Assembly: GCF_900095385.1 (NCBI RefSeq)
Contig: NZ_FMID01000055.1
Span: 1-64,000 of the forward strand
Reading direction: 5' to 3'
From: Methanoculleus chikugoensis
Lineage (GTDB): Archaea; Halobacteriota; Methanomicrobia; Methanomicrobiales; Methanoculleaceae
DNA: 64,000 nucleotides
Numbering within the stretch: position 1 is the stretch's first letter; each line of letters opens with the position of its first letter. Below, one piece after another: positions 1 through 64,000 of the stretch. The notes under the pieces are model-generated. The model ran no database searches, had not been told where the DNA came from, and saw nothing but the letters and a program-made list of their open reading frames with translations. Position numbers and translations under genes: made by a program.

Positions 1-175
1 CCGCAATCACATCGGTCGCTATGTCGATTGCCGACTGAATGGATAGCAGCATGGCATGGTGGATCATATTCTGCGTATCCCGGTCCTGCAGGAACTGCTC
101 CTTGGGGATGCGTTGATACCGCTCCCAGTCCCTCAGAGCCTCCTCCAGTTCCCGCATATGATGGAAAAGCCTCAT
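1..175 (-). CDS. HepT-like (HEPN/DUF86) toxin, partial
   Basis: This is the N-terminal 58 codons of a gene that runs off the left edge. The visible peptide starts MRLFHHMRELEEAL and contains RYQRIPKEQFLQDRDTQ followed by MIHHAMLLSIQSAIDIATDV. That pattern of a helix and then a conserved hydrophobic helix is typical of DUF86/HepT HEPN-fold proteins. The start ATG (173-175 on the reverse strand) overlaps the stop of the upstream nucleotidyltransferase gene by four bases (ATGA), so the two are translationally coupled as in MntA/HepT modules. In that family HepT is an RNase toxin and MntA neutralises it by adding AMP to HepT. The catalytic RX4-6H motif lies beyond the window, so activity cannot be judged. 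Confidence 0.8.
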   Translation of the reverse strand, partial: MRLFHHMRELEEALRDWERYQRIPKEQFLQDRDTQNMIHHAMLLSIQSAIDIATDVIA

Positions 176-612
176 TCTCCCACCCTGGCGAGGAGAGCTC
201 TGTCAATCGTATCGTAGAGATATTTCAGATCGAGGAACTGCGCTATCACGTCGGCCTCAAAAGCGATGCGCGTCTCCTCATCCCGGGAGACAAGAAGACG
301 GCCGGTCTTCACTACTTCATACTGGAACTCGACGGGCGCATCATTCAGGAGACGGAGATCGATCTCATACCTCGGCGTGATACACCGCTCAAGGTCGGAT
401 GCGATACCCATGGTATATTTGTAGAGTTCATAGGGATCTCTCTCCCCGGAGACAAACAACGCTATATCAATGTCATGGAACTCGCCGTGGCGGAGAAAAG
501 AGCCGTAGAGATACCCGAGCAGTATATCCTCCCTGCCGTCAAGGCACCGGCGGAGCTGACCGATGATCCGCTCTCGGTCAACTTCATCCACTTCTCCTTT
601 CACCTTCCGCAT
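172..612 (-). CDS. MntA-like nucleotidyltransferase antitoxin
   Basis: Small MNT-fold nucleotidyltransferase of 146 residues. The catalytic motif GSFLRHGEFHDIDIALF is intact: GS followed, after eight residues, by DID, the short-loop form common in archaeal MNT proteins. It sits directly upstream of a HepT-like gene with a 4-base overlap, so it is most likely the antitoxin of that pair, which in this family AMPylates the HEPN toxin. I chose ATG at 612 because GAGGGG lies seven bases upstream; a GTG at 627 would add five residues. The substrate and toxin identity are inferred from family and context. Confidence 0.83.
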   Translation of the reverse strand: MRKVKGEVDEVDRERIIGQLRRCLDGREDILLGYLYGSFLRHGEFHDIDIALFVSGERDPYELYKYTMGIASDLERCITPRYEIDLRLLNDAPVEFQYEVVKTGRLLVSRDEETRIAFEADVIAQFLDLKYLYDTIDRALLARVGE

Positions 613-820
613 CGGCCGACCCCTCACAGCAGGTCAATTCCACGTACAATCGGACCTGCCCGCAAAAAGGGTTGCGTCACCCCTGCTCATTAACCCTTCC
701 CTGCGGCAGAACCCGGTGTCCTGTAGCGGTCGCCTCCCGTCGAAGGACATATGGGAAAACCGTGTGCTGGCCCTGTAGATGTCTAACACCCGGAGATTGC
801 CCGCGCATGAGGACTGCCGT

Positions 821-1075
821 TCACGCTCCCGGCCCGCACGCGGCCCCTGTCCCCGAAAGAATATCCCGGAGCCGCTCCCTCCCAACAGGCTCCGGAATTC
901 TCCTGCCCTCTTCGATGGCGGCCTCAAGCCGAAGGGAGACGGCAACCTTCACCTCGCGGAGCGCTTCCTCCTCGGTCTCGCCGAATGCGGAGCACCCCGG
1001 AAGTTCCGGGACCACGGCGATGAACCCTTCGTCCTCATCGCTGTAGATTACCTCGATCGCGTATCTATATGGCAT
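821..1075 (-). CDS. HicB-family antitoxin-like protein, orphan
   Basis: An 84-residue protein with the HicB N-terminal fold: MPYRYAIEVIYSDEDEGFIA, then VVPELPGCSAFGETEEEAL and a helix ending in EEGRRIPEP. HicB proteins bind and inhibit the HicA mRNA interferase and often repress their own operon. The start at 1075 is supported by GGAGG six bases upstream; longer in-frame extensions to 1174 lack family resemblance. No HicA-like dsRBD-fold ORF is visible on either side, so it is an orphan or regulates something else. The C-terminal tail (GTGAACGPGA) is low in structure and no ribbon-helix-helix domain is seen. Confidence 0.72.
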   Translation of the reverse strand: MPYRYAIEVIYSDEDEGFIAVVPELPGCSAFGETEEEALREVKVAVSLRLEAAIEEGRRIPEPVGRERLRDILSGTGAACGPGA

Positions 1076-1149
1076 CCTCATCCTCCAGGAGACTGTAACT
1101 CTCGATCGTTTTAGATACTTCTCAGAGCGGGTTGGGCTTTGTCTTCCCA

Positions 1150-1450
1150 CCCGCGTTCCAGCCCCAGACAGCAAAACTCGGAGTTGTCCCAGAACACCGT
1201 TACCGGGAGGGGGGCACCCGCTCGCACCTTGCGGTGCTCAAGCTCCCTCCGGTCGCACCTCCCCGGACCCTCGAAGAACTTCGTTCTTCTCATGCTCCTG
1301 ACCCGAAACCCTTCGGTTTTCTCCAGCTCCGGCCCTTCGGCCCATCGCACCCTTCGGCCAGTCGCACTCCCCGAGTGGCGATATGCGATGGTTCGTAGAA
1401 CCGGAGCAGGAGCACCGGAGGTGCGACATCCAATGGGAAGCCGTTTCACC
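1150..1450. repeat. Short-palindrome intergenic repeat (family 2, copy a)
   Basis: The stretch 1076-1614 has no convincing gene; ORFs here are arginine/proline-rich and match nothing. It contains a chain of short palindromes: GCACCTTGCGGTGC near 1227, GAACTTCGTTC near 1276, CCGAAACCCTTCGG near 1302, and GGCCCTTCGGCC near 1331. The CTCGCACC...GGTGCTCAA core recurs near 21448 and 26846 in this window. I read it as a dispersed intergenic repeat. Confidence 0.5.
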
Positions 1451-1614
1451 CTCAATGTCCGGGATGAGGGTCAGATGGCAGATTCATAGGGAGTAAGCGC
1501 TCCGATTAGGGTATGCCGAAGGTTCGGAGATCTTTTTGGGACGACCTCCTCCATAGCCCGAAACGCTCCCACCTGAGCCCACAAAATCCAATTGTTTAAG
1601 AAAAGGAAGTGGAT

Positions 1615-3231
1615 TCAGTTCCCCGGCACCATCCGTTCGAGGTCCTCCTCGACCGTCGCGATCCCCCTGATCCCGAAGTTCTCGACGAGCACTTTCAGGA
1701 TTCCGGGCGAGACGAAGCCCGGGAGGCGGGGGCCGAGGGTGATATCCTTGACGCCGAGCGAGAGGAGGGCAAGAAGGACGAGCACCGCCTTCTGCTCGTA
1801 CCAGGCGATGTTGTAGGAGATCGGGAGGTCGTTGATCCCGACGCCGAAGGCTTCGGCGAGGGCCTGGGCGATGACCACCAGGGAGTAACAGTCATTGCAC
1901 TGGCCGGCGTCGAGGACGCGGGGGATGCCGCCGATATCACCGAGCCCGAGGCTGTTGTAGCGGTACTTCGCGCACCCGGCGGTGAGGATGATCGTGTCCG
2001 CGGGAAGGGCCTTCGCGAACTGAGTGTAGTAGTCCCGCCCGCTGTATCGGCCGTCGCAGCCTGCCATCACGAGGAACCGCTTGACGGCACCGGACTTCAC
2101 CGCACCGACGACTGTATCGGCTATCGCGAGAACCGGGGTGTGGGCGCACCCCGTGACCAGGTCGCCACGGGAGAGGTCCGCCGGGGGTTCGCAGCGCTTC
2201 GCGTGCTCGATCAGGGCCGAGAAGTCCTTCTTCCCATCCGGCGACGCACCGATGTGCTTTACCCCCGCAAACCCGACGAGTCCGGTGGTGTAGACCCGGT
2301 CGCGGTAGGAGTCTTTCGGGGGGACCAGGCAGTTCGTCGTGACCAGGACCGGGCCGTTGAACCGCTCGAACTCCTCCCGCTGGAACGGCCAGGAACCGCC
2401 GTAGTTGCCGACCAGGTGGTCGTACTTCTTAAGGCCCGGGTAGCCGTGCGCCGGAAGCATCTCGCCGTGGGTGTAGACGTCGACGCCCGCCCCAAGGGTC
2501 TGTTCGAGGAGGTCGGCGAGGTCCTTGAGGTCGTGGCCGGTGACCAGGATGCCCGGCCGCGCGCCTGCGGCGGTGCCGACCGTCGTGATCGCCGGCGTCC
2601 CATAGGAGCCGGTGTTCGCCGTATCGAGGAGGGCGAGGACCTTCACGCCGACTTCGCCGCACGCGAGCACATACCCGACCATCTCGTCGACGGTGTGGTC
2701 CTGCAGCGTGGCGGCGAGGCCCTCCTGCATAAAGGTCATGACCTCCTCGTCCTCGTAGCCGAGGACGGCGGCGTGGTGCGAGTAGGCACCGACTCCTTTG
2801 AGCCCGTAGACAAGGAGGTCGCGGAGCGACTGGAGATCCGGATCAGCGTTCTCCCGTGCGGCGACGATCTCCTGCGCCTTCGCCGCGATGGCCTCAGGGC
2901 TTGCCGGGGCCCAGGTGCAGGCCGCAGGCTCCGCACTCCCGGCGGGGGGGAGAGCGTCGCGGATGCGGGCCGCCTCCTGGATCGCGCTCTCGAACCGCGC
3001 GGGGTCGAAGTTCACGTTGGTCAGGGTCGCAAAGAGGCTCTCCGCGACGAACCTCCCTGCCTCCGGGTTCCCGCCGCCCTTCTTCATCGCCGCGAGGTTC
3101 CGTACCGAGAGCCCTTTGAGGGTGTAGATCAGGACGTCCTGGAGCCCGGCGGTCTCTTCGTCTTTGCCGCAGACACCGCGCACGGTGCAGCCAAGGCCTT
3201 TTGCCGTCTCTTCACACTGGTTGCAGAACAT
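1615..3231 (-). CDS. hcp: Hydroxylamine reductase / hybrid cluster protein
   Basis: A 538-residue hybrid cluster protein, near the usual 540-550. The N-terminal cysteines C3, C6, C15 and C21 (CX2CX8CX5C) bind the proximal cubane. Ligands of the hybrid Fe-S-O cluster are recognisable: [36 protein letters not shown] and [10 protein letters not shown], then an EQKA motif near the C-terminus. The length argues against the class III form that lacks the inserted helical domain. Family members act in nitrosative-stress defence (NO or hydroxylamine reduction, protein S-nitrosylation); the substrate here is unproven. AAGGAG lies just upstream of the ATG at 3231. It is divergent from an HxlR regulator across an 85-base spacer full of palindromes, which suggests regulated expression. 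Confidence 0.95.
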
Positions 3232-3246
3232 TCATGTCACTCCTTG

Positions 3247-3287
3247 GTATCTTTTTGATACAAGATATCAATTTGATACTTGAGTAT
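3247..3287. promoter_or_regulatory. Overlapping palindromes, likely HxlR operator
   Basis: Three perfect dyads are packed between hcp and the HxlR gene: GTATC-N5-GATAC (3247-3261), TTGATA-N5-TATCAA (3255-3271) and ATACT-N2-AGTAT (3276-3287). The recurring half-site is TTGATAC. They cover the region expected to hold both core promoters, so binding would affect transcription in both directions. Confidence 0.72.
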
Positions 3288-3316
3288 AAGTAGGAGAAGG
3301 TTTCTCTAACTATACC

Positions 3317-3676
3317 ATGCAGGACGAGTGTACAGTCAATCAGACCGTCAGATACCTGGGGAAGAAGTGGACGCTCCTGATCATTCTCGAACTCTACAAG
3401 GGGGAGGGCTACACCCGGCGGTTCACCGAGGTGAAGGACTGCCTCCCGGGGATCACGGCGAAGGTTCTCTCGGCCCGCCTGAAGGAACTGGAGGAGGAGG
3501 GGCTCGTCGAGAAGCACATGGAGGCCGGAACCGTCCCCGTCAGGAGCGAGTACACCCTCACCGCAAGCGGGCTCGGACTCGTCGAGGTGATCAAGGATAT
3601 CAAGCGGTGGGCGCTCGAGTGGAAGATCGAGAACCGGGCATGCGGAGCGCAGGACTGCCACGACTGCGTGCTTTAA
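3317..3676 (+). CDS. HxlR-family winged-helix regulator
   Basis: A 119-residue single-domain regulator with the HxlR signature: DECTVNQTVRYLGKKWTLLI, then a winged helix (ITAKVLSARLKELEEEGLVE) and a C-terminal helix. Cys5 near the N-terminus is the position used for redox sensing in several HxlR proteins. There are three more cysteines at the C-terminus (C109, C114, C117; CX4CX2C), which could bind metal or sense oxidation or nitrosation. It is divergent from hcp with shared palindromes, so the likely job is autoregulation and control of hcp under nitrosative or oxidative stress. The regulatory link is inferred from arrangement alone. Confidence 0.9.
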   Translation: MQDECTVNQTVRYLGKKWTLLIILELYKGEGYTRRFTEVKDCLPGITAKVLSARLKELEEEGLVEKHMEAGTVPVRSEYTLTASGLGLVEVIKDIKRWALEWKIENRACGAQDCHDCVL

Positions 3677-3868
3677 CTTGTGGGGTTGAAGGGGCGGGCC
3701 GGGAAGTCCGGTACGACTCTGGCGAGGCGACCACAGTCTGCATGAGATCAAGAAGTCGGGATCGGCTGATCTACGCGGAAGGGTCCACCTGACGCGTTTT
3801 CCGGAACGCGGGGATATCGTAGATCATAATCGACACTTTTATCGATTATCATCGAGTATGATCGATAG

Positions 3869-3970
3869 ATGGACGAGAGGCTGCAGATCGCACTCGAGAG
3901 CCAGAACCCCTGGTGGTTTGGAAAAAAGTTTGAAATCGGCGTTGAACGACTTTCATCTTTCCTCTCCTGA
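3869..3970 (+). pseudogene. Detached N-terminus of the following ATPase (frameshift)
   Basis: From ATG 3869 the reading frame gives MDERLQIALESQNPWWFGKK and continues FEIGVERLSSFLS before a stop at 3968-3970. NPWW followed by an ER-containing segment is how DUF4143-type ATPases begin, just before the P-loop. The continuation (PLLKQYLDAPEVLLLVGARR) is in the frame that starts one base earlier. The 125-base offset between the two frames equals a loss of one base near 3955-3960 (CATCTTTCC). Confidence 0.68.
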
Positions 3971-3993
3971 AACAGTATCTTGATGCACCTGAG

Positions 3994-5157
3994 GTGCTCC
4001 TCCTTGTCGGTGCACGCAGGACAGGGAAGTCGACGCTGGTGTACCAGATCATCAGTTCCCTTCTCAGAAGGGGTGTGCCCGGCAGGGCCATCCTCTTCAT
4101 CACCATGGACGAACCCCTCCTCCTCTCGATGGCGGACGATCCCTGGCTGATCCGTCGCATCGTCGAGGACCATCTCGCCCGCCACCCCGAACTTGAACGG
4201 CTCTATCTCTGTATCGACGAGGTTCAGCACTATCCCGCCTGGGTGCCCACCATCAAGACTCTCTATGACACAACGAGCGGGGTCAAATGTATCCTGACCG
4301 GCTCCACATCCTCGCTGCTCAGGCAGGAGAGTAGCCGCCTCCTATCGGGCAGGTGTTTTTCCTGCTATGTGTACCCACTCTCTTTCCCTGAGTTTCTTCG
4401 GTTTCAGGGTATTCTGAACCCGACAATCATCGAGAAGAGGCATCATTTTGAGACCTACCTGAAATACGGTGGTTTCCCCCGTGTGGTCCTCGAAAAGGAC
4501 AGGGACCTGAAGATACAGATACTCAAAAACTACTATGAAACGATCTATCTCAAGGATATCATCTATCCGAACAGTTTGAGGAAGAACAGCGAGATTGTAG
4601 ACCTGCTCTATTATCTTATATCAAATGCCGGGAACGCCACCTCGTACAACCAGATTGCCAGGACCCTCAACATCGCACCGGATACCGTGAGAGAGTACAT
4701 CGAGTACGCCGGGAATGCGTTCCTCCTGTATCCCCTGATGAAATTTGATTATTCTGCAAAAAAACAGGTTGCAAACCCTAAAAAAATTTATTTCGTGGAT
4801 CCCGGCCTTATAAATGCCGTTGCATTTGCATTCTCCGAAAATCGTTGGAGACTCCTGGAAAACATCGTCTTCATCGCCCTGATGAAGAAGTATGGCGATA
4901 TCTTCTACCACCGGGACCGCTACGAGTGCGACTTCCTGGTAAGGTCTGGCCGGACGATCGTCCTGGCCATCCAGGTGACGCAGTCCCTGCAGGATGATGT
5001 TACGAGGCACCGGGAGATGCGTGGGCTTGTCGAGGCGATGGATGCACATGGCCTTGATGAGGGGACGGTCGTCACTGCGTCGGAGTCGGCGGAGACAACC
5101 GTCGACGGTCGGACAGTTCACATCGTCTCGATCGCTGAATGGCTGGATGAGTTGTGA
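3994..5157 (+). CDS. AAA ATPase with DUF4143-like domain
   Basis: The 387-residue open frame begins with GTG. It has P-loop GARRTGKST at residues 6-14, Walker B LYLCIDEVQHYP, and a sensor region ILTGSTSSLLRQES. The middle contains the winged-helix-like YNQIARTLNIAPDTVREYIEYA, and the C-terminus is restriction-endonuclease-like: FLVRSGRTIVLAIQVTQ preceded by a conserved D/E region (DRYECDFLV). These AAA_14/DUF4143 ATPases are common in archaea, often in mobile or defence neighbourhoods, and their function is unknown. The first 30-40 residues are found upstream in another frame, so the gene is either frameshifted by one missing base or begins at this unusually short N-terminus. It still retains all ATPase motifs. 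Confidence 0.82.
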   Translation: MLLLVGARRTGKSTLVYQIISSLLRRGVPGRAILFITMDEPLLLSMADDPWLIRRIVEDHLARHPELERLYLCIDEVQHYPAWVPTIKTLYDTTSGVKCILTGSTSSLLRQESSRLLSGRCFSCYVYPLSFPEFLRFQGILNPTIIEKRHHFETYLKYGGFPRVVLEKDRDLKIQILKNYYETIYLKDIIYPNSLRKNSEIVDLLYYLISNAGNATSYNQIARTLNIAPDTVREYIEYAGNAFLLYPLMKFDYSAKKQVANPKKIYFVDPGLINAVAFAFSENRWRLLENIVFIALMKKYGDIFYHRDRYECDFLVRSGRTIVLAIQVTQSLQDDVTRHREMRGLVEAMDAHGLDEGTVVTASESAETTVDGRTVHIVSIAEWLDEL

Positions 5158-5295
5158 CCGCTCTCTGGAACCTATGTGTACGCCCCTGGTAGTATGAACT
5201 GCGGAGGATTGTCGGCCGCTCGGAGCGCCACTCCTCCCGCTTCGAGTACTGTATCGTCCCGGTGAACGCTGTGAGTTAAAATGATTTCTGGAGGG

Positions 5296-5553
5296 TTAGA
5301 AGTCCGGCAGGAAGTCCAGGTCGGGCTCAGTCGATACCAGCGTGATGCCGGTAATTCTGTGGTAGAACCTCTGAGGGTACTGGTAGGTTGTCTTCCCGCT
5401 CCGGCTCTTCTGCACGAAGGGTTTGAGGATGTCCTCCGTCTCATACTCAAATGCGTACACCGCCCCGGTTTTGAGGGCAGGCCCCCCCTTCACCCGGAAC
5501 ATGACCTTCCTGAAGCCTTCGTCGAATGGTCGCAATCCGAGTAGTCCGGGCAT
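5296..5553 (-). CDS. Hypothetical protein or gene fragment
   Basis: An 85-residue frame (MPGLLGLRPFDEGFRKVMF ... DLDFLPDF) with protein-like composition. The same frame stays open 16 codons further upstream (to about 5601) without a start codon, and there is no ribosome-binding site at the ATG, so it may be the tail of a decayed gene. I do not recognise the family. On the opposite strand 5198-5278 encodes another orphan tail (YELRRIVGRSERHSSRFEYC ...VS, then stop) with no start. The whole stretch 5158-5637 therefore looks like gene debris next to the ATPase. Confidence 0.35.
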   Translation of the reverse strand: MPGLLGLRPFDEGFRKVMFRVKGGPALKTGAVYAFEYETEDILKPFVQKSRSGKTTYQYPQRFYHRITGITLVSTEPDLDFLPDF

Positions 5554-5637
5554 GCAGAGGGGCGTCCCGATCGCGTTCCCGAAGAAGACAGCAGACTGCG
5601 ATCATTCATTATCTCATGGTGATCATACCTCGGATAA

Positions 5638-7263
5638 ATGGTCTCAAAATCTCCACCCGGTACCTGCCTGCTCTGCAAGGCTCCCGTGACAAAGCGTAAA
5701 GTGCTTAAACACAGCATGGAATGCCTTCAAACGTCGGGATGGCCGGCTGGAAAACATCCCTCCTTCCTCATCATGATCCAGGGGCACTACAACAAGAGTT
5801 ACTGGCTGGTGGTCCTTGCGCGACACGATGCCCGGCCCGGAGACCTCGATCAGTTGATCCGCGACGTGTGGGTGGAGTGTTGCGGGCACCTCAGTTCCTT
5901 TCTGATCGAAGAAGTCACCTACGAGTCGGACGCTGAGTGCTCCACAGATGCCATGGACATCCCTCTCTCCCATGTCCTTACCCGGGACAGCACGTTCTCC
6001 TATGACTACGACTTCGGCTCTACCACATCGCTGGACCTGAAGGTGATCGGGGAAACACCCGTTGCTCCACGGGATAGTCGGCTCTGCCTGATCGCGCGAA
6101 ACGACCGGCCGGCCATCTCCTGTGACCGATGTGGGGATACAGCCGAGTTCACCCGGGACGATCTTGAAGAGGAGGACCCACGCTATTACTGCCGCAAGTG
6201 CCTCCAATCCGTCGATCCCGAACACGAATGGGTGGATATCATCGCCAACTCCCCGAGAAACGGCATCTGTGGCTATGCCGATGACCCAATTGCCGCACTT
6301 CGCTGGTATCCTCCGGGGTGGAGCGCGGGCGAGATCGCTCCTGAAGAACCGGATGAGACCGCGGTCGACGCCGAGGTGGAGTCGAGCGCCCTGGCTGCCG
6401 TCGTCCAGGATATCGGGCCCGGTATCAATGCGTTTGTTGAGGCAGAGGATGCGGCATACGGCGAAAGAGCTGCCTGTATGGCCGGAGAAAGTGTCGGGGC
6501 CTTTTGCATGTTTATGTATGACCATTACGGATTGAAGATAGAGGCATGGAATGTTCGATCCGTGCAGGAATGCCTGGTCGAGGATCTGGCGCAAAACCCG
6601 ACCTTTCCAGACGACTGGCCGGAAAAAGCCGTTCCGATCCTCTCTCGATTCTTGATACACATGGAGGCATCAGGCCGCCTCGCAAATGCTCAAGAACTCA
6701 TTACCGCCATGAAAGAGGTGGAACCGGCTTTCCAGGAAGTCGCCACCAGCCCGGAGAAGAGTCAGGCTCTCTTCAAGCAAATCCTGATGAGTGCAAGGGG
6801 GGCAGGCATTGACATAGATGATCTCAATGCATTCCTCAACTTCGCGATGAGAGAGATCATAAGGCTGACCGGAATAGACCCGGATAACGAAGAGATCTGG
6901 AAAGAGATCTCCAACCAGATCAGGAATGAACCGCTGGTGTTAGATGTCAACGAGCTGCGCACTACCACGATCTTCACCCTGTGCGAAGAATTCTGCGATA
7001 GGTTCGAGGATGGCGCCATCCTTGATCATTGCCGGGAGACCATCGAGAAACTCCACAACCACCCAGCAACACCGCTCGTACGGGGAGATGCGGCCCTCTG
7101 GGGGGCGGCGATCGTATACGCGGCCTGCCAGAATGCAAATCTGATCCGGCCGGGAAAGGGTGGATCTCCCATTACAAAGGAGATCAGTTTTTTCTTTGGC
7201 ATTGAACGATCGTCGATCCGGAACAAGGTGACGACGCTGAAAAAATACCTCTCCGGCCGATAA
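5638..7263 (+). CDS. pRiA4b ORF3-like / DUF6398-like zinc-finger protein
   Basis: A 541-residue multidomain protein. A C2HC finger lies at the N-terminus (C10, C13, H25, C29). The segment around residues 112-137 with SYDYDFGSTTSLDLKV matches the plasmid pRiA4b ORF-3 family (YDFGD-type motif, here FGST). A zinc ribbon follows (C162, C165, C185, C188). The last 90 residues (ALWGAAIVYAACQNANLI ... ITKEISFFFGIERSSIRNKV) resemble DUF6398, a helical domain with a cyclin/HTH look. Functions of both families are unknown; pRiA4b ORF3 proteins are linked to plasmids and transposon passengers. The gene stands alone, co-directional with ruvC 65 bases downstream. A DNA-associated role is inference. Confidence 0.72.
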   Translation: MVSKSPPGTCLLCKAPVTKRKVLKHSMECLQTSGWPAGKHPSFLIMIQGHYNKSYWLVVLARHDARPGDLDQLIRDVWVECCGHLSSFLIEEVTYESDAECSTDAMDIPLSHVLTRDSTFSYDYDFGSTTSLDLKVIGETPVAPRDSRLCLIARNDRPAISCDRCGDTAEFTRDDLEEEDPRYYCRKCLQSVDPEHEWVDIIANSPRNGICGYADDPIAALRWYPPGWSAGEIAPEEPDETAVDAEVESSALAAVVQDIGPGINAFVEAEDAAYGERAACMAGESVGAFCMFMYDHYGLKIEAWNVRSVQECLVEDLAQNPTFPDDWPEKAVPILSRFLIHMEASGRLANAQELITAMKEVEPAFQEVATSPEKSQALFKQILMSARGAGIDIDDLNAFLNFAMREIIRLTGIDPDNEEIWKEISNQIRNEPLVLDVNELRTTTIFTLCEEFCDRFEDGAILDHCRETIEKLHNHPATPLVRGDAALWGAAIVYAACQNANLIRPGKGGSPITKEISFFFGIERSSIRNKVTTLKKYLSGR

Positions 7264-7328
7264 CTCTGCCGACAAAAGGTATCAACCAGGAGAACCGATA
7301 CCTTAGTGAACAGAAACCGGATTTACCC

Positions 7329-7805
7329 ATGATCGTCATTGGTATCGACCCAGGGCTCGCAAGGACCGGCTACGGTGTCCTCAGCACCGGCGGCAGATCT
7401 CCGGTGCCGCTGACCTACGGCTGCATCGAGACCGGCGGCGACCGCATCCACGAGGAGCGGTTGCTTGAGATCCACACGAGGATCTCCGATCTCTTCGACG
7501 AGTACGATCCCGGGTGGGTCGCCGTGGAGCGGCTCTTCTTCTCCAGGAACACCACCTCGGCGATGCAGGTCAGCGAGGCACGCGGCGTCCTCCTCCTCGC
7601 CGCGGCACAGCACGGGGTCCCGGTTGCCGAGTATACCCCCAACCAGGTCAAACAGGCGGTCACCGGGTCGGGGCGTGCCGATAAACATCAGATGCAGGAG
7701 ATGATGCGCCGGCTCCTCAGGCTGGAGGAGGTGCCCCGGCCCGACGATGCCGCCGACGGCCTCGCCATCGCCCTCTGCCACATCAATATGGTGCAACTAC
7801 GATGA
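7329..7805 (+). CDS. ruvC: Crossover junction endodeoxyribonuclease RuvC
   Basis: A 158-residue RuvC. The four catalytic acids are present: D7 (GIDPGLARTGYG), E67 (VAVERLFF), D140 and D143 (PDDAADGLAIALCH). The DNA-sequence-reading loop TPNQVKQAVTGSGRADKHQM is typical. RuvC dimers cut four-way Holliday junctions to resolve recombination intermediates. It is first in a ruvC-ruvA-ruvB operon; its TGA overlaps the ruvA ATG (ATGA). The bacterial type stands out because archaea generally use Hjc as their resolvase; acquisition from bacteria is the simplest explanation. Confidence 0.95.
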   Translation: MIVIGIDPGLARTGYGVLSTGGRSPVPLTYGCIETGGDRIHEERLLEIHTRISDLFDEYDPGWVAVERLFFSRNTTSAMQVSEARGVLLLAAAQHGVPVAEYTPNQVKQAVTGSGRADKHQMQEMMRRLLRLEEVPRPDDAADGLAIALCHINMVQLR

Positions 7806-8395
7806 TAGCCCAACTCTCAGGAGACGTGATATCCACCGGCGACCGGTGGGTGGTGATCGATATCGGCGGCGTCGGCTACCAGGTGCAGGTGACCGGACCG
7901 GCGCTGGAGACCCTCAGGCAGGCGCAGGGCCGCGTCACGGTCCACACCCATATGGTGGTCCGCGACGACGACATCCGACTCTTCGGCTTTCTCCACCAGC
8001 GCGAACGGGAACTCTTCACGATCCTGATCGGGGTCTCCGGCATCGGCCCCCAGACCGCCATGAACATCCTCTCCGGGATAGCGTTCGAGGACTTTGCCGT
8101 TGCAATCCTCGACGGCGACGAGAAGACGCTCACCCGGATCCCGGGGATCGGGAAGAAGGGTGCAGGGCGCCTGATCCTTGAGTTGAAGGAGAAGATGAAG
8201 AAGCATGCGGATATCCTCGCCGCCGGCAGGCGCCCGACCGGGGCCAACGACGCCGCGAGCGCCCTCATATCGCTCGGGTTCTCACCCCAGGAAGCAGGGG
8301 AGGCGGTTGATGCCGTCCTCCCGGGTCTCCCTGATGCGAACGTGCAGAGCCTGATCCGCGCTGCTCTTGCATACCTCCGGGAGCGCCGATCATGA
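7802..8395 (+). CDS. ruvA: Holliday junction DNA helicase subunit RuvA
   Basis: A 197-residue RuvA of normal length. The N-terminal OB-fold ([20 protein letters not shown]) is followed by the two helix-hairpin-helix motifs ([14 protein letters not shown] and [16 protein letters not shown]) that grip the junction arms. A linker and a C-terminal UBA-like domain ([20 protein letters not shown]) dock RuvB. RuvA tetramers bind the four-way junction and load RuvB hexamers for branch migration. Both operon joints are 4-base overlaps (7802-7805 and 8392-8395), so expression is tightly coupled. All three domains are present, so the complex should be functional. Confidence 0.95.
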
Positions 8396-9384
8396 ACGAA
8401 CGCATCCCCTCGCCCTCGCCTCTCTGTGGCGAACCCGATGACGCGGCGATCAGGCCGGCGCGCCTCGACGAGTTCGTGGGCCAGCCGCAGATCAAGGAGG
8501 CTCTTGCCATCGCCATCGCCGCCGCAAAACAACGCGGCGAGTCCCTCGACCACGTCCTCTTCTCCGGCCCCCCGGGCCTCGGGAAGACGACGCTCGCCCA
8601 GATCATCGCGCGCGAGATGGGAGCCGGGATCAGGAGCACCACCGGGCCGGTGCTGGAGCGGCCCGGCGACCTCGCCGCCCAACTGACCGCCCTCGCCCAC
8701 GGCGACGTCCTCTTCATCGACGAGATCCATCGCCTCAACCCGGTGGTCGAGGAGATCCTCTACCCGGCGATGGAGGACTCCTGCATCGACGTGATGATCG
8801 GCGAGGGGCCGGGTGCACGGTCGGTCCAGCTCCCGCTGGAGGAGTTCACCCTCATCGGCGCCACGACGAAGGTCGGGCTGCTCGGTTCCCCTCTCCGCGA
8901 CCGGTTCGGGTTCATCTTTCGCCTCAACCTCTATGAAGTTCCCGATCTCGCGAAGATCGTGGAGCGGAGCGCCGGGATCATGCAGATCCCGATCACCCCC
9001 GATGGTGCGGATGAGATAGCAAAACGGAGCCGCGGGACGCCCAGGATCGCAAACCGGCTCCTCCGCCGGGTGCGGGACTTCGCCACGGTCAGGGGGGACG
9101 GGAGTATCGACGCCGAGACGGCCGATCGCGCCCTGACGATGCTCGGCATCGACCACCTGGGCCTCGACGACCTCGACCGGCGGATCCTCTCGGTCATCGC
9201 GGACGATTTCGGCGGCGGGCCGGTGGGCGTCAGGACGATCGCCATCTCGGTCGGCGAGGAGGTGCGGACCATCGAAGAGGTCTACGAGCCCTACCTGATC
9301 CAGATCGGGTTCATAAAGCGCACGCCCCAGGGCCGGGAGACGACCGGGGCGGCCCTGCGCCACCTCGGAAGCGGTCTCAGATAA
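8392..9384 (+). CDS. ruvB: Holliday junction branch migration ATPase RuvB
   Basis: A 330-residue AAA+ motor. Walker [10 protein letters not shown] is at residues 59-67, Walker [12 protein letters not shown] follows, then sensor 1 [13 protein letters not shown] and the arginine finger in LRDRFG. Sensor 2 lies in [17 protein letters not shown], and the C-terminal winged helix ([20 protein letters not shown]) contacts DNA. RuvB hexamers pump DNA through the RuvA-bound junction. It is last in the ruvCAB operon; its end overlaps the convergent top6A by eight bases. All active-site motifs are intact. Confidence 0.96.
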
Positions 9385-10465
9385 TCCCCATCTCCGAGAG
9401 CCGCTTCGGGAGGTACTCCTTCGTCACGAAGTCGAGCCCCCGGCTCGCGAACGCCTGCTGTTCCGACTTCACCTTCATCTCGAGCTGCAGGTTGATCTGG
9501 GTGCGCCAGTAGTCGGTCGCGAACCTCGGATCGGTCAGTTCCGCCTTTAAGGCGTTGACGTCCTGCTCCGTGAGGTGGTCGGCGGGGAGGTTGTAGTCGG
9601 AGATGTCGGAGGGCTGCACCCCGATGAACTGCGCCTGGGGGGTCGCCAGGATATCCGACATGTGGGCGCTCTTGATCGAGCCGTAGGCGACGCTCGCGTA
9701 GATCCGGTATGACCAGGGGTCGCCGTCGGTGAAGACGACCACGGGAAGGTTGAGCGAGTCGTTGAGACGCCGTAAGACCCGGCGCGTGGAGCGTGCCGGC
9801 TGCCCCTTGAGGTGGACCAGGATCGCCCCGTACTCCTCGTCGAACCCGTTCTCCATCAGACGGGCGTACATACCGCCGGTCTCGATGGCGATGACGAACT
9901 TCGCGTCGTGGTCGACGAACTCAAGGCTGTCGACGTTGTTCGGGATGGGGTAGCCCGCCTCCCCGACGTCATCCTGGCAGTGCATCTCTTTTGCGCCGCG
10001 GCGGGTGTTCTCCCGTATCCGCAGCGGCCCGAAGAGCGAGGCGCCGTCCTCCTCCGGCCGGAGGTGGAACGCCTCCCGCTGGACGTCGGTGATGATCTCG
10101 AGGTCCTCGATCAGGAGGTTGCTCTCGTCCTGGGCGGCGAACTTCGCCTTCTTCCACCCTTCGGAGATGTAATAGAGTTCTCTCAGGGTCGACGACCGGT
10201 TCTCCACGAGTTGCTGCTTCAAGAACCCGATGAGATAGGCCATCTTCAGAAGATGGACCGCCCCTTTCTCGTTCGTCGCCGCCCGGGTGCTCTCTTTCTC
10301 GCCGTACTTCCAGACCTCGCCCTCGTCGTCGTAGGTGAGATTTCGTTTCGTCCGCGTCGGGAGCCGGATATAGGGCACGACGCCGTCTCGCATCTGGTCG
10401 TACCATCCACGGGCGATACCGATAAGCCGCTCCTTTGCGAGCGCATCCATCTCTTCCCTAGACAT
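9377..10465 (-). CDS. top6A: DNA topoisomerase VI subunit A
   Basis: A 362-residue Spo11/Top6A protein. The winged-helix (CAP-like) part contains [13 protein letters not shown] with the catalytic tyrosine (Y98-Y99; by alignment with Spo11 the second). The Toprim domain shows an acidic residue in [14 protein letters not shown] and the metal-binding DGD in [15 protein letters not shown]. Topo VI is the archaeal type IIB enzyme that relaxes and decatenates DNA by ATP-dependent double-strand passage. It follows top6B with an 8-base overlap and is the last gene of a hisS-top6B-top6A run. Confidence 0.96.
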
Positions 10466-12260
10466 CGAGATCCACCACCACTTTCACATTGTCCTCCACG
10501 CCGCGCAGGTCGAGCGACCCGTCGCCCGATCCCGTGTAGACGATCTGCCAGGCCTCACCGGCGCCGAGGGTGCGCCGCCAGACCTTGTTGTACTCCCCGT
10601 CCATATTGTCGACGAAGTCCGGCCGGGGCACCGCGTCCGCGGCCTCATCCCGGGAGAGGTTGTAGAGGACGAGAGGGACTTCCTTTGCCGTGTAGTTGTT
10701 CACGTTGATACTGACCTTCCCGTTGACCGTCCGCTTCTTCGCGACGACCTTGCGCATGATCTTGCCCTCGATCGGAGAGGTGTCGACGAGGGGGAGTTCC
10801 ACGATCTCGCTCACCTTTGCGGCGATGTCGGGGATGATCGAGCATATCGCCCGGGCGCGGTTGTCCTGCTGCTTCGTTTTGTCCCGGCGGTAGAGGTAGG
10901 TCTTGAGTTCCCGGCCGAGTTCCTGGAGGACGAGGACGATCTCACGCTCGATCTCCGGGATGGACGCGACCGCGTCCTTGCTTTCGCTCGTGAAGGGGAC
11001 GTTCGTGGACGCCACGTGGACCATGACGAGCATCGGCCCCATGGGAAGGCCCTGCTGCGAGAGGCCGTAACCCTTCCAGTTCACCTGCGAGACACAGTTC
11101 GTGATCGCGCAGGCGCCCTGCTGGTAGAGGAGGGGGACACGGTTTGCGAACCGGAAGAGCTGGGCGGTGCCTTCGGGCGGAACCTTGCCGCCGTAACCGA
11201 TCGCCGCCTCGATGATGAACGAGTGCCCGCCGTAGACCGCGCTCGGCCGGGTGCGGGCCTTGACGAAGTCGAGCTGGATCTCCTTCTCAAGCCCCCGGCA
11301 GATCAGGTCCTCCCCGATGGGGGAGAGGCACTGCTGCGCCGGCGGGGCCGGGACCTTCACGGCCTGCATCGCTTCGAGGAGCCTCTTCAACTCGTCGGCA
11401 TCGAGTTTGTTCACCTTCCGTGAGGGTTTGAGTTTTGCGAGCGCGATCATCTCGTCTGCGGTCTTCTTTCCGACACGGGAGAAACTGCCGACGAGGAACT
11501 CCTCGACGGTCCCGGTGCTCGCCGCCGCGATCCGCTTCAGCGCCCCGAACTCGATCCCGTGCGGATGGGGGAGGATGGGTTTCGGGCACGGTGGGACCTC
11601 GCCCGAAACCCGCTCGAACGTCGTCACCTCGCCGTCGATATCGGCCGTTATCCGGGCGTGCGGGTTGACGATCGCCGTCAGGCGGAGGTAGTCCGCCAGC
11701 CGCTTCTTCGCGGCGAGGGTGCTCTTGAACTGGATCTCGATCCGGGTCCCGTGCGTCCGGTCCCAGTCGATCTCCTCGTGGCTGACGATCTCCGGCTCGT
11801 TCGTCTCGGTCCGGATCATCAGCTCGAACCGGTGCGCGCTCGCCTTCGCCCCCGTCCGTGAGACGACCCGGGTCGGGATGCCGGTGGTGAGCTGCGCATA
11901 CAGCACCGCCGCCGATATCCCGATACCCTGCTGCCCGCGGCTCTGCCGGATCTGGTGGAACCGGGAGCCGTAGAGGAGTTTCCCGAAGACCAGGGGGACG
12001 TTCTCCGGCACGATACCGGGGCCGTTGTCCTCGACCGTTATCCGGTAGACCTCGGCGTCGACCCTCTTGATGCCGACGAAGATGTCGGGGAGCACCTCCG
12101 ACTCCTCGCAGGCGTCCAGCGCGTTGTCCACCGCTTCTTTGATGGTGGTGATGATCCCCCGCGTCGGGGAGTCGAAGCCGAGCAGGTGCTTGTTCTTCTC
12201 GAAGAACTCCGCGATGCTGATGCTCCGCTGCTGCTTCGCCAGGTCTTCAGCAAGCACCAT
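10458..12260 (-). CDS. top6B: DNA topoisomerase VI subunit B
   Basis: A 600-residue GHKL ATPase subunit. The N-box is [10 protein letters not shown] (41-50), the G1 box EDNGPGIVP (78-86), and the lid [11 protein letters not shown]. It continues through the H2TH domain and the transducer with its conserved switch lysine region (DKTKQQDN). A C-terminal Ig-like extension ([20 protein letters not shown]) is present, as in some methanogen Top6B proteins. It dimerises on ATP binding to drive strand passage by subunit A. It overlaps hisS by 14 bases and top6A by 8, indicating one transcript. Confidence 0.96.
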
Positions 12261-13479
12261 GCCGTGCCACCTCGGCGATGGCCTCTTCGAGGCTCCTCTC
12301 CTGCTGCTCGCCGGAGTGGAGGTCCTTGAGGGTCACCGTCCCCGCCTCGACCTCGCGCTTCCCGAGAACCGCGGCGAAGTCTGCGGTCTTTGCGGCGTGG
12401 GCGAGCTGGGCGCCCATCCCCCGCCCCATCAGGTCGGCCTCGGCCCGGATCCCCGCCTCCCGGAAGGCCCGGGCGACCTCGAGCGCCCGCGCGCGGGCAT
12501 CAGGCGTGAAGACGACGCCGACGACCGGCCCGTGCGCGAGTTCGAACTCCCCGATCGAGACCATGACCCGGTCAAACCCGATGGCGAACCCACAGGATGC
12601 GACGTCGTCGCCGCCGAAGAGGTGGGCGAGCCGGTAGGCGCCGCCGCCGACGATCTGGTTCTCCGCGCCGAGGTTCTTCGCGAACCCCTCAAAGACCATC
12701 CCGGTGTAGTAGTCGAGCCCCCGGGCGATCCCGAAGTCGGGCCGGTAGTCGATCTCCTGGGCGTCGAGGAGCGCGAACGTCTCCTCGATCCGCGCGCGCT
12801 CGGGGACATCGCCCGCGATCTCGAAGACCTCGGAGACGGTGCGGCACTCTCCGAGCGCCGCAAGAGGTTCGGCAAGGTGGGTGAGGTTCTTCTCGACCAG
12901 CGCCGCCTCGAGCCCTTTCGGGTCATGTTTGTCGAGATACGCCATGATCGCCCGCTGGTCGCCGGGCGCGAGGTCGGCGAGGAGATGCTTCATCGGCGCG
13001 AGGTGGCCGACGTGGAGGTCGAAGGTGACGCCGGTCGACCGGAGGGTATCGTCGGCGAGCATGATCACCTCGGCGTCGGCGGACGGGGTGTCCGCACCGA
13101 TCAGTTCGACGCCGAACTGCCAGAACTGGCGGTAACGGCCTTTCTGGGGGCGCTCGTAGCGGAAACAGTCGGCGAAGTAGCACCAGCGGATCGGTTTCGG
13201 GAGGACTTTCCCCTCGTTGACGTACATCCGGAGCACCGCCGCGGTCACTTCCGGCCGGAGCGTCAACTGCCTGCCGCCCTTGTCCTCGAAGACGTACATC
13301 TCCCCGATGATCCCTTCGCCGGACTTCATCGTGAAGAGTTCAAGGTTCTCGAAGTCGGGCGTGCAGACCTCCCGGTATCCCCACCGGCGGGCCGCTTCCC
13401 GCATCCGCCGCTCGATCAGTCGCCGTCGTTCCATCTCGTCGGGTAAAAAGTCCCGTGTTCCCCGTGGTTTCTGAAGCAT
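12247..13479 (-). CDS. hisS: Histidine--tRNA ligase
   Basis: A 410-residue class II synthetase starting MLQKPRGTRDFLPDE. Motif 2 is in TLRPEVTAAVLRMYV. Histidine-binding signatures RGLDYYTGMVFEG and GGGAYRLAHLFGG are present, as is motif 3 (GFAIGFDR). The C-terminal anticodon-binding domain begins near VVGVVFTPDARARAL. The start at 13479 is chosen because CAGGAG lies eight bases upstream and because a longer in-frame start at 13524 would add unrelated residues and overlap the upstream gene. It charges tRNA-His and leads a transcript shared with topoisomerase VI. Confidence 0.95.
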   Translation of the reverse strand: MLQKPRGTRDFLPDEMERRRLIERRMREAARRWGYREVCTPDFENLELFTMKSGEGIIGEMYVFEDKGGRQLTLRPEVTAAVLRMYVNEGKVLPKPIRWCYFADCFRYERPQKGRYRQFWQFGVELIGADTPSADAEVIMLADDTLRSTGVTFDLHVGHLAPMKHLLADLAPGDQRAIMAYLDKHDPKGLEAALVEKNLTHLAEPLAALGECRTVSEVFEIAGDVPERARIEETFALLDAQEIDYRPDFGIARGLDYYTGMVFEGFAKNLGAENQIVGGGAYRLAHLFGGDDVASCGFAIGFDRVMVSIGEFELAHGPVVGVVFTPDARARALEVARAFREAGIRAEADLMGRGMGAQLAHAAKTADFAAVLGKREVEAGTVTLKDLHSGEQQERSLEEAIAEVARHGAC

Positions 13480-13495
13480 TCGATATTCTCCTGAA

Positions 13496-13831
13496 TTAAA
13501 GTCTCTTGCGCGAACCCTTATCATTTATGCGCTCTGCGCTGCCGAAGAACCGCTCGCGGGCACCCTCGCCATGCAGCCAGACGTTCTCCCTCTCGACCCG
13601 GCCCTGGAGGTAGAGCGCAAGGAGGACCAGCCCGAGGCCGAGGTACTCCCACGCTTCGGCGTATGCGGTCACGAAAAAGCCCAACAGGGCGAGCGCCGTG
13701 TAGGGAACCCCGAGGTACCCCGCCTTCCGGTAGCCGGATAGGCCGGTGCGGTAGAATATCCGCAGGTCGCGGAGCCAGAGGAAGATGGTGACGGCAACGC
13801 CGAACCCTGCGACGTAGGCAAGATAGGACAT
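13496..13831 (-). CDS. Small membrane protein, unknown function
   Basis: A 111-residue protein with three predicted membrane segments: LAYVAGFGVAVTIFLWLRDL, GVPYTALALLGFFVTAYA and YLGLGLVLLALYLQG. A charged cytoplasmic-looking tail follows (RVERENVWLHGEGARERFFG). It lies 16 bases upstream of hisS in the same direction and probably heads that transcript. The 47-base gap to the divergent larB contains an AT-rich promoter (AATATTATAC). I do not recognise a characterised family. Confidence 0.72.
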   Translation of the reverse strand: MSYLAYVAGFGVAVTIFLWLRDLRIFYRTGLSGYRKAGYLGVPYTALALLGFFVTAYAEAWEYLGLGLVLLALYLQGRVERENVWLHGEGARERFFGSAERINDKGSRKRL

Positions 13832-13878
13832 GAGATGAAGTAATATTATACTTCCACCCCTATTTTTGTTATCGAACT

Positions 13879-15155
<1,277 letters not shown>

Positions 15156-15199
15156 CGGGCGGAACCCTGATGAGTACACCCGTCCAAATCGGATGAACC

Positions 15200-16483
15200 A
15201 TGTTCAAGCAATTGCGAGACCTCTTCCGGCGAACCGAACCGGAGGAGGAGAGCCTGAAACTCTCGTTCGACGACCTCCCTGCGTGGCTTGACGCCCGCGA
15301 TGAGGAGATCGGGCGCGAACTCTCCGGTGCAATAGCCCCGTCGCGCGAGGCGATCCGCGGCACCCTCGACCACCTCAGGGAGGCGATCGCCGGGATGGAG
15401 AGGGCGGAGGGGAACGAAGAGGTTCATCCCCGGCTTCGCGACATCTCGAAAAAGGCGCTACCGGGGTTCACGAAGTCTATGGGGCAGATCCTCTCCCACG
15501 AGCCTTCCGGCGACCCCGAAGCGTTCTACGCGACCGCCGCCGAGATCCTGAAGGGCTCGCTCAAGGCGCTGAAAGGGCAGGGGAAGTATCTCTCCTCTGT
15601 CTACCCGGAGGAGATGAAGGAGGTGCGCGCAGCCGTCAAAGACCTGGGGCGGGAGGTCAACACGATGAACGAGCCCCTCGCCCGGGCGCGTGACGGCCGC
15701 CATCAGGTGGAAGACGTGCGGGAGTCGCACGCGTCCCTTCTCCGGATCCGCGAGGAGTACGCCGCCGCCGAGGGTCAGGTGCGGGAATACGGGGCGGCGC
15801 TCGCGGAGGCGGAGAGTGCGATCCACAAGACGGAAGAGGAACTTTCCGCCCTCAACCAGCGCCCGGACTATGCCCGAAAGCAGGAGATCGAGGAGAGGCT
15901 CCGGGCACTCGACGCCACGGCCGAGGAGGCAGGTCGGGAGATGGCGACACTCCGGACCACCGTCGTCCACGTCTTCCGCAAGGCCGGGAAGGTGGCCGAA
16001 AAGGCGGGCGACAGCGCGGCTGCCGCGTCGATCGACCGGGCGCTCGACGCGTATACGGGTGACGGAGATGACCCGGTCGGCCCGACCGAAGAGGCGATGC
16101 CGGTCATTCTCGCCATGATCGGGCAGGGGGATCTCCCCCTCAAGAACCAGGACGAACTCCGCCTCTTCTCCGACGCCGAAACCCTGCCTGCCGCGATGAA
16201 GCGGGCGCTGGAGCAGCAGCACGACTGCAGGACGAAGCGGGCGGCAGAGCAGGAAGCCCGGGCCGCGCTCCCGGCGGTGGTCGAGGAGCAGCGCCTTGAG
16301 ACCGCGCTCCCGGGACTGCGCCGGGAGGCCGAGGCAAAGGCTGCCGCGAAGGCCCGCGCGGAGAGCCAGCGGGAGACGCTACAGGCCTCGTATGCCGCAG
16401 AGCGCGAGAGTCTCCGGTCACGCACGGCTGCCCTCGCCGGTCGGGATACGGAGGTCGAGGTACCCGATCTTCCGTCCCCCTGA
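15200..16483 (+). CDS. Coiled-coil protein, unknown function
   Basis: A 427-residue soluble, highly charged protein rich in Glu, Arg and Ala. Long coiled-coil stretches lie roughly at residues 160-260 (heptad-like REEYAAAEGQVREYGAALAE) and 335-415 (RREAEAKAAAKARAESQR). The N-terminal part (FDDLPAWLDARDEEIGRELS) has no motif I know. There is no signal peptide or transmembrane segment. It lies 44 bases after nadM and 73 before a membrane protein gene, all co-directional. Proteins of this look are conserved in Methanomicrobiales as hypotheticals; a structural role is only a guess. Confidence 0.75.
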   Translation: MFKQLRDLFRRTEPEEESLKLSFDDLPAWLDARDEEIGRELSGAIAPSREAIRGTLDHLREAIAGMERAEGNEEVHPRLRDISKKALPGFTKSMGQILSHEPSGDPEAFYATAAEILKGSLKALKGQGKYLSSVYPEEMKEVRAAVKDLGREVNTMNEPLARARDGRHQVEDVRESHASLLRIREEYAAAEGQVREYGAALAEAESAIHKTEEELSALNQRPDYARKQEIEERLRALDATAEEAGREMATLRTTVVHVFRKAGKVAEKAGDSAAAASIDRALDAYTGDGDDPVGPTEEAMPVILAMIGQGDLPLKNQDELRLFSDAETLPAAMKRALEQQHDCRTKRAAEQEARAALPAVVEEQRLETALPGLRREAEAKAAAKARAESQRETLQASYAAERESLRSRTAALAGRDTEVEVPDLPSP

Positions 16484-16556
16484 TCGGCGAGACGCCGCTC
16501 CCACCGGGGGAAACCCTGTTTACCCTCTGCGCATAATTATGGTACAAGGACGGTCG

Positions 16557-17393
16557 ATGACGAATACCATCACAACACCCGGAACAGAGCCACGCCTCTG
16601 GTTAGCAGTCCCCGCAGTCTCGTTTCTGGGAATCGGAATCGAACTGCTGCTCGCATCCGTCGCCTTTCCCTATGCCGTCTGGGCAGGTGTCGCAGGATGC
16701 GTGATAGCCTCGTGCATCCTCTGCTACCAGGCCTACCAAAAACCCCGGCGGGATCTCGTCTCGCTCTTCACGCCGCTCTTCGCGTTTCTCATCCTGGTCA
16801 TACCCAATGAGATCAGTTCGGGCGGTGTAATCGTGCAGACGGTCTTCGCGGCAACGATCACCTTCCTTGCAGTTCGGGTAGAAAAAGTGTTTAATGCGCC
16901 GAAACTACAGGAGAAGACAATGAAGCAGATGTTAAATGAATATATCGGCAGGATTGAGCCGCTCCTCGCCGTTATCGACGAGGAGACCGGCCACCTGGTC
17001 GCACAGTCCCTGCTGACGTATAAGTTCGGGCTTTATGGAAACGCGATGGAGAAGAGCACGGAGGCGCTTGCCCGGCTCGATGCGATCACTCCGCGCCCCG
17101 GAACCCTGGAGCGCGCGCTCCTGATCCTCCGGGAGCGTGCCGGCGGCTTCGCCGAGTCCCGGGTGACGACGAATCCCGAGCATCTCTTCACGGAGGAGGA
17201 CTACGACGATCTCGCCGTCCGTCTCGCAAAGGATCAGGTCGAAGACCCGACCGTTCTCGACCTCGACAACGCGCTGATCCTGCTCTACGCTGTCGGGATC
17301 GAGACCTCCCCCGACGACGAGCAGGCGCTGGAGGAGCACCAGCGCTTCATCATCCAGATCCTGGAAGGGTATAAAGAGAAGCTGGCCCGATGA
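16557..17393 (+). CDS. Membrane-anchored protein, unknown function
   Basis: About 278 residues from the ATG at 16557, which has AAGGA six bases upstream; another ATG lies at 16539. The N-terminal third holds about four hydrophobic segments (WLAVPAVSFLGIGIELLLAS, then VWAGVAGCVIASCILCY, LFTPLFAFLILVIP and VIVQTVFAATITFLAV). A soluble, mostly helical C-terminal domain (EKTMKQMLNEYIGRIEPLLA onwards) follows. No catalytic motif is seen. It follows the coiled-coil gene, so the pair may work together at the membrane; that is conjecture. Confidence 0.75.
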   Translation: MTNTITTPGTEPRLWLAVPAVSFLGIGIELLLASVAFPYAVWAGVAGCVIASCILCYQAYQKPRRDLVSLFTPLFAFLILVIPNEISSGGVIVQTVFAATITFLAVRVEKVFNAPKLQEKTMKQMLNEYIGRIEPLLAVIDEETGHLVAQSLLTYKFGLYGNAMEKSTEALARLDAITPRPGTLERALLILRERAGGFAESRVTTNPEHLFTEEDYDDLAVRLAKDQVEDPTVLDLDNALILLYAVGIETSPDDEQALEEHQRFIIQILEGYKEKLAR

Positions 17394-18187
17394 GCGGGCT
17401 GACCGGGGGGAGTTCTCCTCCGCGGTCTCAGTACGGTAGCGGTGCCTGTCGTCGCGGGGCGGCAGAAGTTGGGGTCATATCCCGGGGCGAACCGGGGCTC
17501 CACTCCTTTTTGGTCTCTACTCTCTAAGGCTCTCCCGGTAGCCCCCACCCAATCCTCCGGAGCTAGCCAGAGTCCCACTCTTTTTTCCAGCACCTCCCCG
17601 TGCAGTGGACCGTGGGGACATCGCCATTGGGGGAGGCGGCCTGCGGGGAGGGGGCTTGCCCCTCCCCTGTCTCTACACCGTGTATGACCTCTCGGTAGCC
17701 CCCACCCCGCCCGCGCTTCGCGCTCCTCCCCCACCCCGAGGGGCGGGGGCAGTGCGTGGCGATAGCCGGTGGGAAGCCGCATCTCTGGGAGCGCCCCGGG
17801 ACTCCGTTCTTCTCCTGAATCTCCCCGTACAGTGGACCGTGGGGATATCGCCATTGGGGGAGGGGCCGACGGGGAGGGGGGAGCAGCCCCCCTCCCCTGT
17901 CTCTACCGTGTAAGCCCTTTCGTCACCCCCACCCCGCCCGCGCTTCGCGCTCCTCCCCCACCCTCCGGGCGGGGGCAGTCATGGCGATACCCCCACGAAA
18001 TCTGTAAAAGGGGGCACTCGCGCACTCTTCTCTGGCCCCCTGATAGAACGAAATGTGGCCTTCGCCCCTCCGCGCGAGGCACTGAATGAATTTGCCCCTA
18101 AGGACGGGATAGCCGGGGACAGATAAAGGAAGGAGCCAATATCGAGAGACCCCGGGGTAGCCGAATGGCTGCTCCCGAAAAAAAGTA
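17394..18187. repeat. GC-rich dispersed repeat, locus 1 (two tandem units)
   Basis: This 794-base gap between converging genes has no credible ORF. It carries two tandem copies of a repeat, at 17603-17764 and 17830-17990 (227-base period), plus a degenerate copy from about 17490. Each unit has box A (CAGTGGACCGTGGGG ... ATCGCCATTGGGGG), a stem-loop B (GGGGAGGGGG-loop-CCCCTCCCC then TGTCTCTA) and part C (GCCCCCACCCCGCCCGCGC with hairpin GCGCTTCGCGC, then CTCCTCCCCC and GGGGCGGGGGCAGT) ending in TGGCGATA. TGGCGATA at the end is the inverse of TATCGCCA in box A. Confidence 0.8.
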
Positions 18188-18508
18188 TCAGAGCGAGTCC
18201 AGGCTGATCCCGGTGAACTCGTCGGCGACCGTGTTGATATCCTTCACGCCGAACGCGGTCTGGACGGTGCCGAGTTCGAGGTCGCGCGCAACGTCGCACA
18301 TGTAATCGATGATATCGACCGAGAGTTCCCGCTTCTGTTTGGACTTGCGGAGCTGGTCCACGAGGAACGTCATCCTCTCGGGGGACTCCATGCGGAGCTT
18401 GGCGAGGCTCATCACGCACATGTAGATCCGGGTCAGGTTCCTGTCCGTTCCGGTGATGGTGTCGAAGAAGTTCCGGAGGACCTGCGCCTGGTAGACCTCG
18501 CCGCTCAT
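18188..18508 (-). CDS. Conserved-looking small hypothetical protein
   Basis: A 106-residue soluble helical protein starting MSGEVYQAQVLRNFFDTITG and ending in KDINTVADEFTGISLDSL. The start at 18508 is set by a TATA box (TTTATATG on the reverse strand, 18533-18540) about 28 bases upstream, which implies a leaderless mRNA; the longer frame to 18556 would run through the TATA box. No motif or family is recognised. It sits between a GC-rich repeat region and the YchF-type GTPase gene. Confidence 0.72.
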   Translation of the reverse strand: MSGEVYQAQVLRNFFDTITGTDRNLTRIYMCVMSLAKLRMESPERMTFLVDQLRKSKQKRELSVDIIDYMCDVARDLELGTVQTAFGVKDINTVADEFTGISLDSL

Positions 18509-18533
18509 GATGATCGAATATTTCTCAAGGTCA

Positions 18534-18540
18534 TATAAAT
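18534..18540 (-). promoter_or_regulatory. TATA box of leaderless gene
   Basis: Reverse-strand ATTTATATG is centred about 28 bases upstream of the ATG at 18508, the distance from box A to the transcription start in archaea, so translation probably begins at the 5' end of the mRNA. Confidence 0.6.
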
Positions 18541-18628
18541 GCCTGCCGATCTGCACCGGTTCGCGTGAGACGTCGGTTCGCTCCCCGGAGCGCGGAGGAG
18601 AGGCGTCCCGCCTCCCCGTGCCCCCGGT

Positions 18629-19798
18629 TCACTTCCGGACGCTGACGATCTTGATGATGTCGCCGTTCTTCAGTTCCTGGGTGTCCTTGATCCGCATCCC
18701 GGTCTTTGCGTCGATGGCATACAGGAACCCCTCGCCGATATCGGTGTGAACCTGGTAGGCGAGGTCGCGAGAGGTCGACCCGCGCTTCATGAGGAACGCG
18801 TCGGGGAGAACCCTGCCCTTGCCGTCGGTGAGTTTATGCTCGTCCTCGACCGGGAAGACGACGATCCGGTCGAGGAGGTTGAAGACCGCGGCGTCCAGCG
18901 CCTTCTGAACGCCGGTGCCGTCGAACTTCTGCATGAACTCCGCGACCTTCGCGAGCCCGGCACGCTGCGCGGCGCTGAGGTTCGCCCCGGGGTTCTCGGT
19001 GAAACTCCGGTCGCCGGGGAGGTAACTGACGAACTTCCCCTCCGCGGCCATCCGGAGCGCAAGCTCGCCTGCAGCGCTTGCAAAGATGACGTCGTGCTTC
19101 ACGAGCCGCTCAAGGCACTCCTCCGGCGCCTGGTCGGCCTTGTTCCCAACGATCAGCATCGGCTTGCTGATCGCCATCAACTCCCGGCAGAACCGGATCA
19201 GGTCCTCCTCCCCCGCCGTCCGGAGTTCGATCCCGACCGCCCCGGTGGCGTCGCGGACGTGCTCGTAGGTGATCCCGAGGCCGGCAAAGACCTCGGCAAT
19301 CGCCGCCTCGAGCGAGAAGTCCCTCGCCTGGGCCTGCCGCAGGAGTTTCGCCCAGTTACGCGAGAGGATACCGTACATCCACATCGACATCTCGTACTGG
19401 AGGAACTCGATATCCTTTATGGGGTCACGCGAACCGATATCGATCGGGTTCCCTTCGGCATCCGTCGCACCGCTGGCATCGACGACCTGGATGACGGCGT
19501 CCGCCTGCCGGAGGTTGTCGAGGAACTGGTTGCCGAGCCCCCGCCCGAGGTGCGCCTCGGGGACGAGACCCGCCACGTCGATCAGCCCGACCGGGATGAA
19601 CCTGACCCCGTCCCGGCAGTTCTCGCACGGAACCTGCATCTCCCGGCACGGGCAGGCTGTCCGGACGTACGCGACGCCGTGGTTTGCATCGATGGTCGTG
19701 AACGGGTAATTGGCGATCTCAACCTGGGCAAGGGTCGCCGCCCTGAAAAACGTCGATTTTCCACAGTTTGGTTTTCCTGCAATGGCGAGTGTAATCAT
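18629..19798 (-). CDS. YchF/OLA1-type GTP/ATP-binding protein
   Basis: A 389-residue TRAFAC-class P-loop protein. Walker A GKPNCGKST is at residues 8-16. Switch regions follow (YPFTTIDANHGVAYV), with DVAGLVPEAHLGRGLGNQFL as the G3 region. A cysteine-rich insert (C-P-C ... C-E-N-C near residues 54-65) is characteristic of the archaeal branch. The nucleotide-specificity NKAD sits in IVGNKADQAPEE, and a C-terminal TGS-like domain ends with GDIIKIVSVRK. Family members associate with ribosomes; the physiological role is uncertain. A GGAG five bases upstream and a TATA-like GATATAATGG near 19850 support the start. Confidence 0.9.
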   Translation of the reverse strand: MITLAIAGKPNCGKSTFFRAATLAQVEIANYPFTTIDANHGVAYVRTACPCREMQVPCENCRDGVRFIPVGLIDVAGLVPEAHLGRGLGNQFLDNLRQADAVIQVVDASGATDAEGNPIDIGSRDPIKDIEFLQYEMSMWMYGILSRNWAKLLRQAQARDFSLEAAIAEVFAGLGITYEHVRDATGAVGIELRTAGEEDLIRFCRELMAISKPMLIVGNKADQAPEECLERLVKHDVIFASAAGELALRMAAEGKFVSYLPGDRSFTENPGANLSAAQRAGLAKVAEFMQKFDGTGVQKALDAAVFNLLDRIVVFPVEDEHKLTDGKGRVLPDAFLMKRGSTSRDLAYQVHTDIGEGFLYAIDAKTGMRIKDTQELKNGDIIKIVSVRK

Positions 19799-19951
19799 GA
19801 GAACTCCTGCCGCACCGTTAGGCTGAGAGTAGTGTTGGGCTATCCACCATTATATCACCTTCTTTCCCCGGCATAGCGGCCCTGGCCGTCCCGTTGCAGC
19901 CCCCACCACCGGTATGGGAGGTTCAATTAGGAGCAGCGACAACATGATTGC

Positions 19952-20542
19952 ATGAGTTTCGTAACCCGGAATACCTACTACTTCGATGCGCCGGGCGTAG
20001 AGAACACCCGCGACGCCGCCAGGTTCGCCGTCGAGCGGGCGCGGGAACTCGGCCTCAAAAAGATCGTTGTCGCGAGCAGCAGCGGCCGGACGGCTCTTGC
20101 CTTCCGGGATGCAATGGCGGGAACCGACCTCGAACTGATCGTCGTCACCCACGCGGTCGGGTTCTCAAAGCCCGGCGAGTGGGAGTTCTCGCCGGAGGCG
20201 GCCGGGACCCTCCGGGCGGAGGGCGCGAAGATCGTCACCGGCACGCACGCGCTCTCCGGGCTCGAGCGCGCGATATCCCGCTCACCGAGACTCGGGGGGA
20301 GTTCCCGCACGGAAGCAATCGCCGAGACATTGCGGCGGACGGTCGCGGTCGGCCTGAAGGTCGCGGTGGAGTGTATCCTCATCGCGGCGGACCAGGGAGC
20401 GGTCGGCGTCGATGAAGAGGTGGTCGCGGTCGGAGGCACTGCGACCGGGGCCGATACCGTCTGCGTCATCCGTCCCGCGCATACCGCAACGTTCTTCGAC
20501 CTGCAGGTGCGCGAGATCGTCGCCATGCCGAGGAACCGGTGA
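19952..20542 (+). CDS. Pyruvate kinase alpha/beta-domain-like protein
   Basis: A 196-residue stand-alone version of the C-terminal allosteric domain of pyruvate kinase: DAARFAVERARELGLKKIVV, VASSSGRTALAF, IVVTHAVGFSKPGEWEFSP and GADTVCVIRPAHTATFFDL. It lacks the catalytic TIM barrel. Such single-domain proteins are widespread in archaea as conserved hypotheticals, probably binding a small ligand. It ends overlapping the start of the next membrane protein gene by four bases (GTGA), so they are co-translated. Confidence 0.85.
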   Translation: MSFVTRNTYYFDAPGVENTRDAARFAVERARELGLKKIVVASSSGRTALAFRDAMAGTDLELIVVTHAVGFSKPGEWEFSPEAAGTLRAEGAKIVTGTHALSGLERAISRSPRLGGSSRTEAIAETLRRTVAVGLKVAVECILIAADQGAVGVDEEVVAVGGTATGADTVCVIRPAHTATFFDLQVREIVAMPRNR

Positions 20543-21372
20543 GCATGACGCTCGAATCGGTCACCGGTGCCGCCGGACTCCTCCGGCAGCACCCCGTCCT
20601 CTGGTCGGTCGGCCTCGTCATGGGCGCTCTCGCGGTTCTCAACCTCGTCATCCCCATCTACGGCGGGGCGTTCTACACGGAGCCTCTGGCGCTCCTGCAA
20701 CTTCTCGTGACGCCGTTTTTAGCCGGCGGCGTCTACGGCACGATCCGTGCGGAGAACTTCTCCGTCGGCGAGTTCGTGCAGTCGGGGAAGACCTACTACT
20801 TCCGGATACTCCTCCCGGCGCTGGTCATCTTCTTCGCGGTCATCCTGACCATCATTCTGCTCGCGATACCGCTCGCGCTCATCGGTGCCGGAGCCGCCGC
20901 AACCATGGCCCCGCTCCTCCTCGGGGTCATCCTCTCGATCGCCTTCTTCACGTTCTTCTACGACACCGTGGCGGTCTTTGAAGAGACGGGCGTCTTCGAG
21001 TCGATTCGGAGGAGCATTGAGTTCGTCATGAACAACCTCGGCAGCGTTCTCGTCTTCTACCTGACAAACATCGTCGTCTTCGCGGTGCTCGGGTTTTTGG
21101 CCCTCTTTGCCTGGACGGCTCTCCTCCTGGAGAAACTCGAACCGCTCACCACCATGAGCCCCGACGAACTCCAGGCGGTGATGCCGGAGGATCTCCTCGC
21201 GCTCATCGGGACGGAAGGGATATGGATCACCGCGATCGTCTATGCCGTCGTGATCGTGCTCTTCTCGGTCTTTCTCTACGCCTACAAGGCGAGTTTCTTC
21301 AGAAACCACGCGGGCGTCTCCCAGATACAGCAGGGAGAGTACGACGAGAAGGGGCGGTGGTATAAGTACTGA
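20539..21372 (+). CDS. Multi-pass membrane protein, unknown function
   Basis: A 277-residue integral membrane protein with about six hydrophobic segments, for example VGLVMGALAVLNLVIPIYGG, LLPALVIFFAVILTIILLAI, AATMAPLLLGVILSIAFFTF, VLVFYLTNIVVFAVLGFLAL and AIVYAVVIVLFSVFLYAY. Its layout resembles archaeal DUF4013/DUF7847-type proteins. The GTG at 20539 overlaps the previous stop; an ATG six bases downstream (20545) is an equally likely start. No transport signature is recognised. Confidence 0.78.
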   Translation: MSMTLESVTGAAGLLRQHPVLWSVGLVMGALAVLNLVIPIYGGAFYTEPLALLQLLVTPFLAGGVYGTIRAENFSVGEFVQSGKTYYFRILLPALVIFFAVILTIILLAIPLALIGAGAAATMAPLLLGVILSIAFFTFFYDTVAVFEETGVFESIRRSIEFVMNNLGSVLVFYLTNIVVFAVLGFLALFAWTALLLEKLEPLTTMSPDELQAVMPEDLLALIGTEGIWITAIVYAVVIVLFSVFLYAYKASFFRNHAGVSQIQQGEYDEKGRWYKY

Positions 21373-21420
21373 CGTGGCCGGAGAGGCGTTTTATTCTTTT
21401 TTCCTCGTACCCGCTTGATA

Positions 21421-21500
21421 GAGTGAACCGGGAGACGGGGACAGCTCGCACCTGACGGTGCTCAAACTCCGGTTCTACGAACCCTCGCACCCCCCACCAC
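21421..21500. repeat. Short-palindrome intergenic repeat (family 2, copy b)
   Basis: CTCGCACCTGACGGTGCTCAA followed by ACTCCGGTTCTACGAACCCTCGCACC shares the GCACC-GGTGC and GAAC-GTTC hairpins of the copies near 1227 and 26846. Confidence 0.5.
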
Positions 21501-21541
21501 CGATCACTACCCATAAAACCCCTCGCGGCTAACGCCTCTGG

Positions 21542-22000
21542 ATGAAAGTGATGGTCGGGGGGACGTTCGATCCCCTGCATGCCGGACACCGGAAACTCCT
21601 CTCCCGCTCCTTCGAGCTCGCCGGGCCCGACGGAGAGGTGATCATCGGGTTGACGACCGACGAGTTTGCCGGTGCAAAGGTGCACCCCGTCCACAACTAC
21701 AAAAAACGGCTTGAGAACATCACGTTGTTTATCCGCGAACACGGTTACACCGCAACGTGGACGGTCGAGCCGCTTGCCGACCGCTACGGCAGCGCCATCG
21801 TTGCGGACTTCGACATCCTCGTCGTCTCCGAGGAGACCTTCCCGGTCGCCGTGGAGATCAACGAAATCCGGCGCGAGCGCGGGAAAAGAAAGGTGGACCT
21901 TCACGAGATCTCCTGCGTCCTCGCCGAGGACGGCCGGCGGATCTCGAGCACCCGTATCTGCCGGGGCGAGATCGACCGGCACGGACGCCTGATCAGATGA
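21542..22000 (+). CDS. coaD: Phosphopantetheine adenylyltransferase, archaeal type
   Basis: A 152-residue cytidylyltransferase-like enzyme with GGTFDPLHAGH at residues 6-16, KRLENITLFI in the middle, and a C-terminal ISSTRICRGEIDRHG, the classic nucleotide-binding motif. The archaeal PPAT converts 4'-phosphopantetheine and ATP to dephospho-CoA, the penultimate step of CoA synthesis. It converges with pyrI, overlapping by eight bases. A complete gene of usual length. Confidence 0.93.
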   Translation: MKVMVGGTFDPLHAGHRKLLSRSFELAGPDGEVIIGLTTDEFAGAKVHPVHNYKKRLENITLFIREHGYTATWTVEPLADRYGSAIVADFDILVVSEETFPVAVEINEIRRERGKRKVDLHEISCVLAEDGRRISSTRICRGEIDRHGRLIR

Positions 22001-22460
22001 TGTGGTTTGCGATATCGTCCTTGATCAGCCAGTCGCAGTAGAGGCAGTGCAGTCCCTTGTCGAGCACCTCAAACGTGCTCGCGACAGGCTCGTTCGTGTT
22101 CGTGATGCAGCCGGGGTTCGGGCACCTGACTACCCCCCGGAGAATCTCCGGAATCTCCACGCCTTTCTTCTCCACGACCTTGTAGTCGCGGATGATGTTG
22201 ATCTTCGCATGCGGCGCAAGCAGGGCGATTCGGTCGACCTCCTCCGTCCGGAGCTCGCGGTTCTCGATCTTGACGATATCCTTCTTCCCCATCCGCTTGC
22301 TCTCGACGTTCGTCGCGATGCTCAGGCATTCCCGGGTCGACCCGGTGATACCGAGGATCCGGAGCACGTTCAGCGCCTCGCCGGCCGTGATATGGTCGAT
22401 GACGGTGCCGTTCTTGATGGGGCTGACGAGCAGCCCTCGTGAGGGATCTTTCCGGCTCAT
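21993..22460 (-). CDS. pyrI: Aspartate carbamoyltransferase regulatory chain
   Basis: A 155-residue PyrI. The N-terminal allosteric domain begins LLVSPIKNGTVIDHITAGEA. The C-terminal zinc domain has four cysteines in VRCPNPGCITNTNE and GLHCLYCDWLIKDD (CX4C...CX2C), which tether it to PyrB. It binds the feedback effectors CTP and ATP. Its ATG overlaps the pyrB stop by four bases, so subunits are co-translated in the order B-I. Confidence 0.95.
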   Translation of the reverse strand: MSRKDPSRGLLVSPIKNGTVIDHITAGEALNVLRILGITGSTRECLSIATNVESKRMGKKDIVKIENRELRTEEVDRIALLAPHAKINIIRDYKVVEKKGVEIPEILRGVVRCPNPGCITNTNEPVASTFEVLDKGLHCLYCDWLIKDDIANHII

Positions 22461-23353
22461 CTCATCACCTCGTGGAGGAGCGCCATCCTGACGGGGACAC
22501 CGTTCCTCGCCTGCTCGAAGTAGCGTGCGTACGGCGTGCGGTCGACCGCCGGGTCGATCTCTCCCGCGCGCGGGAGCGGGTGGAGGATCATCAGCCGCTC
22601 TTTCACGCCGTCGAGCAGGTCGGTCGTGATCCGGTAACTGGACGCGACGTTGTAATAGGATGCCGAGTCCGGGAACCGTTCGCGCTGGATCCTCGTCACG
22701 TAGAGGACGTCGAGTTCCCGGATCGCCTCCTCGACGTTCGGGTGCTCGACGACCTCCATGCCGCGCTCCCGCAGTTCGAGGGCGATGTTTGCCGGCATCT
22801 CGAGCCCCCCCGGTGCAATCGTGTGCAGCGTGACGCCGTAGAGGGAGAGGGCAAGTGCAAGTGAGTGCGCCGTCCTGCCGTAGCGGAGATCCCCTAAAAG
22901 CCCGACGTCGATCCCGTCGACCGGCATCGACTGCCTGATGGTGTAGAGGTCGAGCAGCGTCTGGCTCGGGTGCTGCCCCGCGCCGTCGCCGGCGTTGATG
23001 ATCGGCACCGTGGCGAACTCGCTTGCGAGTCTGGCCGCTCCCTCCTTCGGATGCCTGAGCACGATGGCGTCCACGTAGCTGCTTATCACCCGGATGGTGT
23101 CTGCGAGCGTCTCTCCCTTGACGATTGAACTCGCCTCCACGGAATCGACGCTGATCGACTTTCCGCCGAGCCGGGCCATCGCCGTCGCAAACGACATCCT
23201 TGTCCTGGTGCTGGGCTCGAAGAAGAGAAGCGCCACGAGTTTGTCGTCAAGCATTCCGGGCCGATAATTGCCGGTGTCGAACTCCTGCGCCCGGTCGAGC
23301 AGGTAATCGAGATCGCTCCTTTCAAAATCGCGGATCGAGATAATGTGATACAT
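22457..23353 (-). CDS. pyrB: Aspartate carbamoyltransferase catalytic chain
   Basis: A 299-residue catalytic subunit starting [20 protein letters not shown]. The carbamoyl-phosphate motif [16 protein letters not shown] is intact, [17 protein letters not shown] follows, then HPKEGA, the [12 protein letters not shown] loop and [10 protein letters not shown]. It condenses carbamoyl phosphate with aspartate, committing flux to pyrimidines. The start at 23353 fits the family N-terminus; in-frame sequence up to 23443 is not family-like. A reverse-strand AT-rich AAAAGGTATTTAG near 23452-23464 may be the promoter. Confidence 0.95.
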
Positions 23354-23537
23354 CGTGCGGCTACCTTCCGGGGCATTTGATCCGGCACGGGAGCCCGGAT
23401 TGTTCCGCCCCTCTTCTCTCCTGAATAGTGGTTCGCCGCGCACCCACTAAATACCTTTTTTTCGGGGGCGTGCCCTACCCCCATGACAACCTTTGTCACC
23501 TTCGCCCGCCTCATACTATTTTCAGGAGAAGAAGCGC

Positions 23538-23726
23538 ATGTCCGAAGAGAATGTAGAGTACGCGCCTGAAGTCTGCTGCCACTGCGAGGGGCTCGGGTGC
23601 ATGTACTGCAACAAAACAGGCACCGTGATGGTGCCGCAACCCTCGCAGAAGTGCAGGCACTGCGACGGGGAATGCTGCATTTATTGTGGCTACACCGGGT
23701 GGGAACACCCGCTGAAGGAACATTAA
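23538..23726 (+). CDS. Small cysteine-rich CXXCXG zinc-finger protein
   Basis: A 62-residue protein with DnaJ-like cysteine repeats: CCHCEGLGCMYCNKTG and CRHCDGECCIYCGYTGWE. Each half could bind one zinc, giving a stand-alone DnaJ-type zinc finger without a J domain. ATG 23538 has CAGGAG nine bases upstream; a longer frame from 23493 lacks support. It is divergent from pyrB. The function is unknown; chaperone or RNA-binding roles are both possible. Confidence 0.75.
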   Translation: MSEENVEYAPEVCCHCEGLGCMYCNKTGTVMVPQPSQKCRHCDGECCIYCGYTGWEHPLKEH

Positions 23727-23730
23727 CTCT

Positions 23731-24456
23731 CTATTTTCGCGCGACCGTGATGTAACCGCTGTGACCGACCCTGGTCGAGGGGCGGGTCCCCCGGGCGGAG
23801 CGCGTCAGTTCCCGTTCCATGCACTCGTAGCAGTGAACGTCGCGGAAGAGCGGCGTTGCGGCGTCGAGCGCGACGAACGTGTGTTCGAGGAACGGCGTGT
23901 AGCAGGAGAGATAGCCGCCGGGCGAGAGGAGCGAGAAGGCGTGCTCCACGTGTGCCGGCGTTATCGTGAGGTCAAGGTGCACGACGTCGAACTCGCCGGT
24001 CGCTTCGAGCATATCAGCGGCGACCACCTCGACGTTATCGAGTCGGGCGTTTCGGATGTTCTTCTCCGCGAGCCGGGCGAACTCCGGGCGCACCTCGTAG
24101 GTCTTCACGCTGCTGGCGATGCTCCCGAAGTAGATTGCGGCGACGCCGCTTCCGGTTCCGGCGTCGAGGACACAGTCGTCGCGGTTCATCCCCGTGTAGG
24201 CGATCACCATGCCGATGTCCTTCGGGAGCATGGGCGCGCCGCTCCGTTTTGCGTGGACGAAGAAGTCGGTCGGCCGGGGGCGCAGCACGGTGAACGGAAC
24301 GTTGAGGTGAGTCCGGATCTCCTCTCCGGGGTTCATGCCCACGAGCGCCCCGAGATCGATCATCCCCCGGTCGGTGGAGAACTTTCCTTCGCCCGCCGTC
24401 ACGAAGTACTCGCGGTCATTGCCGACGAGCAGAAGACGTTCGCCGGTCTCGATCAT
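23731..24456 (-). CDS. trmI: tRNA (adenine-N1)-methyltransferase TrmI-like
   Basis: A 241-residue class I methyltransferase of the archaeal TrmI family. A small N-terminal beta domain (ERLLLVGNDREYFVTAGEGK) precedes the Rossmann fold with SAM motif VLDAGTGSGVAAIYFG, acidic loop TYEVRPEFARLAEKN, and motif IV DVVHLDLTITPAHV (bacterial/archaeal TrmI usually has DLP; here DLT). Family enzymes make m1A57/58 in the T-loop. It is last in a recJ/PUA/NAC/trmI operon, overlapping the NAC gene by four bases. Confidence 0.87.
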   Translation of the reverse strand: MIETGERLLLVGNDREYFVTAGEGKFSTDRGMIDLGALVGMNPGEEIRTHLNVPFTVLRPRPTDFFVHAKRSGAPMLPKDIGMVIAYTGMNRDDCVLDAGTGSGVAAIYFGSIASSVKTYEVRPEFARLAEKNIRNARLDNVEVVAADMLEATGEFDVVHLDLTITPAHVEHAFSLLSPGGYLSCYTPFLEHTFVALDAATPLFRDVHCYECMERELTRSARGTRPSTRVGHSGYITVARK

Positions 24457-24794
24457 TGCTGCGCGAGTTTCAGGATCGCTTCGGCGATGTCGCCGCGGGT
24501 CTCGACGAGCGCCGCCCGTGCGGCCTCCTCGGTTGCCCCGGCCTGCGATGCAACGAGGGCGACGTCGTCGTCGGGGATCTCCGGGACGGCCTCTTCGAAC
24601 CGGGCCTCCCCCGTGAGCTGGTAGGTGGTGACCCCCTGCATGGTGGTCGCGACGACCTGGGCATCGTCAAAGACGTAGTTTCCCGCGGGGGTGTAGATGA
24701 CGACCTTCTCGACGCCCTCGATCTCCTCCATCTCCATGCCCATCTGCTTCATCATCTGCTTCATCTTTTTCGGGTTTATCTTTCCTGGAAACAT
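24453..24794 (-). CDS. nac: Nascent polypeptide-associated complex protein
   Basis: A 113-residue archaeal alpha-NAC. The basic N-terminus MFPGKINPKKMKQMMKQMG precedes the NAC beta-barrel (VEKVVIYTPAGNYVFDDAQV ... YQLTGEA). A C-terminal UBA domain (DDDVALVASQAGATEEAARA) completes it. Archaeal NAC is a homodimer that binds ribosomes and shields nascent chains. It overlaps the PUA gene by 19 bases and trmI by four; linkage of a PUA protein with NAC is conserved in archaea. Confidence 0.95.
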   Translation of the reverse strand: MFPGKINPKKMKQMMKQMGMEMEEIEGVEKVVIYTPAGNYVFDDAQVVATTMQGVTTYQLTGEARFEEAVPEIPDDDVALVASQAGATEEAARAALVETRGDIAEAILKLAQQ

Positions 24795-25276
24795 TCGGAA
24801 CCTCTCCCCTGCCGTACTTTTACCGCTACACCGTAATTAAATGCCAGTATCTCCCGCCCGGAGAGCAGGGCTGCCCCGGTGGCGAGGAGGACGTCGTCGC
24901 CGGTCACCACCAGCACCTCGTCCCCTGCGCGGATGCCCTCGTCGGCAGCGACGACGTGTTTCGCCATCGCGTTCTTCCCGTCCGCGATGAAGGGCGCCAC
25001 GTCCTCCTGCACCGCCACCCGATAGGCCGGGGGGGCGAGATGGACGGCGAGCCGCTCCGCTGCGGCTATTCCGAGGGTCAGGCGGCCGTCCTGCGCGCGA
25101 ACGGTCGCAAGCCTCTCCTTTCCGAGGCGCACCTGGCGGATGCGCCCGGTCGTCGAGAACTGGAAGGCGCACTCGTCGGGGAAGATCGCGGCTCCGGCTC
25201 CTGCGCCGAACTGGAAGTCAGCTATCGTCCGGATCCGCCGAAGCGAACTGTCGTTTGAGTATTCGGTTGACACCAT
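24776..25276 (-). CDS. PUA-domain RNA-binding protein
   Basis: About 166 residues. The N-terminal portion (LRRIRTIADFQFGAGAGAAI) and middle are followed by a C-terminal PUA domain (AKHVVAADEGIRAGDEVLVV ... LAFNYGVAVKVRQ). It lies between the recJ-like and NAC genes and overlaps the former by 59 bases. The start ATG at 25276 has GGAG seven bases upstream, inside recJ. The role is likely RNA binding or modification linked to translation, by analogy with other PUA proteins; the exact target is unknown. Confidence 0.82.
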   Translation of the reverse strand: MVSTEYSNDSSLRRIRTIADFQFGAGAGAAIFPDECAFQFSTTGRIRQVRLGKERLATVRAQDGRLTLGIAAAERLAVHLAPPAYRVAVQEDVAPFIADGKNAMAKHVVAADEGIRAGDEVLVVTGDDVLLATGAALLSGREILAFNYGVAVKVRQGRGSECFQER

Positions 25277-26615
25277 CAACAAACTCCTCTTCTGTATCGT
25301 GGGGGATGAATGCTCCGGCGGCGATCCGGTGCCCGCCGCCTGCGCCGCCGACCTCTGCCGCCGCCTCGATGAGCGCCTCGCAGAGATCGACCCCGCGGCC
25401 GAGCGCCCACTCGTTCGTCCGCATCGAGACCTTCGTCACCTCCGGCTCGTCCACCATCGCGGCGAGCACCATCATGGGCTTCTTCCAGTTCAGTTTGGAG
25501 AGCGCCATGCCTGCCCCGATCCCGACGATGGTGTCGGGGAAGCGGTCGCCGGTGTGGACGTACTGGAGGTGCGAGAGTTCGGTGACTCCAGTATCAAGGA
25601 TGTACTGGAGCAGGTCGCGGATGACCGTCCGGTGGTGGGCGAGCATATGCTCGGCGTCGCGATAGGCCTCCCCGCGCTCCCCGTGACAGATGCTGCTCCC
25701 TATCCGGGGTTTTGCCCACCGGCCGCAGGCGTTCAGGAGGGTGGCGTACTCGGAGGCGTTCCGGAGCGGCGTCCGCTCCGGTTCGTCGGGGAAGATGTAG
25801 GTCTCGGCGAGCAGGCGGTCGGTCTCCCTCCCGTGGGCAATGAGCTGCTGGGCGAGGGCGCTGATGATCGTGCGCCGGTCGTCGAACGGGAGTTCTTCCC
25901 AGACGAGCCACCCGCCTCGCGGGTTCTTCAGTTCGACGCCGAGCCGCTCGAGGAACCGGAGTGCGGCGTTCGTGTTGTTCGAGATTCCGTCGATATAGGG
26001 GTCGTCGCAGTAGCCGAGGCAGACATGGAGCGGGCGGGTGGACGTCCCGTAACAGTTCAGGTCGCGGCCCCGCACGAGGATGTTGCCGTACTCGACGCCG
26101 TCCTGGACGATCTCGCGTGCCGGACCGACCAGCCCGCAGTTCTCGCGGGCCATCATGTCCCCGACGTTCCCGATGACGGCGAGTTTGGCGAGGTCGATGT
26201 TTGTGGAATCGATCGCCTTTGCGACCAGGTAGGCGATCCCGGCGGCGCTCATCCGGGTGATGCCGTAGTCAAGGCTGTTCACCTGGGGGTAGGCCGTGCC
26301 GGAGGGCTGGCCGACGTGGTGGTCGAGGATCAGGACTTCGTCGGCGGAAAGGCCGTGTTCCTCAAGAAGGTTCTGCTGCCCGGCCCCGAGGTCGGCGAAG
26401 AGTTTCAGGGACCCGTCCCTCGGGACATGGCGCATCGCCATCGGTTCGAGCTGGCGGACGAAGACGGACGTGACGGGGATACCCTCGCGGGCAAGCGCCT
26501 GCGCAAGGATCGCCTCCGTGCTGATGCCGTCGGCGTCGATGTGGGAGACGATCGTCACCGACTCCGCATCACCGATGATATCCGCCGCTCTCCGCAGATC
26601 GTTCTCGAAGCCCAT
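25218..26615 (-). CDS. DHH-family RecJ-like exonuclease
   Basis: A 465-residue DHH/DHHA1 phosphoesterase. Motif I is SHIDADGIST, motif II FADLGAGQ, motif III the eponymous LDHHVGQP, and the DHHA1 substrate-binding motif is GGGHRIAAGAF near the C-terminus. This matches archaeal RecJ-like proteins (GAN/RecJ-Cdc45 group), which are 5'-3' or 3'-5' nucleases tied to the replisome or to RNA degradation. The start MGFENDLRRAADIIG at 26615 is preferred; GTG at 26621 is possible because the only GGAG abuts the ATG. It heads the operon with PUA, NAC and trmI. Confidence 0.87.
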   Translation of the reverse strand: MGFENDLRRAADIIGDAESVTIVSHIDADGISTEAILAQALAREGIPVTSVFVRQLEPMAMRHVPRDGSLKLFADLGAGQQNLLEEHGLSADEVLILDHHVGQPSGTAYPQVNSLDYGITRMSAAGIAYLVAKAIDSTNIDLAKLAVIGNVGDMMARENCGLVGPAREIVQDGVEYGNILVRGRDLNCYGTSTRPLHVCLGYCDDPYIDGISNNTNAALRFLERLGVELKNPRGGWLVWEELPFDDRRTIISALAQQLIAHGRETDRLLAETYIFPDEPERTPLRNASEYATLLNACGRWAKPRIGSSICHGERGEAYRDAEHMLAHHRTVIRDLLQYILDTGVTELSHLQYVHTGDRFPDTIVGIGAGMALSKLNWKKPMMVLAAMVDEPEVTKVSMRTNEWALGRGVDLCEALIEAAAEVGGAGGGHRIAAGAFIPHDTEEEFVDGVNRILKRQFASADPDDS

Positions 26616-27339
26616 CTCCACAGTAGTGCGTCGTGAAGTGTCAATAATGCATGGGGGTGTGGAGGGTATCGGGGGGTTTGGGGCAGTCGGCGAAGTGGAG
26701 AACTGGAGCATGAGTGGCTTGAGTCTTCAAGCGACGGACTATGCAACCTGTTCCAGTGGTCGTCTGGGCGTGCCTAGTATGTCCCAACGTCGGAACAACC
26801 GCAACGATGAAGGCCCCGTACGCTGGCCTGCGTGGACTGCGCACCTGACGGTGCTCATGCTCCTGCCCTACGGCCAGTCGCCAGTCCAAGACCTTCGGTC
26901 TTCTCCAGCGATGTCCCCTGGGGACATCGCCTATCGCCACGCACTGCCCCCGCCCCTCGGGGCGGGGGAGGAGGTCGGAGGCCGGGCGGGGTGGGGGCAC
27001 AGGTATAATCTTCAGAGGTAGAGACAGGGGAGGGGGGATGCTCCCCCTCCCCGTCAGCCTCTCCCCCAATGGCGATAGCCTGTGGAAATCCGTGTAAGGC
27101 ACGTGCGGTCGAGAACAATCCCGACACCCGTGGGTGCACCGCGTATACGGCGTATGGTGCACGGTATGCGACCGAGCAATCCGGGCACCAGTGGGTGCAC
27201 CGGTTGCACCCTGGCTGCTCGTCTGTCATCCCTCCCCTGAACCGGCAGTCTTCCCAGCATCTCTCCGGGCGGAAACTAAAACTATCTAAGAAAGAAACGC
27301 CATAGCACCGATCAGACAACGCTCCTGGAGGGACGGGAC
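26616..27339. repeat. GC-rich dispersed repeat locus 2 (inverted) and direct repeats
   Basis: This 724-base intergenic region between divergent genes has no credible ORF. A family 2 palindrome copy lies at about 26838-26910 (GCACCTGACGGTGC, CCTTCGG). One unit of the GC-rich repeat lies in inverse orientation at 26932-27077, from TATCGCCAC through the CCCCGCCCCTCGGGGCGGGG hairpin and the GGGGAGG/CCTCCCC stem to ATGGCGATA. Two imperfect 26-base direct repeats with core GTGGGTGCACCG follow at 27116-27141 and 27177-27202. Confidence 0.75.
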
Positions 27340-28743
27340 ATGACGACAAACGATATGCGGGATTTTCTGGAGACCGGTGTCATCGACGCCGGGCGGATGA
27401 GAGCGGTCGAGGGGAACGCCGTTGCGCTCGGCTACCCGTCGCTTCTGATGATGGAGAGCGCCGGGAGGGCGGTCGCGGACGCCGTCCTCGCCCGTAACCC
27501 CTCCCGCGTCCTCGTCCTCTGCGGGAGGGGGAACAACGGCGGCGACGGGATGGTGGCGGCCCGCTACCTCCAGCACCTCGATGCGGTCGACGTCGTCTAC
27601 CCCGACTGCGGCTCGACGACTGCCTCGGCCGCCGTTCAGGCATCGCTCCTCCGGCACTGCTCCGTCACCCTCCACCCCGTCCGGTGTGCCGCAGACGTCG
27701 AGGCTCTCTCCCGCCTCTTTGACGGCGCCGACGTCATCGTCGACGCGATGCTCGGCACCGGGGCTTCGGGCGCGGTGCGGGAGCCGCTCGCGTCCCTCGT
27801 CGCCCGGGTGAACGCGAGCGGCGCCCCGGTCGTCGCCGTCGACATCCCCACCCCCGGGATCCGTGCGAGCCGGATCGTATCCTTCCACCGGCCGAAGGTG
27901 GAGGGCGCGGACGTCGCGGATATCGGCATCCCGCTCGAGGCGGAGATATTCACCGGCCCGGGTGACCTCACGCTCATCCCGTCACGGAGATCGGAGGCCC
28001 ACAAGGGCGCCGGCGGCGAGGTGCTCGTCGTCGGGGGCGGACCTTACCAGGGGGCGCCCTACATCGCGGCGATGGGGGCGCTCCGCGCCGGGGCCGACAT
28101 CGTGCGGGTCGCCTCCCCCGCGTACGTCCCCATGCCCGACCTGATCTACGAGCGGCTGGAGGGGAAGGCGATCACCGTCGATCACCTGGAGACGATCCTC
28201 CCCCTCGTCGACCGCGCGGACGTCGTCGTCTGCGGCATGGGCCTCGGGAAGGAGAGCCACGACGTCGTCCTCGCCGTCGCGGAGGCGGCGGAGAAGGCGA
28301 TCTTTGATGCCGATGCGCTCTCCCGCCCCCTCCCGGCGGCGAAAGAGACGATTTACACCCCGCACGCAGGCGAGTTCGCCCGGATGACCGGGGCGGAGCC
28401 CCCGGCGGGTCCTGTCGCGCGCGGCCGGTGCGTGAAGGCCGCCGCAACGACCGGGACCATCCTGCTCAAGGGCCCGGTCGATGTCATCTCGGACGGATCA
28501 AGGGTCAGGTTCAACCGGACCGGAACCCCCGCCATGACCGCCGGCGGGACGGGCGACCTCTTAGCCGGCATCGCGGGCGCGCTCTTCTGTCATCTCCCTG
28601 CGTTCGAGGCCGCCTGCATCGCCGCATACGTGAACGGCAGGGCCGGCATGCTTGCCGCGGAGGGGCGGGGAAGCGGCCTGCTCGCGACCGATATGCCCGA
28701 CTATATTCCGGAGACCCTCTTCCGGCCCCCCGCGTCGGACTGA
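27340..28743 (+). CDS. nnr: Bifunctional NAD(P)H-hydrate epimerase / dehydratase
   Basis: A 467-residue fusion. The N-terminal YjeF_N epimerase domain (to about residue 205) has LLMMESAGRAVADAV, LVLCGRGNNGGDGMVAARYL and DVIVDAMLGTGASG. The C-terminal ribokinase-like dehydratase has HKGAGGEVLVVGGG and the ATP/ADP loop TAGGTGDLLAGIAG. Together they repair hydrated NADH and NADPH. GGAGGG lies upstream of the ATG at 27340. It is upstream of moaC with a 58-base gap in the same direction. Confidence 0.94.
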   Translation: MTTNDMRDFLETGVIDAGRMRAVEGNAVALGYPSLLMMESAGRAVADAVLARNPSRVLVLCGRGNNGGDGMVAARYLQHLDAVDVVYPDCGSTTASAAVQASLLRHCSVTLHPVRCAADVEALSRLFDGADVIVDAMLGTGASGAVREPLASLVARVNASGAPVVAVDIPTPGIRASRIVSFHRPKVEGADVADIGIPLEAEIFTGPGDLTLIPSRRSEAHKGAGGEVLVVGGGPYQGAPYIAAMGALRAGADIVRVASPAYVPMPDLIYERLEGKAITVDHLETILPLVDRADVVVCGMGLGKESHDVVLAVAEAAEKAIFDADALSRPLPAAKETIYTPHAGEFARMTGAEPPAGPVARGRCVKAAATTGTILLKGPVDVISDGSRVRFNRTGTPAMTAGGTGDLLAGIAGALFCHLPAFEAACIAAYVNGRAGMLAAEGRGSGLLATDMPDYIPETLFRPPASD

Positions 28744-28801
28744 CCTGCCGATAGCCGCCTTCTTTTATCCCCTGAAAAAGAGAAGATCTCCTGCGATACA
28801 C

Positions 28802-29299
28802 ATGAGCGAGTCCGGCGAACACGGCAAGACCCCGGTCTTCACCCACATCGAGAACGACCGCGCACAGATGGTGGACATCTCGGGAAAGACCGAGGTCGTC
28901 CGGGAAGCGGTTGCGAGCGGCAGGATCTACCTCCGGAGCGAGACGCTCCGCGCTATCCGGGAAGGAACCGCGGTCAAGGGCAACGTTTTAGCGACCGCGC
29001 GGGTGGCGGCAACCCTCGCGGTGAAGGATACGCCGCGCCTCATCCCCATGTGCCACCCCATACCGCTTGCAGGCATCACGATCGAGTTCGAGGAGGGCGA
29101 CGGCTACATCGAGGCGATCGCCCGCGTGAAGTCCTACGGGAGGACGGGTGTCGAGATGGAAGCGCTCACCGGCGTCTCCACCGCCCTTCTCACCGTCTGG
29201 GACATGGTCAAGTCGGCGGAGAAAGACGAGAACGGGCAGTATCCCGTCACCCGGATGGACGCCATCCGTGTCGTGGAGAAACGCAAGGGCGTGCAGTGA
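28802..29299 (+). CDS. moaC: Cyclic pyranopterin monophosphate synthase MoaC
   Basis: A 165-residue MoaC. Signature stretches are [48 protein letters not shown] (active-site region) and [20 protein letters not shown]. It turns the MoaA product into cyclic pyranopterin monophosphate in molybdopterin/tungstopterin synthesis, needed by formylmethanofuran and formate dehydrogenases. The ATG at 28802 gives the normal N-terminus; extended frames do not look homologous. Confidence 0.94.
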
Positions 29300-29531
29300 A
29301 CCGCGGGATCGATCTTCCCACATGCCCCTTTGTGTGAAGGATCCGGCATCCAATTCCGATATTTTGCTTCACGCGAAGAACGACGCTCCTGCGGAGCGGA
29401 GTTGGAGCCCCCGATGGGCGCGGGACCCCGGGGGAATCCTTTATTTGTGCTCCCGTCAACCTGTTAGGAACCACGGGATACGTCCCGGAAAGGAATGTGG
29501 CGGAAACGCTGAACCTGAGGTGATTCTAAAC

Positions 29532-30122
29532 ATGGCAAAATCGATGTATGCCTACGTACGCGAGGCATGGAAACGGCCCGACCGGTCGGAAGTGAAGGCC
29601 CTCCTCTGGGAGCGGCTCCAGACCTGGCGGCGCGAAGGGAGTATCGTGCGCGTGGAGCACCCGACCCGGATCGACCGGGCCCGGTCGCTCGGCTACAAGG
29701 CCAAGCAGGGGATCGTCGTCGTGCGGGTCAAAGTCCGCCGCGGCGGCCGAAGGAAGCCCCGGTACACCCGTGGACGCAGGACCGCCCGCATGGGCATGCG
29801 CCGGATGACCCCGGCAAAGAGCCTGCAGCGCATGGCCGAGGAGCGCGCATCCCGCAAGTTCCCGAACATGGAAGCCCTGAACTCCTACTGGGTCGGTGAG
29901 GACGGACGCTCCAAGTGGTTCGAGGTCATCATGGTCGACGGGCACCACCCGTCCATCAAGAGCGACCGCAACCTCGCATGGCTGGCGAACCCGGCTCACC
30001 GGGGCCGGGCGGAGCGCGGCAAGACCTCCGCCGGCATTAAGGGGCGCGGGATGCGGACGCGCGGACGTGGAACCGAGAAGACGCGCCCGAGCATCCGTTC
30101 TCACGCGAACCGGGGCAAATAA
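29532..30122 (+). CDS. rpl15e: 50S ribosomal protein L15e
   Basis: A 196-residue basic protein beginning [19 protein letters not shown]. Diagnostic stretches are [60 protein letters not shown] and a basic tail ending RSHANRGK. It binds 23S rRNA in the large subunit. It stands at the head of the RNase P/proteasome superoperon, 29 bases before rnp3, with a T-run terminator between. The 230-base leader upstream has an AT-rich CCTTTATTTGTG element. Confidence 0.96.
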
Positions 30123-30127
30123 CTACC

Positions 30128-30134
30128 TTTTTTT
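30128..30134 (+). terminator. T-run terminator after L15e
   Basis: A run of seven T (after CTACC) lies directly after the L15e stop. Archaeal terminators are short U-tracts, so this may separate L15e from rnp3 at least partly. Confidence 0.5.
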
Positions 30135-30151
30135 CATACGGCCTACCCACG

Positions 30152-30796
30152 ATGAAGATCACAGATGCCGGTATACATCCCTATCCTGCCGGTGACTCGA
30201 CGGTTGCGCGCATGGCGCTCGAAGCGGGAGGACTCGGGTTCGATAGCGTCGTCGTTATCGGAGATGCCGCGCATCGGTCTTCCGGCGTCGAGGTTCTCCG
30301 GGGAGCCGTGATCGGTGCCTCTTCCGTAAAAGAGGTCTTGAAGAGGGTGCGCGATCCCGCCGTCCGGCGGGCCGACATCGTCTACGTCGACGCCGGGGAT
30401 ATCTCCTTCAACCGGGCGATCGTCTCGATCAAAGAGGTCAATGTCGTCAGGAGCATCCATGCCACCCGGAGAAACGCCTTCGACCACGTCGCCGCACGGA
30501 CGGCGTCGGAACATGGTGTGGCGGTGGACATCTCGATGGCTCCCATCATCCACCTCCGCGGGACGAAGCGCCAGAGAGCGCTGCAGCGGTATGCGGACGT
30601 CCTCTCGTTGCAGCGCCGATACGGCTTCCCGCTGACGATATCGTCGGACGCCCGCTCGATACTCGGGCAGCGATCGGTTCGCGAGATCCGCGGTCTCTGC
30701 GCACTCTTCGGCATGACCGGGGCGGAAGTGACCGAAGCGCTCTCGTCAATCGGCCGGATCGTCGAGCCGCACCGGCCCGTGAGGGTGGTCGAATGA
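30152..30796 (+). CDS. rnp3: RNase P protein component 3 (Rpp30)
   Basis: A 214-residue TIM-barrel Rpp30 homologue: MKITDAGIHPYPAGDSTVAR, DIVYVDAGDISFNRAI, VNVVRSIHATRRNAFDHVAA, VAVDISMAPIIHLRGTKRQR and LTISSDARSILGQRSVREI. It binds RNase P RNA with Pop5 for tRNA 5'-end maturation. It overlaps rnp2 by four bases, giving co-translation of partners that form a complex. Confidence 0.94.
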   Translation: MKITDAGIHPYPAGDSTVARMALEAGGLGFDSVVVIGDAAHRSSGVEVLRGAVIGASSVKEVLKRVRDPAVRRADIVYVDAGDISFNRAIVSIKEVNVVRSIHATRRNAFDHVAARTASEHGVAVDISMAPIIHLRGTKRQRALQRYADVLSLQRRYGFPLTISSDARSILGQRSVREIRGLCALFGMTGAEVTEALSSIGRIVEPHRPVRVVE

Positions 30797-31275
30797 GGCC
30801 GAGACCGCCGGCGATGCGGACGAAACGGCGCTACATCCTGGCGCGGATCCTCCCCTACGAGGTGCAGGTAGACCAGAAACAGGTCTACCTCGCGGTCATC
30901 GAGGCTGCGACCTCGCTCCTTGGCGATGCGGCCTCCGGCCTTGCGCAGCCCGCGGTGGTCTTCTGCGAAGGGGGGTACGTCGTCGTCCGGTGCCGGCGGG
31001 GAACCGAGAAAGATATCGCCGTCGCGCTTGCAACGGTCACCGCGGTCGGCGACGAGCGGATCGCGCTCCGGACGGTCGCCACCTCGGGGACGATCCACGC
31101 ACTGCGGCGCCGGATGAGACCGATCCGGCATCTCTCCGGGGACGGGGAAGTGAAGATCGGGGAAACTTATTTCGCGGTCTATCGCTATCCGCGTCAAAAG
31201 GTTGATTTGGTTGAAAAAGGTATTAAGCATCAGAAGTCATTGTTTTTCACCGAAGGCGATTTGGAGGAACGATAA
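30793..31275 (+). CDS. rnp2: RNase P protein component 2 (Pop5)
   Basis: A 160-residue Pop5-type protein (RRYILARILPYEVQVDQKQV ... FCEGGYVVVRCRRGTEKDIA) with a C-terminal extension ending KHQKSLFFTEGDLEER. It partners Rpp30 in archaeal RNase P and supports the catalytic RNA. Its stop overlaps the psmA start by one base (TAATG). The ATG at 30793 overlaps rnp3; an internal ATG eight codons on (30814) is an alternative start. Confidence 0.92.
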   Translation: MRPRPPAMRTKRRYILARILPYEVQVDQKQVYLAVIEAATSLLGDAASGLAQPAVVFCEGGYVVVRCRRGTEKDIAVALATVTAVGDERIALRTVATSGTIHALRRRMRPIRHLSGDGEVKIGETYFAVYRYPRQKVDLVEKGIKHQKSLFFTEGDLEER

Positions 31276-31997
31276 TGCAACCACAATATCAGATGGGATA
31301 TGACCGGGCGATCACGGTGTTCAGCCCGGACGGAAGGCTTTACCAGGTCGAGTACGCCAGAGAAGCGGTGAAACGAGGCACGACTGCCGTCGGAATCAAA
31401 TGCAGCGAAGGCGTCGTGCTGATCGTCGATAAGAGGGTGACGTCCCGTCTCCTTGAACCAGTCTCCATCGAGAAGATCTTCAAGATTGACACGCATATCG
31501 GCGTTGCGTCCTCCGGCCTCGTCGGCGATGCGCGGTCTTTAGTGGACCGGGCCCGGGTCGAGGCACAGATCAACCGTGTCTCCTACAACGAGCCGATCAA
31601 CGTCGAGACCCTCGCGAAAAAGCTCTGCGACCATATGCAGACCTACACCCAGTTCGGCGGTGCACGCCCCTACGGGACCGCTCTCCTGATCGCAGGAGTC
31701 AGCGACGGGGAGGCCCGTCTCTTCGAGACCGATCCGAGCGGCACGCTGCTCGAGTACAAGGCGACCGGCATCGGAACCGGCCGGCCTGCGGTCATGAAGG
31801 TATTCGAGGACGAGTACCAGGAGGATGCGGACTTCGCCGGCGCCATCGGGCTCGGGATCAAGGCCCTGCACGCCGCGACGGAGGGCAAACTCGACGTGAG
31901 CGCCATCGAGATCGGCGTCGTCTCCATCGAGACCCGGGAGTTCCGGAAACTGGAGAAAGACGAGGTAAAGGCATACGTCGACCAGTTCGAAGAGTGA
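31275..31997 (+). CDS. psmA: Proteasome alpha subunit
   Basis: A 240-residue 20S alpha subunit. The N-terminal gate helix is [20 protein letters not shown], followed by [20 protein letters not shown], and the core fold holds [20 protein letters not shown] and [16 protein letters not shown]. Seven alpha subunits form the outer ring that gates the beta chamber and docks PAN. Its position between rnp2 and SBDS is the canonical archaeal order. Confidence 0.97.
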
Positions 31998-32008
31998 GCG
32001 TCATCCGT

Positions 32009-32710
32009 ATGATTCCTCTCGACCAGGCAGTAGTAGCGCGGCTTGAGAGCCACGGAGAACGGTTCGAGGTCCTCGTCGACCCCAACCAGGCCATGCGCAT
32101 CCGGCAGGGCGAAGAGATCGACCTGGAGAATGTCGTCGCCGCCGACTCCATCTTCTCGAACGCCGCCCATGCCGAACGGGCCTCCGACGAGGCTCTCCTG
32201 AAGGTCTTCAAGACGACCGAGTTCGAGCAGGCAGCGCTCCGGATCATCCAGAAGGGCGAGATCCACCTCACGGCGGAACAGCGCCGTCACCTCATCGCGG
32301 AGAAGCGGAACAGGGTCGTCACGTTCATATCGAGGAACGCCGTCAACCCGCAGTCCGGGTTCCCTCACCCCCCGCAGCGGATCGAACTTGCGATGGAAGA
32401 GGCGAGGGTGAACATCGACCCCTTCAAGTCCGTCGAGGAGCAGGTCAAAGACGTGGTCAAGGCGCTCCGCCCGCTCCTCCCCATCCGGTTCGAGGAGATC
32501 CGGATTGCCGTGAAGATCCCGGCGGATTATACCGCGAGGGCATACGAGATCACGACCGCGGGGACACTCGAACGGGATGAGTGGCAGAAGGACGGATCCT
32601 GGATCGCGATCGTCAGAATTCCGGCGGGTATCCAGGAGGAGTTCTACGACCTGGTGAACAAGGTTTCCAAGGGGAATGCGGAGACCCGGATCGTCGAACG
32701 GGTGTCGTGA
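32009..32710 (+). CDS. Ribosome maturation protein SBDS
   Basis: A 233-residue SBDS homologue. The N-terminal FYSH domain ([20 protein letters not shown]) is followed by a helical middle (LHTAE-like [20 protein letters not shown] and [20 protein letters not shown]) and a ferredoxin-like C-terminus ([20 protein letters not shown]). SBDS helps release the anti-association factor from new large subunits. ATG 32009 matches the family start; GTG 31994, overlapping the psmA stop, is the alternative. In most archaea exosome genes follow here; they are missing. Confidence 0.93.
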
Positions 32711-32765
32711 GTAACTATATTAATCGACAGCACAAAAATTAGAGGACATACAAGAGGTACGCGAA

Positions 32766-33056
32766 ATGGCAAGTCGCAAACAGAGTGCAAAGGGCAGGGT
32801 AGTCGGAAGTTCCGGGCGTTTCGGCCCGAGGTATGGCCGGTTTATCCGGAAGAGAGTCAACCAGATCGAGGCGGTCTCCCGCGCGAGCCATGCGTGCCCC
32901 CGCTGCGACCAGGTAGCGGTCAAGCGTGAGGGAACGGGCATCTGGACGTGCCGCAAGTGCGGATTCAAGTTTGCAGGCGGCAGCTATGTCCCGGAGACGC
33001 CGGCGATGCGCGTCGCCGCGCGGAGCATCGAGCGGTCGTTGCAGAAGGAGGGGTAA
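32766..33056 (+). CDS. rpl37ae: 50S ribosomal protein L37Ae (eL43)
   Basis: A 96-residue basic protein with a C4 zinc ribbon (C44, C47, C62, C65: CPRCDQVAVKREGTGIWTCR KC). The N-terminal SAKGRVVGSSGRFGPRYGR is characteristic. It binds the large subunit rRNA. It follows SBDS after only 55 bases, so nothing can be encoded between them, and precedes the tiny rpo12 gene by six bases. Confidence 0.95.
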   Translation: MASRKQSAKGRVVGSSGRFGPRYGRFIRKRVNQIEAVSRASHACPRCDQVAVKREGTGIWTCRKCGFKFAGGSYVPETPAMRVAARSIERSLQKEG

Positions 33057-33062
33057 CCGGTC

Positions 33063-33194
33063 GTGGCTGCCTATAAGTGCGCTCGCTGTAAACAAAAAGT
33101 GGAGATCGACGTCAATATACGCTGCCCCTACTGTGGGCACCGCATCCTCTTCAAGGAACGCGGAGCTGGAATAAAAGATCTGAAGGCTCGATGA
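33063..33194 (+). CDS. rpo12: RNA polymerase subunit Rpo12 (P)
   Basis: A 43-residue gene from GTG 33063: [20 protein letters not shown] then [13 protein letters not shown]. The zinc ribbon C6-X2-C9 ... C21-X2-C24 and the following basic tail match Rpo12/RPABC4, which joins the Rpo3-Rpo10-Rpo11 assembly platform. It sits between eL43 and the Brix gene, its canonical archaeal place. The stop overlaps the next ATG by four bases. Confidence 0.94.
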
Positions 33195-33595
33195 CGGTCG
33201 TCACGACGTCGCGTAAACCGGCTCCTGAGGTGCGCACCCTTGCGCGGGATCTGGCGTTCTCGATCGGCGCCGAATACCTCACCCGCGGCAAAGCGGGCAT
33301 GGGCGACCTCTTTTCCTTCGAGGGGCCGGTTCTGATCGTCTCGAAATCCGGCCCTTTTTTTCTGATTCAGATGTATGACGGCGGAGAGCCGGCGGCAGAG
33401 ATCCGGGTTCGGTCGTTTGCCGTCGAGGAGCGGGCCGGTGCGATCGCCCGCGGACTCTTTGTCTCGGATCGCTCTGTGTACGAGGCGCTCAAGGATCACG
33501 TCGATGTCGCGTTTGCCGGGGAGTCCCTTACGGGAAACCGGATCGTCTTTGACGGGACGCAACGGAGACGCTACACCCTGAAGGTGACCCCGTGA
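33191..33595 (+). CDS. Brix-domain ribosome biogenesis protein
   Basis: A 134-residue archaeal Imp4/Brix-like protein: [52 protein letters not shown] and the C-terminal [18 protein letters not shown] strand. It has the reduced single Brix fold seen in archaea, thought to act in rRNA processing. It overlaps rpo12 and pcc1 by four bases each, part of a tightly packed translation-linked operon. Confidence 0.88.
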
Positions 33596-33837
33596 CGCAT
33601 ACTGCGGTCTTCCGGTTCGCGACCCCCGATGCCCGTGCCCTCTACCTCTCCGTCTGCCAGGAGATGGGCGACGTGGGCGGCCGGTCGTCCGTCCGGGTCG
33701 AACTCGCGGGCGACGATCTGCTCGTCCTCGATGTGAATGCCACCGATATACCTGCGCTCAGGGCGGCTCTGAACACCTGGCTGCGGCTGATAACCATAGC
33801 GGTCGAGATGCGGGAACTTGCCGTCCCGTCAGGATGA
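33592..33837 (+). CDS. pcc1: KEOPS complex subunit Pcc1
   Basis: An 81-residue Pcc1-like protein from GTG 33592: HTAVFRFATPDARALYLSVC, VELAGDDLLVLDVNATDIPA and LRAALNTWLRLITIAVEM. The two-helix three-strand fold dimerises and binds Kae1 in the complex that installs t6A37 on ANN-decoding tRNAs. It is the last of the overlapping string rpo12-Brix-pcc1. The 138-base gap after it contains no gene. Confidence 0.9.
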   Translation: MTHTAVFRFATPDARALYLSVCQEMGDVGGRSSVRVELAGDDLLVLDVNATDIPALRAALNTWLRLITIAVEMRELAVPSG

Positions 33838-33975
33838 TGGGGAACCCCCCTTCTCTGAACCCTCACCTTTAATGAGTTCCGCGCCCCTATCATGTAGAGA
33901 AAGGGCAGAGGGTCGGGAAGGCCGCTGCCCGCCACCTGAAATACTGTTACCGATCTTCGTCCATTCCAGGAGTAG

Positions 33976-34347
33976 ATGAATATGGAAAACATCCCGCCAA
34001 AAGTGCAGAACCAGCTGGCGATGCTTCAGCAGATGCAGCAGCAGCTCCAGACCGTGGTATCGCAGAAAGCACAGTACGAACTGACGGTCCGCGAAGCCCG
34101 GCGCGCGGTCGAGGATCTGGCCGACGTCCCCGAGGATGCGGCGGTCTTCATGAACGTCGGCAGCGTCATGATGCAGAAGAGCAAGGAGCAGGTGCTTGCT
34201 TCCTTAAACGAGCGCATCGAGACGCTCGACCTCCGCGTCAAGTCGCTTGAGAAGCAGGAGAAGGCGCTGCAGGGCAGGTTCGAGCAGTTGTCCGCGCAGA
34301 TCAGGGGGGCGCTGGAAGGAAAACAGCAGCCTCCCGGCCCCATCTGA
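33976..34347 (+). CDS. pfdB: Prefoldin subunit beta
   Basis: A 123-residue prefoldin beta chain. The N-terminal coil NQLAMLQQMQQQLQTVVSQK is followed by the short beta hairpin (VFMNVGSVMMQKSKEQVLA) and a C-terminal coil (LDLRVKSLEKQEKALQGRFE). Four beta and two alpha chains form the jellyfish chaperone that delivers unfolded proteins to the thermosome. GGAG lies four bases upstream of the ATG at 33976 (a second ATG at 33982). It closes the superoperon and is followed by a T-run. Confidence 0.95.
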   Translation: MNMENIPPKVQNQLAMLQQMQQQLQTVVSQKAQYELTVREARRAVEDLADVPEDAAVFMNVGSVMMQKSKEQVLASLNERIETLDLRVKSLEKQEKALQGRFEQLSAQIRGALEGKQQPPGPI

Positions 34348-34356
34348 TCCGTCACC

Positions 34357-34363
34357 TTTTTTT
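34357..34363 (+). terminator. T-run terminator after prefoldin beta
   Basis: Seven consecutive T after CACC, ten bases after the pfdB stop, followed by an A-rich GAAAAAG. A likely end of the superoperon transcript. Confidence 0.5.
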
Positions 34364-34380
34364 GAAAAAGGGCTTTGTTT

Positions 34381-34565
34381 AAATTCTCTCTCTGACTCAC
34401 GCGAAGGGGCGTTGCTCTCAGATAAACTAATCTTCGCGTTCTTCGCGGCTTCGCGTGAGACGGTCGGGTTGAGCACCGAAATGGCCTCACGCGAAGAACG
34501 CGAAGCCGCGAAGAAGGTTCTCGATGCCCACCCAGACTTCGCGTCTTCGCGCGAGGCCAGATTTT
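34381..34565. repeat. CGCGAAG-type inverted repeats
   Basis: The interval 34348-34653 has no gene. CTTCGCGTTCTTCGCGG then CTTCGCGTGAG (34432-34460) faces CTCACGCGAAGAACGCGAAG then CCGCGAAG (34493-34520), giving an imperfect inverted repeat with about 32 bases between arms. Further CGCGAAG/CTTCGCG copies occur at 34399 and 34547-34556. It could form a large stem-loop. Confidence 0.6.
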
Positions 34566-34653
34566 CGGCATAGATGATGCATGGATAATCCGGCGGCCTC
34601 TATGGGTAGCCGGGCTTATCCAGAGGTAGACCTGGAAAAAAGGAGTGAGATGT

Positions 34654-36230
34654 TCACTCTTCGCGGTCGAGTTTGTGCGTCCGGCAGACGAGGTTGATCG
34701 CGTTGATCACCGCCTCGACCGATGCGAGGATGATGTCGTCGCTCGATGCGCTGGCATCGAAGACCCGCCCCCGCTCGTCCTCGACGGCGATCGTGACGTG
34801 GCCGAGAGCATCGGTGCCCCCGGAGATCGCCTCGATGCTGAACTCTTTTAAGTGAACCGGGGCCGGGATGATCCCGAGGATCGCCCGCACGGCCGCGTCC
34901 ACCGGGCCGTTGCCGACGCTCGAGAAGATGTGCTCGACCCCGTCGACGGTCGCCCTGACGCTTGCCGTCGGGATGGCATGGTTGCCGGTCATGATGGCGA
35001 CGTCCCGGAGCTCCAGGGTCTTCTCGTCGGGTGCGATCTGCATGACGCTCTCCGCGATCTCGTAGAGGTCCGCGTCCGTCACGCGCTTGCCCTTGCCGGC
35101 AATCGCCTTCACCCGGAGGACGATCTCGTCGAGCTGTTCGTCGGCGGGCTCCATGTGCACCTCGGCGAGCATCTGCTTGACCGCATGCCTCCCGGCGTGT
35201 TTGCCGAGTTTCAGCCTGCGCCGGTGCCCGACCATCTCCGGCGTCATGATCCCCGGCTCGAACGTATCCGACCGGGTGATGACGCCGTGGGAGTGGATCC
35301 CGCTCTCGTGGGCGAAGGCGTTCTCGCCGACGATCGGCTGGATGGCCGGGACGCTCATCCCCGCGTAGCGGGAGACGAGCCTTGAAGTCTCGACGAGGCT
35401 CTGCGTCCGGATGCCGGTATCGATACCGTAGATGGACGAGAGCACCATCACCGTCTGCGCGAGGTCGGCGTTGCCTGCCCGCTCGCCGATGCCGTTCACC
35501 GTCACCTGCACCTGGGAGGCGCCGCCCTCGACCGCTGCGATGGTGTTTGCCACCGCAAGCCCGAAGTCGTTGTGGCAGTGGACGTCGATCGGGCAGTTCA
35601 CCTCGCGGTCGATCCGCTCGATGAGGCGCTTCATCGCCGTCGGGGTGATCACGCCGACCGTGTCGGGCACGTTGATGATCGTCGCTCCGGCGTCCACCGC
35701 AACGCGGTATACCTCTATCAGGTAATCCCAGTCGGTCCTTGTCGCATCCATCGCGGAGAACATGCACCGGTCGACGTGATCGCGTGCATACGCGATGATA
35801 TCGCCGGTGGTCTCGAGGACCTGTTCGCGGGTCTTTCTGATGGTGTACTCGCGCTGGACGTCGGAGGTCGGGATGAAGACGTGGACCATGTCGACGCCGC
35901 AGTCGATGCACGCATCCACGTCGGCCCGGAGCGACCGCGCAAGGCCGCAGACCTGTGCGGAGAGCCCGAGGTTCGTGATGGCCCGGACTATATCGCGTTC
36001 GGCATCCGAGGATGCGGGAAAGCCCGCTTCGATGGCGTGGACTCCTATTCCGGAGAGTTGTTCAGCAATACCGAGCTTCTCTTCGAGCGTGAACGAGATA
36101 CCCGGTGTTTGTTCACCGTCGCGCAGCGTGGTGTCGAAAACAGTGACGTTTTTGTTCGCACGGCTATCGGTGAAGAAGACAGTACGCTTCAGCGTTCCTG
36201 CGTGCTTCAGCGTTTGTAGGGTTCATACAT
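34654..36230 (-). CDS. leuA: 2-isopropylmalate/citramalate synthase family, 5' frameshift
   Basis: The intact frame 34654-35919 has the C-terminal 421 residues: [20 protein letters not shown] and [15 protein letters not shown] of the DRE-TIM metallolyase barrel, then [12 protein letters not shown] and a C-terminal LeuA regulatory domain. The missing N-terminus is upstream, still open but without any start codon ([20 protein letters not shown], with the catalytic RDGEQ). It joins a good start (MYEPYK from ATG 36230, TATA box at 36249) only if one base is added at the T-run 36213-36215. So either a base was lost here or in sequencing. The GTG at 35919 alone would give an inactive protein. CimA or homocitrate synthase specificity cannot be excluded. 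Confidence 0.85.
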
Positions 36231-36248
36231 ACTCCTTATCCGAGGTTG

Positions 36249-36257
36249 TATATAAAG
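36249..36257 (-). promoter_or_regulatory. TATA box for leuA-family gene
   Basis: Reverse-strand CTTTATATA is centred about 23-27 bases upstream of the ATGs at 36230 and 36226. AAGGAG lies between, five bases before the second ATG. Confidence 0.6.
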
Positions 36258-36339
36258 AATAATGCCCGTATCCCGTTCTTCCCCGGGAGTTCTGCGAAAT
36301 GTTTAATAACAACTCTATCTAACATTATTAGAGCAGTGA

Positions 36340-36446
36340 CCCGCCTTAACTCAGACTGGTAGAGTGCGCGGCTGTAGTATGGTCTTCGCTCTCGGGCGAA
36401 CTGCGCGGCTACCGCGATGTCCCCGGTTCGAATCCGGGAGGCGGGA
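36340..36446 (+). tRNA. tRNA-Tyr (GTA) with 33-base intron
   Basis: Acceptor CCCGCCT pairs with AGGCGGG, discriminator A. The D stem is ACTC/GAGT, the anticodon stem CGCGG/CCGCG with loop CTGTAG-A (anticodon GTA), and the T arm CCCGG-TTCGAAT-CCGGG. The loop is interrupted after position 37 by an intron at 36378-36410, the usual archaeal site, to be removed by the splicing endonuclease. The mature length is 74. TGCGCGGCT occurs both before the anticodon (36365-36373) and at the intron end (36402-36410). A TTTAATAAC box lies about 35 bases upstream. Confidence 0.92.
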
Positions 36447-36465
36447 TCACCCCCAAACATTGAGT

Positions 36466-36538
36466 GCCCAGGTAGTGTAGTGGCCTATCATGACGGCCTG
36501 TCACGCCGTCGACACGGATTCGAATTCCGTCCTGGGCG
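36466..36538 (+). tRNA. tRNA-Asp (GTC)
   Basis: Acceptor GCCCAGG/CCTGGGC with discriminator G. Anticodon stem ACGGC/GCCGT encloses loop CTGTCAC (anticodon GTC). T arm is ACGGA-TTCGAAT-TCCGT. There is no encoded CCA. It lies 19 bases after tRNA-Tyr and is probably co-transcribed with it. Confidence 0.94.
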
Positions 36539-36752
36539 TCACTTTCTTTCATCTTCAAGGTTTACAGCGGAGCGGTTCATCTCCCGGAGGTGGCACGCAG
36601 CATGCCCAGAGCATACCGGGAAACCGCGCTGAACCTTCAATAATCCTCAAACTCGTAGTCCGGCAGAAATCGCTATTGAAAATGATTATATAGGAGGATT
36701 TATTTTTATCTCCTGGGTAAAATATATATATCTTGATGCTGTATCCGGTGCC

Positions 36753-36878
36753 ATGCACGCTCAAGGGAAATGGATCGAGAGTGATCCTTTATTCAATGCT
36801 CTGGGGACGCTCATCCTCGGGACAGGTCTTTTTGTTCTGGTGAGTCTGGCGATATATGCTTCTGGATTTCTGACCTGA
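36753..36878 (+). CDS. 41-residue single-span membrane protein
   Basis: The small ORF MHAQGKWIESDPLFNALGTL is followed by a hydrophobic helix (ILGTGLFVLVSLAIYASGF) and ends at LT. A strong AT-rich TATATATA box at 36721-36730 is centred 27 bases before the ATG, which predicts a leaderless transcript starting at this codon; that is good support for such a short gene. No family is recognised. It lies 215 bases after tRNA-Asp and 122 before the HEAT-repeat gene. Confidence 0.62.
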   Translation: MHAQGKWIESDPLFNALGTLILGTGLFVLVSLAIYASGFLT

Positions 36879-37000
36879 TGGGAGAGGGGGGCCGCGGGGA
36901 TACAGCGCCTGCTGGTGGCCCGGCGGCCCCAAGCACTTATTACAAATCCGCCTCAACGTGTGATATACGCCCGGGCGTAGACCGCGGGAGTGACGGAACC

Positions 37001-37516
37001 ATGACTCATAGCATATCCCCTGGACCTGGAGACGACCGTCTGGACCTGGAGACCCTGATCTCACGGCTCTTTGACCCGGAGAAGGCCGTGCGGGCGGAGG
37101 CGATGCACGGACTCGTCGCGGTTGGGAGACCCGCCGTGCCCGCCTGCATTGCCCTGCTGACGGACAGCGACTGGAGAGTGCGGTATCGCGCGGCGGAGGC
37201 CCTCGGGCTGCTCGGCGACGGCGAGGCGTATGCGCCCCTCGTCGCCGCCCTCGACGATGAGAAGGATCACGTCCGCTACATGGCGGCGAAGGGGCTCGGG
37301 CTGCTCGGCGACCCCCGGGCAGTCGGGCTGCTCGGGAGGATGCACGAAGACGAGAACGAGTTCGTGCGCCGGAGCGCCGCCCGCTCGCTCGGCACGATCG
37401 GCGGCGGGGAGGCGGTTCTGGCGCTCCGTAGGGCTCTTGATGGCGAGACGACGGAAGGCGTCCGGGCGACGATCCGTGAAGCACTCCGCGATGCCGGTGC
37501 GGCGGACGGGGGTTGA
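37001..37516 (+). CDS. HEAT-repeat (PBS lyase-type) protein
   Basis: About 171 residues from ATG 37001, which has GGAGTGA a short way upstream. It has four to five HEAT-like repeats of about 31 residues, for example VRAEAMHGLVAVGRPAVPAC, VRYRAAEALGLLGDGEAYAP, VRYMAAKGLGLLGDPRAVGL and VRRSAARSLGTIGGGEAVLA. Such proteins form small solenoids that bind other proteins or cofactors. The partner is unknown. A decayed relative is seen at 61431-61814. Confidence 0.85.
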   Translation: MTHSISPGPGDDRLDLETLISRLFDPEKAVRAEAMHGLVAVGRPAVPACIALLTDSDWRVRYRAAEALGLLGDGEAYAPLVAALDDEKDHVRYMAAKGLGLLGDPRAVGLLGRMHEDENEFVRRSAARSLGTIGGGEAVLALRRALDGETTEGVRATIREALRDAGAADGG

Positions 37517-38035
37517 CGGCCTCCGCAGTCCAGCCCCCCCACGCCGTCTGTGCCGGAAGGAGAATACCCGTGTGCCCTTCTTCGGCAACCCCCACCCCGC
37601 CCGCGCCTCCGGCGCCCTCCCCCGCCCCCTCCCGGGGGCAGGGGCAGTCATGGCGATACCTGGTGAGCAGCCGTGCATGGGGGTGCTCACATCGTTTTAT
37701 CCAGCATCCTGTCTCCATCGCGTACGGCTCTCCTCCAGAGTCCCCCCCCCATACAGTGGACCGTGGGGACATCGCCATAAGGGGTAGGGCTGACGGGGAG
37801 GGGGAACTCGTTCCCCCTCCCCTGTCTCTACCGGGTAAGGTTCACCTTTTGTAGTCCCCACCCCGGCTTCCAGCACGAGGCTGCTACCAATGCAGATGAT
37901 GTATTTTGTAAACGGCGAAATTGCAGAAGAATCGGTGAAAAGGTTTGCACGGGGAGCGTAATCGCGGCATCCGGGGCCGAAACGTGCTCCCGAAGAGCGT
38001 GCGCATCCAGATGCGCCGGAAAAGATTAAGGTGGT
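37517..38035. repeat. GC-rich dispersed repeat, locus 3
   Basis: This gap lies between converging genes. Part C occurs at 37588-37659 (CCCCCACCCCGCCCGCGCC with hairpin GCGCCTCCGGCGC, then GGGGGCAGGGGCAGT ... TGGCGATA). Box A and stem-loop B occur at 37755-37830 (CAGTGGACCGTGGGGACATC; GGGGAGGGGGAAC-TC-GTTCCCCCTCCCC). A 23-codon ORF (37890-37961, MQMMYFVNGEIAEESVKRFA RGA) looks like a truncated gene start rather than a gene. Nothing else is seen. Confidence 0.75.
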
Positions 38036-38455
38036 TCAGGACCGGGCGACCTCGCCCGGTGCGCTCTTCTTCCGACAGACAGCGTCGATGACGCCGTGCT
38101 GCACGTTGTAGAAACTGTGCAGTACATCGATCTCGCAGTCGAGATCGATGACCGTCTCCTCGTCACCCCCGGTGCAGAGGGTCACGGAGTCCTCCTGGAA
38201 CGTGACGTATGGGGCGCCGTCCGCCCGGGCATCCGCCACCGCGGTGATGTAGATGCAGTCGTCCCCTTCGACCACCTCGACATCGGACTCCCCCTCCTCG
38301 TCCCCGGCAAAATCCGGGTAGGAAGCCCCTTCGGGCATTCCGCCGATGATGGTGAATCCGATGATCTTCGGGTCGGAAGGCGGCATCTCGCTCAAGATCC
38401 GCTCCATCAGCCGCGCGATGTCTCGAAACATTTCGTCGTATGGGTTATTCGCCAT
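38036..38455 (-). CDS. Hsp20-like small protein
   Basis: A 139-residue acidic protein from ATG 38455 (MANNPYDEMFRDIARLMERI LSEMP), with IIGFTIIGGMPEGASYPDFA and a beta-rich C-terminal half (CIYITAVADARADGAPYVTF ... VIDLDCEIDVLHSFYNVQHG). The C-terminus resembles the alpha-crystallin pattern (strand, turn, YNNGVLEV-like end) but is degenerate. It overlaps by 11 bases the regulator gene upstream, with which it probably forms an operon. A chaperone role is inferred from weak similarity. Confidence 0.72.
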   Translation of the reverse strand: MANNPYDEMFRDIARLMERILSEMPPSDPKIIGFTIIGGMPEGASYPDFAGDEEGESDVEVVEGDDCIYITAVADARADGAPYVTFQEDSVTLCTGGDEETVIDLDCEIDVLHSFYNVQHGVIDAVCRKKSAPGEVARS

Positions 38456-39068
38456 GTGTACCACGTATCCGGTATCGGTCGTTGATTCGCTCGACAACCC
38501 CCTTGCGTGCGAGGTTGCCCAATCTCTGTTTCAGCTCATCCGTGGACAGGCTGCTCACTTCCTCGAGTTCCACGAGGCGCAGGTCGGCATGGGAGAGGGC
38601 GAGGATGATCTCCAGATCCCCGTCGTCGGTGACGAAGTTCCCTCGCATGCGCATGACCTCGGCGAACCTCGATTCGATCTCCCGCTCCAGTTGTTCGAGG
38701 CTATCCAGAAGTTCGTCGTGAGCCCGAACCATCCTCCTGAATGCCCCGAGGTTTCTTGCAAATCGTGTTCTCTGGTTCTCTTCAACGGAGGGGAGCGTAA
38801 CCCCGTCCTGCTTCTGCAGGTTTACGATGACATTGATGTCATGTGAGAGGTAGTAATACTTTCGCCTGCGTTCGTCCTGGTAAGAGACGAGGAGCTGCTC
38901 GCGCTCCATCAACTGCAGGTGTTCTATCACCGCTTTCGGACTGAGCACCAACCGCTCGGAGATCTCGGTCACAAAACACGGTTTCAGCCTCAGCAGTTCT
39001 ATTATTCGCCGCCTGTTCCGGTTTCCCAGGATATCGAGGAGACGGGAAACCTCACTGCCCTCGAGCAT
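38445..39068 (-). CDS. ArsR/HTH-type transcriptional regulator
   Basis: A 207-residue protein with an N-terminal ArsR-like winged helix (LLDILGNRNRRRIIELLRLK, FVTEISERLVLSPKAVIEHL, YQDERRRKYYYLSHDINV). A linker helix (RMVRAHDELLDSLEQLEREI) joins a second winged-helix-like C-terminal domain (LSTDELKQRLGNLARKGVVE). It overlaps an Hsp20-like gene, so it may control a stress operon. The palindrome ACTAA-ATG-TTAGT lies 5-17 bases before its start codon and could be an autoregulatory site. No metal-binding CXC motif is seen. Confidence 0.87.
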   Translation of the reverse strand: MLEGSEVSRLLDILGNRNRRRIIELLRLKPCFVTEISERLVLSPKAVIEHLQLMEREQLLVSYQDERRRKYYYLSHDINVIVNLQKQDGVTLPSVEENQRTRFARNLGAFRRMVRAHDELLDSLEQLEREIESRFAEVMRMRGNFVTDDGDLEIILALSHADLRLVELEEVSSLSTDELKQRLGNLARKGVVERINDRYRIRGTHGE

Positions 39069-39072
39069 ATTT

Positions 39073-39085
39073 ACTAAATGTTAGT
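39073..39085. promoter_or_regulatory. Palindrome upstream of ArsR-type gene
   Basis: ACTAA-ATG-TTAGT is a perfect 5-base dyad with a 3-base spacer, immediately upstream of the regulator start at 39068 and within the 37-base gap after guaB. It is a candidate autorepression site. Confidence 0.55.
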
Positions 39086-39105
39086 GATTCAACCATAAAA
39101 AAGGA

Positions 39106-40572
39106 TCATTCGAAGAGGCGGTAGTTCGGCGCCTCGTCGGTGATCATGATGTTGTGCGGGTGGCTCTCGCCGTACCCCGCAGGCGTGATCCTGAGGAATC
39201 TACCGTTTCTCTTCATATCGGCTATCGTCTTCGAACCCGTGTAGCCCATGGCGGACTTCAGGCCGCCGACAAGCTGGTAGATGACGTCCGCAACCCGGCC
39301 GACGTAGGGGGTGACCCCCTCGACGCCCTCGGGGACGAACTTGGTCCTCCCGATCTCCTTCTTCTGGAAGTAGCGGTCGCTCGACTCGCCGCTGCTCATG
39401 ACGCCGAGCGATCCCATCCCGCGGTACTGCTTGTAGCGCCGGCCCTTGATCGTCGTGACCCTCCCCGGCGCCTCGTCGGTGCCGGCAAAGAGGCTGCCCG
39501 CCATGATGCAGTCCGCGCCGGCGGCGATCGCCTTTGCGATGTCCCCTGAGTAGCGGATGCCGCCGTCGGCGATCACCGGCACGTCGGCCTCGTGCGCCAC
39601 CCCGGCAACGTTCGCGATCGCAGAGACCTGCGGCACGCCCACGCCCGCGACGATCCTCGTGGTACAGATGGAGCCCGGCCCGATACCGACCTTCAGCCCG
39701 TCCACCATCCCGGCAAGGGTCGAGGCCGCCTGCTTCGTCGCGATGTTCCCGGCCACCACGTCGACGGCGACGCTTGCCTTGATCTCGCCGACCGCCTTGA
39801 CGACGTTCATGTTGTGGCCGTGAGCGCAGTCCACCACCAGGGCGTCGACCCCCGCCTCGACGAGCATCATCGCCCGGTTGAAGTCGAAGGGGCCCACCGC
39901 GGCGGCGACCCGGAGTTTCCCGTTGGCATCGCGGTTCGCACGGGGATACTGCCTCTTTTCGAGGATATCCCGCATCGTGATGATGCCGACCAGGCACCCT
40001 TCCGCGTCCACGACCGGGAGCCGCTCGACCTTGTTCGCATACATCGTCTCGAGCGCGTTCTCCGCCGTGATGTCCTCAGAAGCCGTAATCAGTTTCTTCG
40101 TCATGTAGCCGGTGATCTTCGCCTCGCCGCGTTTCGGGAGGATCGCCCTGATGTCCCTGCGGCTGACGATACCAATCACCTTGTCGTTCTCGATGACGGG
40201 CACGCCCCCGATACCGTACTGCCGCATGATCCGCTCCACGTCGGTGACCGTGGCCTCGGGATCGACCGCCACGACCTCGCGCTCGATCAGGTCTTCGGCC
40301 TGCTTGACGATCCTGACCTCGGCGACCTCGTTTTCAGCGGTCATGTTCCGGTGGATGACACCGATGCCGCCTTCGCGGGCCATGGTTATCGCCATCACCG
40401 ACTCGGTCACGGTATCCATGGCGGCGCTCACGAGAGGTATATTCAGGGGGATGTTGCGCGAGAACCGCGACCTGACATCGGCCTCATCGGGCTCGACCCA
40501 TGATTCGGCGGGCTCAAGAAGCACGTCGTCGAACGTAAATGTTGTTTCCATCTCCATCTTCTCGCTGTACAT
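39106..40572 (-). CDS. guaB: IMP dehydrogenase
   Basis: A 488-residue IMPDH. The TIM barrel is interrupted by two CBS domains (about residues 95-205: VERIMRQYGIGGVPVIENDK and MYANKVERLPVVDAEGCLVG). The catalytic cysteine loop is IGPGSICTTRIVAGVG, DGGIRYSGDIAKAIAAGADC binds phosphate, and the flap carries KYFQKKE-like DRYFQKKEIGRTKFVPEG. It oxidises IMP to XMP, the committed step to GMP. Its start lies three bases after the mfnB stop, so the two form an operon. Confidence 0.97.
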   Translation of the reverse strand: MYSEKMEMETTFTFDDVLLEPAESWVEPDEADVRSRFSRNIPLNIPLVSAAMDTVTESVMAITMAREGGIGVIHRNMTAENEVAEVRIVKQAEDLIEREVVAVDPEATVTDVERIMRQYGIGGVPVIENDKVIGIVSRRDIRAILPKRGEAKITGYMTKKLITASEDITAENALETMYANKVERLPVVDAEGCLVGIITMRDILEKRQYPRANRDANGKLRVAAAVGPFDFNRAMMLVEAGVDALVVDCAHGHNMNVVKAVGEIKASVAVDVVAGNIATKQAASTLAGMVDGLKVGIGPGSICTTRIVAGVGVPQVSAIANVAGVAHEADVPVIADGGIRYSGDIAKAIAAGADCIMAGSLFAGTDEAPGRVTTIKGRRYKQYRGMGSLGVMSSGESSDRYFQKKEIGRTKFVPEGVEGVTPYVGRVADVIYQLVGGLKSAMGYTGSKTIADMKRNGRFLRITPAGYGESHPHNIMITDEAPNYRLFE

Positions 40573-40575
40573 ACG

Positions 40576-41265
40576 TCACCTGAGCATCATCATTGCTTTC
40601 TCCACCAGTTCCGCCCTGACCGCCGTTGAGCGGTCGCCTCCGCAGACCATCCCCCGGACACCAATGATCTCGGGGTCGATCCGCTTTAAGGCATCGAGGT
40701 CCTCGAACTTCAGCGAACCGGCAAGAGCCGTCTGCAACCCGAGTTCCCGGTTCCGCGCGGTGAACTGGTCCAGTGTCTCCTCGTCCATGAACTCAAAGAG
40801 ACTCTTCCCATCCTTAATACCGGTGTCGATCATGGCGATGTCGGCCCCGGCGTCAGCGACCAGAGAACTGATCGCGAACGGCGAGATCGTGCCCATCCTC
40901 GCAAAATCGGCATAGGCGGCGATGACGACGTATTTTTCGGGAAACTCGCGTTTCACCGCCGTGGTCACCGCCTCGATGACCTCGCGGGCGCGGTCGTCCC
41001 CGTCGAACATCAGGCCGACTTTGATGTAATCGGCACCGGCATGCGCGGCGCCGTATGCAGAAAGAGCTGCTGTTCCCGGTTTATACTCATTGTCCCCGAT
41101 TGCAGCGCTGACAGGCTTCTTGCCGGCGATCTCCTTGATTCCCCGGATGATCCAGGGGAAATTCGCGCCCAGCGACCCTTCCGAGGGTTTCTTTACGTCG
41201 ATAATGTCAGCGGAAAGCGAGCTTCTTGCCTCCTCAATGCTGCTTGGACTGACGAGTAATTGCAT
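40576..41265 (-). CDS. mfnB: (5-formylfuran-3-yl)methyl phosphate synthase
   Basis: A 229-residue MfnB TIM-barrel enzyme: MQLLVSPSSIEEARSSLSAD, IIDVKKPSEGSLGANFPWII (Schiff-base lysine region), GADYIKVGLM, YADFARMGTISP and MIDTGIKDGKSLFEF. It condenses two glyceraldehyde 3-phosphates into the furan phosphate of methanofuran, so it marks a methanogen. It is co-transcribed with guaB and divergent from a HisA-like gene across 44 bases. Confidence 0.94.
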   Translation of the reverse strand: MQLLVSPSSIEEARSSLSADIIDVKKPSEGSLGANFPWIIRGIKEIAGKKPVSAAIGDNEYKPGTAALSAYGAAHAGADYIKVGLMFDGDDRAREVIEAVTTAVKREFPEKYVVIAAYADFARMGTISPFAISSLVADAGADIAMIDTGIKDGKSLFEFMDEETLDQFTARNRELGLQTALAGSLKFEDLDALKRIDPEIIGVRGMVCGGDRSTAVRAELVEKAMMMLR

Positions 41266-41309
41266 AGAAATTAATGATCCTTCTCCCTAATAGTGATTAC
41301 GTTGAGGAC

Positions 41310-41990
41310 ATGGAACTGATTCTTGCAGTCGATCTGGCAGGCGGTCTCGTGGTGCACGGGAAGTCCGGAGACCGCGCCGGCTACCGGCCGCTGACCTGGG
41401 GGCTTGCCCCTTCGGCCGAGCCGGAAGCCTACCTATCCGCGCTCGCGCCCCGGTATCTCTATATCGCCGACCTCGAGCGTCTCCAGGGCGGGGCGCCGCA
41501 GGACGACCTCGTCCGGCGCTGTGCCGCCATGGTCGAGCGATGCTACCTCGATCGAGGCTGCCGGACTCCCGCCGAATGCGCTGCGGTCGAGGGCGTGACG
41601 CCGGTCGTCGGCACCGAGACGGCCGCAACGGCGATCGAGGACCTCGCAGCCTACCGGGGCGGTTACCTGAGCATCGACGTCAAAGGCGGCCGGGTGCTCC
41701 CCTGGGGCATCTCCCCGGCGGAGATGCTGCGCCGTGCGGCGGCACTCTCGTTCGAGGGGTGCATCCTCCTGAACATCGGCGCCGTTGGGACGGAGCGCGG
41801 CCTCGACCGTGAGGAACTCGAAGAACTGCGGGCATGCTACTCCGGCCGCCTCCTCTACGGGGGCGGGGTCGCCGGTGCCGACGACATCCGCCTCCTCGCC
41901 GACGCCGGGTTCGACGGGGCGATCATAGCAACTGCCGTTCACCGCGGCACGGTGCCGCTCGAGTGGCTCCGGAGGGGGCACCCGTGCTGA
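41310..41990 (+). CDS. HisA/HisF-like TIM-barrel protein
   Basis: A 226-residue protein related to ProFAR isomerase (COG1411-like): MELILAVDLAGGLVVHGKSG, YLYIADLERLQGG, a middle strand YLSIDVKGGRVLPWG and the phosphate-binding end LLYGGGVAGADDIRLLADAG then GAIIATAVHRG. Both half-barrel phosphate sites look present. It is divergent from mfnB and overlaps tmk by seven bases. In methanogens such HisA-like proteins are uncharacterised; position beside mfnB hints at cofactor synthesis, but this is conjecture. Confidence 0.83.
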   Translation: MELILAVDLAGGLVVHGKSGDRAGYRPLTWGLAPSAEPEAYLSALAPRYLYIADLERLQGGAPQDDLVRRCAAMVERCYLDRGCRTPAECAAVEGVTPVVGTETAATAIEDLAAYRGGYLSIDVKGGRVLPWGISPAEMLRRAAALSFEGCILLNIGAVGTERGLDREELEELRACYSGRLLYGGGVAGADDIRLLADAGFDGAIIATAVHRGTVPLEWLRRGHPC

Positions 41991-42601
41991 TCACCATCGA
42001 GGGGATCGACGGGAGCGGCAAGAGCACGCTTCTTGCCCGTCTCCACGAACTGCTCGCCGACCTCGACCCTCTCTTCACCCGCGAGCCCGGCGCCACCTGG
42101 GTCGGCGAGTCGGTGCGGCGGGCGATCGCCGAGCGGATGGATCCGATCACCGAGGCGCTGCTCTTCTGCGCCGACCACGCCGCGCATATCGATACGGTGA
42201 TCCGGCCCGCGCTCGACGAGGGAAGGCTCGTCGTCTCCGACCGCTACGCCGACTCGCGGTTCGCCTACCAGCCGGTCGTCCTCGACGGCGTCCTCCCCGA
42301 CCCGCTCTCCTGGCTGCGCCGGATTCACGAGGGGTGGTCGATCCGGCCCGATCGGACGTTCCTCCTGGTTCTGCCGGTAGAAAACGCCGTCTCAAGGCTT
42401 GGCCCTGAGAAAAAGAGAGAGTATTTCGAGAGCGCCGCTATCCTCTCGCGGGTGCAGGAGAACTACCTGGGCCTTGCGGCGGCCGACCCTTCAAGGTTCG
42501 TCATCGTCGATGCGCTGCTTCCAAAAGAAGAAGTTGCCCGGTTCATCGCCGACGAGATCAGGGCTGGTGCCCTATCGTCACGACGACGTCCCCGAGCGTG
42601 A
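41984..42601 (+). CDS. tmk: Thymidylate kinase
   Basis: A 205-residue P-loop kinase from GTG 41984: [20 protein letters not shown] (P-loop 7-15), the DRX-like [38 protein letters not shown] and [14 protein letters not shown]. It phosphorylates dTMP to dTDP. The start is fixed by the P-loop position and the overlap with the preceding stop. Its 3' end overlaps the convergent valS coding sequence by 44 bases, unusually long. Confidence 0.92.
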
Positions 42602-45149
42602 GGACGTCCACCTCTTCTCCCGCCACCCGGTAGGCGACCTTCGGCGTGAAGGAATCGGCAGGCACCGGGATCTCCTCGCCGTCGGTCGTGACGGTTGCGG
42701 GCGGGTTCTTGAGCAGTTCCGGCGGGAGCGCCTCCACGGCCTGCATGAACCCCCGCGCCTGCTTCCTGAGCGTCGGCCCGATCACCGCCATGTTGAAGTC
42801 CACGCCGCTCACGACCTCTTCGAGTCTGGGCGCCCCGGCGGACCAGTGGGCGTCGGCATTGAGCGCCCGCCCGGCGTCGCCGGCGTCGTCGACCGGTTCA
42901 GGCGCGTAGATCATCACGTGGCCGAGCGGGGCGTTCAGCGCCATGCCCTTATCGTGCTTGTAGCGCCGGAGTTCCGCGATCGTCTTCACCAGGAGATCGC
43001 CGTGGCGCCGCGCTTCGTCGTCGGCGTATGAAAAGTCCGGCCAGGCCTCTTTGTGCACGCTCTCGCCGGTGAGGTTGTGGTAGCACTCCTCCGCGAAGTG
43101 CGGGATGATCGGGGCGAGGAGACGGCAGAGGACGTCCATCGTCGTCTGGAGCGCACTGCAGGCGCTGGCCCTGCTGCTGTCGTCCGTATAGAGGCGCCCC
43201 TTCGCGATCTCGATGTAGTCGTCGGCGAGCGTGTTCCAGGCGAACTCCCGGATCGCCCTGAGCGCCCGGTCGAACTGGTAGCCCTCCATCGCGACGGTGA
43301 CCTCCGCGACCGTCTCGGAGAGCCGGACGAAGAGCCACCGGTCGGTGAGTTCCGTCACCGGCGCTTCGGGATCGGCACCTTTCTCCAGGTGCCCCATGAC
43401 GAACCTGAAGATGTTCCAGAGTTTGGTCTGGAACCGGGACGCGGCGACGACGTCGTTCCAGCTGAACATGATGTCCGAGCCGGTCGCAGCGCCCCCGGCA
43501 CCCCACTGCCGGAGCGCGTCCGCGCCATACTGCCCGACGATCTCCTCGGGAGCGATGATATTGTTCCTGCTCTTGCTCATCTTGAACCCGTCTTCCCCGA
43601 GCACCATCCCATTCACCAGGATCTCGTTCCAGGGGTGGCTCCCGACCAGCGCCTTCGCCCGGAGGATCGTGTAGAACGCCCACGTCCGTATGATGTCGTG
43701 GCCCTGGGGGCGGAGCTGCGCCGGGAAGTACGGCGGTTTACCGGTCCCGTCCCACCCGGTGACGTGGAGCGCCGATATCGAGGAGTCCATCCAGGTGTCG
43801 AGGACGTCCTTCTCGCCGGTGAACTCCGATCCGCCGCACTTCGGGCAGGGGGCCTTCGGCTTGTCGACGGTCGGGTCGATCGGGAGGTCTTCCTCGGCTG
43901 GGAGGACCATCTCGCCGCAGGCGGTGCAGAACCAGACCGGGATCGGGGTCGCGAAGATCCGCTGCCGGGAGACGCACCAGTCCCACTCCATGGATTCCGC
44001 CCAGTTCTCCATCCGGGTAAACATGTGCTCCGGCGTCCAGGAGACCCTCCGCGCCGCATCCATGATCTCGTCCCGGTGGACCCGGACGAACCACTGTCGC
44101 TCCGAGAGGATCTCGATCGGGGTCTTGCACCGCCAGCAGGTCCCCACCCGCTGTTCGAGTTCCTCCTGCCGCTTCAGGATCCCGGCCTTCTCCATATCCG
44201 CGAGGATCGCTTCCCTGCAGGCCTCCGACGTCATCCCTTCGTACGGGGCCGCGGTTGCGGTCATGACGCCCTGCCGGTCGATGGCTTTCCGGAGATCCAG
44301 GCCGTGCTGCTTCCACCAGTAGACGTCCGTCTTGTCGCCGAACGTACAGATCATCACCGCACCGCTGCCGAACTCCGGATCGACCGCGACGTCCTCGATG
44401 ATCGGAACATCGTGACCGAAGATCGGGACGGTGAGCCTCTTTCCCTTCATCCCGCGGTACCGCTCATCGTCGGGGTGGACGGCCACGGCAACGCAGGCCG
44501 CGAGCAGTTCCGGCCGGGTGGTGGCGATCTCGACGCCGTCGAAGTCGAAGTAGTTGAGTTTGGTGGTGCGGGGCGCGTAGTTGACCTCGGCGAACGCGAT
44601 GGCCGTCTCGCACCGGGTGCAGAAGTTCACCGGATGCTCGCTCTGGTAGATGTCGCCGGCTTTGAGCATCTGCAGGAACGACGCCTGGGTCTTTCTGTAG
44701 TAGTCCGGGAGCATGGTGATGTATTCGTGGCTCCAGTCGGTCGAGAACCCGAGCCGCCGCATGGTCGCCCGCATCTTCTCGATGTTTGAGAGCGTGAGGT
44801 CGCGGCACATCTCCCGGAACTTCTCCCGCGGTACATCGTTCTTGGTGATCCCGTAGGTCTCCTCGACCTTCACCTCGGTGGGGAGGCCGTGGCAGTCCCA
44901 CCCCTGCGGGAACATGACGTTGTAACCGCGCATGCGTTTGTACCGCGCGATGAAGTCGATATAGCACCAGTTTAAAGCGTTCCCGATATGGAAGTTGCCG
45001 GTGGGGTAGGGAGGCGGCGTGTCGATGATGAACCGCGGTTTTGAAGAGACGGGGTCGAAATAGTTGTCTTCATCCCGCCAGGTACTCTGCCAGCGCGTCT
45101 CCACTTCTTCGATATCGTAGTTTTTGGGTAGTTTATGTGACGGCGACAT
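42558..45149 (-). CDS. valS: Valine--tRNA ligase
   Basis: An 863-residue class I synthetase of the archaeal type. The HIGH motif is HIGN at residues 54-57 ([13 protein letters not shown]), the editing domain contains [20 protein letters not shown], a zinc-ribbon-like CRVG.. pair is present ([12 protein letters not shown] and [20 protein letters not shown]), and KMSKS is in [12 protein letters not shown]. The start [15 protein letters not shown] at 45149 fits homologues; the open frame to 45266 is not homologous. It charges tRNA-Val and edits Thr. Confidence 0.96.
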
Positions 45150-45336
45150 TTTCAGCGTATAATCTCTCTCTTCCCAGTGAAATATATTGTTGGGCTTTCC
45201 CCGGCCGGGTATTCCCGGGAGCGCACGGGTTCGCCGCACCCGGCCCGGAATTCCTGCAACGTTCACCGCTAAAAACCGCGAGACGGCAGGTGTTCGACCC
45301 TAAAGGCTTTGTCCCTGCACTTCCAACCGTATACGA

Positions 45337-46533
45337 ATGACAAAGCCTCTGGGGTTGGTTCTGGCATCGGTGCTCACCCTCGTCTTCATAGGCCTTGCTC
45401 CCCTGCTCCAGCCGGCGTGGCTGCTCACGCTCTTCCTCGTTCCGTTCTCGCTCGTCCTCTTCCTCATCAAGGATACCCGATATATATCGCTCTCGATCAT
45501 CGCACTTGCCGTGCTCTACGGGCTCGGCTGGCTCTCGACGTTCGTCTTCACCTGCACGCTCGGCATCGTCGTGACCGGGGAGGCGGCGTTCCGCGTTACC
45601 GGAGGGAAGCACGCGTCGTATCTCCACCACCTGGTTGCCGCAATCGTCGTATCGATTGCGGTGATGCTCTACCTGCAGTACGCCGCGCCGCTCGTCGCCG
45701 TGATGGGGGTGGTCGTCGCGGTGCTCCTCCGGGCGGCTCTCCGGGGGCGGGACGATGCCCTGATGATCGAGGCGCTCGGCGTCGCGATGACGATGTTCCT
45801 CTTCGAGGAACTCAACTTCGAGGTCGAACTGACTCTTCTCATCGCCGCGGCGCTCATCGGGTTCGGGTTCGGCTACACCGCCTACCGGTTCCGGGTGGCC
45901 GACGTCAGCGGCCTCTTCTCAGGCGCCATGATCGGGATCATCCTGATCGTCTTCGCGGACGTCCGGTGGTTCCTGATCATGCTCACCTTCTTCATCATCG
46001 GTGCCGGGGCTACCCGGTACCGCTACCGCGACAAGGAGCAGCTCGGTGTCGCCCAGGAGCACGGGGGCGTACGCGGCTACTTCAACGTCTTCGCAAACGG
46101 CCTGGTGGCGACGGCCGCCGCCATCCTCTTTGGGTTGACGGGGCACCCGGCATTCGTGGCGCTCTTCATGGGCAGTGTCGCCTCCGCCGCCGCCGATACC
46201 GCCGCAAGCGAGATCGGGGTCACGGGGAAGATGCCGTACCTGATCACGACGCTCAAGCCGGTGCCGCGGGGGACGAACGGCGGGGTGACCGTGCGGGGCG
46301 AGGCGGCGGCCGTCATCGCATCCGCCGTCGTCGCCGTCGTCGCATGGGCGATGGGTGTCGCCGACCCCGGGATGGCCGTCGTCACGGTCGCCGCCGGGTT
46401 CATCGGCACCAATGTCGACAGCCTGGTGGGCGCGACGCTCGAGAACAGCGGCAGGATCGGGAACTCGGGCACGAACCTGATCGCCACGTTCTCGGGCGGG
46501 ATCTCGGCGATGCTGATCTATATTCTGGTGTGA
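45337..46533 (+). CDS. DUF92 family membrane protein
   Basis: A 398-residue integral membrane protein of about 11-12 segments. The C-terminal half matches DUF92/TIGR00297: FLMGSVASAAADTAASEIG preceded by ANGLVATAAAILFG, then PVPRGTNGGVTVRGEAAAVI and FIGTNVDSLVGATLENSGRI, which carry conserved polar motifs (DTAASEIG, GTNGGVT, DSLVGATLE). Plant VTE6, a CTP-dependent phytyl-phosphate kinase, belongs to this family, so isoprenoid phosphate phosphorylation is plausible but unproven. The N-terminal half is an extra hydrophobic region. Confidence 0.87.
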   Translation: MTKPLGLVLASVLTLVFIGLAPLLQPAWLLTLFLVPFSLVLFLIKDTRYISLSIIALAVLYGLGWLSTFVFTCTLGIVVTGEAAFRVTGGKHASYLHHLVAAIVVSIAVMLYLQYAAPLVAVMGVVVAVLLRAALRGRDDALMIEALGVAMTMFLFEELNFEVELTLLIAAALIGFGFGYTAYRFRVADVSGLFSGAMIGIILIVFADVRWFLIMLTFFIIGAGATRYRYRDKEQLGVAQEHGGVRGYFNVFANGLVATAAAILFGLTGHPAFVALFMGSVASAAADTAASEIGVTGKMPYLITTLKPVPRGTNGGVTVRGEAAAVIASAVVAVVAWAMGVADPGMAVVTVAAGFIGTNVDSLVGATLENSGRIGNSGTNLIATFSGGISAMLIYILV

Positions 46534-46627
46534 AGCGGCGCAGGCTCCCTCCCCGGCCCCCGCTTCGCACCGTTCGGGGCACCTATGGAGAACATTTTGT
46601 ATCGCCGCAACCAATAGTAGACTCACT

Positions 46628-47119
46628 ATGGAGAGCGGAACGGTTGTGGGGAACCGCGTCTTTGTCGCAGAGAACGCAACGGTCATCGGAGACGTGAGGC
46701 TTGCCGACGACGTGAGCGTCTGGTTCGGCGCTGTGGTCCGGGGCGACCGGGATACGATCACGGTCGGAGCGGGCTCGAACATCCAGGACAACGCCGTCGT
46801 CCACACCACGCCCGGATTTGGGGTCACCATCGGTGCGGAAGTCTCGGTCGGGCACGGCGCCATCCTGCACGGCTGCACCATTCGCGACCGGGTGCTCGTG
46901 GGGATGGGCGCCGTCGTCCTGAACGGCGCGGTGGTGGGGGAGGGCTCCATCATCGGCGCCGGCGCGGTGGTGACGGAGGGGAAAGAGATCCCGTCAAACT
47001 CGCTCGTCCTCGGCGTGCCCGGCAAAGTGATCAGGGAGACGACGCCCGAGCAGCAGGAGAGCATCCTCCACAACGCGCGTGAATACGTCAACCTCGCAGG
47101 GAGGTACCGCCATGGCTGA
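46628..47119 (+). CDS. Gamma-class carbonic anhydrase-like protein
   Basis: A 163-residue left-handed beta-helix protein with hexapeptide repeats (VIGDVRLADDVSVWFGAVVR, DTITVGAGSNIQDNAVVHT). The metal-ligand histidines are in NAVVHTTP, VSVGHGAILHG (GHGA...LHG), as in YrdA/Cam-type enzymes. The acidic loop of Cam is missing, which is common in the CamH/YrdA subgroup, so carbonic anhydrase activity is uncertain. It starts a four-gene overlapping operon with an HdrA-like protein, mtnA and a DUF116 protein. Confidence 0.9.
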   Translation: MESGTVVGNRVFVAENATVIGDVRLADDVSVWFGAVVRGDRDTITVGAGSNIQDNAVVHTTPGFGVTIGAEVSVGHGAILHGCTIRDRVLVGMGAVVLNGAVVGEGSIIGAGAVVTEGKEIPSNSLVLGVPGKVIRETTPEQQESILHNAREYVNLAGRYRHG

Positions 47120-48386
47120 GGTCGTCGTCATCGGCGCCGGGGTCGCGGGCATCCAGGCGGCGCTCGACCTTGCCGACCACAACATCCACGTCCACCTCAT
47201 CGAGCGCGAACCGACCATCGGCGGGCACATGGCCCAGCTCGACAAGACGTTCCCCACGAACGACTGCTCGATGTGCATCCTCTCTCCGAAGATGGTCGAG
47301 GTGGCCCGGCACCCAAACGTCACCATCCATACCTGCTCCGAGGTCGAGGGGATCGAGGGCGAGGTGGGGAGGTTCCGCGTCCGGGTCAAAAAGCACCCCC
47401 GCTACATCCTCGAGAACGAGTGCAACGGCTGCGGGGACTGCGTCGCGATCTGCCCGGTGGAGGTCTACAACCGGTTCGACGCGGGCATCGGCGTCCGGAA
47501 GGCGATCTACAAGCCGCACGCCCAGGCGGTCCCGGACATCGTCGTCAAAGACCAGGAGCACTGCATCGAGTGCGGGCTCTGCTACGATGCCTGCGGGAAG
47601 GAGGCGATCCTGCACGAGGACGAGGAGCGCCACCTCGAGATCGAGGCGGCAAGCATCGTCGTCGCGACCGGGTATGCGACGTTCGATGCCAAAAACAAGG
47701 CGCAACTCCGCTACCTTCTCATCCCCGACGTCATCACGAGCCTGGAGTTCGAGCGGATGATCAACGCAAGCGGCCCGACGGGCGGGAAACTCAAGCGGCT
47801 CTCGAACGGCAAGCCCCCCCGGAGCGTGGCGTTCGTCCAGTGCGTCGGCTCCCGCGACCTCTCCGTCGGCCGCCCCTACTGCTCCGGCGTCTGCTGCATG
47901 TACGCGATGAAGAACGCCACGCTCATCCGTGAGAAGAACCCCGATATCGAGGTCGTTGTCTTCTATAACGACATCCGGGCATACGGCAAGGGCTACGAGG
48001 AGTACTACGAGCGGGCGAGGAGCCTCGGGGTCAGGTTCGTCCGCGGGTTCCCGGGCGAGGTGCTCGAGGAGAACGACCACCTGACGATGGTCGCGGAGAA
48101 TACCGAGACCGGCGAGGTGGAGACGTTCCACCCCGACCTGGTCGTCCTCTCCGTCGGGCTCGAACCGGCCCAGGGTGCGGATGCGGTGGCCCGGATGCTC
48201 GGCATCCCGCGGGACGAGTCCGGGTTCTTCGGGGTCGCCGACCAGAAACTCGGCCCCGTGCTCACGGTGAAGCCCGGGATCTACGTGGCAGGAACCGCCA
48301 CCGCGCCGAGGGACATCCCCGACTCCGTCGCGATGGGCGAGGCGGCGGCCATGCGGGCGTTCCTCGATACAATCAGGGTGGGATGA
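47112..48386 (+). CDS. HdrA-like FAD/iron-sulfur protein, short form
   Basis: A 424-residue flavoprotein homologous to the core of HdrA. GAGVAGIQAALDLA (GxGxxG at 8-13) binds FAD, and HMAQLDKTFPTNDCSMCILS is the HdrA-specific segment with conserved cysteines. Two inserted [4Fe-4S] motifs follow (CNGCGDCVAICPVEV and CIECGLCYDACGKEAI). CVGSRDLSVGRPYCSGVCC and IYVAGTATAPRDIPDSVAMG complete the fold. It lacks the N-terminal cluster domain and the C-terminal ferredoxin domains of full HdrA (650+ residues). It overlaps carbonic anhydrase and mtnA genes. Electron transfer is likely; partners are unknown. Confidence 0.9.
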   Translation: MAEVVVIGAGVAGIQAALDLADHNIHVHLIEREPTIGGHMAQLDKTFPTNDCSMCILSPKMVEVARHPNVTIHTCSEVEGIEGEVGRFRVRVKKHPRYILENECNGCGDCVAICPVEVYNRFDAGIGVRKAIYKPHAQAVPDIVVKDQEHCIECGLCYDACGKEAILHEDEERHLEIEAASIVVATGYATFDAKNKAQLRYLLIPDVITSLEFERMINASGPTGGKLKRLSNGKPPRSVAFVQCVGSRDLSVGRPYCSGVCCMYAMKNATLIREKNPDIEVVVFYNDIRAYGKGYEEYYERARSLGVRFVRGFPGEVLEENDHLTMVAENTETGEVETFHPDLVVLSVGLEPAQGADAVARMLGIPRDESGFFGVADQKLGPVLTVKPGIYVAGTATAPRDIPDSVAMGEAAAMRAFLDTIRVG

Positions 48387-49447
48387 ACATGCTGGACGAG
48401 GGAGATCCCTACACCATCGCGTGGGATGCGGAGAACGAGTGTATCCTCTACATCGACCAGACCCTGCTCCCCGAACGCTACGAGCAGATGCGGTGCGTGA
48501 CCGTCGACGACCTCGCCCGGGCGATCCGGAGGCTCGAGATCCGGGGAGCGCCGGCGCTCGGGATTGCCGGCGCGATGGGCGTGGCGCTCGCCGCCGTCCG
48601 GAGCAGGGAGACAGACCTTCAGCGGTTCTCGGGCGAGGTCGGCCGGGCGGGCGAACTCCTCAGGGGCACCCGTCCGACCGCGGTCAACCTCGCGTGGGGA
48701 ATCGACAGCGTGCTCGGGAAGATGGCGCTGGCGGCATCGGTCGCGGAGGCGAAGGAGATAGCGGTTGCCGAGGCGAACGCCGTCGCCGAGGAGGACGAAC
48801 TGACCTGCCGGAGGCTCGGCGGGTTCGGCGAAGAACTCTTCCCGGAGAGGTGCACGGTGCTCACCCACTGCAACGCGGGAGCGCTCGCCTGCCGCTGCTG
48901 GGGAACGGCGCTCGGGACGATCCGGTCGGCGGTTGAAGCCGGAAAGGACGTGCGGGTGATCGCCTGCGAGACCCGGCCGCTCAACCAGGGTTCGAGGCTC
49001 ACCTGCTGGGAACTTGCCCGGGACGGGGTCGACGTGACCCTCATCCCCGACTCGTCGGCGGCGTACCTGATGCGGAAGGGGATGATCGACCTCGTCGTCG
49101 TCGGCGCCGACCGGATCACGAAGGATGCGGTCTTCAACAAGATCGGGACGTATATGCATGCCGTCGCCGCCCGCCACCACGGCATACCGTTCTACGTCGC
49201 GGCGCCCGTCTCAACGTTCGACCTCTCCCGCGAGGAGACGGATATCACCGTCGAGGAGCGGGACCGCTCCGAACTCGCGTACTGCGGCGATAAAAGACTC
49301 GCGCCCGAGAGTGTGAACGTGCTCAACTACGCCTTCGACGCCACCCCGCTCGACCTCGTCGATGCGATCGTCACCGAGATCGGGGTGCTCCGGCCGCCGT
49401 ATACGGAGTCGTTCCGGCTGGTCCGAGATAAGGAGGTCCGGCCATGA
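48383..49447 (+). CDS. mtnA: S-methyl-5-thioribose-1-phosphate isomerase family
   Basis: A 354-residue member of the eIF2B-like/MtnA superfamily. RRLEIRGAPALGIAGAMGV (RGAPAL at 54-59), RPTAVNLAWGID, the catalytic-cysteine HCNAGALACRCWGTALG, ACETRPLNQGSRLTCWEL and VGADRITKDAVFNKIGTYMH are all present. MtnA isomerises methylthioribose-1-phosphate in methionine salvage; some archaeal relatives act on ribose-1,5-bisphosphate or in a deoxyadenosine pathway. It overlaps both neighbours by four bases. The pairing with an HdrA-like protein is unusual. Confidence 0.92.
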   Translation: MNMLDEGDPYTIAWDAENECILYIDQTLLPERYEQMRCVTVDDLARAIRRLEIRGAPALGIAGAMGVALAAVRSRETDLQRFSGEVGRAGELLRGTRPTAVNLAWGIDSVLGKMALAASVAEAKEIAVAEANAVAEEDELTCRRLGGFGEELFPERCTVLTHCNAGALACRCWGTALGTIRSAVEAGKDVRVIACETRPLNQGSRLTCWELARDGVDVTLIPDSSAAYLMRKGMIDLVVVGADRITKDAVFNKIGTYMHAVAARHHGIPFYVAAPVSTFDLSREETDITVEERDRSELAYCGDKRLAPESVNVLNYAFDATPLDLVDAIVTEIGVLRPPYTESFRLVRDKEVRP

Positions 49448-50148
49448 GTTTCCTCGATTCCGAGATCTGGATCCAGTTGATGACCCTCATCGGGGAGGTC
49501 ACGTTCTTCCTCATCCTCGGGATGCTCCTTGCCGCAGTAGCCCTCGCGATCATCGCCGCCGCCTCGATCACCCGGGGGAAGTTCTACTTACCGCAGATCC
49601 TGATACCCGGCATGGTCCTTTTAGAGGGGCTCGTGAAGGCGTTCTGCAAACTCCTCGGGCTGGACGACAAGGATCTCATCACGTTCTTCATAACGCTCAG
49701 GAACACCATGAACACGAAGGCCTTCTCCGAGACCCCCGTCGAGCAGCGGGCGGTCTTCCTGCCCCAATGCCTTCGCTCGGCGCAGTGTCCGGCAAACCTG
49801 ACGCCGGAAGGCCTCAAATGCCGCAACTGCGGCCGCTGTTCGGTCGGGGAGAACACTGCGTGGCTTGAGAAACGCGGCTACCGGGTCTTCATCGTCCCGG
49901 GCTCGACGTTCATCAAGCGGATGGTCAAGAAGTATCACCCGCGGGCGATCATCGGCGTCGGCTGCCTCATGGAGGTAAAAGACGGGATCGATATGTCCGA
50001 CCGGATAGGGATCGTCGCTCTCGGTGTCGTGAACCTAAAAGACGGGTGCGTGGAGACGGTAGCGGACTGGGGCGCGGTGAGAGATGCCGCTATGCTCGGC
50101 ATCAAACATTCATCAGACCCCGTAGACTTTCACGGCCCTGCCGAATAA
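49444..50148 (+). CDS. DUF116 family protein
   Basis: A 234-residue protein with one N-terminal transmembrane region (LIGEVTFFLILGMLLAAVAL AIIAAA) and a cytoplasmic cysteine-rich domain: LPQCLRSAQCPANLTPEGLK CRNCGRC, then GVGCLMEVKDGIDM. Five clustered cysteines suggest an iron-sulfur cluster or zinc site. DUF116 proteins have no established function and occur widely in methanogens and strict anaerobes. It ends the gamma-CA/HdrA-like/mtnA operon and overlaps the convergent bactofilin-like gene by 36 bases. Confidence 0.88.
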   Translation: MSFLDSEIWIQLMTLIGEVTFFLILGMLLAAVALAIIAAASITRGKFYLPQILIPGMVLLEGLVKAFCKLLGLDDKDLITFFITLRNTMNTKAFSETPVEQRAVFLPQCLRSAQCPANLTPEGLKCRNCGRCSVGENTAWLEKRGYRVFIVPGSTFIKRMVKKYHPRAIIGVGCLMEVKDGIDMSDRIGIVALGVVNLKDGCVETVADWGAVRDAAMLGIKHSSDPVDFHGPAE

Positions 50149-50523
50149 CTGCTCGCTGGTGACCTTGCCGTAAACGAAGATCGTCTCGTCGCTGTTCACG
50201 GCACCGACCCTGACCCCCGGCCGGAGGGTGACGTTGCCCCCCGCCTTGACCGAATGGAGGCACGCGTTGTCGCAGATGGTGGCGGTCTCCAGAACCCTGA
50301 GCGGCCCTTTTATCCTGGCGTCATGGCCGACGACGATGCTGTCGGCCTCGACGAACCCGCCGACCGTCGAACCCGGCCCGAGTTCGAGGCGGCCGGCAAC
50401 GACCATATTGCCCCAGATGTGCGTCTCGGGAGGGGTGATGAAATTCCCGTCTATCTTCACGTTTCCGTCAAAAAAGGAACCTTTCGGTGCTATGTACGTG
50501 TCCCCGTGCCGGTAAACTTTCAT
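50113..50523 (-). CDS. Bactofilin-like polymer-forming protein
   Basis: A 136-residue all-beta protein of short repeated turns: GSFFDGNVKIDGNFITPPET, HIWGNMVVAGRLELGPGSTV, FVEADSIVVGHDARIKGPLR and LHSVKAGGNVTLRPGVRVGA. The pattern matches the right-handed beta-helix of bactofilins (DUF583), which polymerise into filaments at the membrane. No transmembrane segment is seen. It is convergent with the DUF116 gene. The cellular role in archaea is unknown. Confidence 0.85.
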   Translation of the reverse strand: MKVYRHGDTYIAPKGSFFDGNVKIDGNFITPPETHIWGNMVVAGRLELGPGSTVGGFVEADSIVVGHDARIKGPLRVLETATICDNACLHSVKAGGNVTLRPGVRVGAVNSDETIFVYGKVTSEQLFGRAVKVYGV

Positions 50524-51213
50524 GAAGATCTCCTGGATAACAGCTCGGCCCGTAACCTGATAAAATTATCAGTGTGATTATCCAAACATTGCAGGGCTGC
50601 ATCTGTTTTTTTGTCGGCCCATGTTCGCCGGATATTTACATCACCGGCGGAGTCTGTCGTTTCCCGTAGCCCGCGCTCCTGCCTCTATCGCGTAAGGCTC
50701 TATCTGTAGCCCTTTCCTCTGTCTCCGCCACACATGCTGTTATCTGTAGCCCCCACCCCGCCCGCGCTTCGCGCTCCTCCCCCGCCCACGAGGGGCGGGG
50801 GCAGTTATGGCGATATCCGGTGGAAAAACCATGTCCCGGGGCACACACCACACTTTTCAGCATCTTCCCATCCAGTGGACCGTGGGGGTATCGCCATTGG
50901 GGGTGGGGCTGACGGGGAGGGGGAGCATCCTCCTCTCCTGTCTCTATCGCGTAAGGCTCTATCGATAGCCCCCACCCCGCCCGGCCTTCGGCCTCCTCCC
51001 CCGCCCGCAAGGGGCGGGGGCAGTGCGTGGCGATATCCACAGAAAGCCGTGTACGGTTCTCCCCATCCTGTGGATCGTGGTGAGTATCGCTATTGGGTGA
51101 ACGACGTCCTGAAAGGACGGAGATCGAGCACTGAAGGTGCGAAGAGGGGGCGGGCGGGAGTGCGATGAGTGGGACGGCCGGATGAAGGTATTGAACTATC
51201 GGGGTTCCCGCGG
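50524..51213. repeat. GC-rich dispersed repeat, locus 4
   Basis: No gene is seen in these 690 bases. Part C is at 50743-50818 (hairpin GCGCTTCGCGC; CCCCGCCC...GGGGCGGGGGCAGT; TGGCGATATCC). A full unit A-B-C is at 50873-51037, where the first hairpin reads GGCCTTCGGCC. A degenerate box A is at 51067-51098. The copies keep the pairing of the hairpin while changing its bases. The reverse-strand frame through the region is arginine/proline-rich repeat sequence, not a protein. Confidence 0.8.
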
Positions 51214-52053
51214 TCATATCACCGCGGCAATCGCAAAGACCGCAAGCGCGGCAAACATCCCCATTCGCAGGATCGATGTCGCACCGGACTCCCGGACGCA
51301 GCCCGGCGTCGTGCATCTAAGACCCCGGAAGGCCCCGAAGAGGATGACGAGATCCACGACCGCGATGCCGGCGAGGTACAAGAGGCCCCACCAGTCGCCG
51401 GAGGGGAGGAGGCTCACCACCACGGCGCCGCAGGCGCAGGCGAACGCGAAGATCCCCGTCCTCTGGACGCCGACGATCATGGGTAAGGTGCGTGCGCCCC
51501 CCGCCGCGTCCCCGTCGACGTCTTCCGCATCTTTCAGGAGTTCCCTCGCGATGGTCGCAAGGAACGTGATCGCCGCGAGCGAGAGGTTCCGGACCAGCCC
51601 CTCGATGCCCGCAAACGCTCCGCCGAAGAGGAAGACGCTCGCCGTCAGGTAGGCGACGGCTCCGTTGCCGAGGACGGGGATGCGCTTCAGCCGGACGGCG
51701 TAGGCGACGAGGATGCTCGAGTTTATGACGGCGATCGCAAGGCAGAGCGGCGGTGTCAGGGCGGCAATCGCGATGCCGGCGATAAAGAGCGCCGCTGCAT
51801 ACGCCCTTGCACCGCCAAGGCTGATCTCCCCTGCCGGTATGGGGCGGTCGGGGCGGTTGATCCGGTCGATATCAACGTCGCAGACGTCGTTGATGACGTT
51901 CCCGCCGGCGGTGATGAGCGCGACGATCACGGCGAGCAGGAGCGACGGCGGGGTGAGCGTCCCGGTGGCGATGAGATAGCCGATGAGCGCGGTAAGGCCG
52001 GCAACGACGGCGTTGTGCGGGCGGGTAATCCGGATGAATGCGGCGGCGCTCAT
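51214..52053 (-). CDS. UbiA-family geranylgeranylglyceryl-phosphate geranylgeranyltransferase
   Basis: A 279-residue prenyltransferase with about eight membrane helices. Both aspartate-rich motifs are present: NDVCDVDIDRINRPDRPIPA and KDAEDVDGDAAGG. Archaeal UbiA proteins of this kind (DGGGP synthase) attach the second geranylgeranyl chain of membrane lipids. The ATG at 52053 yields the family N-terminus SAAAFIRITRPHNAVVAGLT; the longer frame would read through the tRNA-Arg gene. Substrate is by family; other UbiA roles are possible. Confidence 0.88.
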   Translation of the reverse strand: MSAAAFIRITRPHNAVVAGLTALIGYLIATGTLTPPSLLLAVIVALITAGGNVINDVCDVDIDRINRPDRPIPAGEISLGGARAYAAALFIAGIAIAALTPPLCLAIAVINSSILVAYAVRLKRIPVLGNGAVAYLTASVFLFGGAFAGIEGLVRNLSLAAITFLATIARELLKDAEDVDGDAAGGARTLPMIVGVQRTGIFAFACACGAVVVSLLPSGDWWGLLYLAGIAVVDLVILFGAFRGLRCTTPGCVRESGATSILRMGMFAALAVFAIAAVI

Positions 52054-52127
52054 TCTTGAAGAGGTAGGTTCTCTGGCGGAAGATAAATAACCCGAGGGTC
52101 TATCGTGGGTTGGATTCGGAAAAACGA

Positions 52128-52202
52128 CGGGCTTGGGGGGATTTGAACCCCCGACATTCAGCTTAGGAGGCTGACGCCATGTCCGGACTAGGCCACAAGC
52201 CC
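52128..52202 (-). tRNA. tRNA-Arg (CCT)
   Basis: On the reverse strand, acceptor GGGCTTG/CAAGCCC with discriminator G. Anticodon stem TCAGC/GCTGA holds loop CTCCTAA (anticodon CCT). T arm is GGGGG-TTCAAAT-CCCCC. There is no intron or encoded CCA. It lies between ubiA and trm1; Trm1 methylates G26 of tRNAs. Confidence 0.94.
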
Positions 52203-52271
52203 ATACCCTGGAGTAGAAGTATTGCTCATGAGAAGGTATAAGCGTATCGAGCATCCACCTTTTCGGGAAGC

Positions 52272-53387
52272 ATGGACGTTGTCGAGGTTACCGAAGGAAG
52301 AACCAGGTTTCTCGTACCCAGACAGGATCCTCGCCTCCAGTTCCCGCCGGGAAGCGGCCCGGTCTTTTATAATGCGCGCATGGAGATGAACCGGGACGCC
52401 ACCGTCCTCCTGCTCGCCGTACTGAGGCCACAGAGTTACCTCGACGCGATGGGCGCATCCGGTGTCCGGGGCCTCAGAGTGGCACACGAGGTCGGGATAC
52501 CGGTGACGATCAACGACCGGAACGCGCAAGCGGTCGATCTCGCCCGGCGGAACGCGGAGGCGCTGGGTCTCGCCGTCGAGGTCACCCGCGAGGACGCGAA
52601 CGTCCTGATGAGCGGGAGAACGTTCGATGCCGTCGACCTCGACCCCTTCGGAACGCCGGCGCCGTTCGTCGACTCCGCGGCCCGGAGCGCCGGGAACTAC
52701 CTCTTCGTCACCGCCACCGACACCGCGCCGCTCTGCGGGGCGCACCTGAAGGCAGGCATGCGCCGTTACTTCTCCCGGCCCCGGAACACCGAGTACCACG
52801 CCGAGGTCGGTCTCCGGACGCTGATGGGGTTCGTGGCACGCGAGGTGATCAAGTACGACCGCGGGGTGGAACCGCTCTTCTGCTACGCGCACGAGCACTT
52901 CCACCGCCTGCACCTGCGGCTCCGGTACGGGGCTGCGGCGGCCGACCGGGCGCTTGCACGGATCGGCTACGTGATGCAGTGTCCAGACTGCCTCTACCGC
53001 TCGGAGAGGACCGGAATGCTCCCCGAACCGGAAGAGTGCCCGCTCTGCGGCGCGAGCCTCGTGCCGGTCGGCCCGCTCTGGACGGGGAGGATCAACGACG
53101 ATGCGACGCTTGCCGCGATGCAGGAGGGCCTGGCGTCGGTCACGGCCGGAACCGGGACGCGGATCGGGCGGCTGCTCGCGACCTGCCGGCAGGAACTCGA
53201 TACGTCGAGCCACTACGACTACCACGTCGTCGCAAAACGCCTGCGGCTCTCTCCTGCCGGGATCGAGAGTGTCATCGGGCGGTTGCAGGCTCTCGGCTAC
53301 CAGGCAAGCCGCGCACACTACTCGGGAACGGCGATAAAGACCGATGCGCCGCTCCCGGTCCTCGAAGAAGTGATCAGCGGCGGGTGA
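52272..53387 (+). CDS. trm1: tRNA (guanine(26)-N(2))-dimethyltransferase
   Basis: A 371-residue Trm1. The SAM-binding motif is LDAMGASGVRGLRVAHEVG, catalytic motif DLDPFGTPAPFVDSA, and the C-terminal domain has a zinc site (QCPDCLYRSERTGML and CPLCGASLV) and NTEYHAEVGLRTLMG. N-terminal VFYNARMEMNRDATVLLL is typical. It makes m2,2G26 in many tRNAs. It converges with the DRG GTPase gene, overlapping by 14 bases. Confidence 0.95.
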   Translation: MDVVEVTEGRTRFLVPRQDPRLQFPPGSGPVFYNARMEMNRDATVLLLAVLRPQSYLDAMGASGVRGLRVAHEVGIPVTINDRNAQAVDLARRNAEALGLAVEVTREDANVLMSGRTFDAVDLDPFGTPAPFVDSAARSAGNYLFVTATDTAPLCGAHLKAGMRRYFSRPRNTEYHAEVGLRTLMGFVAREVIKYDRGVEPLFCYAHEHFHRLHLRLRYGAAAADRALARIGYVMQCPDCLYRSERTGMLPEPEECPLCGASLVPVGPLWTGRINDDATLAAMQEGLASVTAGTGTRIGRLLATCRQELDTSSHYDYHVVAKRLRLSPAGIESVIGRLQALGYQASRAHYSGTAIKTDAPLPVLEEVISGG

Positions 53388-54489
53388 CGACGGTGAGGAC
53401 GTCCCCGTCCGCGAGCTGGTGAGTGATGCCGACGCGTTGCGCGTCGTGTTTGGCCGAGTCGCCCCAGACTTTTGCGTAACGGAACTTGTCGGCGAAGTCC
53501 CGGTGAAGGCGGTTGCAGACATCCTCGATCGTTGCGGGGCTCCTGATGATCAACGGTTCTTCCATATCCGCAGGGCCGCCGACGGGTTTCAAGTAGACCC
53601 GCATGAAGCCCAGGTTCTCGAATATGGCGTCTTTGAGTTCTTCGATGTGGTAGCCGCTGTGGGCGGATATCATGATCGGCGTTTCGCCGAACCGCTCGGT
53701 CAACTCGCTCTCGATCTTCGCCCGGGTCTTCTCTTCCACCAGGTCGACCTTATTGACCGCGATGAACGCGGGGACGTAGACACGGTTCCCGATCATTGCG
53801 TCGATGAAGTCGTCCTGTGTGACATCGCTACGAATCAGGACATCGGCGTTGACGATCTTGTTCTCTGCCAGGATTGCACGGATCTCCTCGAGATCGAGGT
53901 CGACGGCGCCGACGGTGTTCAGCCGGATACCGCCGGATCCGGCCTTCTTGATGGTGATATCGGGTTTTAGCCGGTTGATCCTGATGCCGGCATCGTGAAG
54001 TTCCCGGAGAAGGACGTCCACGTGCTTCTCGTTGAAGACGTCGACCAGAACCAGGATCAGGTCTGCGGAACGGACGACGGCGATAACCTCTTTCCCGCGG
54101 CCCTTGCCCATGGCCGCACCCGCGATAAGGCCGGGGATATCAAGGATCTGGATCTTTGCACCCCGGTGCTCCATCGAGCCCGGGATGACCGAGACGGTCG
54201 TGAAGGCGTAGGCCGCCGTCTCGCTGAGTTCCGAACCGGTGAGCCTGTTGAGCAGCGTACTTTTACCGACCGATGGGAAGCCGACCAGGACGACGGTGGC
54301 GTCTCCCGACTTCTTCACGGAGTAGCCCTCACCCCCGCCCGAGGACGCCATGGCCCGGGCTACCGCATCGTCACGGATCTTTGCGAGTTTCGCCTTGACG
54401 CGGCCGATATGTTTGGAGGTCGCCTTGTTGTACGGGGTATTCTTGAGCTCGTCCTCAAGTTCTCGTATCTGCTCTTCGACACTGCTCAT
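53374..54489 (-). CDS. DRG-family GTP-binding protein
   Basis: A 371-residue Obg-superfamily GTPase of the DRG/RBG branch. A helical N-terminus (IRELEDELKNTPYNKATSKH) is followed by P-loop GFPSVGKST at 70-78, G2 TTVSVIPGSMEH, G3 DIPGLI, NKVD in AVNKVDLVEE, and a C-terminal TGS domain (VWGDSAKHDAQRVGITHQLA). DRG proteins associate with ribosomes and help stalled translation. Divergent from the tRNA-Glu gene. Confidence 0.94.
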   Translation of the reverse strand: MSSVEEQIRELEDELKNTPYNKATSKHIGRVKAKLAKIRDDAVARAMASSGGGEGYSVKKSGDATVVLVGFPSVGKSTLLNRLTGSELSETAAYAFTTVSVIPGSMEHRGAKIQILDIPGLIAGAAMGKGRGKEVIAVVRSADLILVLVDVFNEKHVDVLLRELHDAGIRINRLKPDITIKKAGSGGIRLNTVGAVDLDLEEIRAILAENKIVNADVLIRSDVTQDDFIDAMIGNRVYVPAFIAVNKVDLVEEKTRAKIESELTERFGETPIMISAHSGYHIEELKDAIFENLGFMRVYLKPVGGPADMEEPLIIRSPATIEDVCNRLHRDFADKFRYAKVWGDSAKHDAQRVGITHQLADGDVLTVVTRR

Positions 54490-54677
54490 TGCTGCCGATA
54501 CAGATATGCGGGGAAGCTACTTATTGGTGTCTGTGATGAAAATCACGAAGCGAAGGGAAAATTCCGGCCCGTATAGGGTTTAGATTGTCCGGCTACCGGG
54601 ATGACCGGAGAAGGCGGAGGACGGGACAGGTTTAAGTATGATAACGGCCAATAATTTAGAGCACGTTGGTGCAATGC

Positions 54678-54752
54678 GCTGCTATAGTGTAGACCGGCCA
54701 ATCATGCAGGACTCTCACTCCTGCGACTGGGGTTCGAATCCCCATAGCAGCA
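54678..54752 (+). tRNA. tRNA-Glu (CTC)
   Basis: Acceptor GCTGCTA/TAGCAGC with discriminator A. Anticodon stem CAGGA/TCCTG encloses loop CTCTCAC (anticodon CTC). T arm is TGGGG-TTCGAAT-CCCCA. No intron. It is upstream of the MFS gene; no copy of its 3' end was found downstream, so it does not look like an integration site. Confidence 0.94.
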
Positions 54753-54810
54753 TTCTGTTCTGAGGGCAAGCGCCCATTTCTGCACCGCTCCCCGAGATAG
54801 AGACGATACC

Positions 54811-56019
54811 ATGCACCGCTCCCCCGACAGTGCCCGGAAACCTCAGAAGTATCTCGGGGAACGCGGCCTTGTCGTCCTTATTGCGCTGCTCTCCGCCTTC
54901 GTCCCGCTCTCGACCGATCTCTACCTCCCTGCCCTTCCCGGGATGGGGGATTACTTCGGCGTCTCCGCGAGCCAGACAAACCTCACCCTGATCCTCTTCT
55001 TCATCTTCTTCAGCCTCGGGCTGCTCTTCTGGGGGCCGCTCTCCGACAAATACGGCCGCCGGCCCGTCCTGCTTACGGGGCTTGCCCTGTATGTCGCCGC
55101 AAGCGTCGGATGCGCTTTATCCTGGGATGTATGGCACCTGATCGCCTTCCGCATTCTCCAGGCGATCGGGGGGAGTGCTGCTGCTGCGGTCGCGACCGCG
55201 ATGGTCAAAGACGCCTACGACGGGAGAAAACGGGAGTCGGTGCTCGTGCTCGTCCAGTCGATGGTGGTCATCTCGCCCGCCGTCGCCCCGGTCCTCGGGG
55301 CGTTCATGCTCCCCTACACTTCGTGGCGGGGCCTCTTTGCGGCACTCGCCCTCATCGGCGTCGTCTCGCTCGTCGGCGGTCTCCTCCTCGAAGAGACCAT
55401 ACCCTCGCGGCATAACGGCACCGTGGGGCAGTCCGTCCGCCGGCTCGGGGCGGTGCTCAAGAACCCCGGTTTCGCCTCGCTCCTCATCGTCTTCTCGCTC
55501 GTGAGCACCGCATCGCTCGCGTTCGTCTCCGCTTCGTCGTATATCTACCAGGAGGGGTTCGGGCTCTCGGAACAGTCGTACAGTTTCTACTTCGCCCTCA
55601 ACGCCGCAGGCCTGATAGCCGGCCCGTTCCTCTACCTCCGGCTCTCCCGGCACGCGAGCCGCAGAACGATCGTCGCCTCCGGATTCGCCGTCATCCTCGC
55701 CGGTGGCGCACTCGTCTGCCTCTTCGGGAACCTGGGGCCGCTCTTCTTTGCCCTCGCCCTCTTCCCGGCCTCCATGATGGGCAGCTGCGTGCGTTCCCCG
55801 GGAGCATTCCTCATGCTCGAACAGCAGAAGGAGGATACGGGCTCCGCGTCAGCCCTGATCAACTGCTCGGGCCTCGTCTTCGGCAGTGCCGGGATGGTTC
55901 TCGTCTTCCTTGCCGGGGAGAATCTCGTCCTCAGCCTCGGGGCGATCAACGTGGCGGTCGGGATGGTGTGTCTCGTGGGATGGGCGGCGATCGGGAGACG
56001 GGGGCTGGTGAGGTTCTGA
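54811..56019 (+). CDS. Bcr/CflA-type MFS drug efflux transporter
   Basis: A 402-residue major facilitator protein with 12 predicted segments. The N-terminal SAFVPLSTDLYLPALPGMGD is the Bcr/CflA (DHA1) signature, followed by the loop 2-3 motif GPLSDKYGRRPVLLTG, FRILQAIGGSAAAAVATAMV and the antiporter motif C-like AVAPVLGAFMLPYTSWRGLF. It probably exports small drugs or metabolites by proton antiport. It is followed one base later by a short ORF and then the AT-rich island. Confidence 0.93.
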   Translation: MHRSPDSARKPQKYLGERGLVVLIALLSAFVPLSTDLYLPALPGMGDYFGVSASQTNLTLILFFIFFSLGLLFWGPLSDKYGRRPVLLTGLALYVAASVGCALSWDVWHLIAFRILQAIGGSAAAAVATAMVKDAYDGRKRESVLVLVQSMVVISPAVAPVLGAFMLPYTSWRGLFAALALIGVVSLVGGLLLEETIPSRHNGTVGQSVRRLGAVLKNPGFASLLIVFSLVSTASLAFVSASSYIYQEGFGLSEQSYSFYFALNAAGLIAGPFLYLRLSRHASRRTIVASGFAVILAGGALVCLFGNLGPLFFALALFPASMMGSCVRSPGAFLMLEQQKEDTGSASALINCSGLVFGSAGMVLVFLAGENLVLSLGAINVAVGMVCLVGWAAIGRRGLVRF

Positions 56020-56020
56020 A

Positions 56021-56179
56021 ATGATCCTGAAGTACACCCCGCCGAAGAAGAAACTTTCGGAGATCCTCAAAGAATTCGGGCCGAACCCTGCGCTGGCCGA
56101 CTCGGTCGCGAAAGCCTCGCGCGAGATGAGAAATGCTTCGATGCCGACGCTTGATACGCATTTATACCGATCGTTTTGA
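56021..56179 (+). CDS. 52-residue ORF at island edge
   Basis: This ORF starts one base after the MFS stop: MILKYTPPKKKLSEILKEFG, then PNPALADSVAKASREMRNAS and a tail MPTLDTHLYRSF. The first 45 codons have the GC-rich codon use of the backbone, while the tail runs into AT-rich DNA at about 56160. It may be a real small gene or the stump of a longer gene cut off by the island. No family is recognised. Confidence 0.4.
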   Translation: MILKYTPPKKKLSEILKEFGPNPALADSVAKASREMRNASMPTLDTHLYRSF

Positions 56180-56441
56180 AAAATATTTTCAAATTTTCCT
56201 CTCACCTCTTACTGTTCTTCTCCCCTGCAGACATCGCTCGGGCCTTAAAATCTTTGCTGGAACCAGTTTTATCCGAGTGCGACTGAATTCGCTGTGCATC
56301 CGCTTTGGTCATACCCTTTTTTGTCATATACGCCCTCCTTTTCAGTGAGTTTTCTCAACACGACTCATCAGTTAATGGTTAAATGTGGTTCACTTCTACA
56401 CCCTACCACCTCCTCTAATCACGATCCAGAAAGCCTACCAC

Positions 56442-57275
56442 TTACCAGGCATAGACTGCTCCTCGGGAGGCATAGTTGCGAACGTTGAGTATCTGCTCGA
56501 GCAGGTCTGTACTCACCATGTCAATGGGATATTCTCGAAAAGGATATTGGGTATTCTGGAATATGTTTCCGGATGGAGCGATCATCAGGTACGAATCTCG
56601 CATGAGATCTGCTGATTCAAAAACAGGCAGTTCTCCCGTGCGCAACAGAGTACCTTCATGCCTTATTTTGAATTCCTGAAATTCGTCCTGGGTTATCGCC
56701 AGCGGGATTACTGCATGATCGTTCTGACCCCTTACGTGCAGGAATTGGAAGACTTTCCACCTGTGAGGATCGAGTGCCCGGATCAGCTCCGACAGATCCT
56801 CCTGGAATGTAAATTTCGTCACTGTGGTGTTTATTTTGAGTTTCATCCCGAGTTTGTGCACAATCCGGGCAACTTCGATTGCATGCTGAACATGCGTACC
56901 GTCTCCGCGTCCAAGGGTCTTTTCAACCAAATCCGAAGCCGAATCAATGGACAGCCCGATCCAATCCACATGAGTGGACAGGCGGTTCAGGGCGTTTTCA
57001 TCAAGGAGAGACCCGTTGGTTGTGATGCTAACGACAAGCCCCATCTTTTTTGCCGCTGCAACGGCATCATAGATCAGGCTGCTACACATCGGCTCGCCGC
57101 CGACAAAGTTGATCTTTTCAATGCCCAACCGAACAAGGTGCTTAAGAACATAGAGCGCTTTCTCGCGCGATCTCAACTCACCGGTGAGTTTCTGCATGCA
57201 GCAGAAAGAGCAGTTATAGTTGCACGCGGAAGTGAAATGCCAGTTTGCTGATTTGACATTAACCGTGGCCGACAT
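56442..57275 (-). CDS. Prokaryotic viperin homologue (radical SAM)
   Basis: A 277-residue radical SAM protein. CNYNCSFC (C18, C22, C25) binds the [4Fe-4S] cluster, and the SAM motif GGEP sits in EKINFVGGEP (59-62). The viperin-specific features are all here: ITTNGSLL (84-91), SIDSAS then LGRGDG, KINTTVTKF, the highly diagnostic RWKVFQFL (172-179), MRDSYLM, and an end at RGAVYAW that lines up with RGGKYIW of animal viperin. Viperins dehydrate CTP (or GTP/UTP in prokaryotes) to chain-terminating ddh-nucleotides that block viral RNA synthesis. A TATA box at 57301-57308 predicts a leaderless transcript. No nucleotide kinase is adjacent. Confidence 0.9.
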   Translation of the reverse strand: MSATVNVKSANWHFTSACNYNCSFCCMQKLTGELRSREKALYVLKHLVRLGIEKINFVGGEPMCSSLIYDAVAAAKKMGLVVSITTNGSLLDENALNRLSTHVDWIGLSIDSASDLVEKTLGRGDGTHVQHAIEVARIVHKLGMKLKINTTVTKFTFQEDLSELIRALDPHRWKVFQFLHVRGQNDHAVIPLAITQDEFQEFKIRHEGTLLRTGELPVFESADLMRDSYLMIAPSGNIFQNTQYPFREYPIDMVSTDLLEQILNVRNYASRGAVYAW

Positions 57276-57300
57276 ACAAGAAAGAGATATGCCATTGAGG

Positions 57301-57365
57301 TATAAATTAAATCCAAGGCGTAATTGGAATCTATTACTGTTTTACACATGGCAAGTATTTATATA
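57301..57365. promoter_or_regulatory. Divergent core promoters of viperin and 555-residue gene
   Basis: Reverse-strand AATTTATA (57301-57308) is 29 bases from the viperin ATG, giving a leaderless mRNA. Forward TTTATATA (57358-57365) is followed by about 30 bases of leader with GGAG at 57412-57415, five bases before ATG 57421. The two mRNAs are thus made differently although the promoters are only 50 bases apart. Confidence 0.62.
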
Positions 57366-57420
57366 GGGACTCATGTAACCGATCAACACACGTGGATATC
57401 AACCACCTCATGGAGTCATT

Positions 57421-59088
57421 ATGAGTAAATCCAGTACGATTACCGAGAAAGGCTGGTGGATCCTCAAACTTTTCATTATCCGTGAAGGGCTGGCGCAAAG
57501 GGATTACAAATACAACCCATTCAGGACAGAGACACCTGAATATCTTCTTCCAACAGAGCACTTCTACTCATATCCAAGGCACATCAACTTCATGCTCGAT
57601 CATAAGGTAAGTGTCCCTACCGCTTCAAGTTGGTGCGAGAAATTCCATAAGATGGGACTACTCAAGAAAGAGTCAAGACGGACGGGATTTGGCCGTGCCT
57701 TCCAAAAGACACAGCATTATTACATCAACCCGGATCTCGATGCGTTTAAACAGATTCTGAACATTACTATCGAGCATTCATTGCCTCGTGAGTTGACGAA
57801 GCTCTTCGGCGAGTATTATTTCCAGAGCAGAATCAGCGAATCTCTCATTCGGGAGATATTGTTCGCAAAGGGCGTGAAGATGCTCACTGTAATCAACATG
57901 TTCGATTGGGAGCCACATGAGGCTGAAGAGGTTTTCTGGATATGGAAAGCTGAAACTGATCAGACATTTCAGGAACTTCAACAAGCATATGTTGCGCATT
58001 TCTATGAAAAGAATAAGGAATCGTGGGATTTTGCGACATCAAACCGCTGGAACCAGTTAACATGCATGCAGATCAAGATACCCGTATTCCCCGCTGATAT
58101 GGATACGGGCGAGCAAATGGAGCGTATCAGGGAGAATTTCGGATCAGAACCCTTCAGACTTTACGATAATCAGCTCCCGTATCTGGATTACGCTAGTTTC
58201 CTTCGAGATTATCAACGGTTGCATGAATACAATTTTCTCATCCTTCCCATCCTTGCCCTCATCAAAGTCTCACCGAATGCCTGTCTTTACTTTCTTTCAC
58301 AGAACTGGCAGGGATTTACGTTTTCCGTGGAACTCTTCTACGGTGGCCAGAAGGGACCATCCTGCGACCTGCTGGTCAACCTCTTTTTCCTTGCAATTAA
58401 CGATATGACTCAAAATCCTCGAACACCGCTCAATTCGATTGTAAGCCGGATACACTTCCGTGATATCCCACGCGAATTGGATTCCAAAGGCAACCTCACA
58501 ACAGAAAACGCACTTGCCGCAGTATACTTGAAAAATTACCACACTTTATATTATGACGTTGGTTTTTCAACAAAGGGGGTTGAATCATCAGGCATAACCC
58601 CTATCCCGTATCAGCAAAACGCCCAGCAATCCGAAGGTCTAGCCTTCTGGATCAAGACCTGGCTGAAGAGGCAATACGCCATGTGGTACCAGGAGATAGA
58701 AATTAAGGATTTCCTGCGTCTCATTGAACTTTTGCAGAGCGATGATCCTATCGGCACCAGACTACGGGAGCGATTTCCGAACAGGATGAAAAACATCCTC
58801 TCTGCATATGATAAGCAAAAAATTCCGGGCGAACAATTCAAGAAATACCTCCTTAACGAGTTGAATAACGTGCTAGAATGCAAAGACCTTTACAATGAAA
58901 AAGCGTTCGCCCACATCACGCTTAGCGAAACCACTCAAGAATTGCTGGAATGCATCCTGGACGAGAAAGAATGGGTTGATGATCCGTGGGGTCTTAAAGA
59001 TATGGAAGTAATTCAGGTCAATCGGCGCCTCCTCGACGAAGCGTTCCCGGATATTTTCTCAGAGCTGGGATCAAGGAGGTGGTTTTAG
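57421..59088 (+). CDS. Unknown 555-residue protein, island-borne
   Basis: A large soluble protein of unknown family. Residues about 1-105 look like a winged-helix domain: ITEKGWWILKLFIIREGLAQ, then VPTASSWCEKFHKMGLLKKE followed by a hydrophilic wing and QHYYINPDLDAFKQIL. The rest (aromatic-rich, alpha-helical; LLVNLFFLAINDMTQNPRTP, PYQQNAQQSEGLAFWIKTWL) shows no catalytic motif, transmembrane helix or signal peptide that I can identify. Codon use is AT-rich relative to the backbone. It is divergent from the viperin gene with facing promoters, so it may be a regulator, sensor or effector of the same system. Confidence 0.72.
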   Translation: MSKSSTITEKGWWILKLFIIREGLAQRDYKYNPFRTETPEYLLPTEHFYSYPRHINFMLDHKVSVPTASSWCEKFHKMGLLKKESRRTGFGRAFQKTQHYYINPDLDAFKQILNITIEHSLPRELTKLFGEYYFQSRISESLIREILFAKGVKMLTVINMFDWEPHEAEEVFWIWKAETDQTFQELQQAYVAHFYEKNKESWDFATSNRWNQLTCMQIKIPVFPADMDTGEQMERIRENFGSEPFRLYDNQLPYLDYASFLRDYQRLHEYNFLILPILALIKVSPNACLYFLSQNWQGFTFSVELFYGGQKGPSCDLLVNLFFLAINDMTQNPRTPLNSIVSRIHFRDIPRELDSKGNLTTENALAAVYLKNYHTLYYDVGFSTKGVESSGITPIPYQQNAQQSEGLAFWIKTWLKRQYAMWYQEIEIKDFLRLIELLQSDDPIGTRLRERFPNRMKNILSAYDKQKIPGEQFKKYLLNELNNVLECKDLYNEKAFAHITLSETTQELLECILDEKEWVDDPWGLKDMEVIQVNRRLLDEAFPDIFSELGSRRWF

Positions 59089-59247
59089 CGAGATCCCTGA
59101 TTCTAAGAGGTAATTGCGGGCAAGGGCAAGTTACAGTAATCCAATGTGAGGCATACCGGGGAAATAGCTCTTGTCCGCTTTCTCAAAATTACCACTAAAA
59201 TCGCTTACCCAACAGCGCTATGTTGGCGATTATAATTGATCTTTCAT

Positions 59248-59376
59248 CTACTTAAAAAAAACATCATCTGCAGTTGGAAGACCCAGATAATTAAGGTAAT
59301 GAGCCAACCCTTTCGAAAAACCTTCAAAATCTGTTGAAATCAGGTTAGGCTCGTATGCAACTAATCCTTCATCCAT
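59248..59376 (-). CDS. 42-residue ORF downstream of the DUF262 gene
   Basis: The small ORF MDEGLVAYEPNLISTDFEGF, then SKGLAHYLNYLGLPTADDVF FK, lies 28 bases after the DUF262 gene stop on the same strand. It is preceded by a strong ribosome-binding site (GGAGG, seven bases before ATG 59376). The peptide is acidic and amphipathic, possibly an inhibitor, antitoxin or adaptor for the nuclease. The rest of 59089-59404 is AT-rich and shows nothing else. Confidence 0.5.
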   Translation of the reverse strand: MDEGLVAYEPNLISTDFEGFSKGLAHYLNYLGLPTADDVFFK

Positions 59377-59404
59377 CTTGTTGCCTCCGCTCCAGTAACG
59401 TTCC

Positions 59405-61186
59405 TTAAATTGCCTCAAATCCCTGCCTGATGATCGCGGCCATCAGCTTGCGCCGCTGCTCAAGGAAGTCCTGATACGGAAGGTGTTCCCAATCTTCGGG
59501 CAGGGCATGCATGGCATGCATCGCCCTCCACTCGTCATCGGAGTAGAGTTTCTGCCTGCGGATCATCGTGACATAATCGGCCGGTGCCATATCGCTGATC
59601 CTGATATTGTCGGGCCATTCTACAAATGCCAGGTTGGCAATCTGGTTGATCCGGGTCATGTCTGTAACGCCCTCTCGTTCGAGCCATGCTCTCGGGAAGA
59701 GGTGGTGGCGGTCGATGAACTTCTTCTTCGCCTGAATAGTCGGATCCATCAGATCGGCAAGATACTTGTTTGAGAAGAGCACCGGTGTCTTCAATTTAAT
59801 CTGCGCTGCATAGAACGCAAAAAGAAGAGGGTGTCGGGTCGAAGAGGAGACCAGGTTGTTCGGGATGGTGATCTGCCAGAAGTCGCTGGTAAGAGTGTTT
59901 GTGATAATCCCTTCAAGTGTTTGCACGAACTCTTCGGCGGTATTGAGATCTTTAATCAGGTTCAGATCGCCATCCATCACCGATTCCGGCGATCCGGTAT
60001 ACCTTCCCGAGAGAATGACCGCATAGAACCATCGCGGGATAAGCCGGTCAAGAACATGTTGGGGCAGGTTGAAGCGATGCCTGCCAAGGATGTAGAATAC
60101 GTAGGTATAGATCAGGGATGTCTGCGATGAGATCAGGTCACCGCTTCTGAACCCGGCACCGACAAGCGACGCGAAGAACTGGTGCCAGTTCGTCAGGTCG
60201 AGCACCTGCCGCTGGGCCTTGCGGAGTTTTGCAAACTGCTCGTCGCGCTTTGCATCGGAATATTCACCAGTGGTAAGATCCTTGCCCCTCAGCACCTGGT
60301 AGACGCTCTTGAGGCGACCACGGGAGAAGGCAAGAGCGACAGATACCCGGAGGAGTTGGTCAGGAGATGGCTGGATGAAGTGGTTATAGGGTGAAGGGCC
60401 CATGCCCGGTGTGGCAGGGAACCGGCACCTAAAGCAGAAATCTTCCAGTTCTTTTCGCAGATCCTCTCCAAAGACGGAAAGCAGTGTCAGAATAAAGTCC
60501 GCCTGATTGAGAGTTACGCCTTGGCTGTTGATCCGGACAAATATATCTGCGACCTGCTCCTCATCGACCGACGAGGCGATCTCAAGAGCGGTGAACGGGT
60601 ACTTCTGAAGATCGAAGAGCCGATCCAGATTATGACTAATCTTTTCTTCCTCTTCACCCGAAATATCTCGTTTTTCACTGAGGGCCTGCAAGAAATCCTT
60701 TATGATACTATAACTCGACCTGCCGTCCGCCCAGATTGCTGAGATATCGGGGATGTACTCGGGATCCTTCCGGATTGCCGCGTCGCACACCTCGAACGTC
60801 CCATTGGCAGGACAGAACGCGATCTCAATTCGCTTCTCCCTGTAATCTCCATCTTTCACCGATTTCCCGCGGAAGACCGAGTAAAGCGAGGTGAGCCGTT
60901 GCTGACCGTCGATGATGAGCAGGCTCGGAACGTTGTGAGCCTTCTCAGAGAGGCCAATCTGCCTGACATCGGTTCTTGAGGGATTAGCCCAGAAGAGGAG
61001 ATAACCGACCGGGAAGCCCTGGTACATAGAGTCGAAAAGATCTCTAACCTTCGTTGACGACCAGACAAACGGCCGCTGGATATCCGGCAGACCGATGTCG
61101 CCGAGGTCGATATAATGGAGCAGGCTGGAGAGGTCCATATCCACCCGCTTGAATACTGTTCTATCGTCATTCATGCCTATCGCCAT
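59405..61186 (-). CDS. DUF262 / HNH-type nuclease (GmrSD-like)
   Basis: A 593-residue protein. The N-terminal DUF262 ParB-like domain has LGDIGLPDIQRPFVWSSTKV, FPVGYLLFW and the DGQQR motif (IDGQQRLTSLYSV, 92-104), then IFVRINSQGVTLNQADFILT. The C-terminal part has an HNH-like nuclease end, KKKFIDRHHLFPRAWLERE (DRHH at 492-495), followed by NQIANLAFVEWPDNIRISDM. This architecture is found in GmrSD-type modification-dependent restriction and in phage-defence proteins. The start at 61186 is supported by TATA box GTATAATT at 61212-61219, 29 bases upstream (leaderless). An open frame to 61441 is not homologous. It belongs to the viperin-bearing island. Confidence 0.86.
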   Translation of the reverse strand: MAIGMNDDRTVFKRVDMDLSSLLHYIDLGDIGLPDIQRPFVWSSTKVRDLFDSMYQGFPVGYLLFWANPSRTDVRQIGLSEKAHNVPSLLIIDGQQRLTSLYSVFRGKSVKDGDYREKRIEIAFCPANGTFEVCDAAIRKDPEYIPDISAIWADGRSSYSIIKDFLQALSEKRDISGEEEEKISHNLDRLFDLQKYPFTALEIASSVDEEQVADIFVRINSQGVTLNQADFILTLLSVFGEDLRKELEDFCFRCRFPATPGMGPSPYNHFIQPSPDQLLRVSVALAFSRGRLKSVYQVLRGKDLTTGEYSDAKRDEQFAKLRKAQRQVLDLTNWHQFFASLVGAGFRSGDLISSQTSLIYTYVFYILGRHRFNLPQHVLDRLIPRWFYAVILSGRYTGSPESVMDGDLNLIKDLNTAEEFVQTLEGIITNTLTSDFWQITIPNNLVSSSTRHPLLFAFYAAQIKLKTPVLFSNKYLADLMDPTIQAKKKFIDRHHLFPRAWLEREGVTDMTRINQIANLAFVEWPDNIRISDMAPADYVTMIRRQKLYSDDEWRAMHAMHALPEDWEHLPYQDFLEQRRKLMAAIIRQGFEAI

Positions 61187-61430
61187 AGAAAGTGTGCAAA
61201 TCCGCTCCTCCGTATAATTAGAGGTGAGATTCAGCCATTCGAGACGGAATAGAATGTGATTAGAGCAAGTGGGCTTTACTGTTTGCATTTGCTCCGGACA
61301 GAGGGGAAGCGATTGGACACATATAGGCGTGACCATGGTCCGGTAGGATGAATTGGGATACGTCATATCGGGATACGTTATCAGCAAACCCGGAGAGCCA
61401 AGAACTCTCAAATGGGAACTCTCGTAAGGA

Positions 61431-61814
61431 TCAACGCTCATCGCCCCGAGCGTCCCCGTGCAGAGCCCTCCGCACCTCGGGCTCCCGGTCTTTTACCGCC
61501 TGCATCGGCGCAAGGCGGGCGCGGGGAGCGTCGAGGCTCCCGAGGAGCGCCCGGGCTGTCCTCGCACGAGCGTTGTAACGCCGATCGGAGAGACGGGCAA
61601 GGAGCGGGTCGACCGCCGCCCGATCCCCGATAGCCTCCGGCACCTCGACGGCACAGAGGACGACCTCATCGTGGGGCGAAGGCCCGACCCCAAACCCACC
61701 GGACCGATCTCCCGACGCAGCCATAGATATCCCCGTTACTCCGGAATTTTGGAAATCCAAAGAGGCAGCATAGGAATCCAGGAAACCATAGGAACTCCGC
61801 GGGGGATTTGTCAT
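61431..61814 (-). pseudogene. HEAT-repeat gene remnant
   Basis: The reverse frame contains VEVPEAIGDRAAVDPLLARL, SDRRYNARARTARALLGSLD and VKDREPEVRRALHGDARG, which are clear HEAT/PBS-lyase repeats. The N-terminal 45 residues (MTNPPRSSYGFLDSYAASLD onwards) are not HEAT-like and lack a ribosome-binding site. It is only two repeats long, so it looks like the stump of a larger gene at the right edge of the AT-rich island. 61815-61976 holds only the leader of the next gene. Confidence 0.55.
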
Positions 61815-61976
61815 GTAGAATCATTACAAAACCTATAAAGCCGATCTGGTAACACGCTTTAAGGTTCATACCGATTATCGGTTTGGCTTTCCGGGAGACG
61901 GTTCATATGCCGGGGAACCTGAACTGCAGAATCATAAAGATGCTCGAATAGACAGTCACAACATGAGGCGACAACC

Positions 61977-64000
61977 ATGGCAAAAAGAATGCTGAGCGAG
62001 TTCGAATCATACGATCTCCTGAAACAATACGGGGTACCGGTGCCCGAACACGCGATCGTCAAGAATCCTGCAGAAGCAGGCAAGGCGGCGGAGAAGATCG
62101 GGTTTCCGGTCGTCATGAAGATCCACTCGCCCCAGATCGTCCACAAGAGCGATGCCGGCGGCGTTATCGTCAGTATATCCTCAAAGCAGGCTGCTGAAGA
62201 GGCATTCAACAAGATCGTCGCAAACGCCAAGGCATACAACCCCGATGCCGAGATCAAGGGCGTCATCGTCGAGCAGCAGGCGGCGCCGGGGCTTGAACTG
62301 ATCATCGGCGGGAAGACCGACCCGGCGTTCGGGAAGGTGCTCACCTTCGGTATGGGGGGCACCCTCGTCGAGTTGATGAAGGACGTCACCCTGCGGATCC
62401 TGCCGATCACCGAGGAGACCATCCGGCAGATGATCAGGGAGATCCACGGCTACCCGATGATCCAGGGTTACCGGGGGTCGAAACCGCGGGATGAGGAGAC
62501 GCTCGTCAAGATCATGTGGGCGATCAACTGCTTCTTCGCCGAGAACACCAACGTCGTGGAGTTCGACATCAACCCGGTCAGACTGTATGAGTCGGGAGCC
62601 TGCATCGTCGACGCCCGTATCTTCGTCGACGACGAGGCGGTCGATAAGGTGGCGAAAGAGCGGCCCTTCGTGCCGGTCGAGTACTTCACCCCCCGGTCGA
62701 TCGCGGTCGTCGGAGCCTCGTCCGAACCCAAGAAGATGGGCTACGCCGTGATGCACAACCTCCTCCACTTCCCCGGACAGCTCTACCCGGTGAACAACAA
62801 GCGCCCGGAGGTCCAGGGGCTCAAAGCGTATGCCTCCATCCTCGATATCCCGAACCCCGTCGATATGGCGGTCATCACCGTCCCGGCCAAGCACGTCCCG
62901 AGCGTCATCGAGGAGTGCGGGCAGAAGGGCGTCGTCATGGCGGTCATCATCACCGCCGGGTTCAAGGAGATGGGCGAGGGAGGAAAAGCGCTCGAGGACC
63001 GGGTCATGGAGATCGCAAAGCGTTACGGCACCCGGATCATCGGCCCGAACTGCCTCGGCCTGATCATCCCCCCGAAGGGCATCGACACCACCTACGTCCA
63101 CGAGTCGCCGAAACCCGGCAACATCGCCTTCATCTCCCAGAGCGGGGCCATCGTCAACACGGTGGTCGACTGGAGCATCAAACAGGACATCGGGTTCTCC
63201 GTCGTCGTCTCGGTGGGCAACCAGGCCGACCTCAACTTCATCGACTACCTCAGGTTCGTGGAGCGCGACCCCAAGACCAAGGGCATCATCCTCTACATCG
63301 AGGAGATCCAGGACGGCAAGACCTTTATGAAGGTGGTCAACGAGGTCTCGAGGACCAAACCCGTCGTGGCGATCAAGTCCGGTTCGTCGGTGAAAGGGCA
63401 GCAGGCGGCCTCGTCCCACACGGGTTCGCTCTCGGGGTCGTACGACGTCTACATGGAAGCCTTCCGCGAGTCCGGCGTGATCCCCGTCCACACCCTGTCC
63501 GGCACCTTCCAGGTCGCAGAGATGCTGTCGAGCCCGAAGGGCTACCCCCGCGGCAAGCGGGCGGTCGTGATCACGAACGCCGGTGGGTTCGCCGTTCTCT
63601 CCTCCGACTACGCCGAGCGCTACGGCATCGACCTGATCACCCTCCCGCCGAAGGTCTTGAAAGAACTCAACGAACTCCTGCCCGATTTCTGGAACAAGAA
63701 CAACCCGATCGACCTCCTCGGCGACGCCAACGAAAAGCGGTTCGAACAGACGTTCAACACGCTCGTCAAATACCAGGACTGCTGGGACATCGCCTTCGTC
63801 GTCGGGTTCCCGAACCTCGTCATCGGGTCGGAACAGCTCGCAAACCAGATCATCCGGTTCTCCGAGAAGACCGAGAACATGATCGTCGGGACGCTGCTCG
63901 GCGGCGACTCGATGGAACGGGGCCGTAAGATCCTCAAGGAGAACGGCATCCCGCTCTTCGACGAACTCGACTTCACCTTCCGGGTTATGGGGAGAATCCT
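61977..64000 (+). CDS. ADP-forming acetate/acyl-CoA synthetase, partial
   Basis: 674 codons are visible; the gene continues beyond the right edge. The order is beta then alpha. The ATP-grasp (beta) domain covers about residues 1-225 (KIGFPVVMKIHSPQIVHKSD, EQQAAPGLELIIGGKTDPAF, DINPVRLYESGACIVDARIF). The CoA-binding and ligase (alpha) domains begin near 240 (RSIAVVGASSEPKKMGYAVM, GPNCLGLIIPPKG, FISQSGAIVNTVVDW). SSHTGSLSGSYDVYMEAF carries the phosphorylated histidine. It converts acyl-CoA, ADP and phosphate to acid, ATP and CoA, or the reverse. Start ATG 61977 has GAGG upstream. Substrate is not predictable from sequence alone. Confidence 0.93.
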   Translation, partial: MAKRMLSEFESYDLLKQYGVPVPEHAIVKNPAEAGKAAEKIGFPVVMKIHSPQIVHKSDAGGVIVSISSKQAAEEAFNKIVANAKAYNPDAEIKGVIVEQQAAPGLELIIGGKTDPAFGKVLTFGMGGTLVELMKDVTLRILPITEETIRQMIREIHGYPMIQGYRGSKPRDEETLVKIMWAINCFFAENTNVVEFDINPVRLYESGACIVDARIFVDDEAVDKVAKERPFVPVEYFTPRSIAVVGASSEPKKMGYAVMHNLLHFPGQLYPVNNKRPEVQGLKAYASILDIPNPVDMAVITVPAKHVPSVIEECGQKGVVMAVIITAGFKEMGEGGKALEDRVMEIAKRYGTRIIGPNCLGLIIPPKGIDTTYVHESPKPGNIAFISQSGAIVNTVVDWSIKQDIGFSVVVSVGNQADLNFIDYLRFVERDPKTKGIILYIEEIQDGKTFMKVVNEVSRTKPVVAIKSGSSVKGQQAASSHTGSLSGSYDVYMEAFRESGVIPVHTLSGTFQVAEMLSSPKGYPRGKRAVVITNAGGFAVLSSDYAERYGIDLITLPPKVLKELNELLPDFWNKNNPIDLLGDANEKRFEQTFNTLVKYQDCWDIAFVVGFPNLVIGSEQLANQIIRFSEKTENMIVGTLLGGDSMERGRKILKENGIPLFDELDFTFRVMGRI

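What the first reader, a model, noticed from the sequence alone, without database searches (positions are those of the whole stretch)
17603..17990. Dispersed GC-rich repeat family with conserved box and covarying hairpins
At least four intergenic loci (17.6-18.0, 26.93-27.08 inverted, 37.59-37.83 and 50.74-51.10 kb) carry the same modular element: box A (CAGTGGACCGTGGGG...ATCGCCATTGGGGG), stem-loop B (GGGGAGGGGG...CCCCTCCCC) and part C with a tight hairpin and a G/C-rich stem. The tight hairpin reads GCGCTTCGCGC, GGCCTTCGGCC or GCGCCTCCGGCGC in different copies, and loop B varies with matching arms (AAC...GTT). Such compensating changes point to selection on structure, so it could be a structured RNA, a DNA hairpin for a nucleoid protein, or a non-autonomous mobile element. 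I know of no named family that matches.
Basis: partly seen in the sequence, partly recalled or inferred. Interest (0 to 1): 0.75.

Follow-up and report, generated by a model that had tools for sequence, protein, structure and literature searches.

The report
Archaeal intergenic palindromic repeat family
A methane-producing archaeon and its relatives carry dozens of copies of a roughly 190-letter DNA repeat that can fold back on itself into a cloverleaf; it looks like a REP/ERIC-like intergenic repeat reshaped by copying errors at its own hairpins, not a proven functional RNA.

Summary
The window (Methanoculleus, archaea) holds four clusters of one repeat. The complete unit is about 190 bp: arm P, core TATCGCCA...TGGCGATA (about 146 bp), arm Q. 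It folds into one long stem with three side hairpins. The own genome has 63 exact C-ends. The family occurs in 34 of 35 genomes of the genus and in one neighbouring genus; partial relatives are scattered through the order.

"Covariation, therefore selection on structure" is only partly supported. Covariation sits in two pairs of the tight hairpin plus one loop-closing pair. Hairpin template switching explains such changes without selection: loops occur in both orientations (14 of 35 have their reverse complement, 0 the reverse), two orthologous copies differ by a flipped loop, and cores are flipped between arms.

Best reading: a non-autonomous, DNA-level, ERIC/REP-like intergenic palindrome, found mainly between convergent genes (P = 8e-10). 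How it spreads is unknown: no target-site duplication, no Y1 transposase in the own genome, no autonomous copy. A new family of a known kind, with an unusually clear record of hairpin-driven mutation.

The parts
17516..17551 (+). decayed fragment of an earlier unit (TCTCTAC...GTAGCCCCCACCC)
   Evidence: repeat family D9/D19; sequence
17595..17790 (+). complete unit 1: P arm 17595-17618, core 17619-17764, Q arm 17765-17790
   Evidence: 227-bp tandem period
17822..18012 (+). complete unit 2: P arm 17822-17845, core 17846-17989, Q arm 17990-18012; folds as one stem with three side hairpins
26836..26931 (-). hairpin-cassette repeat (second family) lying inside the P arm of the 26.9 kb unit; a P-arm remnant (ACGCTGGCC) was recognised by comparison with orthologues
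26932..27101 (-). complete core 26932-27077 on the minus strand, with a Q arm at its B end (27078-27101): core flipped relative to the usual arm order
37590..37680 (+). C-end fragment (tight hairpin GCGCCTCCGGCGC, C stem, TGGCGATA) with Q arm
37747..37867 (+). P arm and stem-loop B fragment (loop AACTCGTT), C module missing
50676..50712 (+). decayed fragment
   Evidence: D9
50749..50840 (+). C-end fragment with Q arm
50866..51058 (+). complete unit: P arm, core 50889-51035 (tight hairpin GGCCTTCGGCC), Q arm; absent from the orthologous place in G048
51062..51100 (+). decayed P-arm fragment (GTGGATCGTGGTGAGTATCGCTATTGGG)

Best explanation
It is a genus-specific family of non-autonomous dispersed repeats acting at the DNA level: an ERIC/REP/MITE-like intergenic palindrome of about 190 bp. 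Shown: the unit is an imperfect palindrome (arms CCCGGTACAGTGGACCGTGGGGA and TCCACTGGAAATCCGTGCACGGG around a core ending in TATCGCCA/TGGCGATA) that can fold, single-stranded, into a stem with three hairpins; copies are intergenic and favour convergent gene ends; presence, number and orientation differ between species at orthologous places; loops, cores and flanks are found inverted or mirrored, and second-family hairpin cassettes are found inserted in it. Inferred: new copies arise in tolerated intergenic sites through an unidentified activity working in trans or through replication errors; neighbouring copies multiply and are lost by unequal recombination; when one strand is exposed in replication the hairpins make the polymerase switch template, which flips loops and cores, mirrors flanks and restores pairing, so stems stay nearly perfect without needing selection for a product.
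For: 63 C-ends in the own genome and 0-53 in relatives; intergenic with convergent regions enriched and divergent ones avoided, 44/42/7 against 23/105/50 for convergent/co-directional/divergent; presence and absence at orthologous loci; one extra tandem unit relative to G048; whole-unit palindrome; loop inversions 14 of 35 against 0 and 2 for controls and in an orthologous pair; core flips (P at C end 16, Q at B end 49 against 117 and 110); mirrored flanks; published precedent for template switching at hairpins (PMC8794818).
Against: No clean empty site, no target-site duplication, no autonomous copy and no candidate transposase were found, so transposition is not demonstrated. The element's long conserved arms and near-invariant stems over a whole genus could also reflect a function.
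Confidence: 0.7

Rival explanations
1. A structured RNA element: copies are transcribed at the ends of mRNAs and act as 3'-end stabilisers, processing sites or small RNAs, and selection on the RNA fold keeps the stems.
For: Lower folding energy than all shuffles (z -4.2 as RNA); location between gene 3' ends; double changes in the tight hairpin; G-T mispairs 44 against A-C 24 in four helices, the direction expected for an RNA of the + strand.
Against: No consistent orientation to neighbouring genes; the DNA fold is at least as unusual on both strands (z -5.1 and -5.6); loops flip freely and cores flip strand; the copy number varies from 0 to 63; no Rfam match; the G-T excess is counted on non-independent cells.
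Confidence: 0.12
2. A chromosomal DNA site: the palindrome or its G-runs (G-quadruplex-like GGGGGAGGGGCTGACGGGGAGGGGG) is bound by a nucleoid, replication or repair protein and is kept for that.
For: Four G-runs are kept in 49 of 60 copies and the G/C-rich stems are nearly invariant.
Against: Copy number differs widely between close relatives; copies come and go at orthologous loci; G-runs are also what an intact G/C hairpin gives; no protein was sought experimentally.
Confidence: 0.08
3. A MITE of a DDE-type insertion sequence that has since been lost or was not met, with the outer CCCGTGCA/TGCACGGG as its terminal inverted repeats.
For: Terminal inverted repeats, size and intergenic location fit.
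Against: No direct repeats at the ends above chance (63 copies, P = 0.31); no transposase gene between P and Q arms in the loci read.
Confidence: 0.08
4. A REP-type element moved by a Y1 (RAYT or IS200/IS605) transposase, as the first reader suggested checking.
For: Hairpin-forming substrate, no target-site duplication, intergenic.
Against: Y1_Tnp (PF01797) is absent from the own genome, which has the most copies, and matches in only 7 of 35 genus genomes, mostly ones with few copies; the unit is far longer than the 20-40 bp given for REPs (PMC3733652).
Confidence: 0.02

Closest known systems
ERIC (enterobacterial repetitive intergenic consensus)
   Same: Long imperfect palindrome, intergenic, tens to hundreds of copies that vary between species and strains, often at 3' ends of genes, regarded as a non-autonomous MITE (PMC10969869; the 127-bp length and internal insertions are from memory)
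   Different: No sequence relation is claimed; archaeal genus; about 190 bp; three side hairpins; core found in both orientations between two different arms
REP / BIME elements with RAYT transposases
   Same: Extragenic palindromes, hairpin-forming, dispersed in many copies
   Different: REPs are 20-40 bp with a GTAG or CGTC tag and, for GTAG, an associated Y1 transposase (PMC3733652); here the unit is ~190 bp and the own genome lacks Y1
BOX elements of pneumococcus
   Same: Modular arrangement of hairpin boxes (from memory)
   Different: No shared sequence known; here the modules close into a single stem and flip as a block
Template-switch mutations in RNA-gene hairpins (PMC8794818)
   Same: Loop inversions and several compensatory changes attributed to one event
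   Different: There loop inversions were rare because loops are constrained; here they are frequent and the inversion extends to the whole ~146-bp core and to flanks

Membership tests
REP/RAYT element | associated Y1 (RAYT-type) transposase in the genome | tested here: not met
   PF01797: 0 matches in G000, 7 of 35 genus genomes
REP/RAYT element | short (20-40 bp) palindrome with GTAG/CGTC tag | tested here: not met
   unit ~190 bp, ends CCCGGTACA / TGCACGGG; definition from PMC3733652
MITE (classical, DDE-type) | terminal inverted repeats | tested here: met
   outer CCCGTGCA/TGCACGGG and inner TATCGCCA/TGGCGATA
MITE (classical, DDE-type) | target-site duplication | tested here: not met
   63 P-Q copies, shared words at the ends no longer than in shuffled pairings, P = 0.31
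MITE (classical, DDE-type) | parent insertion sequence with the same ends | tested here: inconclusive
Intergenic palindromic repeat (ERIC-like), as a kind | multicopy, intergenic, imperfect palindrome with copy number varying between species | tested here: met
ERIC family proper | sequence homology to the ERIC consensus | not tested
   no ERIC sequence was compared; nothing suggests it
Rfam RNA family | match at gathering score | tested here: not met
   window hits are three tRNAs and one eL15 leader only
Structured RNA | transcription with defined ends | not testable with these tools
   no transcriptome data available

The most novel reading that the evidence does not exclude
Arms P and Q with the TATCGCCA inverted repeats are the recognition site of an uncharacterised archaeal activity acting on folded single strands (attC-like or hairpin-transposing), which moves the core, inverts it between the arms and inserts the second-family hairpin cassettes at fixed places; the repeat would be the visible substrate of a new recombination system.
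Probability: 0.1. Interest if true: 0.75.

Novelty: new member of a known kind. Interest (0 to 1): 0.42.

Why it matters
It delimits a repeat family that occupies much of the long convergent intergenic space of Methanoculleus, a genus important in biogas plants. It gives a natural record, over dozens of related genomes, of loops, cores and flanks being flipped at hairpins. That bears on a practical question: compensatory changes in a repeated hairpin are not by themselves proof of a functional RNA. If an enzyme turns out to move the element, that enzyme would be new.

Tried and rejected
Y1/RAYT transposase as mobiliser: searched, absent in the own genome. Target-site duplication: tested, none. 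Autonomous copy: inspected the fetched loci in which the P arm is not followed by the core (second-family cassettes or chance matches) and the out-of-genus matches in G015, G098, G045, G147, G148: only short hairpin relatives; no transposase recognised. Clean empty sites: orthologous loci in up to 30 genomes each; where the element is missing the whole intergenic stretch differs, so no insertion point could be read. Viral origin: the exact 20-mer is not in the viral contig collection. Intrinsic terminator: no T run follows the hairpins (sequence). RNA against DNA by mispair type: G-T 44, A-C 24, too weak to decide. A covariance model was not built because it would not separate selection from template switching.

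Full report
WHAT WAS CHECKED. The four clusters are there. The genome holding the window (G000, 2.65 Mb, 99.7% complete) gives 53 matching pieces to the reported 391 bp and 63 exact matches to the C-end GGGCAGTN{1,2}RTGGCGATA (the backward control pattern gives 0). Named contigs with the C-end 20-mer are labelled Methanoculleus (for example M. sediminis, strains MH98A, FWC-SCC3, Afa-1) or unnamed Methanomicrobiales/Euryarchaeota assemblies, so the window is from Methanoculleus or a very near relative.

ANATOMY. Aligned copies show one unit: arm P CCCGGTACAGTGGACCGTGGGGA; TATCGCCA; T; GGGGG[A/T]GGGG; CTGAC or similar; stem-loop B GGGGAGGGGG-loop-CCCCCTCCCC; TGTCTCTACC; about 20 variable bases; CCCCCACCCCRCCC; tight hairpin (GGCCTTCGGCC, GGCCTCCGGCC, GCGCTTCGCGC, GCGCCTCCGGCGC); TCCTC; C stem CCCCCGCCC...GGGCGGGGG; CAGTGCG or CAGTCA; TGGCGATA; arm Q TCCACTGGAAATCCGTGCACGGG. 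Conservation falls to background within about 10 bases outside the arms, apart from a weak purine-rich consensus before P and a linker conserved in tandem arrays. The complete unit of 17820-18012 folds into one long stem closed by the arms and TATCGCCA/TGGCGATA, with B, the tight hairpin and C as side arms; no shuffle folds as well with RNA or DNA parameters.

SHORT FORM. In G098, a genome of another family, and at one Methanoculleus locus (L376) the core is only the palindrome around stem B, without the tight hairpin and C stem. The two hairpins, linker CTC(C) and end CAGTGCG of the C module resemble the second repeat family described under 'noticed' (two hairpins, linker TCAAACTCC, end CAGTCGC). 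I infer, without a formal test, that the C module is an old cassette of that kind inserted in the short form.

DISTRIBUTION. 34 of 35 genomes of the genus match, own genome included. Exact C-ends run from 0 to 63 per genome, 42 in G080 of a sister genus, and at most one elsewhere in 232 genomes of the order. Partial relatives (arms or stem B) appear in genomes of 11 of 40 genera of the order. The class search returned the same 232 genomes, so nothing outside the order was tested that way.

PLACE. With a simple codon-usage gene finder, element-bearing intergenic stretches of 150 bp or more are 44 convergent, 42 co-directional, 7 divergent; stretches without it 23, 105, 50 (Fisher test, convergent against divergent, P = 8e-10). 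They are also longer (medians 635-790 against 316-380 bp), as expected for inserted or accumulated repeats. Orientation to co-directional neighbours is not consistent.

TURNOVER AT ORTHOLOGOUS PLACES. Three window loci and four others were followed in up to 30 genomes each with their neighbouring genes. The element is present in some, absent in others, in either orientation, single or multiple. At 50.7-51.1 kb the own genome has one complete unit more than G048 between the same TGGCGATA and TCCACAGAAAGCC. At 17.5-18.0 kb the array of the own genome lies where relatives G056 and G050 have an intact MATE-type transporter gene (G056: PF01554, 445 aa, E = 3.3e-59), whose first codons are still visible before the array. 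Clean empty sites were not found.

HAIRPIN-DRIVEN CHANGE. Three scales were seen. Loop: of 35 distinct non-palindromic B loops, 14 are also present as reverse complement, none as reverse, 2 as complement; L372 (G056) and L376 (G050), almost identical over about 380 bp, differ by CTCG against CGAG in the B loop and by an inserted hairpin cassette of about 40 nt. Core: P lies at the B end 117 times and at the C end 16 times, Q at the C end 110 and at the B end 49; among full copies P-Q 63, Q-P 14, Q-Q 16, P-P 4. Flank: in L239 and L241 both arms are Q-like and the flanks beyond are mirror images; in L411 a second P arm with its flank lies inverted on the far side. Template switching at hairpins leaves such footprints and can install compensatory changes in one event (PMC8794818).

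COVARIATION. On 60 distinct copies with a 43-pair structure, 91.8% of cells pair (shuffled 89.2%), cells with changes on both sides are 54 (18.3), the score is 0.086 (0.046), each above all 500 shuffles and well above the slid versions; but pairs with any double change are 5 (4.0; 125 shuffles as high). The signal is two adjacent pairs of the tight hairpin (18 of 60 copies swapped) and the loop-closing pair of B. The hairpin has essentially two states, so the number of independent events is unknown. The GGGGG[A/T]GGGG/CCCCCACCCC helix is not kept perfect: 38 of 60 have A opposite A. The structure is real as a property of the DNA; selection for it is not shown.

MOBILITY. Y1 transposases, the enzymes of REPs and IS200/IS605, are absent from the own genome and most relatives (control genomes gave hits as expected). 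Direct repeats at the ends are not above chance. No autonomous element was met. How copies reach new loci is the open part. My commitment: DNA-level non-autonomous repeat, about 0.7; identity of the mover unknown.

COMPARISON. In kind it is nearest to ERIC and other prokaryotic MITE-like repeats (PMC10969869). It fails two tested features of REP/RAYT elements and one of classical MITEs, so it is not filed under either. Searches of open-access papers for repeats in Methanoculleus found none describing it. A survey of prokaryotic satellites lists families with 45- and 51-bp repeats in M. marisnigri (PMC6749651), which do not fit a 190-bp palindrome or a 227-bp period by length; sequences were not compared.

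LIMITS.

Noticed in passing
window 1224-1264, 21448-21488, 26841-26881; L179, L242, L372, L299 and many others: A second dispersed repeat family: cassettes of two short hairpins with TTC/TAC-type loops, e.g. GCACCTTCGGTGCTCAAGCTCCGTTCCTACGGAACGTCGCA, often in strings and repeatedly inserted inside the element described here (P arm|TATCGCC, after CTCCTC in part C, in stem B). Its GTCG end resembles CGTC-tagged palindromic repeats (PMC3733652). In one search three window copies against 0 expected.
   Followed up: partly
L248, L253, L254, L281, L286, L406, L412 (intergenic): A third repeat: palindromes CTCACGCGAAGCCGCGAAGAACGCGAAGG...CTTCGCGTTCTTCGCGTGAG, in some orthologues with the centre flipped (L281 against L286).
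   Followed up: no
window 17393-17520 and L209/L211: In the own genome and G048/G049 the repeat array follows the first codons of a MATE-type transporter gene that is intact in G056 and G050: gene loss with the array in its place.
   Followed up: partly
L267 2140-2560 and L170 2980-3260: A subfamily with other arms (CAGTGTATCGATGGGGAATCGCCCC, and GTGGAATTAGCAGGAAGGTTCTCGCCTGAAACCGGGTG as linker) shared at 92-96% between a Methanoculleus genome (G055) and one of another family (G015).
   Followed up: partly
L172, L173 (G148, G147, another family of the order): Repeats with the same B hairpin (GGGGAGGGGGAGAATCCCCCTCCCC) but other flanks (CACTGGCCCTATCGC...GCCACAGCGGCGGGGCGTCAGCGCCGGGAGCGTCACCGTGAGATGAGTGCGG), apparently another palindromic family.
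   Followed up: no
G078 (whole genome): A genus genome with 19 Y1 transposase matches, many broken, but only one exact C-end of this element: the two do not go together.
   Followed up: no
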